47,061 nt of DNA from Pseudobdellovibrionaceae bacterium (lineage in GTDB: Bacteria > Bdellovibrionota > Bdellovibrionia > Bdellovibrionales > UBA1609). Positions 1-47,061 of the stretch are shown in pieces. Where the stretch lies: positions 1-47,061 of the forward strand of contig JABJQG010000008.1 in assembly GCA_018663505.1 (NCBI GenBank), given 5' to 3'. A program made the position numbers and the translations under genes. Within the stretch, counting starts at the first letter, position 1. Each line of letters starts with the position of its first letter. Under the pieces are notes generated by a model. The model saw nothing but the letters and a program-made list of their open reading frames with translations, made no database searches and had not been told where the DNA came from.

Positions 1-207
1 CTGATAATTTTAAATGTTATCAAAAGAACTAATAAACTGACTATCTCCTATTCATAAAAGTACAGACTTCTTGACGGGCCGATTTCAGTAAATAATCCCA
101 TCAAAACCTACCTCCAACAATATGTGATATTGGCCATTCCTTCATATTGTACGACAAAATCAAAACTTCATTTCCAAAATGTAAGATAAAGTATTAGCCG
201 TTACTGC

Positions 208-3200
208 TTAAGGTACGTACTCGCTAGCACCACGATCCCAGTTAGCACCAGAGGGTCGTGACTGACCTTGTATATCAGTGTCAAAGGACAAATATGGGTC
301 CGCACTAAGGTCAGCACCGAGATTAATGGCACCAACATCTGTAGAATGGAGGCGAAAATCATCTGCAGCTTCATTGATGAAGGTAAATGTGGCGCCGATA
401 TTATTACCGACCCCTCCATTGTCATCAGCTGTATTATCTGATGTGGAATTATTTTCTGCGATGCTTCCTGAAAAGGAATACATGGCAGTTCCTGTTCCTT
501 GCACGTGCACAATATTATTTTTGATGATGTTCCCAGCATAGTTACTCATACGGATACCATATCCATTATTCACAACAACGGTGTTGTTGTAGATATATAA
601 AGAGGTGTCATTACTATTGTTGAGTACCGCATATGAACTGGTATTAGTGGCATCGGAGATAATAATATTATTCCAAATATTTCCTTGGATATCACCTTGA
701 TCATAAAAATCCAAAGGCCTTGAAGAATTTGTGCCACTGTGATGGATGTAAGAATTTGAAATATTAATTTCTCCAAGTCCATAAAAGGCTTCAATACGTA
801 CACTGCCGTCAGTGCGCATGGATATACCATCAATGGTGACATAGTTTTCATTAATATGAAAATAGCTGCTCCTGTGGTAGCCGGTGCCGTATGTGCCATT
901 ATGCCTTTGACTCACCCCCACCTCTGATGCTGTCACTGGTGTGAAAACTTTAAAATAATTGGCCGGGCTAGTATTCCAGCCGTTAATAGAGGTTGAACCA
1001 GAGTCCTCCCCATCAGCATATAAGGCGAGATGCCAAGATTGTTTATCGGCAACAAGATCCTTTTCCCCACTCCAGTTGTCAAAATTTACACCAATGTTTG
1101 TATTTTCAATTCTTGATTCTGCGTTGACTAAACTTGTGTATGCTCTAAAAATCTGCCAATCTTGATCACCACTAACATCTAAAGGAGCGTTTCCAGAAGC
1201 TGTTTTGATACTGTAAAGTGTGCTTGTGTTCCTTGCGTGAATAAATGCAATGGCATCTAAAGTGGAATCCCCATCAGAGTCATAATGAATAACATCACCA
1301 ACGCCAATATTGAGATTTAATGCGGAATTAAAAGTTGCCAGTGAACTTGCAATATCTAAACTATTTGCACCGCCTGAATCTAAGGCTGTGGCGGTTACGC
1401 CCACTGAGCGAAATATATTTGATCCTAAACTGAAACTACTGAGCTTAGGGGACCCTGATGCAGTATCAGGATCAGTTGCCACCACTTGAATATTTATACT
1501 ATGAAAAGCCTCACCTAAACTGATGTCGTTGATTTGAGATTCGAAGTATTCAGATTTGTATTGCATAACCGCAGAGCTTCCGCTTAAAGGGTCACAGTCG
1601 GGGACTGATGTGTGATTACAGTAATACAGCGTGCCTGTAGCATCTCGATTGTCATCCCCAGTAATATGCGCTCGTACTGTAAATGCATTTTCTCCAATAT
1701 TTAAAGTGGTTATGCTAGTTAATGTTAATGCATCATCACCCACAAGATGCTCATGAAATCCAATGTCCCAGCTTGTGGACCTGGGGGTGCCTTTGTAATC
1801 ATTTGCAAAAGAAAGTGTGCTGTCACTTGATAGATCTACGCCTTTATTAATTGCTGTGGTATCGTCACCTTTTAAATGATAATCATGCTCGGAAGCATTT
1901 TTGAAACTCATTGCTTGAGAATCTAAATTGCCAGTATTCGTACCAGAAACGGTAAGAGTGCTCAGGGTAGCATCGCTAGAGATATTGTTTATGGCTTCAT
2001 TCATTGCCCCAGAGTAGCCAAAGCCTGTTCCAACAACATAGGCTATGTTGTTTTTAATATAATATTCTCCCTGCCCAGCAGAATTATCATTTTTAAATCC
2101 TATTCCAGAATTTGATACAGTGGTGTTGTTATAAGCATAAATACTAGCATCAGCATCATTTTTATATATATTGTAAGAGGAGGCACTGGCACTTTCGTTT
2201 ATGACTATGTTGTTCCAAACATAAACACTGACCACACTTGTGTTATAAACATCTATTGTTCGACCCGTACCACTTGTAAATAGATAGTTGTCATTTATCC
2301 AAACTTTGCCTGATGTGTTTGCGCCATAAACAAAAAGGCAAGTGACACCTTTTATGGACAAGCCCTCAAATTGCACGTAATCTTGCTGACTGGTCAAGTC
2401 TTTTTGAATACGAGCCCCAGTCCCCCAGATGCCACGATGTCTTTGGCTGACCCCCACTTCATCAGAGGTGTGAGCCGTCATAAATTTTAAATAATTAAAT
2501 TCACCTGTTGTCCAACCTGTAATTGTTAATGAGGATTGATGAACGGCATCGTCATAGTAGACAATATGCCAGATTTCATCAGAGCCCGCGACGGTGATGT
2601 CTTTTCCCCCAGTCCAACTGTCAAATCCATTAACTGCAGCATCAATTCCGGAGTTAGGGTTACTTCCACTTTCAGCATCAGATAAGACATCATAAGCTCG
2701 AAATAATGACCAATCTTCATCATTGGCATTTGCTTGTATGGGAAGGTCTCCACTTTCGGATTTAATGATAAATTCGCTTGCAGAAATTCTTTGGTGTATA
2801 AAAGCTATAGCGTCTACAGAGCTATCTCCATTACTGTCATACTGAAGAGCATCTCCAATACCAACATTATCGGGGGGAGCTGTTTCGAAAGTGACATGGT
2901 CTTGATTTATTGTAATGGATTTACTGGCTCCTCCAGAATCTATGGCAGTAGTAGAACCATAACCCACCGATCTATAAATCTTGGTAGCTTTATGCAATCG
3001 CAGCTGAAAAGGAACAGGTGCATTATTAGTTCCGTCCTGATCAGTGACATGAATCACAATATTTAATAGATCTAAGGGGTCATTTGGGGAAGAAAGCGCT
3101 GTGATGTCAACGGTGTATGCTCCATCTGCTTTATTGAAGTCCATAGGGGTTGATACTAATAGGGGATTGCAGGAAACTGTATCCGTATTGTTGCAATAAT

Positions 3201-3450
3201 ATAATTTTACACTAGCATTTGTGTTTTCATCTCCGGAAAAAGGAAGAGATAAGCTAAAGCTAGTTGTTGTTTTGTTGGATATACTAAGGCTTCCAAAGCT
3301 AATGGCATCAATAGTTGTTGGTGGTGTTGGAACAGGTGCAGGGTCATTGGTGGTGGGGTCCTCGGATCCAATGAGTCCCTGGATGGCATTGTCGTCAAAT
3401 CGACAACCCACAAGTAAAAACAGAATAATGAAAATATATAAGACTTTCAC
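208..3450 (-). CDS. Large lipoprotein with two tandem beta-helix-like units
   Basis: Predicted cell-envelope lipoprotein of 1080 aa; function unknown. The N-terminus MKVLYIFIILFLLVGC is a lipoprotein signal with the acylated Cys at residue 16. A short Pro/Thr-rich linker follows (about 34-47). The rest is two homologous units of about 520 residues (roughly 48-570 and 575-1080). Each unit has a small domain with a C-x(7,8)-C pair, an RSVG...DSGG stretch (from residues 160 and 681), a calcium-loop-like DSNGDS/DSDGDS motif, a GVSQRH motif, then Asn-rich NN-I/T-V repeats typical of right-handed parallel beta-helices. Each closes with AIN-G-DLS...D-G-R...WD-G. The start is GTG at 3450 with AAGGAG eight bases upstream. 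A surface polysaccharide-binding or adhesive role is only inference. The 207 bases downstream show no gene or clear terminator. Confidence 0.85.
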   Translation of the reverse strand: MKVLYIFIILFLLVGCRFDDNAIQGLIGSEDPTTNDPAPVPTPPTTIDAISFGSLSISNKTTTSFSLSLPFSGDENTNASVKLYYCNNTDTVSCNPLLVSTPMDFNKADGAYTVDITALSSPNDPLDLLNIVIHVTDQDGTNNAPVPFQLRLHKATKIYRSVGYGSTTAIDSGGASKSITINQDHVTFETAPPDNVGIGDALQYDSNGDSSVDAIAFIHQRISASEFIIKSESGDLPIQANANDEDWSLFRAYDVLSDAESGSNPNSGIDAAVNGFDSWTGGKDITVAGSDEIWHIVYYDDAVHQSSLTITGWTTGEFNYLKFMTAHTSDEVGVSQRHRGIWGTGARIQKDLTSQQDYVQFEGLSIKGVTCLFVYGANTSGKVWINDNYLFTSGTGRTIDVYNTSVVSVYVWNNIVINESASASSYNIYKNDADASIYAYNNTTVSNSGIGFKNDNSAGQGEYYIKNNIAYVVGTGFGYSGAMNEAINNISSDATLSTLTVSGTNTGNLDSQAMSFKNASEHDYHLKGDDTTAINKGVDLSSDSTLSFANDYKGTPRSTSWDIGFHEHLVGDDALTLTSITTLNIGENAFTVRAHITGDDNRDATGTLYYCNHTSVPDCDPLSGSSAVMQYKSEYFESQINDISLGEAFHSINIQVVATDPDTASGSPKLSSFSLGSNIFRSVGVTATALDSGGANSLDIASSLATFNSALNLNIGVGDVIHYDSDGDSTLDAIAFIHARNTSTLYSIKTASGNAPLDVSGDQDWQIFRAYTSLVNAESRIENTNIGVNFDNWSGEKDLVADKQSWHLALYADGEDSGSTSINGWNTSPANYFKVFTPVTASEVGVSQRHNGTYGTGYHRSSYFHINENYVTIDGISMRTDGSVRIEAFYGLGEINISNSYIHHSGTNSSRPLDFYDQGDIQGNIWNNIIISDATNTSSYAVLNNSNDTSLYIYNNTVVVNNGYGIRMSNYAGNIIKNNIVHVQGTGTAMYSFSGSIAENNSTSDNTADDNGGVGNNIGATFTFINEAADDFRLHSTDVGAINLGADLSADPYLSFDTDIQGQSRPSGANWDRGASEYVP

Positions 3451-3825
3451 AACAAACGCTCCTTATAAACTTTTCGGAAGTTGCTGAGGAAACTAAAGGC
3501 TTTTTCAATGAATATTTCATTTTTGTCATATCCTTAATGTTTAGAATTGATACGCTATTTCAAACAATCGTGAGTAAGTGTTTTAATTGTGATTTGGGTT
3601 TATTGGCTATATGAATAATGTCTCAAGTTGAGTAAAATTGTTTTTTGTTTGGATTTGTAAAAAAGTAACACCACGAATAGTTATGTGAGAATTATCGTTT
3701 TTTTAATTCGTCAAAAAGAGCTCTCATAGCTCTGGAACTCGATTTAAAATTTTTAAAGATTTATTTAGCGGAATTTAGTGTCTTAGTATTTTGTCATTGC
3801 ATAAACTCTATGGTAGAAAATACCT
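3451..3825. other. Divergent intergenic region between lipoprotein and ftsH
   Basis: This 375-base AT-rich spacer separates two divergently transcribed genes and so should hold both promoters. I see no open frame with a ribosome binding site and no strong sigma-70 pair that I would commit to. No repeat or hairpin stands out. Confidence 0.5.
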
Positions 3826-5691
3826 ATGGAAAATGAAAAGAAAATTAAACGTAATATCAAGAAAGAATTCATACAACCGGACCCAGTTAAAATTAATTTT
3901 TACCATATTTTCTTATTAATATGGTTGGGTATGATCGCTTATCAATACTACCTAGTTCAAAATATAACAACGGTAAGTTATAGCGAGTTCTTAAGTCGAG
4001 TAGATGCTGGTGAAGTTAAGGAAGTAGTTATTTCTGATGCATCCATTAGAGCGACGTTAAATACTAAGAAAGTGGGCTCAAATAAATTTGATTCAATTAT
4101 TGCGGTGCCAGTAAAAGACGATCAGCTGACGGCTCGATTAATAAAAAATAGTGTGAGTTTTAAAGCTGTTCCTTCTGAAACATTTTTAGGGAATTTATTG
4201 AAATGGCTGATTCCCATAGCTATCATTGTATTTTTGTGGAATATAGTGCTAAAAAAAATCATGGGATCTGCAGGGGGTGGTCTGCTTAATTTTCAGAAGT
4301 CAAAAGCTCGAGTTTATGTTGAAGAAGATATACATACCACATTTAAGGATATAGCTGGAGTTGAAGAAGCCAAGCAAGAGCTTGCAGAAATAGTAAATTA
4401 TTTAAAAGATCCGAATAGTTTTGGCCGACTGGGTGGTCGGGCACCCAAGGGTATACTTCTTGTGGGACCTCCCGGCACAGGAAAAACCTTGATGGCACGT
4501 GCTGTGGCAGGGGAAGCCAGTGTGCCTTTTTACCACATAAACGGCTCTGAATTTGTTGAAATGTTTGTGGGCATGGGGGCTGCCAGAGTGCGAGATTTGT
4601 TTAATCAGGCTCGTAAGAGTGCGCCCTGCATTTTATTTATTGATGAGCTAGATGCCTTAGGTAAAGCTCGATCCACAAGCCCCATGTCTGGAGCTAATGA
4701 TGAAAAGGAACAAACCTTGAATCAGTTACTTGCTGAGCTGGATGGATTTGATTCTCAAACAGGTATTATATTATTAGCGGCTACAAACCGGCCAGAGATT
4801 TTAGATCCTGCATTATTAAGGAGTGGAAGATTTGATAGGCAAGTACTTATTGATAAACCAGATCAAAAAGGGCGTGTTGCTATTTTAAAGATTCATATTA
4901 AAAAAGTACGTTCAGCAAAAGATTTGAGTGTAGAGAATATTGCTCATTTAACACCAGGTTTTTCTGGCGCAGATTTAGAGAACTTAACTAATGAAGCGGC
5001 TTTGGTGGCCACTCGTCGAAAGGGTAAAGATGTTGTGGAAGAGGATTTTACTGAGGCTATTGAGCGAATAGTTGCGGGACTTGAGAGGAAAAATAGAATA
5101 ATTAACCCTGAAGAGAAAAAAAGAGTGGCTTATCACGAAATGGGTCACGCCTCGGTTGGCTTAGCTATGGATTGTTTGGATAAGGTGCATAAGGTAAGTA
5201 TTATACCTAGAGGTATAGGAGCATTAGGCTATACTTTACAGCGCCCCACAGAGGATCGTTATTTGTTAACTAAGAATCAGTTGAGCCAAAAAATCTCTGT
5301 ACTGTTAGGTGGACGTGTGAGTGAAAAGATTTTCTTTTCGGATGTATCCACTGGGGCTTCAGATGATTTAAATAAAGCCACAGATATAGCAAGAGCAATG
5401 GTTACCCAATATTCCATGAGTGATAAGGTGGGGCTTCCTACTTACGAGTTAAAACATAATCAATTTCTTGGTGGAGCCCCTGTACAGGCCAATCAAGTGA
5501 GTGATGCTACAAGCCAGCTTATAGATAGTGAAGTGCGATTCACCCTTGAGGCAGCGGAAGAGAAAGCAATAGATGTGATTGAGAAAAATAGAAAATTCAT
5601 TGAAGCCTGTGTTCAGAAACTACTCATAGATGAAACTTTGGTGGAAACTGATTTGAAGGCACTCTGGAAAGAATTTGGTGTGTCAGCATAG
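3826..5691 (+). CDS. ftsH: ATP-dependent zinc metalloprotease FtsH
   Basis: Membrane-anchored AAA+ protease that extracts and degrades membrane and short-lived cytosolic proteins as a hexamer. The 621-aa protein has the full FtsH layout: transmembrane segment about 27-43, periplasmic domain with the SYSEFL motif, second transmembrane segment about 126-146, Walker A GPPGTGKT at 214-221, Walker B ILFIDE ending at 274, a second-region-of-homology stretch ending GRFDRQV, zinc site HEMGH at 437-441, and third zinc ligand Asp in the ASDDL segment near 514. All catalytic residues are present. The usual HEAGH is HEMGH here, a change at a non-catalytic position. The start ATG at 3826 has only a weak purine-rich stretch before it. 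It is monocistronic. Bdellovibrio-type genomes often carry more than one FtsH, so this may be a paralogue. Confidence 0.95.
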
Positions 5692-5984
5692 GGTGTAAGC
5701 AACCAGCACTCAACCATTATCCAATAACAAATTACGTGCGCCAGGGGTTTTTGTGGATATCAACAAGGCGGGCATGAGAGGTTGTTCTTATTTTACCAAT
5801 AGAAATCCAAAGGGATCTTGGTTTTCTAACTTTAGTGAATTCAATTAAAAAAAGTATAAATACTTAGTTTATTTAATCATATAGCCTGTATATCTAAAGT
5901 TTTTATTTATTAGATTTTAATAGAATAAAGATTTGGAGTGTGTATTTACTTTAAGAAGCCTAAGAAAGATTGTCTAAAACAGAA
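5692..5984. other. Intergenic spacer after ftsH
   Basis: I see no convincing gene in this stretch. A frame ending at the TAA near 5848 is open back through 5773 but has no ribosome binding site and no recognisable product. The promoter of the following DUF302 gene should lie in the right half, but I cannot place it. Confidence 0.4.
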
Positions 5985-6024
5985 CTCCAAGTTAATCTAG
6001 ATTCCTAACAATCTAAACTTGGAG
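5985..6024 (+). promoter_or_regulatory. Hairpin covering the DUF302 ribosome binding site
   Basis: The arm CTCCAAGTT (5985-5993) pairs with AACTTGGAG (6016-6024), and the inner TAGATT (5998-6003) pairs with AATCTA (6010-6015). That gives fifteen base pairs with a 4-base bulge and a 6-base loop. The last bases of the 3' arm, GGAG (6021-6024), are the Shine-Dalgarno sequence for the ATG at 6031, so the closed form would hide it. It could equally be a DNA operator. Confidence 0.6.
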
Positions 6025-6030
6025 AATATT

Positions 6031-6444
6031 ATGGCAGAAGCATCATTTGGTACACCTAGATACGGAATTACAAAAAATTTAGGAGCCATTGACTTTACTG
6101 AGGCGCGAACAAAAACTGAGGCGGCATTAAAAGAAAATGGTTTTGGTGTGTTAACAGAAATAGATGTTGCTAAGACGCTGAAGACTAAAATTGATGTGGA
6201 TATGGATTCTTATTTGATATTAGGAGCTTGTAACCCTAAGCTTGCACACCATGCTATTTCCAATGAAATGGCAATTGGCCTGCTCTTACCGTGCAATGTT
6301 ATTTTAGCTAAAGATAAAACAGGCGACGTTATGGTATCTGCTGTGGAGCCTGTGGTGATGTTTGATGTAGTGCAGCGCCCAGAAATGGAGCCCGTGGCAC
6401 AAGAGGTTAAGTCTTTACTGCAGAAAGCAATTGATAGCTTATAA
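6031..6444 (+). CDS. DUF302 family protein
   Basis: Small cytoplasmic protein of 137 aa with a single DUF302 domain. Residues around GFGVLTEIDV and SYLILGACNPKLAHHAI match the family core, whose conserved cysteine lies in the GACNP segment. The biochemical function of DUF302 is not established. The start is placed at ATG 6031 because GGAG lies 6 bases upstream. A longer frame from a TTG at 6019 would place the ribosome binding site inside the gene. The gene stands alone. Its ribosome binding site is in the hairpin at 5985-6024, which suggests translational or transcriptional control. A structured repeat (family 2) begins immediately after the stop codon. Confidence 0.88.
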   Translation: MAEASFGTPRYGITKNLGAIDFTEARTKTEAALKENGFGVLTEIDVAKTLKTKIDVDMDSYLILGACNPKLAHHAISNEMAIGLLLPCNVILAKDKTGDVMVSAVEPVVMFDVVQRPEMEPVAQEVKSLLQKAIDSL

Positions 6445-6552
6445 ACTTTTTTTATTGGACTCTTTAAAACACAAAGTGCCCCTTTTGGGGTGAGGCCATG
6501 ATGGCCGAATTTTAAATAGTTAGAGCCAGGAAGGCTCACTGTTTGTCTGAAA
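6445..6552 (+). repeat. Family 2 structured 3'-UTR repeat, copy 1
   Basis: It begins directly after the DUF302 stop codon. In gene sense the parts are: a T-run, TTTAAAA (6463-6469) pairing with TTTTAAA (6510-6516), enclosed hairpins CCCC-TTTT-GGGG (6479-6490) and GGCCA-TGA-TGGCC (6494-6506), then GAGCC-AGGAA-GGCTC (6523-6537). Its reverse complement aligns along most of its length with 27200-27306. The enclosed hairpins differ in sequence there, but base pairing is kept. Confidence 0.75.
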
Positions 6553-6588
6553 TACCAAGAAAATAGACATACATTTTGCACAAAAAAA

Positions 6589-6614
6589 GCCCATATATAG
6601 ATATGGGCTTTTTT
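6589..6614. terminator. Bidirectional Rho-independent terminator
   Basis: GCCCATAT (6589-6596), loop ATAG and ATATGGGC (6601-6608) form a perfect 8-bp stem. It is flanked by an A-run on the left and TTTTTT on the right, so it can work for both the DUF302 gene (+) and the converging metalloprotease gene (-). Confidence 0.9.
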
Positions 6615-6634
6615 ATTTTAAAATATTTAGCTTA

Positions 6635-7561
6635 TTAGTTCATAAAAGCTAAATCATTTTGAGTTTGAGCAGCAGTTGAATCTGGGTTGTACCAACAACG
6701 TGATCTTACACCAGTGTCAAAGCCATCTCTGCGGTTACATGTACCTACAGTGGCATCTGATTGAGAAACGTCATCTCTGTGGTCTTTTGTACAAAGAGCT
6801 CCAGCAAAATAAGTGTCTAGACGACATTGAGCCGCTGGGTGTCTGTCATTAGTATCGGCAACTTCACCAGCATCTGGAGTTTGAAAATCAGGGAGGTCAA
6901 TTTTACGAAGGTCAGCAAAAAGGTTTGCTAATTCTTGGCCAGCCATTGAAGTTCTTATGCAAAGAGCTTGATCTTCAAGTGTGTTGTAGATGCTATCGCA
7001 TGTTACTTTTGCAAAAGGGTTAATCTTAGCAGATTTTTCCTCTACGTATCTAATGTTGTCTTCGTTTTTAAATACTTTACGCATGCACTTTAAACCTGCG
7101 AAGTAGTCAGCCTGACCTTCATTAGATGCCCATCCGTTAAACCAGCCGTACTTTGGAGCTCCACCAAGGTGATGTCCAATCTCGTGACATAAAACCATAG
7201 CAAAAGAATCTGCAGTGATTGTGTGATGTCTAGCGAGTCCACCGTACATATTCACAAGCCATGTGGATCCTTGTCTTGAGGCATTGGCGTTTACTGTTCC
7301 GTCAGTCCATTTTCTGTTGATTTTTAGTGTTCCACCCATTTCTTCAATGATAGGTCCATACACTTCGTAAGCACGGTCGATAACTTTGTTAAACTCAGCT
7401 TCCGTCGTTCCTGTGGGAACTTCGTTAAACAGAGAAAAAACTGGGATGTATTGATCGTTTTCTGGTACTATGCCTTCACATAAATCATGTGAGTGTGTGA
7501 GGCCGAGAGTCGCTGATCCAAGTACAGCTAAAAATGCTCCTGTTATTAATTTACTGATCAT
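6635..7561 (-). CDS. Secreted zinc metalloprotease (HEIGHH motif)
   Basis: Predicted exported peptidase of 308 aa. Residues 1-22 form a signal peptide. The zinc site is HEIGH at 126-130, and the Glu of the SNEGQADYFA segment (E148) is a likely third ligand, as in gluzincin-type enzymes. A second His follows directly (HEIGHH). About ten cysteines in the mature part suggest disulfides and a periplasmic or extracellular location. The start ATG at 7561 follows an AGGAAAGGA stretch. I cannot assign a named family. It is transcribed alone towards the terminator at 6589-6614. A role in prey digestion is plausible for a predatory bacterium, but that is inference. Confidence 0.85.
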   Translation of the reverse strand: MISKLITGAFLAVLGSATLGLTHSHDLCEGIVPENDQYIPVFSLFNEVPTGTTEAEFNKVIDRAYEVYGPIIEEMGGTLKINRKWTDGTVNANASRQGSTWLVNMYGGLARHHTITADSFAMVLCHEIGHHLGGAPKYGWFNGWASNEGQADYFAGLKCMRKVFKNEDNIRYVEEKSAKINPFAKVTCDSIYNTLEDQALCIRTSMAGQELANLFADLRKIDLPDFQTPDAGEVADTNDRHPAAQCRLDTYFAGALCTKDHRDDVSQSDATVGTCNRRDGFDTGVRSRCWYNPDSTAAQTQNDLAFMN

Positions 7562-7660
7562 TCGGAATCCTTTCCTTTAGTTTGTTTCATAAAAATTAAA
7601 CTAAATGAAAGGATATGCTGTCTAGGGAAAATTTTTAACCATAAGCCAATAAACTGATAT

Positions 7661-7837
7661 TTATCTGTGTTCTTTGGCGCGCACACCAGCATGGTTACGC
7701 CAGTTTCGACCTGCTTCAGAAGTGTAACGTTTTCTCCAGAGCTCCCACTGACGTGGGTTCTTAGGGTGTTCTATAGCTCCGTCTTTGTTGAAAATCGGGG
7801 GTTTTTTTCCTAATAAAAATTCGAGTAATTTTTTCAT
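7661..7837 (-). CDS. 58-aa small basic protein with WRNH motif
   Basis: Short open frame of 58 codons: MKKLLEFLLGKKPP at the start, then HPKNPRQWELWRKRY, and EAGRNWRNHAGVRAKEHR at the end. The Trp/Arg/His-rich end with the NWRNH-G pattern looks like a conserved small-protein motif rather than chance, though I have no function for it. A purine-rich CTGAAAG stretch lies 10 bases before the ATG. It lies between the metalloprotease and the small secreted protein, all on the same strand, with spacers of about 100-150 bases. It has no signal peptide or membrane segment, so it is probably cytoplasmic. Confidence 0.65.
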   Translation of the reverse strand: MKKLLEFLLGKKPPIFNKDGAIEHPKNPRQWELWRKRYTSEAGRNWRNHAGVRAKEHR

Positions 7838-7983
7838 ATTTATTTTTCTTTCAGACGCACGCAGCTATAAGCAGTTCTTTGGTAATGTATATTCTATTGT
7901 TATAAGTGGTCAATATTAGTGGTTTATTAGGGTTTGGCGCGTCAAACACAATGATAAATAACTGTTGGTTTAGTGGCTAACAT

Positions 7984-8268
7984 TTACCATTTTAAATTGG
8001 CGCAAGCATCGATAATATCAAGCTGAACATCTTCACTGGCTACACCACGGTGCTTTTCATACAGAGCTAGTCGTCTGTCAAAACAAGTGCTTGCGGATTG
8101 CCTAAAGGCTGCTGAATGGGTAGGTGCCTTTGATTCTATGACTCCTACGTCACCAAGTTCTACCTTATGTACAAAAGATTTGGCTTTAGGGGTTTTACCT
8201 GTGGCAAAAGAGCTGTGGGCAAACATCATTGAAAATAAAACTACAAATATAATAACAAAAGTTCTCAT
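7984..8268 (-). CDS. Small secreted protein, function unknown
   Basis: 94-aa protein beginning MRTFVIIFVVLFSMMFAHSSFA, a clear Sec signal peptide. The mature part is about 70 residues and has two cysteines (in STCFDRR and DACANLKW) that could form one disulfide. The start at 8268 is chosen because AGGAGA lies at the right distance upstream. A longer frame from 8304 would add 12 basic residues and bury the ribosome binding site. The 5' region carries an inverted repeat and two G-runs (8291-8387). I recognise no family. Confidence 0.7.
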   Translation of the reverse strand: MRTFVIIFVVLFSMMFAHSSFATGKTPKAKSFVHKVELGDVGVIESKAPTHSAAFRQSASTCFDRRLALYEKHRGVASEDVQLDIIDACANLKW

Positions 8269-8796
8269 TTTAATTCTCCTTTTAATCTTCTTAGGAAGAG
8301 CCACAAAAGAAAGGGGGGGGATCTCTTATGACTCTTCCTAAAAATTGTCCAATGGACTTTTCTTAGGTGAAGGAAACAGGGGGGGGGCGTTGCCTTCATA
8401 CTCTCTATAAAAGCAATGAGTGGACCACATGCCAGGGGAAATTGAGCAGCTAAGTAACTGAAATTAGCTATTACTCTAGTCTCAAATTGATACACTTTGA
8501 AAGTGTGACAAAATGGGACTTCTTAGCATTATGCGAGTGTCTAATCTTTGGTCGATTTTGGGCCAGAAGATGTTACTTGTTATACTGAAGACAAAATACC
8601 ACTATTGTAAATCCTCAGAGTTAAATGGTGTGAGGTTATTACTAATCCCTCATCTTGAAACTACTGAAATGTTTTGTGTGGACTAGAAACACTGAACTAA
8701 ATCATGTTTTTTTATGCTAGAACTTCTGCAAATTATTATTTAATGGCCTATTATTTTGATTAGTATAATTACAATCCTTAACAGAAGAGGTGCGCT
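8269..8796. other. Divergent intergenic region with two G-runs
   Basis: This 528-base spacer lies between divergent genes. It holds a perfect 10-bp inverted repeat, TTAGGAAGAG (8291-8300) with CTCTTCCTAA (8332-8341), whose loop contains an 8-G run (8313-8320). A 9-G run follows at 8379-8387, with a GTCCA-A-TGGAC palindrome at 8347-8357 between them. Such G-runs are unusual in this AT-rich sequence. A minus-strand frame over 8265-8495 exists but lacks a ribosome binding site. Nothing stands out from 8500 to 8740. Confidence 0.6.
8764..8769 (+). promoter_or_regulatory. Possible -10 box for SpoIIAA-like gene
   Basis: TATAAT preceded by TAG, 27 bases before the ATG at 8797. There is no good -35 element 17 bases upstream, so the call rests on the -10 match and position only. 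Confidence 0.35.
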
Positions 8797-9177
8797 ATGC
8801 CAGGAAGAATGAAAAAATTAGGATACCATTTAGATGCTCAGAAAGGCTTGTTAAGTGTAGAAATATATTCTCCTTTAACCTCTGAGACTTTTGAGAAAAT
8901 CTCTAATGTTGTAGACCCCTATATTGAGTTGAATGGTAAGTTAAATGGTCTTGTTTTGCATTTGCAAGAATTTCCCGGATGGGAAGATTTTGATGGTTTT
9001 GTGAGCCACCTACAGTTTGTTAAAAACCATCATAAGAAAATTACAAAAGTTGCTTTTTCTGCAGGTGGAGCTGTTGCTCATTTATTAGCTCCCTTATCTA
9101 GTCATTTTGTTCATGCTGAAGTGAAACAATTTGATTTTGATAAATTTGAGGAAGCCTTGTCTTGGGCTTCTGAATAG
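8797..9177 (+). CDS. SpoIIAA-like (STAS/SEC14-type) protein
   Basis: 126-aa cytoplasmic protein that fits the SpoIIAA-like family (DUF3478). It starts with a beta-strand segment, then has the typical GLVLHLQEFPGWEDFDGFVSHLQFVKNHHKKITKVAFS core and ends with a FEEALSWA helix. Members have a STAS-like fold; their biochemical role is not firmly known. The start ATG at 8797 has AGAGGTG upstream. A second in-frame ATG at 8809 has a purine stretch too close to it. It converges on the chemoreceptor gene with a 30-base gap that holds only a weak 6-bp hairpin (9178-9193). Confidence 0.8.
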   Translation: MPGRMKKLGYHLDAQKGLLSVEIYSPLTSETFEKISNVVDPYIELNGKLNGLVLHLQEFPGWEDFDGFVSHLQFVKNHHKKITKVAFSAGGAVAHLLAPLSSHFVHAEVKQFDFDKFEEALSWASE

Positions 9178-9207
9178 AGGTGTCTAAACGCCTCCATTAA
9201 TTGCTGG

Positions 9208-12200
9208 TTAAGCTACCATTTTATTACCAGTTGATTTTACTAGGTGAGATTTACTGGAGTCCGCTGGGCCCCAATTTTTTAGTTGCTCTAGAAGATCTGC
9301 TCTGGATAGTTTAGCAAGTTCACATGTGGCCTCAAGTACTTTATCCACGTCACTGACATAATACTTTTTATCCGCATCCACTGTTTTATAGTTGAGTTCT
9401 GCTTTGTCACAGACGTGATCCCATGAGAGCTTTAATTTATCGGAGATATATTTTTGTATAATGGAAAAGTCCTCTCCGTTAGTTGTTTGAGGCAATTTAA
9501 AGTGTGAGATTCTCTCTTTAATTAGAGAAGTCACTCCACCAAGATCTACAGCCGCGGTAGAGACTAGCATGGAGCTTTTGAGAGCTTGTTGAGAGGAGTT
9601 CTTAACTTCAAGGATCTCTTTAGCCACAGAAACTGCCGTCTCATTCATCTCATTAGCGCTCAATGAGTTGCTACTAGACATTGTTAGTAGCTCATCAAAA
9701 GCGTTAGAAATCTCAATGACACCTTCTGCAGAGATGGCTAAGGCTTTTTCAACTTCGCTAATACTTTTGTTCATATCTTCAGCAGAAACGGAGACGGATT
9801 TAGTGTCATCAGTGAGTCCCTTAACTGCAGAACCCATGTCTTCAGATTTAATACAAACCTGCTCACCTTGTTCTGAAATTTTCTTGGTCAACTCTGTAAC
9901 TGCTGATGTTTGGTCAGCAACTGTTTTAACAGCGCCTTCAATAATTTGTGCATTTTGCGAAAGGTCATTGGCTCCTTTGTTTACATCAGCAACTTCGCTT
10001 GTAATATTGCTAATGGTTTCGCGCACCTCTACTCCATCATTTAATACTTCCGAAGCTCTATTAGAAACCTTATTTGTGTTCTCTGACATTTGTTGTACGC
10101 TATCACTCATGTTGTTTATAGATGTGGCAATCATATTATTTGTTGCGGCTTGTTCTTCCACAGCAGCGGCAATGGTTGAAGAAGTGGTCTCGATAACATT
10201 CATTACTTTTGAGATTTCACCCACAGCTGTTTTTGCTTGTTTTGACATCTGAGTAATTTCTTCAACACTTGTGCTAATAATTTCGGTTTGTTGTCCTGTG
10301 TTTTTAGCAAGTTGTTTGACTTCGTTAGCAACAACCGCAAAACCCTTTCCTGCTTCGCCAGCACGAGATGCCTCGATGGTAGCATTTAGAGCCAGGAGGT
10401 TGGTTTGTTCTGTAATAGACTGAATAAACTTTACCACTTCAACAATTTTATCTGCAGCGACACCGAGATCATCAATGACCTTGGTTGCATGATTCACACT
10501 GGCATTAGCTTCTTCGGCAACGAGACTTGCACTTTGAGTGCTTTTAGATATTTCGCCAAACGACGCATTCATTTCCTCTACCGCAGCAGAAACGCTACTA
10601 GTTTCATCGGAAACATTTTTTGTTTGTTGGGCAATAGCTGAAATTTCTGAATTCATTTGTTCTATAGCATCTATAACCCTTTCTGTTTTGTCTAAGCCAT
10701 TTTGAGTGGATTCAGTGATGCGCTCCATTTTTCCGGACATCGCCTTTATGAGGCTTGTCATTTGCGAGGTTTCATTGAGGGACTTTCCGGCCTCAGTTTC
10801 CACAGAAGAAATACTGTTACTTACGCTTTGTAATCCGTCCACCATGGAGTGAACATCTTTTAAATTGTTTTCAGTGAGTGAGTATAGAGATTGCATGTTT
10901 TTGGACATATCCTCTATGGTTTCTGCCACATGTTTAACTGATGTTGCGTTTTTTGCCATATCCTTGTTAACATTTTCAATACCTTGAGATACAAAGTTCG
11001 CCGTTTCTGCAGCTTGCTTGATGCTGCTTTCGGAGTGCTTAATGGCCTCTGACATTGTAGAACTGGCAGAAGACATTTCTTCGCTTGCTGAGGCCATCTG
11101 CAAGGAACGCTCTTCTAATTGTTTTGAGTTTGTTCCCAGGTCTCCAGAAACTTGATCTAAGCTTCCTGTTGTTTTAACTAGGGCATCGCCACCATCATTA
11201 AGTTCTAACAAAACAGTTTGTAGATTAGCAACCATCCCGCCAAGAGAGGTACTCATCTCGCCAAACTCATCTTTACTTTTACTCTCGATGACTGATGAGA
11301 AGTTACCCTCACCTAATTTTAGGGAATAGTTAAGTATATTACTCACAGAGGTTCGGACCTGTTTGAGCACTACAAACATTAAAAATAATATGGAGAGAAA
11401 AGCCGTGATAAACGTAATAATTTGATTTCTTACAGAAGCAGAGGTTTTAGCGATAACTGCATGAATTACTTTTAAGTTTGAAGTAAATTCATTAATAAGA
11501 ATTTTGTTAATATCTTCCACTGACTTGCTAATAGTTGAAAAAAATAAGCCGGAATCTTCACCATATTGACCTTCAGCAGATTTGGCTAGCAGAGCTCTGT
11601 ACTTACTATCTACTTGTTTCCAATGATCTAAGTTTTTGAACTCACCTAAGGTAACTTTGCTTTTTTCTGAAAGATTAAGTAGGGGGGAGTTTATATTAGT
11701 TTTTACACCAGTATAAAGTTGAATGATCATATTTTTTTTAGCATCACTTAAAGGGAGGTTATTTGCGAAAGCACCAGACATGTTTGCACGCAGTTTGCCC
11801 ATATTCTCTTTAGACTCTTCTAATAATCTTAAGCTAGCAACTTCCAGAGATAGCTCTAAGCCTTTACTCAAAACTGAGACGTACACATAGTGCCGAAGTA
11901 GAGTGTATATCATGCCGGTGTAGTTTTTTAGGTGAGGTTTGACTCCGATTTTTTTCGAGTCCACAGACTTTCTAAAGTCATTGAGGGGGGAAACTGTTGA
12001 TTTTAGCAGGGTCATTTGTTGGTTATCATCTTTGCTTTTGATGTTACTGGTAAGGCTGTTAAAGCTAAGAAGTTTTTCGTTAACAAGCTCTCTTTGTTTG
12101 ACGATTTTTGATTTATTATTGGCTCCACTTAGGTAGGCCGCAGACATACCTCTTTCTTTTTGCATTTCATTTACCAAGGGGTGGATAGCTTTTAACAAAA

Positions 12201-12360
12201 GAGTATGATTTTCTACTCGTTCTCCAAGAGTGTATTTTTGATAATCTGCCTTGAAAGCAGAAAAAGAGACCACTAAATATGCTAATAGTGGAATGCCACC
12301 AATAATTAATACCTTTGTTCTTAATTTAAAGTTGTTAAAGTGTCTGGCGATTGAATTCAT
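9208..12360 (-). CDS. Methyl-accepting chemotaxis protein with NIT sensor domain
   Basis: Inner-membrane chemoreceptor of 1050 aa, about twice the usual length. It has transmembrane segment 17-36, a periplasmic NIT-type (nitrate/nitrite-sensing-like) helical domain marked by [12 protein letters not shown] (68-79), a second transmembrane segment about 308-330, a HAMP linker, then a very long cytoplasmic coiled coil. The conserved signalling tip [19 protein letters not shown] is at about 660-680 and should bind CheA/CheW. After the coiled coil, the C-terminal 90 residues form a separate small domain ([13 protein letters not shown]...[13 protein letters not shown]) that I do not recognise. AGAGGAGAATC precedes the ATG. 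A likely flagellar sigma-28 promoter lies at 12438-12464. The ligand is unknown. Confidence 0.9.
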
Positions 12361-12437
12361 GATTCTCCTCTATGGTGTGTTTTTATTACACAATTTTTAA
12401 TGGTGAGCCGTATGAGTGGTTATTTTTTCATAAGAAG

Positions 12438-12464
12438 TTATCGGTACAATTTTGATAAACATAT
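12438..12464 (-). promoter_or_regulatory. Probable sigma-28 (FliA) promoter of the chemoreceptor gene
   Basis: On the minus strand, ACCGATAA (12445-12438) matches the sigma-28 -10 consensus GCCGATAA at 7 of 8 positions. Exactly 11 bases upstream, ATATGTTT (12464-12457) matches TAAAGTTT at 5 of 8. It lies about 80 bases before the start codon of a chemotaxis gene, the expected target class. Confidence 0.6.
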
Positions 12465-12569
12465 ATGCTTATTGAAATCTAAATGAACGGCAGGAAGCTT
12501 TCTGGACAAAGGCCCAATGCCCATGAGGGGCTGGAGTACTTTGTATAAAAAAATTAAGTGTTTAAAAAT

Positions 12570-12593
12570 GGTTCTAAGCGGAACTTTAGAACC
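12570..12593 (-). terminator. Hairpin terminator after htrA
   Basis: GGTTCTAA (12570-12577) and TTAGAACC (12586-12593) form a perfect 8-bp stem with an 8-base loop, about 20 bases past the HtrA stop codon. On the minus strand it is followed by ATTTTT, giving a modest T-tract. Confidence 0.65.
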
Positions 12594-12613
12594 TAGATTA
12601 AGAGTAAGGTGGA

Positions 12614-14047
12614 TTAAGGTTTTAACTCGATCAGGTTAACTCGACCATGTTTGATGACCCTTAGGAGGTTGAGCTGATCCTTTTTTAAATAGCGAATAAC
12701 ATGGGATGCTTTTGTTGTAGCTTTTCTATTCACATCCAAAATAATATCGCCAGGCACTAGTCCAGCTAATGAGGCTGGCGATCCAGGGGTCACTTCAATA
12801 ATGACGGGGTGACGCTTTCTGAGTTTGGGCAATTGAAAGTTTTTAGCTAGTTTCTTGGAAAAGTTGGCCACTTTAAAGCCTAGGTCAAATGGCGCTTTTT
12901 GTCCCCTATAAGTTTTAGGCTTTCTTTTTGAAACATAATTTTTTTCTTCAGGGTGCTCTTCTGCTGTGAGCTTTAGTTTTTTCACTTTACCATTACGAAT
13001 TAATTCTATGGAGATTGTTTTCCCCACATCTAAATCTTGTACAGAGTTAATTAATTCTTGAGGAGTGTTGATCACAGTTTTACCAAATTTAGTAATAACA
13101 TCATAGGGCTTTAGCTTGGATTTTTCTGCAGGACTGTTCGCGATCACATCTACAATAAGTGCGCCTTTGCTGTTTTTAAGATTTAATGCATGCATTGCTC
13201 GAGCACTCATTTGTCCTAAACTTACACCTAAGTAACTGCGTTTAATGTGACCGTTTTCTTCCAATTTTTTAACAATAATTTTTACTTCATCTATGGGGAT
13301 AGCGAAGCCGATGCCTTGTGCTTTAGCGAGTATGGCTGTATTTACTCCGATGACCTCGCCTCGGGTGTTTACCAAGGGTCCACCGGAGTTCCCGGGGTTA
13401 ATGCTTGCGTCAGTTTGCAAAAAATCAAACTTATTGATTTCTTTAATTTTTCTTCCCTTAGCAGAAATAATACCCTTGGTCATTGTGTGACCTTGGCCAA
13501 AGGGGTTGCCAAAGGCTGCTACCCATTCGCCTACTTTTAAATCTTTACTAGTGCCAAGTTTAAGTGTCGTCAGCTTCTTTTTGATATTAATTTTTAATAA
13601 TGCGAGATCTGTTCGTTTGTCTTTTCCGATAACTTCCGCTTCGTATTCTTTTCCGTCATTAATGAATTGTACTTTTACCACATCAGCTGCGTCAATGACG
13701 TGATTATTGGTAATGATGAGGCCGTCCTCGCGGATCACAAAGCCTGTACCTAATGAATGACGAGGTTGTGCTTGAGGAAATCCCTCCTCTCCCATGAATT
13801 GTCTGAAAAATAAGGATCTAGGGTCTCTGGGGTCCAGCCCTCTGCGTATTCCTTTTGGAGGCAGTTGAGAGGTGGAGATATTTACCACTGCTGGATTGAC
13901 TAGCTTAGCCAGTTCAATAAAAAGATTTGCAGGTAAGGGGTCGCTCTCATCGAACTTGGGAAGTTCAGCAAAGCTATGGGCTGCGCTTGCGAGTACAGTG
14001 ATAAAAACAATGAGTTGAACTATTCTTTGAGTAGAAGTTATGAACAT
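12614..14047 (-). CDS. HtrA/Deg-family periplasmic serine protease
   Basis: Periplasmic protease-chaperone for misfolded envelope proteins (DegP/DegQ/DegS family). The 477-aa protein has a signal peptide (cleavage about residue 27), a trypsin-like domain with catalytic triad H116 (TNNHV), D147 (RTDLAL) and S221 (PGNSGGPL), and two PDZ domains. PDZ1 covers about 265-360 (SYLGVSLG onward). PDZ2 runs from about 400 to the end (VIIEVTPGSPASLAGL). The length and two PDZ domains suit DegP/DegQ. AAGGAG lies seven bases before the ATG. The DUF1844 gene ends 15 bases upstream, so the two form an operon. Confidence 0.93.
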   Translation of the reverse strand: MFITSTQRIVQLIVFITVLASAAHSFAELPKFDESDPLPANLFIELAKLVNPAVVNISTSQLPPKGIRRGLDPRDPRSLFFRQFMGEEGFPQAQPRHSLGTGFVIREDGLIITNNHVIDAADVVKVQFINDGKEYEAEVIGKDKRTDLALLKINIKKKLTTLKLGTSKDLKVGEWVAAFGNPFGQGHTMTKGIISAKGRKIKEINKFDFLQTDASINPGNSGGPLVNTRGEVIGVNTAILAKAQGIGFAIPIDEVKIIVKKLEENGHIKRSYLGVSLGQMSARAMHALNLKNSKGALIVDVIANSPAEKSKLKPYDVITKFGKTVINTPQELINSVQDLDVGKTISIELIRNGKVKKLKLTAEEHPEEKNYVSKRKPKTYRGQKAPFDLGFKVANFSKKLAKNFQLPKLRKRHPVIIEVTPGSPASLAGLVPGDIILDVNRKATTKASHVIRYLKKDQLNLLRVIKHGRVNLIELKP

Positions 14048-14062
14048 ATAGAGCTCCTTAAT

Positions 14063-14329
14063 TTAGGTAGATTTATTTAGTTTTACAAACTTTAGTTTTA
14101 AATCATTTAGAATCTGAGCAATGAGTTGGTCTTCCTCTTTGGTGAGGTTATTGACCGTTTTTTCTTTTAGTAAATCAAGTAGCTCAATGTTGAACTTTGC
14201 CATCTTGAGATCTTGCTCGATTTTTCCAGTATCTGGATGTGGAGCTTCCCCCAGGGCCATCATAGCGGCGGATCCAATGGACAGAATTAATGTGGATAAA
14301 GAGGCTTTGAAATCGTTTTCTTGGTTCAT
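14063..14329 (-). CDS. DUF1844 protein
   Basis: 88-aa protein matching DUF1844: FKASLSTLILSIGSAAMMALGEAPHPDTGK at the start, then LDLLKEKTVNNLTKEEDQLIAQILNDLKLKFV. The family is common in delta-type proteobacteria and its function is unknown. A hydrophobic stretch at about 10-27 is part of the family signature and is not clearly a membrane segment. It is the first gene of a two-gene unit with htrA. There is no good Shine-Dalgarno before the ATG, so the start is set by family length. Confidence 0.82.
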   Translation of the reverse strand: MNQENDFKASLSTLILSIGSAAMMALGEAPHPDTGKIEQDLKMAKFNIELLDLLKEKTVNNLTKEEDQLIAQILNDLKLKFVKLNKST

Positions 14330-14411
14330 GCTATAAGTTTTTATAATTTATGAGGTAAATTAGCAAACAAACATGACGCAGATCTAAAATCCAGGATCTT
14401 AAATAACTGAG

Positions 14412-15263
14412 TTAAATAGGGTAGTGGCCAAGAAGCTTGTTAATTCTTTGTGCAGTTTTTGGTTGAATGCCAAAGTAGTTCATAAGAGTACCCTTATTTT
14501 GAGGGTTAATAATAAAGAGATGAGATAGGTGTAGGGGCACTTGTAGGGGGTCAGTTTTGGAATAGCTTTCGATTTTCCACAAAGCCGAGGCTAGAGCTTG
14601 GCTATTGCCAGTGAGTTGGCTTGTTATTCTGTCCACTTTAAGGAGCTCACCTGGGGAAAAAATAAAATTAAATATTATTGCCAGAAATTGAGCCGTCAAT
14701 CTAGTAATTAAGCCCCCTTTATTAAATCTCACTTTTTTTTGAGTGTTCATAAGTAGCCAAGAAAATAAATAGTCAACACGGTAGGTAATGTAGAGAAAGC
14801 TACCAGCAACACTGCTCATTAAAGAAAAGGCTTGGGTATGATGATGTTTAATAGAGACTATGTGATAAGCTAGAATGCTTTCTATTTCTGCAATGTTGAG
14901 TGAATCAATTAAACCTTTAGTTAAGTAAATTCGGCCCTTATTAAAGCTTTGTCCTAGGGCAAAACTTTGGCATTGTTTTACGGGTATGATGTAAATCAAT
15001 GGTTTGTTCATATGCAGTTTGTTGGACAGATTCTGTGTAAATTCAGTAATGCCCCAAGGGTCACGACCCTCTAAAAGTTCATAGTCAAAGAAGTTTTTTA
15101 TATGGCTTTCGCCCAGAAAGAAAAAGAGACTGTTACTTGTAAAGAGAAGTGCAAAGGCCCAAAGTAAACCATTCCGTCCCCAGTACACCTGGCAAAGAGA
15201 GAGTATGATAACAGAGGTTACCCCTAAAAAAAGCCAGCTTCTTAGCTGATTATCGAAACGCAT
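14412..15263 (-). CDS. HtpX-like M48-family membrane protein without active site
   Basis: 283-aa inner-membrane protein with the layout of HtpX/M48 peptidases: two N-terminal transmembrane segments (about 10-27 and 32-50), then NKLHMNKPLIYIIP, the SFALGQSFNKGRIYLTKGLIDSLN stretch that matches the HtpX region before the zinc helix, more hydrophobic segments (about 148-175 and 188-204), and a C-terminal E...D...LTGN...ALASALWKIE region. The zinc motif HExxH should fall at 133-137, but the sequence there is YHIVS, so both His ligands and the catalytic Glu are gone. The Glu expected as third ligand (E206) remains. It is therefore probably a non-catalytic homologue. It lies just upstream of the DUF1844/htrA genes on the same strand, which suggests an envelope-stress setting. 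Confidence 0.75.
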   Translation of the reverse strand: MRFDNQLRSWLFLGVTSVIILSLCQVYWGRNGLLWAFALLFTSNSLFFFLGESHIKNFFDYELLEGRDPWGITEFTQNLSNKLHMNKPLIYIIPVKQCQSFALGQSFNKGRIYLTKGLIDSLNIAEIESILAYHIVSIKHHHTQAFSLMSSVAGSFLYITYRVDYLFSWLLMNTQKKVRFNKGGLITRLTAQFLAIIFNFIFSPGELLKVDRITSQLTGNSQALASALWKIESYSKTDPLQVPLHLSHLFIINPQNKGTLMNYFGIQPKTAQRINKLLGHYPI

Positions 15264-15334
15264 AGCAAAATTCTAACTTAAATATGTGAAATGACCAAGT
15301 TTAAATAGGGAATGTTTAAGGATGAGTTGCTTAT

Positions 15335-15363
15335 TTGACGGTCTGCATATTCAATCATAACAA
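15335..15363 (+). promoter_or_regulatory. Predicted sigma-70-type promoter of the Bat operon
   Basis: TTGACG (15335-15340) matches the -35 consensus at 5 of 6 positions. After a 17-base spacer, TAACAA (15358-15363) matches the -10 at 4 of 6. It lies about 60 bases before the MoxR start and nothing upstream on this strand could drive the operon. Confidence 0.45.
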
Positions 15364-15426
15364 ATGGTGTAAATTTCAACATAAATGTAGAATAATTACT
15401 AGATCTCAATAAAAAAGGAGTTTCTT

Positions 15427-16416
15427 TTGAGCGTAGATATTATGGCCCTGAATGAGGCAGTAAAGCAAGAGAGTCAATTTGTAGAAAAAGCTTTGACGGA
15501 AGTGTCCAAAGTAGTCGTTGGTCAGCAGGAAATGTTAGAAGGAATTCTAATGGGGTTACTCACTGGTGGTCATGTGCTTTTAGAAGGCGTTCCCGGGTTA
15601 GCTAAGACTTTAACCATATCTTCTATATCCCAGGCGATTTCATTAAAGTTTCAAAGAATCCAGTTTACTCCGGATTTATTACCAACAGATCTCATTGGAA
15701 CTATGGTTTTTAATCCAAAATCTGGAGAGTTTTACCCTAAGAAAGGACCTGTGTTTACTAATATTGTTTTAGCCGATGAAATAAATAGAGCTCCCGCGAA
15801 GGTACAGTCAGCGTTACTAGAGGCCATGGCGGAAAAGCAAGTGACTATAGGTGATTCTACATATGCTTTAGATAAACCTTTCTTGGTTCTGGCTACGCAA
15901 AATCCCTTAGAACAAGATGGGACATACCCTCTTCCAGAAGCACAGATGGATCGATTTATGTTTAAAATTAATGTGACTTATCCTTCTAAATCGGAGGAGA
16001 TAGAAATTTTAAATAAAATGGCAACATCTACTATTCCTCTTATTGAAGAAGCCATTAATAAAGAGGAGCTTATGCGTGCCTCGGAGAGAGTGGATAGTAT
16101 TTATGTGGATGAAAAATTGAAAAATTATATTGTGGATTTAGTTATGGCTTCACGAGACCCGGATGGTTATGGTTTAAGTCATATTAGTCATTTGCTCAGT
16201 GTAGGGGGATCTCCACGTGCGACCATAAGTTTGATTCGAGCCTCTAAGGCACATGCCTTTATTAGAGGGCGAGGTTATGTTACGGCAGACGATGTTAAGG
16301 CCATTGCTTATCATGTTCTTTGCCATCGATTTTTAATGACTTATGAAGCCGAGGCAGAAAACTTTACCAGCAAGGATGTTGTAAAAGAAATACTAAATCA
16401 TGTAGAGGTGCCATAG
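15427..16416 (+). CDS. MoxR-family AAA+ ATPase
   Basis: Cytoplasmic AAA+ ATPase of 329 aa that, in MoxR/Bat systems, is thought to act as a chaperone working with VWA-domain partners. It has Walker A GVPGLAKT (54-61), Walker B VLADE ending D117-E118 followed by INRAP, and sensor 1 ATQNPLEQDGTYPLPEAQMDRF, all characteristic of MoxR. The start is a TTG at 15427 with AGGAG six bases upstream; the in-frame ATG at 15442 has no such site. It is the first gene of the operon and is followed after 3 bases by the DUF58 gene. Confidence 0.95.
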   Translation: MSVDIMALNEAVKQESQFVEKALTEVSKVVVGQQEMLEGILMGLLTGGHVLLEGVPGLAKTLTISSISQAISLKFQRIQFTPDLLPTDLIGTMVFNPKSGEFYPKKGPVFTNIVLADEINRAPAKVQSALLEAMAEKQVTIGDSTYALDKPFLVLATQNPLEQDGTYPLPEAQMDRFMFKINVTYPSKSEEIEILNKMATSTIPLIEEAINKEELMRASERVDSIYVDEKLKNYIVDLVMASRDPDGYGLSHISHLLSVGGSPRATISLIRASKAHAFIRGRGYVTADDVKAIAYHVLCHRFLMTYEAEAENFTSKDVVKEILNHVEVP

Positions 16417-16419
16417 TCG

Positions 16420-17295
16420 GTGAGTCTTCCAGCAGAGGTATTAAAAAAAGTTAAACTCCTGGAGTTACGTACACGTAAATTGGTGAACAATGTGTTCTCT
16501 GGTGAGTACCACTCCGCCTTTAAAGGGCAAGGAATGACTTTTTCCGAATTTAGAGAATATATCCCTGGTGATGATGTTCGAACCATAGCTTGGCCCGTTA
16601 CAGCTAGAACAGGAACAACATTTGTTAAAGTTTTTGAAGAAGAACGAGAGATGACCATGATGCTGGCTGTGGATGTGAGTGCATCCACAGAGTTTGGTAC
16701 TGGAGAATATTTCAAGGGTGAAGTTATGAGCCACCTCGCAGCACTTTTGGGATATGCTGCAATGAAAAATAATGACAGAGTGGGACTCTTGCTTTTTTCC
16801 GACCAAGTGGAGCACTATGTGCCACCAAAAAAAGGAAGAGGTCAGGTACATAGAATTTTAAGAGACCTTTATTTTTTTCAACCAAAATCTAAGGGAACCC
16901 AGCTAGGTGCTGGCCTAGATCATTTAACAGCAGTGTTGAAAAAGAGAGCGCATATTTTTGTTTTTAGTGATTTTTTAGATAGAGGTTACGAACATAGTTT
17001 AAAGAAGCTTGGCAATAAACATGACGTTGCTTGCGTAGTAGTTAAGGACAAAATGGAAACTCAGTTTCCTGCCATAGGCCTAGTGGACCTCTATGATCCA
17101 GAGACTGCTGAGATTTTAACATTTGATACATCCTCAAAGAGCTTTCAAGAAAGTTACTTAAAATTACAGAAGAAAAATGAAAAATTAAGAGATCAGATAT
17201 TGTTAAAATCCAGGATGGAGCGCATTGATGTGATCTCTGGCGAAGACTATGTATCCCCTTTGGTTGCTTTTTTTAAAAGGAGAGCCCACCGATGA
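16420..17295 (+). CDS. DUF58 protein with VWA-like fold
   Basis: 291-aa cytoplasmic protein of the DUF58 family, the usual MoxR partner. It has the family hallmark GQGMTFSEFREYIPGDDVRTIAWPVTARTG at about 36-65, then a VWA-like segment with MIDAS motif DVSAS (85-89). The start is GTG at 16420 with AGAGGTG nine bases upstream. The stop overlaps the next start as ATGA. The biochemical role is not established; by context it belongs to the Bat envelope system. Confidence 0.93.
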   Translation: MSLPAEVLKKVKLLELRTRKLVNNVFSGEYHSAFKGQGMTFSEFREYIPGDDVRTIAWPVTARTGTTFVKVFEEEREMTMMLAVDVSASTEFGTGEYFKGEVMSHLAALLGYAAMKNNDRVGLLLFSDQVEHYVPPKKGRGQVHRILRDLYFFQPKSKGTQLGAGLDHLTAVLKKRAHIFVFSDFLDRGYEHSLKKLGNKHDVACVVVKDKMETQFPAIGLVDLYDPETAEILTFDTSSKSFQESYLKLQKKNEKLRDQILLKSRMERIDVISGEDYVSPLVAFFKRRAHR

Positions 17296-18332
17296 GTGAT
17301 ACCACCTTGTGGGAGTGTTCCCCCGAAACAATTGAAAAGCCATTAGATCAGTTAAGAGTTGCCGATGAGTTTAAACTGGTATGTACGGGAGAAGAGCTAT
17401 CGGATAAGATCAGTGATAAAGCACAATTTAAAATAGAACCCATATTAACAGAGGGAGACAATGCTCTCTCTGCTGAAGATAAGCAGAGTAAAGTTGATGC
17501 TGGAAAAGGTTCTGTGGAAATAAAAGAAAAAACTTTATCTAAAAAAGAAGAATCTAAAAAGAAAGCCTCAGAAAAAGCAAAAGCATTTGTGGCCTTAAAG
17601 AACAAATACAAACTTAAAATTTTAAATGTAGATATTTCGGATTACTCGCGTGTGGACCTTAAAGTCACAAGCTACGTAGCTGGTGAACATAAGTTTACAG
17701 GTTTATTTTTACAAGATGGAGTTGTTAAGGTTCCCATAAAAGAATTTGATTTAAAAATTATATCTATATTGCCAAAAGATAAACAACCCCAGGTTATTGG
17801 TCCCATGGGGCCGGTAACTCTAGCTTATCCTTTATGGCTAATTATCCTACTATCAATAGCTCTTCTTTTTATAAGTGCATTGTTTTTTAGGTTTTTCAAG
17901 AAAACCCATGATAGAAAAAAATTAGTTAAAGAGTTAAGCTTACATGGTAGTCATTTGACTCCTTTTCAGGAGTTTTCTAAAGAACTGCGGTCATTATCTA
18001 GAGAATCGAAGGTTTTAGAAAAAGCGAGAAAATCTCCATTTTCCCCCGATGATTATGTTAAAGGCTTAGTGCGTTCATATAATATGTATTTTGTACGAGA
18101 GTTCAAGATACCCGCTCATGTTTGGAGTACAAAGGAAACATTGAGTGAATTTAAATCAAAAAATATGCGATTGTCACATTTGTATTACACTTCATTGCGT
18201 AGCTATTTTTTAGAGTTAGAAAAAGCACAACAAAATGTTTCTCAACTTAGTTTTGAAGATTGTCGACAATTATCGGAGATGGGATTGCAGTTGATTTCTC
18301 GTATTCATATAACAGAAAAAGGGGCACAATAA
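17292..18332 (+). CDS. Bat-operon single-span membrane protein
   Basis: 346-aa protein in the position where Bat operons often carry a DUF4381-like or uncharacterised membrane gene. I cannot confirm a family. Residues about 1-170 are charged and Lys-rich in the middle (73-105, KKEESKKKASEKAKAF), followed by a beta-rich part. There is one transmembrane segment at about 177-199 and a helical cytoplasmic C-terminal domain (about 205-340) resembling the tail of DUF4381 proteins (VKGLVRSYNMYFVREF). No signal peptide is visible. It starts in the preceding stop (ATGA) and ends in TAATG with BatA, so translation is coupled on both sides. Confidence 0.75.
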   Translation: MSDTTLWECSPETIEKPLDQLRVADEFKLVCTGEELSDKISDKAQFKIEPILTEGDNALSAEDKQSKVDAGKGSVEIKEKTLSKKEESKKKASEKAKAFVALKNKYKLKILNVDISDYSRVDLKVTSYVAGEHKFTGLFLQDGVVKVPIKEFDLKIISILPKDKQPQVIGPMGPVTLAYPLWLIILLSIALLFISALFFRFFKKTHDRKKLVKELSLHGSHLTPFQEFSKELRSLSRESKVLEKARKSPFSPDDYVKGLVRSYNMYFVREFKIPAHVWSTKETLSEFKSKNMRLSHLYYTSLRSYFLELEKAQQNVSQLSFEDCRQLSEMGLQLISRIHITEKGAQ

Positions 18333-19336
18333 TGAGTTGGGCTTCTGCATGGGCATTTTTTTTATTGATACCTACAGCTGTGTTGTTTGCATATATTATT
18401 TATACCTATGGCAGCAGGACTCCGTTTTTTAAATTTAGTTCTTTACGTGAAATTTCAAAGCTTTCAGGAGGCCTAAGAGTTCGAACGAAACATTTACCTT
18501 TGGCTTTAAAACTCATTTCATTAATTTTGGCAATTATCGCTTTAGCTCGCCCACAACAGTCCTCTGTTAAGATTAAAAGAAATATTGAGGGTATAGATAT
18601 TGTGGTAGCGCTGGATATTTCAGACAGTATGTTAATTGAAGATATGCGACCAGAAAATCGTTTAGAATCTTCCAAGTTAACCATCAAGCGCTTTGTGGAA
18701 AAAAGAATTTCAGATAGAATAGGTTTGGTTGTTTTTTCTGGAGAGTCCTATACTCGGGTACCGCTAACCTTAGACTATCCTTTGTTACAAAAAAGTTTAG
18801 CAGAAGTGAAAACCACAAGAAATATTAAGTTAGGTACTGCCATTGGGGTTGCACTAACGAACGCTGTAGGCCGACTCAAAGATTCTACCGCCAAAAGTAG
18901 GGTAGTTATATTTCTTACGGATGGTGAAAATAATTCTGGCACAATTGATCCCGAAACAGCCATCGAAATTGCTAAAGGCTATGGAATTAAGATTTACTCC
19001 ATAGGGATGGGAAAAGATGGGCAGGCCCAACTTCCTATATATACCACTGACTCTCGTGGGCGTAAAAGAAAGTATTACCGGCCAATGCATAGTAAGATCA
19101 ACGAAGAACTACTGAACCTTATGGCATCTGAAACAGGGGGGCGTAGTTATAGAGCTATATCCACCAATGCATTAGAAAATGTTTTCAAGGACATTGGTGA
19201 GTTGGAGAAAACAAAAATTGAAACCACCCAGTTTACTCGTTATGAAGAATTATATTTTAATTATCTTTTTTGGGCGATGCTACTTTATGTAGCTTCCGTT
19301 TTGTTATCAAATAGTCTTTTAAGGAGGTTTCCTTAA
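18332..19336 (+). CDS. batA: BatA, VWA-domain membrane protein
   Basis: Inner-membrane VWA protein of the Bacteroides-aerotolerance (Bat) type, 334 aa. It has two N-terminal transmembrane segments (about 6-26 and 57-72), a VWA domain with metal-ion site DISDS (95-99) plus the conserved Thr/Asp positions around LTDGENN, and a C-terminal transmembrane segment in the last 30 residues. A frame can be extended back to 18260, but the ATG at 18332 overlaps the previous stop as TAATG, like its neighbours, and puts the first transmembrane segment at the N-terminus. The exact function of Bat proteins is unknown; they are linked to oxidative and envelope stress. Confidence 0.92.
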   Translation: MSWASAWAFFLLIPTAVLFAYIIYTYGSRTPFFKFSSLREISKLSGGLRVRTKHLPLALKLISLILAIIALARPQQSSVKIKRNIEGIDIVVALDISDSMLIEDMRPENRLESSKLTIKRFVEKRISDRIGLVVFSGESYTRVPLTLDYPLLQKSLAEVKTTRNIKLGTAIGVALTNAVGRLKDSTAKSRVVIFLTDGENNSGTIDPETAIEIAKGYGIKIYSIGMGKDGQAQLPIYTTDSRGRKRKYYRPMHSKINEELLNLMASETGGRSYRAISTNALENVFKDIGELEKTKIETTQFTRYEELYFNYLFWAMLLYVASVLLSNSLLRRFP

Positions 19337-20412
19337 TGTTGGATACGGTGTTTAGATTTGCCCAACCCCATTTTTTTTACTATTTACTTCTTGTGCCAGT
19401 ATTTATATTTCTCTATTTTTTATTTGATAAAAAGAGAAAAAATATTGTTGAGAAGTTGATTGGTACAAAAGTTTTGGCACAGTTGACACAAAGTTTATCT
19501 TTAACAAAAAGGAAATGGAAACGCATATTACAAGTGGTCGTTCTTGTGCTATTTGTTTTTTCTTTAGCCCAACCGCAGAATGGCAAATCGGAACAAAAGG
19601 TAAAAAGTGAAGGCATAGAACTTATTTTCCTAGTAGATGTATCTAATAGTATGCTCACTGAAGATGTGAAACCTTCACGGTTAGATTTAGCAAAAAAAGA
19701 GTTGATTCGTTTTTTAGATTTATCCACAGGGGATAGAGTAGGTTTGATTGCATTTGCCGGTTCGGCCGTTTTGTTGTCACCCATGACCCAAGACAGATCT
19801 GCTTTAATGATGTATATAAATTCACTTTCCCCTGACACGGTTTCTACCCAAGGAACTCAGTTTAGAAAAGCATTAGCCGAGGCTAAGGAAGCATTTACTA
19901 GGGGCGGGGTGGAGGAAGATGAAAAAACATCCGTCACTCGTGCTATTATTATTATTTCAGATGGGGAAGATAATGAACAAGGGGCCATTGAGGCCGCGCA
20001 AGAGTTACTTAAAGATGACGTTCGTATATTCTCTTTAGCTGTGGGTACAGAAAAAGGTGGAGCTATCCCCATAAGAAATGTTCGTGGAGAATTAAAAGGT
20101 TATCGCAAAGATAGGTCGAGCCAGGTTGTACTATCTAAGACAAAAGGAACTATTTTAAAAAAATTGGCTGCAGAGGGAAAAGGGAGTTTTTACCATTTAA
20201 CTATTGGTTCCACGGTAATGAACAATTTAGTGAAAGACATTCGCAATTTGGAAAAATCAGAATTTGATAACTCCGTAGTTACTCAATATAATGAGAATTA
20301 TCAGTGGGTTTTATTTTTTGCTATTTTATTTTTATTTATTGAAATACTTCTTTCGGAAAGAAAAACTAAAGGGCGTATTTGGCAAGGGCGTTTTGAGGTT
20401 ATGGAGAACTAA
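19336..20412 (+). CDS. batB: BatB, VWA-domain membrane protein
   Basis: Paralogue of BatA, 358 aa, with the same layout: transmembrane segments about 12-30 and 63-78, VWA domain with MIDAS DVSNS (101-105) and the GDRVGLIAFAGSA and IIISDGEDNEQG stretches, and a C-terminal transmembrane segment about 325-341. The start overlaps the batA stop and the end overlaps batC, both as TAATG. BatA and BatB probably form a hetero-assembly in the inner membrane. Which metal or partner binds the MIDAS site is unknown. Confidence 0.92.
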   Translation: MLDTVFRFAQPHFFYYLLLVPVFIFLYFLFDKKRKNIVEKLIGTKVLAQLTQSLSLTKRKWKRILQVVVLVLFVFSLAQPQNGKSEQKVKSEGIELIFLVDVSNSMLTEDVKPSRLDLAKKELIRFLDLSTGDRVGLIAFAGSAVLLSPMTQDRSALMMYINSLSPDTVSTQGTQFRKALAEAKEAFTRGGVEEDEKTSVTRAIIIISDGEDNEQGAIEAAQELLKDDVRIFSLAVGTEKGGAIPIRNVRGELKGYRKDRSSQVVLSKTKGTILKKLAAEGKGSFYHLTIGSTVMNNLVKDIRNLEKSEFDNSVVTQYNENYQWVLFFAILFLFIEILLSERKTKGRIWQGRFEVMEN

Positions 20413-21332
20413 TGAATAAGAAACTACTCAGTCTTCTCATAATTATATTTCTTCAACCCTGCTTTTCTCAAGATAATGTTAAGGTAGAGGAGTACACACC
20501 TCAAAATACACTTTCAATAAGTGATCAAGCGGTGATGTATTGGCGAATGTTTGTGCAGAAATTGAATTTTAGATCACCCTCGGTGAAATCTATTTACTCG
20601 AATAATCAAGGAGCTTCAGGCATTCAGCAAGCTTTAAGTATGTATCAAGAACGACTTAAAGAGTTACAAGAAAAAATGAAGCAACAGGGGACTGTGGAGA
20701 AAGGTGCAGCAAAAGGTGGAGGCCTATCAAAAGAAGACCAAGGTTTTTCTAACGATGAAATGCAACTTATTTTACAAGCCTACCTTGAGCTTGTGAGAGC
20801 CGTTGGAGAGTCTTCATTTTACCCAGTTTATCACCTAAACTTAGGGGTGGCCTTTGAATTAAAGAAAGAGGAAGCCAAAGCACTTAACGAATATCAAACA
20901 GCTCTTAAGTTAAGTCCGCCCAATTCTGAGATTGCTTTTTTATCCTTATTTAATATGGCAAAAGTATTTAGCCAAATGAATGAAAAAGAAAAAGCTTTGA
21001 ATCACTATGTTGCCGCACTAAAGATCAGGCCTGAATCTGTGGAAGTAAGAAATAATATAGAAATGCTTTGGCAAGATCAAAATGGAGAAGGTAAAGGCGA
21101 AGGTGGAGAGGGTGAAGGTGAGGAAGGGGAAAACAGTGATGACCAGAATAAAGAGAAGCAAGATCCCGGCGATAAGAAAAAGCAAAAACAAAAGCCAAAA
21201 TACAGTGGTAAAGATTTTACAGAAGCTCAAATTAGAAGAATTTTAAATGAAATTGAAGAACAAGAGCAGAAGATTAGAGCTAAAGAATATGAAAAGGGTG
21301 ATAAACAACAGGGCCCAGGCAAGGATTGGTAA
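20412..21332 (+). CDS. batC: BatC, TPR protein with acidic tail
   Basis: 306-aa exported protein. It has signal peptide 1-19 (MNKKLLSLLIIIFLQPCFSQ), a helical region with a Gln/Lys-rich segment, TPR repeats at about 136-205 (VYHLNLGVAFELKKEEAKALNEYQTAL and the next unit), then a low-complexity Gly/Glu/Lys/Gln tail (about 215-265) and a final coiled coil (RRILNEIEEQEQKIRAKEYE). TPR plus charged tail is typical of BatC. It is probably a scaffold on the periplasmic face of the BatA/BatB assembly. It is coupled to both neighbours by TAATG overlaps. Confidence 0.9.
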   Translation: MNKKLLSLLIIIFLQPCFSQDNVKVEEYTPQNTLSISDQAVMYWRMFVQKLNFRSPSVKSIYSNNQGASGIQQALSMYQERLKELQEKMKQQGTVEKGAAKGGGLSKEDQGFSNDEMQLILQAYLELVRAVGESSFYPVYHLNLGVAFELKKEEAKALNEYQTALKLSPPNSEIAFLSLFNMAKVFSQMNEKEKALNHYVAALKIRPESVEVRNNIEMLWQDQNGEGKGEGGEGEGEEGENSDDQNKEKQDPGDKKKQKQKPKYSGKDFTEAQIRRILNEIEEQEQKIRAKEYEKGDKQQGPGKDW

Positions 21333-23230
21333 TGATAAGTCTAAATAAATTGAAGATCTTTTTAACGGTGATGTTTACATTAATATCTAGTTTTATGTTT
21401 GCGGGGATTTCAGTAGAGGCCATTGTTGATCGTACAGAAATGTTAGAAGGGGACACTTTTACATTAACTATAGAAGTGGCATCTAGTGAGACTAAAGGGG
21501 TTAATGAACCTCGGCTTCCAAATATGGCTGAATTTGATTTATTACAAACGTGGAGGTCCTCTGAGACATCATCGGTTTATACTAATGGCAAATTTCAGGT
21601 TAATATAAAACAAAAGTTTAATTACACGCTTTCACCAAAGAAAAAAGGTAAGCTCACTTTACCGGCGTTTTCAGTTGTTGTTGATAGCAAGGCCTATAAT
21701 ACAAAGCCTATTCGATTAAAGGTGATTGCGTCTAATGATAAGTCGGGCCAGAACCGTGTGGCAAAAAAGGCACAAAAAAAGCAACCTTCACCTTTTGGAT
21801 TTGATCCTTTTGACAATGAGGAAGATATTTTTTCACAATTGTTAAAGCAACGCTCCCGCCTGAATAAGGGGTTTCGCACAGAACCGGTTAACCCGGAGCA
21901 TGCTTTTTTTATTCAATTAGAAGTTGATAAAACTTCGGCTTATATTGGCGAGCAAGTGACAGCCTCTTGGTATCTGTATACAAAAAATCATATTTCAGAA
22001 ATTGATACAATAAAACATCCTTCTTTAAAAGGCTTTTGGAAAGAAGATATTGAGATGGTGACACGTTTAAATTTCACAAATGAAACCATAAATGGTGTCA
22101 GGTATAAAAAGGCATTACTTCAATCAGCTGCTTTATTTCCTATTAATGCTGGAAAACCGCTCATTGATACTTACAAGGCGAAATGTACAGTATTGATTGG
22201 AAATAAATTTGGTTTTGGTAAATCATACAGTTTTACAAAAGCCAGTGAAGAAATGAAAATCCAAGTTTTAGCTTTGCCAACACTGAATCAACCACAAAAC
22301 TATTCTGGGGCTGTGGGCCTGTTTAGACTTTCGGCAAAGGTTGAAAAGCCCAATGTTCCTGTAAATCAACCAATTAGTCTTAAAATTAGGTTTGAAGGTC
22401 GTGGCAACGCAAAATTGATTGATTTACCAAAATTAGATTTGCCGGCAAATTTAGAATTTTATGATTCTCAGAAAGAGTCTAAATTTAACAAAAATGGTAC
22501 AAGTTATACTGTGTTTGAAGTGTTATTGATCCCAAGGTCCGAGGGAGAAGTAAAAATACCCAGTATCAGTGTGGGGCTTTTTGACCCTGTTAAAAAGAGT
22601 TATTATTCAGAAAGTACTCAAGAAATTGTGCTAAATGTAACTCCAGAAGTAGATTCTGGAAAGTTAGAATCTTCGCCTTTGGCTGGAGATGCTGAAAATA
22701 AGAGTGTTAACCCTAAGGAGCCAGACCTTGTGTTAACATGGAATGAGCCTTGGTTCCAAATACCAACTAAGATTAAGGCCCTCACTTGGGGTGGTGCTTA
22801 CTCAATTCTTATTTTGTTTTTTATCTGGAGAATGAAAGTGGAGTTTGGCTGGGGACAACAATCACAAGATCTATTAGATAAAACTCAAAAACGGCTATCT
22901 CTAGTACGAGAACTGTTAAAAAAAGATCAGTGGAGAGAGGTAGGTGTAGAGGTTACAAATACCATATATTTTGTCATGGGAGAGATTACCCATGTTGGGG
23001 GGTCTGATGAAACCTTCGAGAAAATGTTAAAAAAATCGCCGCCTTCATTTAGAATGGGTGTTGGTGAGGAACTAAAAACATCCCTAAAACATTTTGAGAC
23101 TTTAGGCTTTGCACCGGATGAAGTAGTTGGTGGAATGAAAGATGAAAAAGAGATTAAAAAAGAATTTGCTAAAGCCGAAAAAATAATTGTTAAGGCAGTG
23201 AAAACAGGGATGCACAAGGTGGAGAGCTGA
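21332..23230 (+). CDS. batD: BatD, oxygen-tolerance family protein
   Basis: 632-aa exported, membrane-anchored protein of the BatD family. It has a signal peptide at about 1-26, repeated Ig-like beta-sandwich segments (VEAIVDRTEMLEGDTFTLTIEV is the family opening; PVNPEHAFFIQLEVDKTSAYIGEQVTASWYLY is the second conserved block), one transmembrane segment at about 481-500, and a charged helical cytoplasmic tail. The ATG at 21332 is chosen because it forms TAATG with batC and has AAGGA upstream. The frame could open two codons earlier. It should present its beta domains in the periplasm next to BatA/B. Confidence 0.9.
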   Translation: MISLNKLKIFLTVMFTLISSFMFAGISVEAIVDRTEMLEGDTFTLTIEVASSETKGVNEPRLPNMAEFDLLQTWRSSETSSVYTNGKFQVNIKQKFNYTLSPKKKGKLTLPAFSVVVDSKAYNTKPIRLKVIASNDKSGQNRVAKKAQKKQPSPFGFDPFDNEEDIFSQLLKQRSRLNKGFRTEPVNPEHAFFIQLEVDKTSAYIGEQVTASWYLYTKNHISEIDTIKHPSLKGFWKEDIEMVTRLNFTNETINGVRYKKALLQSAALFPINAGKPLIDTYKAKCTVLIGNKFGFGKSYSFTKASEEMKIQVLALPTLNQPQNYSGAVGLFRLSAKVEKPNVPVNQPISLKIRFEGRGNAKLIDLPKLDLPANLEFYDSQKESKFNKNGTSYTVFEVLLIPRSEGEVKIPSISVGLFDPVKKSYYSESTQEIVLNVTPEVDSGKLESSPLAGDAENKSVNPKEPDLVLTWNEPWFQIPTKIKALTWGGAYSILILFFIWRMKVEFGWGQQSQDLLDKTQKRLSLVRELLKKDQWREVGVEVTNTIYFVMGEITHVGGSDETFEKMLKKSPPSFRMGVGEELKTSLKHFETLGFAPDEVVGGMKDEKEIKKEFAKAEKIIVKAVKTGMHKVES

Positions 23231-25521
23231 TGTTAAAGATTTTTGCTCTGGCAGTTTTAAACCTCATTTTATCTCTACAATTATTGGCCTCTCCAAAACG
23301 GGTGGCAATATCTTGGGACTACGGATTACATGCACCTCGATGGATGTTTGGCGATGCCGCAAAAAATAATGTAAAGACTAGTGGTATTGTTAGAAAGCTA
23401 CATTTTGTAAAAAAGGACATTGAGAATAAAAATTTTAAAAAGTGTATTTTAAGATTAAATAAAATTGCAGCATCACCGGGAATACGCCCATGGCTAGTTT
23501 GGCAAGAAATTGGATGTGCTTTAAGAGTTAAGGGAAAAAAGTATAGTCTTTTAAAGAAAGCCATTAATAAAGTGAAAAAACATAAACATTGGCTATACAT
23601 GGATGGCGTAGGTTTAGAACTGAGAAAAAGATATTATGAGGGGCTATATGTTCTTTATGTTTATGAAGTAGCTAAAACAAAACAGGTGGCTTGGCAGAGC
23701 TTCTCTCTTTTAGTTGCAAATTTAGATGAATTTGATAAAGGGCAGAAAGCAAATATTTATAAATTAGCCAGTGATTTAGCTTTTTCTAAGCAAAAGTTTA
23801 GTCTTTCTGTTCGTTATATATTTAATAGTTTAAAATATAAAGAATCGAAAGTTTTAAGAAATAAGCTGAATGCATTAAAAAAATACTTGCCTAAAAACAA
23901 AAATCATCAATTTATTTATTTAAAAAAGAATCCGTCGGCTCCATTTGATGAAAAGCTTATTAGTAGTGAGCAAGAGTTAAAACTGATCCATAGAATGCAA
24001 TCAGCAATGAAAACAGGGGAGTTGCTTGCAGCAGTGGATGATGGTGTGCAACTCATTAGAGAATTTCCAGGATCAGTGAGATCAAAATGGGCCTATGCGA
24101 GAATAAAGGAGATTTATTATAGTTTGGCTCCTAAGACGGACTCTAAGTACTTGCTGGTGAAGTTAAAAATGCGTGATGCCATGAAGAGATGTGATGGGCT
24201 GAGGATTTTTCATTGGGCAAGGTATTTATTTTGGAAAGGCTATTATGAAGATTCCTTACATTTAAATGTGGCTGCTTATGAAAAGTTAAAAGGGCAGGAG
24301 AATATAACAAAAGTATTGATGTTAATGGGGCAAGCGGCTCAGTTTTCTGGAAAATACGACCATGCTAAAAGGTACTATTTAGAAATTGTTAAAAAACATG
24401 CAGGAACTCCAGAGTTTTATAGAGCGCTGTTTAATGTTGGAGTGATCGATTTTTCTCAAAAAAATTTTGGTAAATCTCAAGCTATTTTTGAACGCTTAGT
24501 TGCTTTTCCATTAGTTGCCTTTGATTATGATGAATTAGATTTATCAAGTAAATATTTGTTGTGGCGATCGTTGCAAAAAATGGGACAAGTAAAAAGAGCA
24601 TCAGAAATACAAAATATACTTATTAAAACTTACCCTTTAACTTATTATGGTTTAAGGGCCAGAGCTGAACTCAATAAGAATCATCAATTAGATTTTAGCG
24701 CATTTAAAGAAGATTCTATGAAGGTGCCCTCTCAGTTAGAGCTTTGGATGACAGATAAGCAATATAAGTCTTGGGAGCAATTTGTAATATTTGTTCAGGC
24801 GGGTTGGTTTTTGGCTGCACAGAAAGAGTTAGCGTTAATTCCAAAACCAGAAACCTTGGTTGAGAATGTGTTTTATGCCAAGTTGTGGGGTTATAGTTTA
24901 AATTATTTTAACACCATTACTTTGATGAGTTCTGTATGGAATAAAGAACCTCTGTTTGTGAGTACCAACTTAATTCCCATTTCTTTTCCCATTGAATTTC
25001 AAAACTACATACTAACTAATAGTAAAAAATATCAATTAAACCCTAACTTGATGATGGGGCTGATTCGTCAGGAAAGTAGTTACTTGATGGATGCTAAAAG
25101 TCCAGTTGGAGCCATGGGATTAATGCAGTTAATGCCGCCCACAGCTAGAGAGATTGCTGTTGATTTAAGGTACAAATCAAAGACTTTAAAAAAAGACTTA
25201 ATGCAGCCACAGTTAAATATTCGCTTTGGCTCGTATTATTATAAAAAAGTTCTAAAAATGACTAAGGGAAATATTCCTGTTGCATTAGCGGCATATAATG
25301 TTGGAATTGGTAATATGAGGAAGTGGTTTAGGGCAAGGAAAAGTAACCAAGGTATTTATGAACAAAGAAGCTCTGACCCTGTGGATGAATTATGGATGGA
25401 AGAGTTGCCCTGGTCTGAAACGCGTGGGTATGTAAAATCTATATTACGAAATTATTTGATATATGAAGTTCTTAACAGTAAGGATAAGAAGGTGAGCCTG
25501 AAACAGCCCATTTGGCTTTAA
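23230..25521 (+). CDS. Soluble lytic transglycosylase (Slt70-like) ending the Bat operon
   Basis: 763-aa exported peptidoglycan enzyme that cleaves MurNAc-GlcNAc with 1,6-anhydro formation. Signal peptide about 1-20, then a long helical superhelix with TPR-like repeats (about 40-560), then an SLT domain: LMMGLIRQESSY with catalytic Glu 615, AKSPVGAMGLMQLMPPTA, and ALAAYNVGIGNMRKW. This is the Slt70 arrangement. It is coupled to batD by TGATG, so it is made with the Bat proteins, in the place where many Bat operons have batE. A weak 5-bp hairpin at 25524-25542 follows. The coupling links Bat function to cell-wall turnover, which is an inference from context. Confidence 0.92.
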   Translation: MLKIFALAVLNLILSLQLLASPKRVAISWDYGLHAPRWMFGDAAKNNVKTSGIVRKLHFVKKDIENKNFKKCILRLNKIAASPGIRPWLVWQEIGCALRVKGKKYSLLKKAINKVKKHKHWLYMDGVGLELRKRYYEGLYVLYVYEVAKTKQVAWQSFSLLVANLDEFDKGQKANIYKLASDLAFSKQKFSLSVRYIFNSLKYKESKVLRNKLNALKKYLPKNKNHQFIYLKKNPSAPFDEKLISSEQELKLIHRMQSAMKTGELLAAVDDGVQLIREFPGSVRSKWAYARIKEIYYSLAPKTDSKYLLVKLKMRDAMKRCDGLRIFHWARYLFWKGYYEDSLHLNVAAYEKLKGQENITKVLMLMGQAAQFSGKYDHAKRYYLEIVKKHAGTPEFYRALFNVGVIDFSQKNFGKSQAIFERLVAFPLVAFDYDELDLSSKYLLWRSLQKMGQVKRASEIQNILIKTYPLTYYGLRARAELNKNHQLDFSAFKEDSMKVPSQLELWMTDKQYKSWEQFVIFVQAGWFLAAQKELALIPKPETLVENVFYAKLWGYSLNYFNTITLMSSVWNKEPLFVSTNLIPISFPIEFQNYILTNSKKYQLNPNLMMGLIRQESSYLMDAKSPVGAMGLMQLMPPTAREIAVDLRYKSKTLKKDLMQPQLNIRFGSYYYKKVLKMTKGNIPVALAAYNVGIGNMRKWFRARKSNQGIYEQRSSDPVDELWMEELPWSETRGYVKSILRNYLIYEVLNSKDKKVSLKQPIWL

Positions 25522-25640
25522 AACCTAGACCTTTATGCTAGGTAAATATGCAGTCAGTGCTTGGTAGATGCAATATTTTTGACTATAAATAGACTTAAAG
25601 GATACAATTAAATATATACCCTTATGATCAAGGAATCATT

Positions 25641-27161
25641 ATGAAAATTATTGCTTTTTTAGTTTTGTCGTCACTTGTGCTAGGGTGTTCCCATTTTTCC
25701 AGAAATACAGAACCTAGTACACAAGCCACTGTTCCGGAAAAGCCAGCAGTAGTGGTTCATGAACAAGCCCATGTAACACAAACTCCATTTGCAAATGGTG
25801 GACAAGTGGTAGTGAGTGAGCTTGGGGCAGTGCCTGTGGAAATCAATTCTAAAGTTCTGCATTGGGTTGACTACTTTCAGTCTCGTGGGCGTCCACATAT
25901 GGAACGTTACCTTTCTCGATCAACTCGGCATATGAAGTTGATGAAAAAAATCCTAAGAGAAGAAGGCGTTCCTGAAGACCTAGTTTATATTGCTTTAATT
26001 GAATCTGGCTTTAACTATAAGGCGCACTCCAGAGCTTCGGCAGTTGGATACTGGCAGTTTATTCGAGGAACAGGAAAACGCTATGGTTTAAGAATTAACG
26101 GTTATGTGGATGAACGACGTGATGTGGAAATGTCCACACGAGCTTCGGCAAACTATTTTAAATCTTTGTATAACTTATTTGGCAATTGGTATCTGGCAAT
26201 GGCCTCGTACAATGCTGGTGAAAATCGTATTAAGCGTGCAGTGATGAAATACCAAACACGAGATTTTTGGAAATTAGCTAGAGATAAAAGACTTCCTAAA
26301 GAAACTTCTCATTATGTTCCTAAGTATTTAGCAGCGGCTATGATTGCTAAAAACCCATCACGTTATGGTTTTGCATATGTAAATTATGAAGAAGAAATCG
26401 AATACGATACAATTTATCTTCTTCACGCTGTGAGTTTGAAAAAACTAGCACGTAAGATGGGGATTAAAACTAGCGACATCCGTGACCTAAACCCTGCATT
26501 AAGAAGTAATTTTATACCTGCTTATCGAGGTGGAAATACATCATTAAAAATTCCTAAGGGTATGTCTGATATTGCTCTTGCTTCTTTATCTAAGGCCAGA
26601 GCAAAAGCTCCTAGGTATATTTCTGGAGGCACGCATAAGTATCGTGTTCGACGTGGAGATAGTTTGTCCACAATTGCAAGAAAATTTAGAACTTCAGTGC
26701 GTAAGCTCAAGTCATTGAACGGGCTTAGGCGAAGTACTATAAGGGTTGGACAACGACTTAAAGTTCCTGAAAAGTATGCATCAGCAAAATATGGAAAAAT
26801 AAAAGGTGGCAAGGCCATAAAGAAAGTTTCTGTGAACAGAAAGAGCAGCAGCTCTGGTTCTTATGAAATTCATCGTGTACGCCGTGGCGAAAGCTTGTGG
26901 ACCATAGCTCGTAAGTATAATATGCACTTATCTGAAATTATGAAATTAAATAAACTTTCGCGTCGATCTGTAATCAAGGTAGGCATGCGTTTAAAGGTAA
27001 AACTAAAAAAAGACAAGTCGAAGGTGCATGTTGTACGCCGTGGAGAAACCCTTTTGCATATTGCGAAGAGATACAAAGTATCTTTGTCCAAGTTAACGCG
27101 TGCAAATGCAATTCGACCCAGCTCTAAACTGATGGCTGGTCGATCTTTGGTGATTCCTTAG
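25641..27161 (+). CDS. mltD: MltD-like lytic transglycosylase lipoprotein with three LysM domains
   Basis: 506-aa lipoprotein: MKIIAFLVLSSLVLGC with the acylated Cys at 16. The SLT domain has VYIALIESGFN (catalytic Glu 121), SRASAVGYWQF and MASYNAGENRIKRA, matching membrane-bound transglycosylase D. Three LysM peptidoglycan-binding repeats follow at about 330-375, 408-455 and 461-506, each beginning V-RRG-(D/E)-(S/T)-L. Lys/Ser linkers separate them. AAGGAA lies upstream of the ATG. It is separated from the Bat operon by 119 bases, so it may have its own promoter. It probably remodels the cell wall during growth or, in a predator, during prey entry (inference). Confidence 0.92.
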   Translation: MKIIAFLVLSSLVLGCSHFSRNTEPSTQATVPEKPAVVVHEQAHVTQTPFANGGQVVVSELGAVPVEINSKVLHWVDYFQSRGRPHMERYLSRSTRHMKLMKKILREEGVPEDLVYIALIESGFNYKAHSRASAVGYWQFIRGTGKRYGLRINGYVDERRDVEMSTRASANYFKSLYNLFGNWYLAMASYNAGENRIKRAVMKYQTRDFWKLARDKRLPKETSHYVPKYLAAAMIAKNPSRYGFAYVNYEEEIEYDTIYLLHAVSLKKLARKMGIKTSDIRDLNPALRSNFIPAYRGGNTSLKIPKGMSDIALASLSKARAKAPRYISGGTHKYRVRRGDSLSTIARKFRTSVRKLKSLNGLRRSTIRVGQRLKVPEKYASAKYGKIKGGKAIKKVSVNRKSSSSGSYEIHRVRRGESLWTIARKYNMHLSEIMKLNKLSRRSVIKVGMRLKVKLKKDKSKVHVVRRGETLLHIAKRYKVSLSKLTRANAIRPSSKLMAGRSLVIP

Positions 27162-27205
27162 GGAGTGATTTGTGAGAGAGCTGGGTAGTTTGGAGTTACG
27201 TACTT

Positions 27206-27306
27206 CAAGCAAACAGTGAGCCTTCCTGGCTCTAATTATTTAAAACTCGGGCTCCTGCCCTCGCTCTTTCAGAGCGCTTCGCGTTTTAAACAATCTAATA
27301 AAAAAA
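27206..27306 (-). repeat. Family 2 structured 3'-UTR repeat, copy 2
   Basis: It begins directly after the stop codon of the 27307-28020 gene and reads in that gene's direction. TTTAAAAC/GTTTTAAA (27239-27246 and 27283-27290) is a perfect 8-bp outer stem enclosing hairpins GGGC-tcct-GCCC (27249-27260) and GCTCT-ttc-AGAGC (27263-27275). The invariant hairpin GAGCC/GGCTC (27218-27232) follows, with loop AGGAA in gene sense. It is the best preserved copy, and it also lies downstream of the converging mltD gene. Confidence 0.78.
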
Positions 27307-28020
27307 TTAATGAGCTTTTTTTCTTCCTAGCTTAAGTGCTTTTGAAGCTGAGAAATTATATTCTTCTAAAAACTGAAAAGTTCTAGGGTTACAATCAAAA
27401 TCATCTACTTTTGCTTGGTGAATAATTTTAAATTTATTCTTATTGAATATGATTCTTCCAGATAGTGAGAATATAGATTCCCTTAGGTTGTCTCCCACAT
27501 CTAAATAAATCATTTGTTTCTCTTCATCAAATAGAAAATTAGACAGATACCTTCCCCCATCTATAACAAGAGCATTGGCACTTTTAAATTCTACTTTTTT
27601 AGAGCTTAAAGAAACACTTTTTGATTCTTTTTTAAGTTTGGCTATGTTGTTACAGTTGCCGTATTTTTTTGTACTTAGTTTTTTAAAAGTCCATATTTTT
27701 CCTTTAAGTTTGTCGAAAATTTGTTTTTTAGTAAATTTCTTTTTTACTATTCTTTTTGTTTTTAATAATGAATCCTCTTTAAGGGTCATGGGTTGGAATT
27801 CTTCCAGCTGGTCATCACTATTCCCTTTTTTTGAGTCCTCTAGACGTTGAGCTACCTTTATATTTTCATCAATCAAATTTTTGAGCTGTGCTTTGATTCT
27901 CGCTTGTTCTAATTGGTATTGCTCTATTAACGTGGGTGCCACTAAGAAGACACCTGTTAATATAATAGCCACCAAAATAACTGAAGCTGTGAATTTATTT
28001 TTAAAAAACATGGATTTCAT
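27307..28020 (-). CDS. Membrane-anchored protein of unknown function
   Basis: 237-aa protein with one N-terminal transmembrane segment (about 9-29), then a charged coiled-coil-like stretch (30-60), a Lys-rich middle, and a beta-rich C-terminal part with two cysteines (in GNCNN and DFDCNP). It probably faces the periplasm as a signal-anchored protein. ATG 28020 is chosen because AAGGGAG lies nine bases upstream; a longer frame from 28044 has no such site and adds eight residues. I recognise no family. It is flanked by two copies of the family 2 repeat in the same orientation. Confidence 0.7.
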   Translation of the reverse strand: MKSMFFKNKFTASVILVAIILTGVFLVAPTLIEQYQLEQARIKAQLKNLIDENIKVAQRLEDSKKGNSDDQLEEFQPMTLKEDSLLKTKRIVKKKFTKKQIFDKLKGKIWTFKKLSTKKYGNCNNIAKLKKESKSVSLSSKKVEFKSANALVIDGGRYLSNFLFDEEKQMIYLDVGDNLRESIFSLSGRIIFNKNKFKIIHQAKVDDFDCNPRTFQFLEEYNFSASKALKLGRKKAH

Positions 28021-28136
28021 TGGCTTTTTCTCCCTTGAAGTCATCGTTTTATATATTTAGCTATAAAAGTTGCAATAGGAGGGCCACTTATGTGTTCTAA
28101 AATGAGACAGGTGGTTTGAGGTTGAGTATTTCACCT

Positions 28137-28173
28137 TTTCAGAGCACTTCGCGTTTTAAACAATCTAATAAAA
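28137..28173 (-). repeat. Family 2 repeat, copy 3 (partial)
   Basis: This copy has only the stop-proximal part. The bases from TTTTCAGAGC through GTTTTAAACAATCTAATAAAA are nearly identical to 27269-27303, with one substitution and a short A-run difference. It abuts the stop codon of the 28174-30009 gene. The distal half, including the GAGCC/GGCTC hairpin, is not recognisable in 28045-28136. Confidence 0.7.
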
Positions 28174-30009
28174 TTAATATGGAGGGATTTGAGGAGAGTT
28201 TGTTTTATTGTGGGATTTAAAGCTTGCTGCAGATGGATCAATAGCAGCAAGTTGTTCCTGTGCCTCTTTAAGATCTGCGAGAAAGCCCTCCTTAGTAGTG
28301 TGCTCAAAATAGGGAGCGAATTCTTCTACGTGCTCTCTGTAGTATGCTATAGCCGATTCTAAGTTGGTTTTGTAACTGAGAAAGTAATCATCTTTTTTAC
28401 TGATGATTCCAAGTTGGGTCTGTGTGATCTCACGAATTAAATAACTGATATATAAATTGAGTTCATTTATAAATACATGATGTCTTTTAGGGTTAACCTC
28501 AACATCGCTGGTTTTACCATTGATGTGTTTTACCATATTTACAAGGTTAGTGGGCTTAGAGAAATGGATGGTGTTAGGCCCACAACATATGCAAGGAGAT
28601 GCTTTTGGATCGATACTAAGAAGGCCAGTTGCCGTACCTGCAAGGTCATGACAAATACAAGCTTTTGCTAACATTAATGTGTTTCTAATTTCTCTTTGCT
28701 CTTCTGTATAATCACCAGCATTATTTTCTTTAAGCTTTTTTCTTTGGTAGCCTTTTCCTGCTGTACAAATAGCAACTTCTGAAAACTCAGTGTTGGAAAC
28801 TAAGAATCCTTTTGGGCAAGCGCTGCCAGGTTTGCCGCTGGCGATTCGTTCTAGTCTTAAGATCTCTGAACCCGCGGTTTTTAGATTCCAGAAGGGGACT
28901 CCAAGAGGTGAGGCATTGCTAAGGTGTACGTCGGACTCTGTGGCCTCTGATAGCTTATCCAAATGGCCTGGATCCATGTTTACGGCATCTTTAACAAACA
29001 AAAAGGGAGAGCCCCAACCTACTTGATCGATGGGGTAAACTTCCCTTAATAACCTATCTTCAGAGTGATGAGCAATGCCGCCTTGAAAAGTCACTCTTAC
29101 TTTTGCCTGTTGTTCTGTAAGCATAGGCTTATTTAGCTTTTCACAGGCCGATTGGTAGACCTTGTAAAGAGACTGCTTGAGCTCCTCTCCTTTTTGTCGG
29201 AATTCTTCCATGGTTGGGCCCATAACTAAACCTTCTGTGGCAAAAGCGTGACCACCACAGTTTAGCCCAGACTCTATGCGGAACTCAAAGGGCCAAATTC
29301 CTTTTTTAGCAAAGAACTTGCCTTGAATAAAAGAAGATCGATAATCACTGACTTTTATAATCACTTTTTTGCGTATGTGACCTTGGTTGTCTGGAAAAAA
29401 TTGATCAAAGGTTGCAAGATATGTATATAAGGGGGCATTCATCCCGGCAGAAAATATTATTGCCGAATCAAGGTCGCTTTCTGCAAAACCTCTAAAGGCA
29501 AACAAAGCATCATTGTATTCTTTAGGTAGCGCTTCTTTTTTAAAATAATTCACACGGTTTAACTTCGTCATGATATTTACATCAATTCGGCCAAGCTCCA
29601 TGCTATTAATGAGTTGTGACTGCATTTCTGCTTTTTTACCTGTATCAGTTTCATTGACATAAGCATTAAATAGCTGGGTTGTTTCGCTATCAGGTTGTAC
29701 CTCAAAATATTTATAGAGGTCAGTGCCAGGCTCCAACTGTTGTGTTTTCATTTGGGCAAAACGAAGGTTTACTTTTTTATTTATCAGGTTCAGGTATCTT
29801 TTTACTCGATCTGCTCGCCAGTTTTTGTGAGTGCGCTCAGAAATTTCTTCATAATCAAGATTATCTTGTTCACAATAGTGCTTGAACATTTGCTCAATAA
29901 ATTTGTCATCCACAACTGAGATAACTGAGGAAATGCCAAATGGCGCTACCTTTAAAGGGGTATCTATTGTGAAACCTGTGCCCATAACGGGTATATAGAA
30001 ATTATGCAT
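28174..30009 (-). CDS. Large conserved-looking protein with cysteine cluster, function unknown
   Basis: 611-aa soluble protein with no signal peptide or membrane segment. Near the start is GTGFTIDTPLKVAPFGISSVISVVDD, which resembles the opening strand-loop of FMN-dependent TIM-barrel enzymes. Further on are SGLNCGGHAFATEG, reminiscent of the GxEAGGH motif of nitronate-monooxygenase-like proteins, then GGIAHHSED and QVGWGSPFLFVKDAVNMD. At about residues 450-480 is a cysteine cluster, CICH followed about 20 residues later by CICC, which could hold an iron-sulfur cluster or a metal. The enzymatic assignment is a weak inference from motif shape. The start ATG at 30009 has only GAG upstream. It is transcribed alone. 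Confidence 0.6.
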   Translation of the reverse strand: MHNFYIPVMGTGFTIDTPLKVAPFGISSVISVVDDKFIEQMFKHYCEQDNLDYEEISERTHKNWRADRVKRYLNLINKKVNLRFAQMKTQQLEPGTDLYKYFEVQPDSETTQLFNAYVNETDTGKKAEMQSQLINSMELGRIDVNIMTKLNRVNYFKKEALPKEYNDALFAFRGFAESDLDSAIIFSAGMNAPLYTYLATFDQFFPDNQGHIRKKVIIKVSDYRSSFIQGKFFAKKGIWPFEFRIESGLNCGGHAFATEGLVMGPTMEEFRQKGEELKQSLYKVYQSACEKLNKPMLTEQQAKVRVTFQGGIAHHSEDRLLREVYPIDQVGWGSPFLFVKDAVNMDPGHLDKLSEATESDVHLSNASPLGVPFWNLKTAGSEILRLERIASGKPGSACPKGFLVSNTEFSEVAICTAGKGYQRKKLKENNAGDYTEEQREIRNTLMLAKACICHDLAGTATGLLSIDPKASPCICCGPNTIHFSKPTNLVNMVKHINGKTSDVEVNPKRHHVFINELNLYISYLIREITQTQLGIISKKDDYFLSYKTNLESAIAYYREHVEEFAPYFEHTTKEGFLADLKEAQEQLAAIDPSAASFKSHNKTNSPQIPPY

Positions 30010-30085
30010 GCACTCAAACTATTAGACCCCATGCCAAATGTCAATTCTCGGTTGTTTTAGCTCTCAAAATTGCTATGCTTTATGA

Positions 30086-30952
30086 ATGATAACTAGAGAG
30101 AAGCTAAAAAAAACAGCGGTACATATTTACAAAAATATGCAGGATTCTGAGATACAGTTATTGGGCCCCTCCATGGCCTTTATGAGCATTTTATCCATAA
30201 TTCCTATATTTGCAGTGAGTATTTTTATGTTTCAGCTCTTTGGTGGTGCCGACAGGTTATTGGTGTTGGTGGAGCCTCAGTTACTTACTTTTTTTAAATT
30301 TGAAGGGGTTAAAAGCTATTTTGGTTCAATGCAGCCTGTTTTACTTTCATATTTAACGGATGGTTTAAATGAAAAAATAATGGGCAGTTTAAAGCAAATA
30401 TTGGATAATATTGATGCTCAATCTATAGGGTTGATTGGTATTGGCTCCTTAGTACTTACATCTTTAAAGTTATTGTCGGATGTGGACCGTGCTATTCAGA
30501 AAGTTTGGCGGATTAAGCATCGTCGATCTTTAAAAAAAAGAATATCCGTATATTTAGTTATTATTTTATTTGGACCAGTGACTTTAGGTCTATTGTTGGG
30601 TTTTTTAAGTTCAGGTGTCATTGCCTATTTTAAATTAACTCACCCCATGTTCGGTGTTTCCGTGGGTTTGTTGGCGACATTTTTTCCTTTGTTTTTAATT
30701 TATAAAATGGTGCCATTTGCGCGTACAAGGTATAGCTACTCAATTATTGCTGCAGCGTTAACTACGTTTTCTTTATATATTGTTAAGACTATTTATTTTC
30801 TAATTATGAAAAACCTTATATTTTATAATAAAATATATGGTTCCTTAGCTTCCTTACCTTTATTTTTAGTTTGGGTTCTTATTATTTGGATGGTGGTTTT
30901 GTCAGGCGCTGTGTTTAGTGCCACCCTACATGATGAAGATGTAAAGAATTAG
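30086..30952 (+). CDS. YihY/BrkB-family inner-membrane protein
   Basis: 288-aa multi-pass membrane protein of the YihY/UPF0761 (formerly misnamed RNase BN/BrkB) family. It has the family opening EIQLLGPSMAFMSILSIIPIFAVSIFMF, the LLSDVDRAIQKVWRIKHRRS block, and about six hydrophobic segments ending IIWMVVLSGAVFSATLHDE. The function is unproven; transport or lipid-related roles have been suggested for the family. The ATG at 30086 has no clear ribosome binding site. The last codons (30917-30937) resemble the distal part of the family 1 repeat found elsewhere in this window. Confidence 0.9.
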   Translation: MITREKLKKTAVHIYKNMQDSEIQLLGPSMAFMSILSIIPIFAVSIFMFQLFGGADRLLVLVEPQLLTFFKFEGVKSYFGSMQPVLLSYLTDGLNEKIMGSLKQILDNIDAQSIGLIGIGSLVLTSLKLLSDVDRAIQKVWRIKHRRSLKKRISVYLVIILFGPVTLGLLLGFLSSGVIAYFKLTHPMFGVSVGLLATFFPLFLIYKMVPFARTRYSYSIIAAALTTFSLYIVKTIYFLIMKNLIFYNKIYGSLASLPLFLVWVLIIWMVVLSGAVFSATLHDEDVKN

Positions 30953-30970
30953 CTTCATAAGTAACCAGAC

Positions 30971-31037
30971 TGATGCATGTTTATGTAAGAGCATCAGAAT
31001 TATGACGCTAAGCTAAACCATAAGGTACGGCGTACCT
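30971..31037 (-). repeat. Family 1 structured repeat, copy A
   Basis: It begins at the stop codon of the outer-membrane-protein gene at 31038. Palindrome: AAGGTACG (31022-31029), one G, CGTACCTT (31031-31038). Then, in minus-strand sense, come GGTTTAGCTTAGCGTC, a loop, and GATGC (a 5-bp stem with one G-U pair), then CTGATGC...GCATCAG (30970-30998). Between convergent genes it probably terminates both yihY and the OMP gene. Confidence 0.75.
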
Positions 31038-32120
31038 TTAAAATATGTAGCTGAATTCTAGTTGGATGGATTTTTGTAAGGGGAGGTCTTTGTCTAATTG
31101 GCTGTAATGTCTTTCGTTAAAGCTGAGGGTGGTTTGCAGTTCTCTTAAAAGAAAAGAACCACCAATGTTGTAACGGTCAGAGGAAAGCATGGCAAAGTAT
31201 GAGATATTCTTAAAGCGTGTTTGACTGGTTAAAGTTAAACCTTGTTTGATTTCTCGGTTGCCTCTGTGAGTTAAGCCTACATCCCAAGTGAAGCTTTTGT
31301 CATAGGGGGTTGCGCCCAGGCCAAAAATTAATAATGGCTGTGTGTTGCTTCCTTCAATACGTTGATCGGTCATTTCCCAATTTTTAATCACTGCTGAAAA
31401 TCGTGTACGCCAAGAATCTTCATTAAAATACGCGTATCCTGGTTCGAAAGAAATGGCATTTTGTGTGTTTATTTGTAAGATTTCTTCTTTCCCCAATGTG
31501 GCTTGTAGAAAAGAAAACTCATCTTGTATGACTTGTCTTTTGATTAACCGTATTTTTAGACCAAAAGAATTATTTTCGTTAACATGCCCGCCAATAACTC
31601 CGGCAATACTTTGCTCGCTTTGAGTTTGAATGGCAATCACTGGGTTGGATGAGTCGCGTGATAAAATCCATACAGATTCTTTGTATGGGATCACCTCTAG
31701 TCCAAAGGTTTTATAACGAAAACTCAGTTGTAAGTTAGATTCGGTATCGACCATATCGGTTTTATCAAATAGAGATTTGCTAAAGTCATAATTTTTATTA
31801 TTTTTAATAAGCTCAGCACCTTTATTTACAAAATTTTGATCATCGTCAGTCATATAACTCATTTGAAAAAATTTACCTTCAACTTCGCCCATAAACGCAG
31901 GGTTACAAGGTAAAACTTGCTGTAAACCAAGCATGACATTGCAAGCATCACCGAGAGCAATTTCATAGAGATTATTTTGAGAGGATCGACTGGATAGGGC
32001 TGGTGCCAGACCCATATAAAGATCAGTGCGTGAATGTGCAAAGTTTGGCAATAATAATGAACATATTAAAAATATAAAATATTGAGAAGGTGGATGTTTA
32101 GGCTTTGGTTTTATGGGCAT
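31038..32120 (-). CDS. Predicted outer-membrane beta-barrel protein
   Basis: 360-aa exported protein: basic N-terminus, hydrophobic stretch FIFLICSLLLPNFAHS as signal peptide (cleavage about 30), then many alternating amphipathic strands (SFGLKIRLIKRQ, SWRTRFSAVIKNWEM, FTWDVGLTHRG, NIGGSFLLREL), ending in EFSYIF. The terminal aromatic Phe is the classic Bam recognition signal of outer-membrane barrels. Two cysteines near 59-73 may form a disulfide. It overlaps the upstream lipoprotein gene by 10 bases, so the pair is co-translated. Substrate or function is unknown. Confidence 0.75.
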   Translation of the reverse strand: MPIKPKPKHPPSQYFIFLICSLLLPNFAHSRTDLYMGLAPALSSRSSQNNLYEIALGDACNVMLGLQQVLPCNPAFMGEVEGKFFQMSYMTDDDQNFVNKGAELIKNNKNYDFSKSLFDKTDMVDTESNLQLSFRYKTFGLEVIPYKESVWILSRDSSNPVIAIQTQSEQSIAGVIGGHVNENNSFGLKIRLIKRQVIQDEFSFLQATLGKEEILQINTQNAISFEPGYAYFNEDSWRTRFSAVIKNWEMTDQRIEGSNTQPLLIFGLGATPYDKSFTWDVGLTHRGNREIKQGLTLTSQTRFKNISYFAMLSSDRYNIGGSFLLRELQTTLSFNERHYSQLDKDLPLQKSIQLEFSYIF

Positions 32121-32977
32121 ATCACAGCCTTTTTGTTATTAATGGCTTCATTTAAGCCAATATGTTGAAACAGCGTAATGATCAGTTCCGTACTTACGCT
32201 TTCTTTAGTTTTCCAAGAAGATGTGATATTTTTTAAATCAATCCCTGGGTCTAACATGGAAAAATGTGTGAAGGATTTGTTATCAGGATAAAGCGCATTA
32301 AGATCCTGAGTTATAGTTAACAAATCAAAATTGAGTTCTTCCAATTTAGAATTGATTTTATCTATGGTAAGACAGTCTGCTGTTTCATAAAAATAATAAT
32401 TATATTTTAGCTTAAATTTTAAAATGAGTAGATTCACAATCACTTTGAAAATGCGAATATCATCAGTTAGTGGACTCACCTGAGTTAAAATAACACTGGC
32501 CTTTGCTAATAAACTGATTTTCTCCATAGGAATATCAGAAATGGCATTGAACGAAACATAAATGAGAGAAAGGTTATCTAGTAAATTTAAAAATTCAGTA
32601 AATACATTAGCCATATTTTGAATGCTTTGATCAGAGCTTTTTTTCATTTCTCTAATAAAATCTAGTTGTGCCTTTTTATGTAAACTAGTGTCTAGTTGAG
32701 AAAGTGAATCCAGTTTTCTAGCTAATTGAATTAAGCTATTAGCTCTTAATCCAGCCTGACTGACGTAAGCTTCGGCCTTAACTGTTAACCAAGATGTTGA
32801 TTTAGGATTTTTTAAAAGATAGGTGTCTGCCAAAGCCAGTGCTTCATCCTCTCGACTTTGATTGAGTAAAGAGTAGGCGTGGCGTAGGGACTTCCCTTCA
32901 TGACCACCGGAATTTTGAGCTTCTCTGGTGCATGCTACACTAATAATACACAAGTATATAATAATTAGTTTTTTCAA
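32111..32977 (-). CDS. Lipoprotein with TPR-like helices
   Basis: 288-aa lipoprotein: MKKLIIIYLCIISVAC with the acylated Cys at 16. The mature protein is helical; residues 25-65 (LLNQSREDEALALADTYLLKNPKSTSWLTVKAEAY) look like one TPR unit. The start is TTG at 32977 with GGAG seven bases upstream. It is the first gene of a pair with the outer-membrane protein, suggesting that the two are assembled together at the outer membrane (inference). Confidence 0.75.
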   Translation of the reverse strand: MKKLIIIYLCIISVACTREAQNSGGHEGKSLRHAYSLLNQSREDEALALADTYLLKNPKSTSWLTVKAEAYVSQAGLRANSLIQLARKLDSLSQLDTSLHKKAQLDFIREMKKSSDQSIQNMANVFTEFLNLLDNLSLIYVSFNAISDIPMEKISLLAKASVILTQVSPLTDDIRIFKVIVNLLILKFKLKYNYYFYETADCLTIDKINSKLEELNFDLLTITQDLNALYPDNKSFTHFSMLDPGIDLKNITSSWKTKESVSTELIITLFQHIGLNEAINNKKAVICP

Positions 32978-33235
32978 AAAAAATCTCCAGAGAATACATG
33001 AAATAATTAAAATATTAAGATACCAGTGAGCTTAAAATGCAGGCATCGTGAGACAAAGTATAGTCAGACATGCAATGCGTCAATATGAAAAAAGTATAAA
33101 ATTGCACAAAAAAAATTCAAGGCTTTATAATTAGTGCTTATTTATATTGCAATATTTATGGACGAGCATAGGTTGTATGTGGGAGAGATACTTGTCTCTA
33201 TAGATAGTTTTTATGAAATCTTCAAAGGAGTTAAT

Positions 33236-34420
33236 ATGAAAAATTTAGCGAAATATGTTTTTGCCATGTCTATGTTATTACCTTCACCCCTATCATTCTC
33301 TGAAACACAGGGGTCTGAAAATAAACTGCAAAAAGCCTTTAATTCTCTAGAGGATGCTTTTAATAAAATGTCTAAAAAATTAGAAGATTCTAGAGATGCA
33401 CTACAAGAAACATTTAATGATCTTAATGACAGTAGTTGTAGTGAAGATAAAATTCAAGCCACTATGTCATTACTAAAAGTTACTAATCTCAGAAAGTATT
33501 CTTTAAATGTGGAAATTCCTTTAAATATTCCTACTGAAATAAATGTAGCACCAGTTTTAGAAAAAAATATATCTTCTTTACCAGAACACTCATTTTCTAC
33601 CAATTTATTTCATATGAAATTGACGAGCAACTCTGTTTTAGCTGGCGGGGAGCCTATTGAAGATATTAATATTTCTATTCGCACCCCATCAGGTTTTGAT
33701 AAAAATAAAAAATATCCGGTTGTGTTGGTGGCTTCAGGTGTTCAAGTGGGGAAAGAATCTCTAAACTTTATTAATGATACTAATAATAATGTACTTATTA
33801 GTATAGATTACCCTCCTAGTGCTGTTGAGGGACTCTTTGCTTCTAGCGCTGTGGAACGAATGATGGGAGTTTATGGCCTGCTAGAAAACTTCGAGCAAAT
33901 TCCTCATCAAATTGCTTTGACCTTAATGTGGGTAGATGCTCAACCATGGGTAGAAAGAATTAATACAATTGGAATTAGCTTTGGCGGATTTGTTATGCCC
34001 AGTGCTTTAGCCATAGCTCAAGCTCATGGGGTGGCTATAGATTCCTATGTATTTGCCTATACTGGTGGGGATCTTTCGGCCTTACTGTTTTCTAATGAAG
34101 ATGTGCAAAAAAGCGTTGGTAGCTGTGAAAAAACAATTATTGGAAGAGTGATTAAAGAATATGCTGTAGGTTTAGATCCTATTTCGTATTTAAAAAGAAT
34201 TCCTAATGTTAGAAGACAGAATAATGTTCTTTTTATAGAGGCCACACAGGATCAAATTATCCCCCAGTTGAGTACAGAATCATTTAAAGATAATTTGCCA
34301 GCATCTACAGATTTTAAGGTCTTAGAAGGTGGGCATATTGACTCTGATAAAGATGATATAATACAGAACTTCAATGACGTTGTTTTTCAATGGCTTAAAG
34401 ATCAGAACTATATCAATTAA
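33236..34420 (+). CDS. Exported alpha/beta hydrolase
   Basis: 394-aa exported protein with signal peptide about 1-22 (MKNLAKYVFAMSMLLPSPLSFS), a helical coiled-coil segment (about 27-62), then an alpha/beta hydrolase domain. It has nucleophile elbow GISFGG (Ser 248), acid Asp 339 in ATQDQIIP and His 367 in EGGHID, which form a complete Ser-Asp-His triad with correct order and spacing. The frame continues back to 33134, but ATG 33236 has AAGGAG upstream and gives a signal peptide. The substrate is unknown; esterase or peptidase are both possible. It is transcribed alone and converges on thrC with a 65-base gap that has only a weak AATAC/GTATT hairpin (34419-34433). Confidence 0.8.
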   Translation: MKNLAKYVFAMSMLLPSPLSFSETQGSENKLQKAFNSLEDAFNKMSKKLEDSRDALQETFNDLNDSSCSEDKIQATMSLLKVTNLRKYSLNVEIPLNIPTEINVAPVLEKNISSLPEHSFSTNLFHMKLTSNSVLAGGEPIEDINISIRTPSGFDKNKKYPVVLVASGVQVGKESLNFINDTNNNVLISIDYPPSAVEGLFASSAVERMMGVYGLLENFEQIPHQIALTLMWVDAQPWVERINTIGISFGGFVMPSALAIAQAHGVAIDSYVFAYTGGDLSALLFSNEDVQKSVGSCEKTIIGRVIKEYAVGLDPISYLKRIPNVRRQNNVLFIEATQDQIIPQLSTESFKDNLPASTDFKVLEGGHIDSDKDDIIQNFNDVVFQWLKDQNYIN

Positions 34421-34485
34421 ATACGAAAAGTATTAAATGGTATTTTTGTGATTCAATACTCATGTTGATTAAGGCTTTTTACAGG

Positions 34486-35760
34486 TCAAAGATCTGTAAT
34501 CAATTTTTCAAGCTGAGAGGGGTCATTCTCCATGGTGCTAAAATTCTCCTCTTTATTTAAAATTGATTTTAAAGATAGTGGAAGTTCGGCCTCTTTACCG
34601 AGAGTTTTTAATATAACATTATTAAATTTTGCTGGATGAGCGGTGGAAACAACTACGCTGTTTTCTGCTGGGTTTTGTAAATAAGCATAATATGCTGTGG
34701 CAGTATGTGGACAAATAATTTTATTATATTTTTTATGAAATGTTTGAATAGCTTGTGAGATTTGCTCATCTGAGACTGCTATGGACTTGATGTTGTTGAA
34801 TAATGATTTGTCTTTATAATTTTGTTTTAAATGGAAGAATCGGCTCATATTACTGGGGCTACCCACATCCATAGCATTTGCAAATGTTTTTATGGAAGCT
34901 TGTGGGTGCCACTCATTTTCTGAAAAATAGTTATGAAGGGCCATGTTGCTATTTGTAGAAATGGTTAAATTATTAATGGGGGCACCTAGAATTTTTGCTA
35001 TTAAAGCGGCAAAGGCATTGCCAAAGTTACCCGAGGGAATAATGAAATTGGGTTTTATTTTATGCTGCTCAAAATTTCTATGAGCAGTATAAAAATGATA
35101 ACAAACCTGTGGCAGTAATCGCCCAATGTTAATGGAATTTGCTGAGGTTAATTTTATAGCTGTTTTACCTAAGCTATTTAACACAGTTTTTGCAAGAGAT
35201 TGGCAATCGTCAAAACTGCCTTTTACGGAAATAGCATGTATATTGTCACCTAAACAGGTCATTTGTTTGCGCTGTAAATCCGAAACGCCATCATCTGGAA
35301 ATAAAATGATTACTTTAATATTTTTAATACCATGAAATGCGTGACCAACACTGCCGCCAGTGTCTCCAGAGGTGGCTGTAACAATAGTAAGATCCTCCTC
35401 CGCATGAGCCAAGTATTTTGACAAAAATCGAGCGCCAAAGTCTTTAAATGCAGCTGTGGGTCCATGATAAAGCTCAAGAATATGTGGACCATTATCGTTG
35501 CTAGGTTCTAATTTCAGTGGAAAATTAAAGGCCTCTGTGCAAATTTGAGAAATATGCTTTTCAAATAAGGACCCTTTGAAAAATACTTTGAGTACGTCTT
35601 CAGCCACTTGGACAAAAGAGGCCTCCTTAATAAAAGGAATGGGCTGAATAGTGTTAAAATCAAATGAATATAAACTTTTATCTTCAGCAAGTCCCTTTAG
35701 GATAGCGTTGTGGATATTTACAATTTCATCTGACTGTAGATTGGTGCTAAGACATTCCAA
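34486..35760 (-). CDS. thrC: Threonine synthase
   Basis: Last enzyme of threonine biosynthesis; converts O-phosphohomoserine to threonine with PLP. The 424-aa protein has the PLP-lysine motif GPTAAFKDFG, the TATSGDTGGSVGHAF phosphate-binding loop, the IIPSGNFGNAFAA segment and a family-typical length. The start is placed at TTG 35760: AAGGAG lies nine bases upstream, and the resulting N-terminus MECLSTN aligns with the usual M-x-x-x-STR opening of threonine synthases. Upstream in-frame starts (ATG 35778, GTG 35790) lack a ribosome binding site. It overlaps the end of thrB by 14 bases, so it is translationally coupled in thrABC. Confidence 0.95.
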   Translation of the reverse strand: MECLSTNLQSDEIVNIHNAILKGLAEDKSLYSFDFNTIQPIPFIKEASFVQVAEDVLKVFFKGSLFEKHISQICTEAFNFPLKLEPSNDNGPHILELYHGPTAAFKDFGARFLSKYLAHAEEDLTIVTATSGDTGGSVGHAFHGIKNIKVIILFPDDGVSDLQRKQMTCLGDNIHAISVKGSFDDCQSLAKTVLNSLGKTAIKLTSANSINIGRLLPQVCYHFYTAHRNFEQHKIKPNFIIPSGNFGNAFAALIAKILGAPINNLTISTNSNMALHNYFSENEWHPQASIKTFANAMDVGSPSNMSRFFHLKQNYKDKSLFNNIKSIAVSDEQISQAIQTFHKKYNKIICPHTATAYYAYLQNPAENSVVVSTAHPAKFNNVILKTLGKEAELPLSLKSILNKEENFSTMENDPSQLEKLITDL

Positions 35761-36709
35761 TGATTTTTGCTCCTTCATTATCAAATTCACAAAGTCTGTG
35801 TTGAGTTTTTATTTTATTTTGTTCAAACATGGTTAAGATTTCTTCACTGATGCGAGAGATGAGTTGTTTTTCATTTTTTAACCAAATAAAGACACTAGAT
35901 CCTGAGCCAGAAATACCAAAACCAACCACGCCATTTTGATTTAAACAATAATCTTTTATTTCAAAATAAAGTGGAATCGTTGGGCCACGCTGAGGTTCGA
36001 TGATTATATCCTGTAAACTATTTCTCAGTTTCTCGTGGTTGTTCTCATAGAGACCGGCCATAAAAAGCATGGAACAGGCTAATTGTTTTGTATGATCCTT
36101 GAGAGGTAGATTGTCATTTAATTGATCTCTCGACTCACTGGTTTTAATGGCCACATCTGGGGTAAATAATAAGGACGCTAGGCCTTCAGGAGTTGGTAGT
36201 GGGTGAATACTGTCTTCTTGATTTGGCTGAACCCCAGGGACCACTAGATTAAACCCACCCATAAGGCATGGCACCACATTATCCTTGTGGCGACCACCAC
36301 TCACTGCTTGTTCACCGTCTAGGGCGTATTTAAGCAATTGTGTTTTTGTTAAGGGTTGCTCTAATAAGGCGTTGAGAGCCACTACCGAGCCCACGGCTGA
36401 GGCTGCGGAACCGCCAAGTCCCGCCGAAACGGGAATTCCTTTTTCTATACTTAAATAAAAAGTACCAGATAATTTTAAATCATTCTTCATGCTCAGTAAT
36501 GATACTGAAGCTGTGTTTTTAAGAACTTGATCAGAAATTGAGGTATGATTATTTAGTGTTTTGAGAATGATTTCATCCCTTCCACTTGTGTTTTCGTCCC
36601 ACTCAACAGTAATCAAATCTCCAACGGAGGCTAACGAATAACCTAAAATATCAAAGCCCACATTTACATTTGCAGTTGTGGCCGGGGCCCATGCGGTGGC
36701 TTTTTTCAT
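35747..36709 (-). CDS. thrB: Homoserine kinase
   Basis: GHMP-family kinase that phosphorylates homoserine. The 320-aa protein has the start ATANVNVGFDILG, the ATP-binding glycine-rich loop IPVSAGLGGSAASAVGS (about 91-108; the family motif PxxxGLGSSAA), and the C-terminal GFGISGSGSSVF motif. The length is normal. The start ATG overlaps the thrA stop as TAATG, and the end overlaps thrC. All three threonine genes form one coupled operon on the minus strand. Confidence 0.95.
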   Translation of the reverse strand: MKKATAWAPATTANVNVGFDILGYSLASVGDLITVEWDENTSGRDEIILKTLNNHTSISDQVLKNTASVSLLSMKNDLKLSGTFYLSIEKGIPVSAGLGGSAASAVGSVVALNALLEQPLTKTQLLKYALDGEQAVSGGRHKDNVVPCLMGGFNLVVPGVQPNQEDSIHPLPTPEGLASLLFTPDVAIKTSESRDQLNDNLPLKDHTKQLACSMLFMAGLYENNHEKLRNSLQDIIIEPQRGPTIPLYFEIKDYCLNQNGVVGFGISGSGSSVFIWLKNEKQLISRISEEILTMFEQNKIKTQHRLCEFDNEGAKIIGMS

Positions 36710-39216
36710 TAGGAAACTCCCATAAAAGAGGCGAGTCTGAGCACCTCCGAAAAGACACCACCGGCGGTCACATCAGGGCCAGCACCAGGCCCTCGAATGA
36801 TCAAGGGATTGTCATCATATCGTTCTGTCTGAACCAAGAGAATATTATCAGCTCCCTTCAGCTGACTGAGAATATGAAATTGCGGATATTTTTTTAAACT
36901 TACTGAAAACTCTTTCTTCACCAGGTCAACAGAACCCACATAGCGAAGCACATTATTTTTGGATGCTGCCTCTTTTTTTAAATCCATAAAATTTTGATCC
37001 ATTTGCGCTAAATTATCCATAAAATCATTTTTTGACATTTTTAAAAACTCTTCTGGAATAAGGGGGTCAATTTTCACATTTTCAAATTCTAATTTTACCC
37101 CTAGTTCACGAGCTAAAATCAGAACCTTTCGAGCAAAATCATGACCATTCAAATCATCTCTTGGATCAGGCTCTGTAAACCCCTGCTCTTTAGCTTTCAT
37201 AACAACTTGAGAAAATGTTTCATCGGTCTGTGAGAGTTCATTAAAAATATAAGAGATGGTTCCAGAGAATACACCTTCGATTTTTTTAATTTTATCACCA
37301 GTATTCATTAAGTCTCTTAAGGAGCTAATTATTGGTAGACCAGCACCTACGGTGGTCTCGTAAAGTAATAGTTTTTTGTACTTTTTAGAAACTGCTTTTA
37401 AGGATTCATAGTAAGACATGCTACTGGTGAGGCCTTTTTTATTGGCTGTTGCTAAGTGAAAGTTATGATGAAAAATATCAATATATTTCTCACTGACACC
37501 TTCGCTGGAAGAGCAATCTACTATGAGTTGGTTTGTGGCCTGAAAACTTTGTAGTCCATCTAGAAATTGATTTAAATCTACATTTTTAGATTTTTGAAGT
37601 TCTTGGTTCCACTGACTTAAGTTAATGCCAGTTTCTGAAACTAAGCCTTGTTGACTGTTGATGATACCATTGACTCTAATATCTAAACCATGAGTTTGCT
37701 TTAGTTCATCTTTCATAGAATCTATTTGTTTTAAAAAAGTGCTTCCCACAAGTCCTGGACCAATTAGCCCGATGGATATAACTGGTGTGGATAAATAAAA
37801 ACCTGAATGAATGGTTCTCATAGCGCGAATCACTTCGGCATCTTTTATTACCACAGAAATACTTCTTTCTGAGGCTCCTTGTGCGATGGAAATCACATTA
37901 ATTAAAGAGTTGGATAAAGAGGAAAACAATGTTGCGGCCACCCCCGGGGTAAAGGCCATGCCATCACCAACAATAGTCACCACACTCACTTGTTGATCTA
38001 AGCTAATGTTTTTTACACTATTATTTGATAATTCTGTTTGAAAAGCATGATGTGCTTTTCTTTGCGCCAAGGAACCTTGTTCTCTTGGCACAACAACGCA
38101 AATGGATTGTTCTGAGCTACCTTGTGAGATTAAGATCACAGAAACATTGGCTTCACGTAGGGCATGAAATAGTTTTTCAGCAATGCCTGGGACACCCATC
38201 ATGCCCGAACCCTCTAGGTTAAGCAGAGCAACATCTTTGATTAATGCTAATCCCTTTACTGATTCTCGAACGTTGGCTTCTTTGTTTTCAAGGTCTTGGT
38301 CATAAACTTTTGTTCCCTGATGATCTGAAAAAAGGCTATTTTTGATAAATAAGGGAATGTTTTTCTCTCTCACTGGTTCAATTGTGTTGGGGTGAAGAAC
38401 ATTGGCGCCAAAATGAGCGAGCTCACTGGCTTCGTTGTAACTGAGTTCTGGAACTACAAAAGTGTTATTTACAATTTTTGGATCCGCACTGAGAACTCCA
38501 TCAACATCCGTCCAAATATATAAGCTTGATGCATCAACTAGGTTGGCAATGATGGCCGCAGACCAGTCACTGCCATTTCTTTTTAAGGTGGTGGGTTCAT
38601 TTTTTGTGGTTCTTGCCACATATCCAGGGATGACGATAAATTCAGTATTTTCAATTTCTGTTTCTTTAAAGCGATTTAACAGTCGTTGTTTGGATTCTTC
38701 CCAGGATATTTGAAATGGTTGATGGTTCTCCAGCTCTTCGATAGTTAAAAACTCTCGAGCATCTATTGTTGCAACAGAGACATTTTTTGAAAGGAGATAA
38801 TTATTGAAAAAACAACAGGAAAAGAGTTCTCCATAACCACTGATCACATCTAAGTTGGTTGGAGAAAGTCGTCTGGTGAGTTTGAGTGAATTCCAAAGGC
38901 TTTCAATTTCTGATAAATAGACCTCACATTGTGTCCATGCTTTTTTATTAAATTCTTCACTTTCAAATAACTCATTGGCGATTTTTTTCAATTTATCACG
39001 GAGTTGATTTTTATTTTCTATAGTCTTATCTTCGTCACCTAAAATATTCTCAGAGATATCAACTATAAGCTGGGTAATACCTTGTGGAGCTGATAATACC
39101 ACTATTTTTTGTTCAGCTTGGTCTTTAGAATGTCCTAGAATTTCAAGTCCATTTTTAAAGTGATCAGCGGTAGCTAAACTTGAACCTCCGAATTTATGCA
39201 CTATCACTGGTTTCAA
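36709..39216 (-). CDS. thrA: Bifunctional aspartokinase / homoserine dehydrogenase
   Basis: 835-aa fusion catalysing the first and third steps of threonine synthesis. The aspartokinase domain begins HKFGGSSLATADHF; two ACT-type regulatory segments lie around 320-470 (GVPGIAEKLFHALREANVSVILISQGSSEQSI and GVAATLFSSLSNSLINVISIAQGASERSI), the expected site of threonine feedback. The homoserine dehydrogenase domain starts with the NAD(P) motif GLIGPGLVGS at about 478 and contains TTVGAGLPIISSL and GHDFARKVLILARE. The length matches E. coli-type ThrA. The start is TTG at 39216 with AAGGAG six bases upstream. Confidence 0.95.
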   Translation of the reverse strand: MKPVIVHKFGGSSLATADHFKNGLEILGHSKDQAEQKIVVLSAPQGITQLIVDISENILGDEDKTIENKNQLRDKLKKIANELFESEEFNKKAWTQCEVYLSEIESLWNSLKLTRRLSPTNLDVISGYGELFSCCFFNNYLLSKNVSVATIDAREFLTIEELENHQPFQISWEESKQRLLNRFKETEIENTEFIVIPGYVARTTKNEPTTLKRNGSDWSAAIIANLVDASSLYIWTDVDGVLSADPKIVNNTFVVPELSYNEASELAHFGANVLHPNTIEPVREKNIPLFIKNSLFSDHQGTKVYDQDLENKEANVRESVKGLALIKDVALLNLEGSGMMGVPGIAEKLFHALREANVSVILISQGSSEQSICVVVPREQGSLAQRKAHHAFQTELSNNSVKNISLDQQVSVVTIVGDGMAFTPGVAATLFSSLSNSLINVISIAQGASERSISVVIKDAEVIRAMRTIHSGFYLSTPVISIGLIGPGLVGSTFLKQIDSMKDELKQTHGLDIRVNGIINSQQGLVSETGINLSQWNQELQKSKNVDLNQFLDGLQSFQATNQLIVDCSSSEGVSEKYIDIFHHNFHLATANKKGLTSSMSYYESLKAVSKKYKKLLLYETTVGAGLPIISSLRDLMNTGDKIKKIEGVFSGTISYIFNELSQTDETFSQVVMKAKEQGFTEPDPRDDLNGHDFARKVLILARELGVKLEFENVKIDPLIPEEFLKMSKNDFMDNLAQMDQNFMDLKKEAASKNNVLRYVGSVDLVKKEFSVSLKKYPQFHILSQLKGADNILLVQTERYDDNPLIIRGPGAGPDVTAGGVFSEVLRLASFMGVS

Positions 39217-39550
39217 AGCAAGCTCCTTAGCTCAATCAAATAACTGTGTGTGATTTGGAGTTATTTTAAGGGAAAAATTGTTTACATAGGGTGAAATTGT
39301 TAAAAAATCTGAATTCATTATAGCTTACAATTAAAAAAACACAAAGAGGAAACCGAGGGGAGTAGTATAGGATAAAAATTATTCTTAGTTGGTGCTGTCA
39401 CGTGTGATCTGCTAGAATTGTAATTGCTACAATAGTCAGGCTAACGTGTCCGTTGAGATGCCCTTTTGGGATGAGTTTTTCTAAATAATAGTTCTATGTA
39501 TTGACGAGGTATTCACGCTTATACAAAGGTTTATAAGTATGAAGTTGGAA
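39217..39550. other. thr operon leader region and spacer
   Basis: This 334-base stretch lies upstream of thrA and downstream of the PA14 lipoprotein gene, both on the minus strand. It holds the probable thr promoter (39317-39322) and a 7-bp hairpin CTTATA/TATAAG (39519-39540) near the PA14 gene's stop. I saw no leader peptide rich in Thr codons and no clear attenuator, so regulation by attenuation is not supported. Confidence 0.45.
39317..39322 (-). promoter_or_regulatory. Probable -10 box of the thr operon
   Basis: A perfect TATAAT on the minus strand about 100 bases before the thrA start. The -35 region 17 bases upstream (TTTGTG) is a poor match, so the call rests mainly on the -10 and position. 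Confidence 0.45.
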
Positions 39551-40366
39551 TTATTTAGTGTGCGACAATGCACTGCCGGGTAGAATTTCAAAATTGCCAG
39601 AATTTTCAGAGCATGAAGTTTCACCTTCCTCCACTGACCTCACAAATAACTGTAGGGCAATTTGGGTTCTTGGGCCTTGAAAATACTCAACACGTATGGT
39701 TTTACTCTCGTCTTCAGTAAAACTTATTATTTGAGAAGAGCAGTCCCATTTGGGGGAGTGTGTGGAATCGTTATTAATAAATATGCTATCGTTAACAGTC
39801 ACTCGAATACCATCATCACTAATAGTAGCTATTTGATAATCTCCGGCAGGAAGTGATACTTCACCAACAAGGTCTAAATGAAACCACTCAAGTAAATCTT
39901 CACCGTCAGAATTTTGAACTAAGTCATCTTCGTTCACATAAAAACCGGACTCCCAAGATCGTGGCGAGATATTGATTTCAGTCATAATAATATCTGCCAG
40001 AACAGCTGTACCGAATTCCTTATAGTCATCCATGCTGGCATTATTTAGAGATCCGTTAAATGTATTTGCCTGATTTGTCATGAGGTAATAAAGCTTTCCC
40101 ATTAAACCAGCGTTTGAACCCATATCACACATTTGTGATGGATCTAAAGGGTTGCAAACAGTCTGGATAGGGTTAGGAGGTAAAACATCTACTGGTGTTC
40201 CTGGGACATGGGTATTATTATCAGGGTGAACGAGGTCAACATTCTGTGAAACTAATAAATTTTCATGGTCTGAGAACTGAACATCTTGGGAGCAGTTTTG
40301 AAAGCTAAACAAAGTGAACGATAAAAAAAGGAGAATTCCCAAAATATTAGCTAATCGTATGAACAT
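39551..40366 (-). CDS. PA14-domain lipoprotein
   Basis: 271-aa lipoprotein: N-terminal hydrophobic stretch ending FSFQNC, acylated Cys at 25. After a Pro-rich linker, residues about 85-260 form a PA14-like beta-barrel: GLMGKLYYL opening, SWESGFYVNEDD, SLPAGDYQIATISDDGIRVTVND and IRVEYFQGPRTQIALQLFV. The DDG-(I/V) turn and the EYF-x-G...L motif are the PA14 signature. PA14 domains bind carbohydrates in adhesins and glycosidases, so a surface sugar-binding role is plausible. Three cysteines after the linker may form disulfides. GGGGAACA precedes the ATG. It is transcribed alone. Confidence 0.78.
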   Translation of the reverse strand: MFIRLANILGILLFLSFTLFSFQNCSQDVQFSDHENLLVSQNVDLVHPDNNTHVPGTPVDVLPPNPIQTVCNPLDPSQMCDMGSNAGLMGKLYYLMTNQANTFNGSLNNASMDDYKEFGTAVLADIIMTEINISPRSWESGFYVNEDDLVQNSDGEDLLEWFHLDLVGEVSLPAGDYQIATISDDGIRVTVNDSIFINNDSTHSPKWDCSSQIISFTEDESKTIRVEYFQGPRTQIALQLFVRSVEEGETSCSENSGNFEILPGSALSHTK

Positions 40367-40604
40367 AATTGTTCCCCCAAAAATTCATTTAGTAACTACC
40401 CTTGATAAAGCAAGTTCTGTGCCTTTCTAATAGGGTTTAAACACAGAATGAGTATTCGGAAAATGAAGCCAACATATAAAAACATTTAAATTTATCTAGT
40501 AACCTATTGAATTACTGGATTATATTTGATTATGAATAGAGTCTTTACAGTGTTATTTATATTTACGTATCGTTTTGAGACTTTAACTTGTTGTTGGTGA
40601 ATCA
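40367..40604. other. Intergenic spacer upstream of the PA14 lipoprotein gene
   Basis: Together with copy B of the family 1 repeat this forms a 338-base gap. Outside the repeat I see only AT-rich sequence, which should hold the PA14 gene's promoter. I found no open frame with a ribosome binding site. Confidence 0.4.
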
Positions 40605-40704
40605 GAAGTGCCAACTAACATGATGAAAGTGGCACTGATAGTTGACCTTTAACTAATGAACATCCTTATGACGCTAAGCTAAACCAAAAGGTACGGCGTA
40701 CCTT
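40605..40704 (-). repeat. Family 1 structured repeat, copy B
   Basis: It starts in the stop codon of the universal stress protein gene. Palindrome: AAAAGGTACG (40686-40695), one G, CGTACCTTTT (40697-40706). Then, in minus-strand sense, come GGTTTAGCTTAGCGTC, a short loop and GATGT (stem with two G-U pairs), then AGTGCCA...TGGCACT, a perfect 7-bp hairpin (40607-40636). It is probably the terminator of the usp gene. Confidence 0.78.
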
Positions 40705-41631
40705 TTAGGATATGTGCCAGACTATTACTGGTAGGGGGCTTTGGCGGATGACTTCTCTGGCAATGCTGCCTACTAGTACGGTGTCCATAGTGCTGGAGAA
40801 AGACGGCATGTAAATGAGGTCACAGTTGTTTTCTTTGGCTGTATTTACAATGCTTTCTGCCATGGGATGGGCGCTGTCATCAAGAATGACTTCCGTTTTA
40901 ATATCTAAGGATTTGGCGCTGTCCTGCCAGTGAGCGGCTTGTTTCTCTTTATTCAGGGACTGGTCCTCGTAATACTGGTTTAAAGAAATAGGACCACCTC
41001 CAAGCATCACAGAAGTACTGGAATAAAATGAAGTTTCTGGGTGAAAATACTTTGAGTAGAGAACAACCTGCTTGGCTGTATTAAAACTCTGTTCTAAGTA
41101 GTCATCAAATACTGGTTTTGAAGAAGCAAGGAGGTCTGTGGGGTAAAGTCCCTTATTAAGTGCATTCACCTTATCTGTATGAGGTGAGATAAAAGCCATA
41201 GGTGTTGAACACTGTAATAAAAGATTTTCTGCAAAGCTGCCAATAAAAAATCTTTCAAGACCCTTTTGTGCATGAGTATTTACCACAAGAAGGTCAATAC
41301 CATCTAAACTCTTAGCCATGATACTAGCATCAGACCGTTTAGAGCCAGTTGAAGATTCAATGATTTCTGGTGCGTTGAAGGATTCTCTTGTATCTAATTC
41401 TTTGAGCTTCGCCAAGCATACTTCTGAAATAGTATGGTACATATCCACACCTTCATAGGCCATACTTTTAGTGACCCAATCACTGACTTCGGATCCCATT
41501 ACATATGTGGGTATAACTTCTGCTTCTTTGGAGTCTTGCATATTGTAGAGAAATTCAACTGCACGGTGCCAAGTATTTTCTTGTTTAGTAAAAGGGTCAA
41601 AGGCCCATCTGATTTTCATTTTTTGTTTCAT
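40705..41631 (-). CDS. Universal stress protein with two Usp domains
   Basis: 308-aa cytoplasmic protein made of two UspA-like halves. The first half ends around LVVNTHAQKGLERFFIGSFAENLLLQCSTPMAFI; the second ends DLIYMPSFSSTMDTVLVGSIAREVIRQSPLPVIVWHIS. Both show the GS-(F/I)-A-E/R closing motif of the Usp nucleotide site. The usual first glycines of the G-2x-G-9x-G(S/T) pattern are replaced in the second half (PSFSSTMDTVLVGS), so ATP binding there is doubtful. The function is stress tolerance in general terms only. AAGGGG lies upstream of the ATG. The stop codon overlaps the family 1 palindrome. Confidence 0.85.
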   Translation of the reverse strand: MKQKMKIRWAFDPFTKQENTWHRAVEFLYNMQDSKEAEVIPTYVMGSEVSDWVTKSMAYEGVDMYHTISEVCLAKLKELDTRESFNAPEIIESSTGSKRSDASIMAKSLDGIDLLVVNTHAQKGLERFFIGSFAENLLLQCSTPMAFISPHTDKVNALNKGLYPTDLLASSKPVFDDYLEQSFNTAKQVVLYSKYFHPETSFYSSTSVMLGGGPISLNQYYEDQSLNKEKQAAHWQDSAKSLDIKTEVILDDSAHPMAESIVNTAKENNCDLIYMPSFSSTMDTVLVGSIAREVIRQSPLPVIVWHIS

Positions 41632-41945
41632 TGTTTACCCCTTTGTTAGGTTATGTATATCATGAACATCAACCATATGGGGATGAATTATCTTGTGTTT
41701 TATGCTGATTTGCATCATGAATAACGTGTTCAGGGCAAGGGATCAGTTTTTTAAATCAGTGTTCTCTCTTTGCAAAAGGTAAGAAGCCAATAGCTTGCTT
41801 AAAGGCTTTTTTAAAAATTAATCATTGTAAAGGAGTTGTGAGCCTTCCTGGCTCTAGTTCTTTCAGAAAAGTACACCTATCCACAAAGTCTATGAGGAGC
41901 AAGAAAGAACTTAAAAAGAATGGCTCAGAGATAGGTCATTCAAAA
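41632..41945. other. Intergenic region with family 2 hairpin
   Basis: This 314-base gap lies between the usp gene (-) and the lipoprotein gene at 41946 (-). It holds the usp promoter region and the family 2 partial copy at 41836-41857. I see no gene. Confidence 0.5.
41836..41857 (-). repeat. Family 2 hairpin, copy 4 (partial)
   Basis: GAGCC (41840-41844), TTCCT and GGCTC (41850-41854) on the plus strand read as GAGCC-AGGAA-GGCTC downstream of the lipoprotein gene at 41946. It lies about 90 bases past the stop; in copies 1 and 2 the same hairpin is 74-78 bases past the stop. The flanking TGT and TA are also shared. The outer stem and inner hairpins of the complete copies are not recognisable here. 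Confidence 0.6.
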
Positions 41946-43358
41946 CTATTTATATATGATTTTTAGTTTTAAATCTTTGTAATAGTTTTCAGGATCAATA
42001 TCTCTAAGCACATAGGCCACTTGATCCGCCGTAAGACCAGAGTCCGCATTGGCTTTATGTCTCATTGTTAGGGTGGTATTAAAGTATATAATGTTGGTGC
42101 CACTGATATTCAGCGAGGTAGCCCCATTGTTTAAATGCTTGGTTTCTGAAGGTAGTGTGCTTTGTCCAATTAAATACGGGGAGCTGTAAGCCCTCGATTT
42201 ATTCTCTAGTGCATCATTACCCAATTTATAGAAGGGCATGATCTGTTTAAGGGATGTTTCACTAGAAAGACTAATAAATTTTTCAGGATTAGTTAGAAAA
42301 CAAAGCCAGCCACAAGACCCATAAATAATATCAGGATCGCTACCAAATAATCCGGTCATAGCATTTGTGGAATAGATGTAACTGCTGTCAAAATCATAAG
42401 CAAAACGATAGTTTTTATAATATTGAAACTGATGATTTGTAGGTTGTGAGTCTTCTGCTGTAGCTATGTCTTCAGGGTGCACAATATTAAGAGTTCTGCT
42501 TACGCAAACATCACCAACAGCTGAGGAATTACATGTGTTATACTCATAGACCCCATCGCTATTAGAGTCAGAAACTTGGCTAAGAATTCCGTTTTCTGTG
42601 TGATAATCAAATATTTCTGGATTTTCTATGGAGATACTTTCAATTTGATCTAGATCTCTTAAATTAAATTTATATGTTCCCTGTATAAAGTAGCTAGAAA
42701 CAGAGGCAGGAATGGCCACAACATAGTAGACAGGTGGGGCTGTATAAATATTTGAATGAGAGGTCTGGGGGATCGTCAAATAGACGATTTTGTGGTTTGT
42801 TTCATCTGTGACTATTTGTGGAAGAAGTTGGTTTTCTAAACCTGCAGGTTCTCTTAAGGGAAGGCTCCCTGTGGCCGTAGTTAGTGTTTCATAATAGATG
42901 CCTTCATCAATGCCTTGAAGATCAAACGGAGGTGTAGGGTCTACAATATCAGGAGAGGTTGTTGTTATAAAAAAAGTTGTATTGATAGAGCTGTTAGTCA
43001 CAGTGTCGGTTATTTTCAATAAATAACTATCTGTTTTTGCAACCTCTTGGGCAAGAAAATTAAGAATGCTATCTGTGCTTAATTCTGTGTAGCTACTATC
43101 ATCATTTCTTAAACTCCAAGATACATCATAGGGGTTGGTGGCCATCACTGAAAAATGAATATTGATACTGGTACCTGTGGTCACTGTGTATTGATTTTCC
43201 GGGCTATAGCTGAACTCAAGAACAGCTGGTAATTGGCTACTGCTACTGACAGTGGGAGGTTGCATTTCCACATCTAGTGGAGCTGCACAGTTTTGGAATA
43301 ACAAAATAAATGATGTGATAGTGAATATATGTAGAGTACTCCAATTTAATTTTTCCAT
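41946..43358 (-). CDS. Lipoprotein of unknown function with Ig-like start
   Basis: 470-aa lipoprotein with N-terminus ending LLFQNCAAP (acylated Cys at 24). The mature part opens with a beta-sandwich-like domain (about 45-135; EFSYSPENQYTVTTGTSINIHFSVMATNPYDVSWSLRND), followed by a long beta-rich domain with five cysteines, including CNSSAVGDVC and CGWLC. I do not recognise the large domain. AAGGGG precedes the ATG. The FQNC lipobox is shared with the PA14 lipoprotein nearby. It is probably outer-membrane or surface located. Confidence 0.72.
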   Translation of the reverse strand: MEKLNWSTLHIFTITSFILLFQNCAAPLDVEMQPPTVSSSSQLPAVLEFSYSPENQYTVTTGTSINIHFSVMATNPYDVSWSLRNDDSSYTELSTDSILNFLAQEVAKTDSYLLKITDTVTNSSINTTFFITTTSPDIVDPTPPFDLQGIDEGIYYETLTTATGSLPLREPAGLENQLLPQIVTDETNHKIVYLTIPQTSHSNIYTAPPVYYVVAIPASVSSYFIQGTYKFNLRDLDQIESISIENPEIFDYHTENGILSQVSDSNSDGVYEYNTCNSSAVGDVCVSRTLNIVHPEDIATAEDSQPTNHQFQYYKNYRFAYDFDSSYIYSTNAMTGLFGSDPDIIYGSCGWLCFLTNPEKFISLSSETSLKQIMPFYKLGNDALENKSRAYSSPYLIGQSTLPSETKHLNNGATSLNISGTNIIYFNTTLTMRHKANADSGLTADQVAYVLRDIDPENYYKDLKLKIIYK

Positions 43359-43769
43359 ATGACCCCTTGCTTGTTTCTTTTTGCTTCCACAAAAAAATAT
43401 TTCCCCTAGAACTATGGATTTAATTTTGCAATGAGTATGCCCTGCTAGTGCTGTTTATTTCTATCTTGGATAATTGAAGTGACTAAATTTAAAGAATTGT
43501 ATTAAAAGTAGACGTATCATTTTGAGAAAGTATTTTGAAGGGTCAATGTGCAGAAAAACAACGCCCATCTTTCATATGGATTAACCATAGTTTGCTTATA
43601 TTTGTAGCTATGCCGGTTATTGCTAAATGGTTTCTTTAAGATAATATTTTTGACAAGTTATAAATGTGAGTTCAGGTAACTGAAAAAAATACAATCCCTA
43701 GAGATATTTTGACTAAAGGAGCGTGGTGATTTTAGGTAGCACTAGGGTAACTAAAGTAGGGGGTTTATT
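43359..43769. other. Divergent intergenic region
   Basis: 411 AT-rich bases between divergent lipoprotein genes, expected to hold both promoters. I see no open frame with a ribosome binding site, no repeat family copy and no strong hairpin. Confidence 0.45.
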
Positions 43770-44519
43770 TTGAAATTATTTAAAAGCTTAGTACTAGCAC
43801 TAACTATTATTTTTATGGTGGGTTGCATAGAAGTTGATTTTGAAACATCTGAAAGAATCTTTTCTGAATCAAGATCCCCTTCAACTGAAGAGCTTCAAGA
43901 TTTTGTGGGTTTATCTCGAGGAAGATGTATAGATTCTAAAAATATAGTGGATAACTCTATTTTGTACTTTGCCTATGAAAAAATTGATGCCGAAAGTTCT
44001 GAAGAAAAAGAAACACATATCTATTATGGACATAATTTTACTGAAAAAAATGATAAATATAGCGTAGATTTGGTTGATTTATACTACAAAGATGCTGGAA
44101 AGCCTGTTGAAGACTCTGGTTTTTTTAGTAAAATGCAAAATTTCGCTAACGGACGAGACAATAGTAAATACTTTAAACCAGTATCAGGAGTTTTTGGTAG
44201 TTATGGGAACTTCTCTAATGGTTCTTATGTAGTTGGTAGTGATTACTCTATTAACCATAAACTTTACTACTTCCCTAATATTGTAGGATATATCAATAGA
44301 ACATCTTATAAGAATAAATACAAAACTGAGTATCGAGTAGCTTCAATTGGTGGCGTTATCTCAAAAATTTCTTTTTTAAAAGTTGAGCAATTTAAGAAAA
44401 GGAATCAAAGCAGACCTAGGCCTATTGAGATGTATTGTTTTTGGTACGACAAAATTGTGGATAAACACCAATTTCCAGAGAGTCGACAAGGCCCAACAAT
44501 AAATCTAAACAATAATTAA
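43770..44519 (+). CDS. Lipoprotein of unknown function
   Basis: 249-aa lipoprotein starting MKLFKSLVLALTIIFMVGC (Cys 19). The mature part is Ser/Tyr/Asn/Lys-rich with two further cysteines (GRCID and MYCFWYD) and no motif I can name. The start is TTG at 43770, with a GGGGG stretch upstream and the signal sequence directly after it. It is transcribed alone. A family 1 palindrome begins 10 bases after the stop. Confidence 0.68.
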   Translation: MKLFKSLVLALTIIFMVGCIEVDFETSERIFSESRSPSTEELQDFVGLSRGRCIDSKNIVDNSILYFAYEKIDAESSEEKETHIYYGHNFTEKNDKYSVDLVDLYYKDAGKPVEDSGFFSKMQNFANGRDNSKYFKPVSGVFGSYGNFSNGSYVVGSDYSINHKLYYFPNIVGYINRTSYKNKYKTEYRVASIGGVISKISFLKVEQFKKRNQSRPRPIEMYCFWYDKIVDKHQFPESRQGPTINLNNN

Positions 44520-44996
44520 GCGGCTGAACCAAAAGGTACGGCGTACCTTTTGATTTACTTGTGTATTGATAGTGTTCTTGGTTGCTCCTATTTATCGGCC
44601 GGCATCCACAAAAGATGCCTGTGCACTTATTTTGAATTTTATGAACAAGTTGTTTGGGTGTTAGAGCCTATTAAATTTTTTACACTTTACAGAGCCACCT
44701 TGCGCGATGAAAGTAGCACTGAAAGTTGATCTTCTAATTAAGAGCATCATTATGACGCTAACCTGTACCAAAAGGTACGGCGTACCTTTTGGTACAGGTT
44801 TTGCTACTACCCAAACCGTAGAAGATAATATGCTTATTTTGACATTTTCAGGTGCCATAAATCAAGTTTTTATACTTTACAGTGCCACCTTGCACGATGA
44901 AAGAAGCACTGAAAGTTGATCTTCTAATTAAGAGCATCATTATGACGCTAAGCTAAACCAAAAGGTACGGCGTACCTTTTGGTTCAGGCCCCTAGT
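44520..44996 (-). repeat. Tandem array of family 1 repeats (copies D, C, E)
   Basis: This 477-base region has three family 1 palindromes in the same orientation. D: AACCAAAAGGTACG (44956-44969), G, mirror arm to 44984, 14-bp arms, just after the stop at 44997. C: CCTGTACCAAAAGGTACG (44762-44779), G, mirror arm to 44798, 18-bp perfect arms. E: CAAAAGGTACG (44530-44540), G, mirror arm to 44552. D and C also share about 65 nearly identical bases on the left side (44881-44944 and 44691-44754). E is truncated against the lipoprotein gene's 3' end and may serve as its terminator. Confidence 0.8.
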
Positions 44997-46853
44997 CTAC
45001 CAGCAGTAACCTCTAATAGAGGTTATCTTCGAGTTACCAAGATCAACATTAACGCCAAAGCCTCTTAAAACAGTGTTAGGTTTACAAGTAGTTACTGCTT
45101 CGGCGCCTTGAGGTATTCCTTCAGTTGCATCTTCAATGATGTTGTTGCCGGCATAATCGCTACAGTTTACCCCCATTGATCTTAAATTTCCTGCAGACCC
45201 GGTGCTTCGGAAACCTGTAATAAACTCCGAAGGTGAGGCAGGGCAGCTTAAACCATGAACAGTTCTTGTGGCAATATTACCTTGCCTTCCAAAGCTACCC
45301 GACATTGGAATTCCTCGAGAAGAAGCAGAATACAGAGAAGGTATTCCCGTTGAGGAAATAACCATAGGTGTACATACTCCACCTATTGACTGAATTTTGT
45401 TACTCGATGACAATAGATTTTTTGTTATAGTTATTGAAAAACTCGTCAAAGCATGCCCTGGCGGGCAATAGTAAAACCGAGCACGGTCATAGTCAGAGGC
45501 CTTAGACCCCAAGAATTTGATAAAATTACGAATTGCCATTGAATCAGTGCAACTATCTAAAGTTGAATTATAGAAGAGCCCTTTAAGAGCACACACTTTC
45601 TCTGCACTAAGTCCTCCTCCTGTGGCAGCTGGCAGTGGAGTGCAAATCGGCTGCCCAAGAGCATCGAATCCTTTTAGGTATTCATTTAAACCACATGTAA
45701 CATCAAATACCTGCTTCACCTTACCTGTGCCGGAGTCCACCCCAGTGATGGCGTTACGTACGTGAGTATTTGTTCGAATAGCGTCTGTTACATTAGAGAT
45801 GCTCACATCACAGAGATTGGTTATGTTATTCCAAGTAGCACTGATGTAGGTTTCGTAATTGGCATCTGCATTATGGTTAAAAGCATTACACGTGTTCTCT
45901 AGCTTGGTATGTAAATAATCTTGATTCCATACACAGATTCGACCACCAATGCTGTTGAAGTTTCCTCTAGGAGAGCCACCTTGAGCGATACAGAGATCAC
46001 TAAAATTTGTTCCTAAAACTGCAGCAAGGTTACAAGCAGCTGCAGAAGCGACTCCTCCATTAAAAGTTCCTCCCAGGGACCGACACATTTTATCTATGCT
46101 TCCATTAGCGCCGCCCGTAGATCGAATATTATTACATTGAAATGCAGTTCCTAAAGCACCGCTATGTTGAGGGGTTCCCCCAAGCTCTCGACAAGAGGAC
46201 ACTAAGCCAGGGAAATAGCATAAGGTTCCACTAACGGCGTCTGGTGAGTACACGCCAGCATTATAAACTCCCCAAACTCCACCAACACCAGTGCATGAAG
46301 CCATCTCTAAAGTACCTGGGGCGCTGCCAGTAGTACATACTCCATTGAGTGTTACTTGGTTTGCTAATCCTGTGAGATCTTGACAAATTTTATCAGTATT
46401 TAAAGCACAGATTTGGGTTGGAACGTCCCAAGTGCCCTTAATATTGTCTCGACAAATTTGCTCAGGAAAACTTGTGGCTACGGAAGCTCCTCGGATAAAA
46501 TTAAAAGAGTACATATTATTATTAAAGGGAATTTTTAGTCTTTCAGAATTTGGATAATAATTAAGTCTTCCTGAAACTCTTAAGCTAGAATTGGCTGCAG
46601 AACAGGTGCCTGTGCATTGTGGGACATGATAAAGCTCCAAGACAAAGGGACACTTATCGTCACCATCAGGAACATTGTCGGCATTAGTATCTGCAATGCC
46701 AGCATCAGAGACTCTGCAAGGCACTCCTGCAAGAGTATATCCTCTCCTGTTGGTATCAGCATCATTTGGTGTAAGGGCGTTAGCTGCAGATCTATAAATA
46801 GCAAAATGATTTAATACAGGGGCCGCCAGGGCTTCATTATTTTCAGCAACCAC
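44997..46853 (-). pseudogene. Cysteine-rich surface-type protein, apparently missing its 5' end
   Basis: 618 codons are open from a GTG at 46853. The protein has about 30 cysteines, Gly/Asn-rich spacing and repeated C-x-LGG-x(n)-C units (about 225-315), then GLNEYLKGFDALGQPIC (about 400), a motif common at the tip of secreted fibre or pilin-like proteins. The C-terminus holds three repeats of the form CP/CKP...GF...SI/SMG...C (about 460-500, 535-572 and 586-618), suggestive of a beta-prism. Such a protein should be exported, yet there is no signal peptide. The same frame stays open and coding-like back to a TAA at 46932-46934 but contains no start codon, and GTG 46853 lacks a ribosome binding site. 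I therefore infer loss of the 5' end or a frameshift. A functional cytoplasmic start is less likely. Confidence 0.6.
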
Positions 46854-46910
46854 TGTAGTACCGCAAAATGGAGCTACCCCATCAAGACAGGTAAAGGAGG
46901 TGTTTGCAGC

Positions 46911-47018
46911 ATGATTTCTAGTGGTTCTTTGTTATTTTTGTTGAAGAAAGCCTATAAATCTCAAAAAAGATCAAATATTTACTTAAATTGTATCAGAATA
47001 AGAATAGAATACTGCTGA
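46911..47018 (+). CDS. Possible 35-aa peptide with strong ribosome binding site
   Basis: ATG at 46911 is preceded by AAAGGAGGTG at good spacing and opens 35 codons (MISSGSLLFLLKKAYKSQKR...). The composition is ordinary for AT-rich random sequence, and the Shine-Dalgarno-like bases are also codons of the opposite-strand frame. No promoter is visible. It is listed only because of the unusually good ribosome binding site. Confidence 0.15.
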   Translation: MISSGSLLFLLKKAYKSQKRSNIYLNCIRIRIEYC

Positions 47019-47061
47019 AATATAAATCAAATTACAAAAATGCTTTGAAAATAAAAAAGGC

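Follow-up and report, generated by a model that had tools for sequence, protein, structure and literature searches.

The window, a stretch of 47,061 nt from the draft genome of a bacterium of the order Bdellovibrionales, carries two copies of the same structured element, each lying in gene sense after a stop codon. As originally predicted, copy 1 follows the stop codon at 6442-6444 (+) and copy 2 is found at the stop codon at 27307-27309 (-); both copies share 78% identity over ~120 nt (E 5e-19). Two shorter pieces of the element are present as well, and the following features were assigned:

6446-6556 (+): copy 1, structured core, a 5'-truncated copy of a MITE, directly past the stop of a DUF302-domain gene ending at 6444
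6458-6469 (+): copy 1, outer stem, 5' arm GACTCTTTAAAA, pairing with 6510-6521 in a stem of 12 bp
6470-6478 (+): copy 1, hairpin 1, CAC-AAA-GTG
6479-6490 (+): copy 1, hairpin 2, CCCC-TTTT-GGGG
6494-6506 (+): copy 1, hairpin 3, GGCCA-TGA-TGGCC
6510-6521 (+): copy 1, outer stem, 3' arm TTTTAAATAGTT
6523-6537 (+): copy 1, hairpin 4, GAGCC-AGGAA-GGCTC
27196-27306 (-): copy 2, structured core, 3' of gene 27307-28044 (-)
27275-27283 (-): copy 2, hairpin 1, CGC-GAA-GCG
27169-27208 (-): copy 2, conserved tail at its 3' end (TTGAAGTACGTAACTCCAAACTACCCAGCTCTCTCACAAA), which shares homology with the 3' portion of the full MITE
28131-28181 (-): truncated copy, 5' half only, providing gene 28174-30009 (-) with its stop codon (28174-28176)
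41838-41863 (-): remnant with hairpin 4 only (hairpin at 41838-41855), ~90 nt past the stop at 41946

The hairpin arms had been given correctly in the original prediction. It described two enclosed hairpins, both of which are present, and overlooked a third inside the outer stem, namely CAC-AAA-GTG in copy 1 and CGC-GAA-GCG in copy 2. Sequence conservation extends beyond hairpin 4. One of the two partial copies that had been proposed is indeed a 5' half, whose TTAATTTTATTAGA contains the stop codon of gene 28174-30009 (-); similarly, the TAA stop of gene 27307-28044 (-) is the TAA within TTAATTTT..ATTAGA of copy 2, so that in two window copies the preceding gene terminates at the TAA of TTAATTTTATTAGA. 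The other proposed partial copy, at 41946, is reduced to hairpin 4 and, being located ~90 nt beyond the stop, does not directly follow a stop codon. The element does not have the form of an intrinsic terminator: no T-run stands directly 3' of hairpin 4, where ACTGTTTGTCTGAA is found instead. A separate terminator-like hairpin is present downstream of copy 1 (6583-6615).

The whole draft genome (3.78 Mb in 72 contigs, from an order of predatory bacteria) yielded 37 blastn matches to copy 1. The covariance model search proposed with the original prediction was run with a model built from 28 copies and gave 43-46 matches in this genome, of which ~30 cover the entire core. The identity of 78% between copies and their number in the genome exclude chance. 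The core is organized as a 12-bp outer stem enclosing three small hairpins, followed by a fourth hairpin. Its consensus starts with TTAATTTTATTAGA and the outer-stem arm GACTCTTTAAAA, continues with the interior CRC GAA GYG - CYC TGAAA GRG - CGA - GKGC AGGA GCMC - GAG, and ends with the outer-stem arm TTTTAAAGAGTT, A GAGCC AGGAW GGCTC and ACTGTTYGTTTGAA.

The pairing is kept across copies while the letters change. In the 28-copy alignment, 95.9% of the pair cells hold standard pairs, compared to 89.4% upon shuffling and no more than 47% when the partner columns are shifted by up to three positions, and nine pairs have changed on both sides. Since the copies are related to one another, covariation was assessed against a tree-based null with an R-scape-like test (own script), in which the substitutions of each branch were redistributed over the columns on the tree to give 40 null alignments. 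The predicted covariation of the secondary structure was borne out: out of 5,886 column pairs, the four with the best scores all belong to the structure, far beyond chance, although only two of them are individually significant. They are spread over four different helices, i.e., pair 27-33 in hairpin 1 (E = 0.025), pair 16-75 in the outer stem (E = 0.025), pair 51-61 in hairpin 3 (E = 0.2) and pair 36-45 in hairpin 2 (E = 0.68). A comparison of copy 1 with its closest relative (contig C10, position 2965) reveals exactly one compensated pair in hairpin 1, CAC/GTG versus CGC/GCG. In longer copies, two additional hairpins are found in a 5' module, and one of them covaries strongly; pair 107-136 of this module occurs as AT, TA, GC and CG, and pair 116-126 as TA and AT.

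The element that had been predicted is the structured core of a ~305-bp MITE. Complete copies start with GGCTCTGGTGCAAATTTGTGGG and end with CCCACAAAAAAGATAAAGACCT, and the copy on contig C50 measures 305 bp. Start and end have TTTGTGGG in common and form imperfect inverted repeats of ~22 bp (GGCTCTGGTGCAAATTTGTGGG versus AGGTCTTTATCTTTTTTGTGGG), which also share GGnCT. In many copies, one end or both have been lost. Five insertions show target duplications of 8-9 bp; in two cases both sides lie within one contig, and in three they are found on separate contig ends without a physical link. The former are TAAAAACTG/TAAGAACTG at the C50 copy and CCATTCATT on both sides of the copy at L131; the latter, read as two sides of one insertion, are CATTTTCTG (C4/C31), TTAAAACTG (C17/C60) and ACCCCTTG (C46/C16). 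The 305-bp unit contains neither an open reading frame of useful length nor a transposase gene. Short, without a transposase gene, present in many copies, and bounded by terminal inverted repeats and target duplications, it is a MITE. On one contig (C49; L006, 1643-2060), a second tandem MITE copy has ~130 foreign bases in place of hairpin 3 and part of the outer stem.

A possible source of transposase is found in the same genome. The left end of a resident multi-copy IS (GGTTCAGGTGCATATTTGTGG) is identical to the left end of the MITE at 18 of 21 positions, the left end alone having been compared. This IS breaks the assembly at five places (L138-L142, at the ends of contigs C3, C4, C12, C19 and C49), with a left end GGTTCAGGTGCATATTTGTGGG and an open reading frame starting with MRPQIYI, and one of its insertions directly follows the 3' end of a MITE. 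The contigs break off within the IS, so that the body and right end of this putative parent are absent from the draft. Its first 136 bp have no plasmid match, and ends of the MITE/IS type occur in none of 46 other genomes of the family. An IS6/IS240 transposase was considered as parent and rejected, the only PF13610 match looking like an IS3-type gene pair. By sequence, the MITE and IS ends together with the 9-bp duplications resemble those of ISAba12-type elements, which have GGCTTTGTTGCA.. ends and 9-bp duplications (PMC6382973).

The copies are not randomly placed relative to genes. The tally was made by hand with each gap counted once, on mechanically called open reading frames, so that single assignments can be wrong. 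Past a stop codon in the sense of the gene lie 28 of 38 copies, compared to ~18 expected from the gap-type counts (p = 8e-4 against 0.47), which upholds the predicted location at gene ends. The other ten sites are antisense to, or upstream of, the neighboring genes. Twelve copies are located between convergent and four between divergent genes, while in tandem gaps 16 copies follow the sense of the genes and six are antisense, a borderline bias (p = 0.05). REPs elsewhere likewise favor gene ends and convergent gaps (PMC3733652).

This distribution bears on what maintains the fold. According to the original prediction, the element is a structured 3'-UTR RNA at several genes that stabilizes, ends or processes transcripts, in which case a MITE origin would only be its means of spread. 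The dispersed covarying structure and the sense enrichment at gene ends have held up and agree with such a role, as do the 16:6 ratio in tandem gaps, the 5'-truncated copies right at stop codons and the effect of ERIC and YPAL on mRNA (PMC2229807). Departures from standard pairing in the outer stem also point to RNA, with 39 G-T and no A-C cases, mainly in two columns common within subfamilies. The fold is, however, not better kept at gene ends than elsewhere: pair integrity averages 0.939 past stops in sense (n = 22) versus 0.940 among antisense and upstream copies (n = 8, a small sample; p = 0.59). The inner hairpins show no strand bias (seven G-T versus eleven A-C), and the preference for gene ends is shared with the REPs mentioned above. 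Folding z-scores are stronger for single-stranded DNA (-3.0 to -6.2) than for RNA (-2.6 to -3.4), and copy 1 reaches the consensus fold as DNA, not as RNA. In many copies hairpin 1 is the mini-hairpin CGCGAAGCG, and hairpin 2 carries GNA triloops (GAA/GCA/GTA) in several subfamilies. The MITE ends with 8-9-bp duplications and the folding as DNA, at least as strong as that as RNA, further speak against the 3'-UTR reading, which we regard as unlikely. The integrity independent of gene position, the lack of strand bias in the inner hairpins and the DNA-favored folding instead favor selection on the element over a role in the host 3' UTR, and it is probably selection on the mobile element, rather than a 3'-UTR job, that keeps the fold. 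A putative role of the element at 3' ends or in mRNA stability is possible.

With a probability of roughly 0.7, we propose that the predicted element is the core of a ~305-bp IS-derived, non-autonomous MITE that is moved in trans, whose fold is kept by element-level selection and whose copies survive past genes. The copies, terminal repeats, target duplications, covariation and placement bias behind this proposal were observed directly. A transposase acting in trans, probably that of the resident IS with similar ends, would insert the MITE with an 8-9-bp target duplication. The MITE would bring along its series of small hairpins, located within a long stem and next to it, and selection on the element, as single-stranded DNA or cruciform or as RNA, would preserve pairing despite drift in sequence. 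Copies inserted between a promoter and its gene are presumably purged, which would leave copies mainly downstream of genes. There, they would be transcribed as part of a 3' UTR or between cistrons, in some cases with a stop codon provided by the element, and, like ERIC, they may have incidental effects on mRNA ends. Among the points that count against this MITE account are ~15 copies that lack the 5' module or 5' half, yet have a good core and start near TTAATTTTATTAGA, a pattern not expected from simple insertion followed by decay; the core may spread by itself, or its 5' part may be lost at gene ends.

Two other identities are very improbable. A REP/REPIN element mobilized by a RAYT transposase might be suspected from the approximately eight Y1/RAYT genes in the genome, one of which has a copy of the present element (family 2) ~100 bp away. 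Around seven of the eight genes, however, the inverted repeats belong to other families (AAGGTACG.., AGGTGCCAG..), the nearby copy lies within one such unit and looks like a coincidence, and in 14 genomes of the order the RAYT genes do not stand beside the hairpin head motif described below. RAYT/REP mobilization was rejected as the RAYT genes are flanked by other repeats. One of those flanking families (AAGGTACGCCGTACCTTTTGG) is the other repeat family of the window (AACCAAAAGGTACGGCGTACCTTTTGGTT; 30999-31039, 40590-40714, 44510-44557, 44674-44798 and 44864-44988), which, matching the RAYT-flanking inverted repeats at L129 (AAGGTACGCCGTACCTTTTGGTTTAGC), looks like an ordinary REP/RAYT family. 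Equally improbable is a putative sponge titrating CsrA by GGA in hairpin loops. The loops of hairpins 3 and 4 often read CAGGA, but a loop base varies freely (AGGA, ACGA, ATGA); GGA is not kept and the sponge was therefore rejected.

The original prediction knew of no described element of this form. This agrees with Rfam, where the window gave no match above the gathering score and the loci gave only sub-threshold matches at chance level, but the broad form is already known from ERIC, YPAL, NEMIS and REP (PMC2229807, PMC3733652). By analogy, the element appears to work like ERIC, YPAL and NEMIS, i.e., as a short structured mobile repeat able to end up in mRNA. It belongs to none of these three, differing in length, ends, duplication and architecture according to published descriptions (PMC2229807). 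ERIC/IRU of enterobacteria and Vibrio and YPAL of Yersinia are short, non-coding, dispersed and mostly intergenic repeats as well, with predicted folding in mRNA, target duplications, a positional bias and a possible effect on mRNA stability (PMC2229807, PMC2267715). However, ERIC is a single long stem-loop of 127 bp formed by its ends, with TA termini, and YPAL has 168 bp and variable duplications, whereas the element described here has 305 bp, GG..CC ends, 8-9-bp duplications, and several small hairpins plus an enclosed three-hairpin stem, with no sequence relation apparent from the published descriptions (PMC2229807). NEMIS/Correia of Neisseria, also a MITE bounded by terminal inverted repeats, gives structured transcripts and exists in variants of different size that contain or lack an internal part, but it measures 107/155 bp, has TA ends and derives its structure from the terminal repeats, while the structure here is internal. 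MITEAba12/ISAba12 of Acinetobacter is likewise an IS-derived MITE, with GGCTnTGnTGCA-type ends, 9-bp duplications and copies sometimes fused to a gene 3' end; MITEAba12 has 113 bp and highly conserved copies, and the accessible part of its description reports no covarying multi-hairpin core (PMC6382973). REP/BIME sequences with RAYT share the preference of palindromic repeats for gene ends and convergent gaps (PMC3733652), yet consist of 20-40-bp units with GTAG/CGTC tags and are RAYT-linked, which the present element is not. A purely structural resemblance exists between hairpin 1 (CGCGAAGCG) or the hairpin 2 triloops and the d(GCGAAGC) mini-hairpin, an exceptionally stable single-stranded DNA form (PMC4686876). 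What this genome offers is a bacterial MITE with compensatory changes across its whole interior, the fold being kept and the letters not, and copies at different genomic positions that help to separate element-level selection from a host 3'-UTR function.

Elsewhere, none of 84,980 GTDB species genomes and 2.9 million viral contigs contain the exact core, in collections from which records close to the own genome may be left out, and plasmids and phages gave no match to the element. Among 46 other genomes of the family a single match was obtained, weak and structurally different. The relaxed pattern GAGKGCAGGAGCMCGAGTTT retrieved three loci, two of them apparently coding or due to chance and the third on a contig of Bdellovibrionia bacterium Co_bin.56 (G009), which belongs to the same family as the window. 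Covariance model matches outside this genome had E values of 1e-5 to 3e-7, and those in other genera at E of ~1e-5 were not accepted as homologues because L090, with a similar score, appears to be coding and is likely a false match.

A hairpin head, CGAGGGCAGGAGCCCGAG (as GGCAGGAGCCYGAG), is more widespread and covered by no RNA family. It is found in 24 of 141 genomes of the order, approximately six-fold over the reversed control. At least eight intergenic loci follow the same plan, with small hairpins inside near-perfect outer stems of 10-35 bp and of unrelated sequence, and two copies in one genome (L105 and L118) show compensating differences. The core might belong to an older, order-wide class of branched hairpins with a conserved head and a changing outer stem that was captured by the MITE. 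We hold this suggestion, drawn from these occurrences, only tentatively, since the covariance model matches outside the own genome are weak and stable hairpins could arise by convergence. Somewhat more doubtful still is its extended form, an old class with a conserved head of GNA- and ANGA-capped small hairpins and a freely changing outer stem. The pairing of the head would be maintained independently of sequence and position, the head would work by itself as single-stranded DNA or cruciform or as RNA, and a MITE would have captured it in this genome.

Individual loci have features of their own. Within ~100 bases either side of GGCAGGAGCC, the loci L091, L103, L105, L112, L113, L118 and L084 form branched hairpins of very high stability (reaching -116 kcal/mol over 165 nt) with the CGAGGGCAGGAGCCCGAG head and near-perfect outer stems. 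A hairpin of a similar kind is located just past the 3' end of an apparent DNA polymerase I gene in two genera, represented by the own genome (L025) and genome G082 (L089), in opposite orientations, which may be a coincidence. Locus L108 (1-320) is a tandem array of ~101-nt units of the hairpin head with short, differing stretches in between. The IMG/VR contig IMGVR_UViG_3300006467_000143 (L147, 11530-11710) carries the head as CCCGAAGGGGCGAGGGCAGGAGCCCGAG beside a possible GCTGAA/TTTCAGC closing stem.
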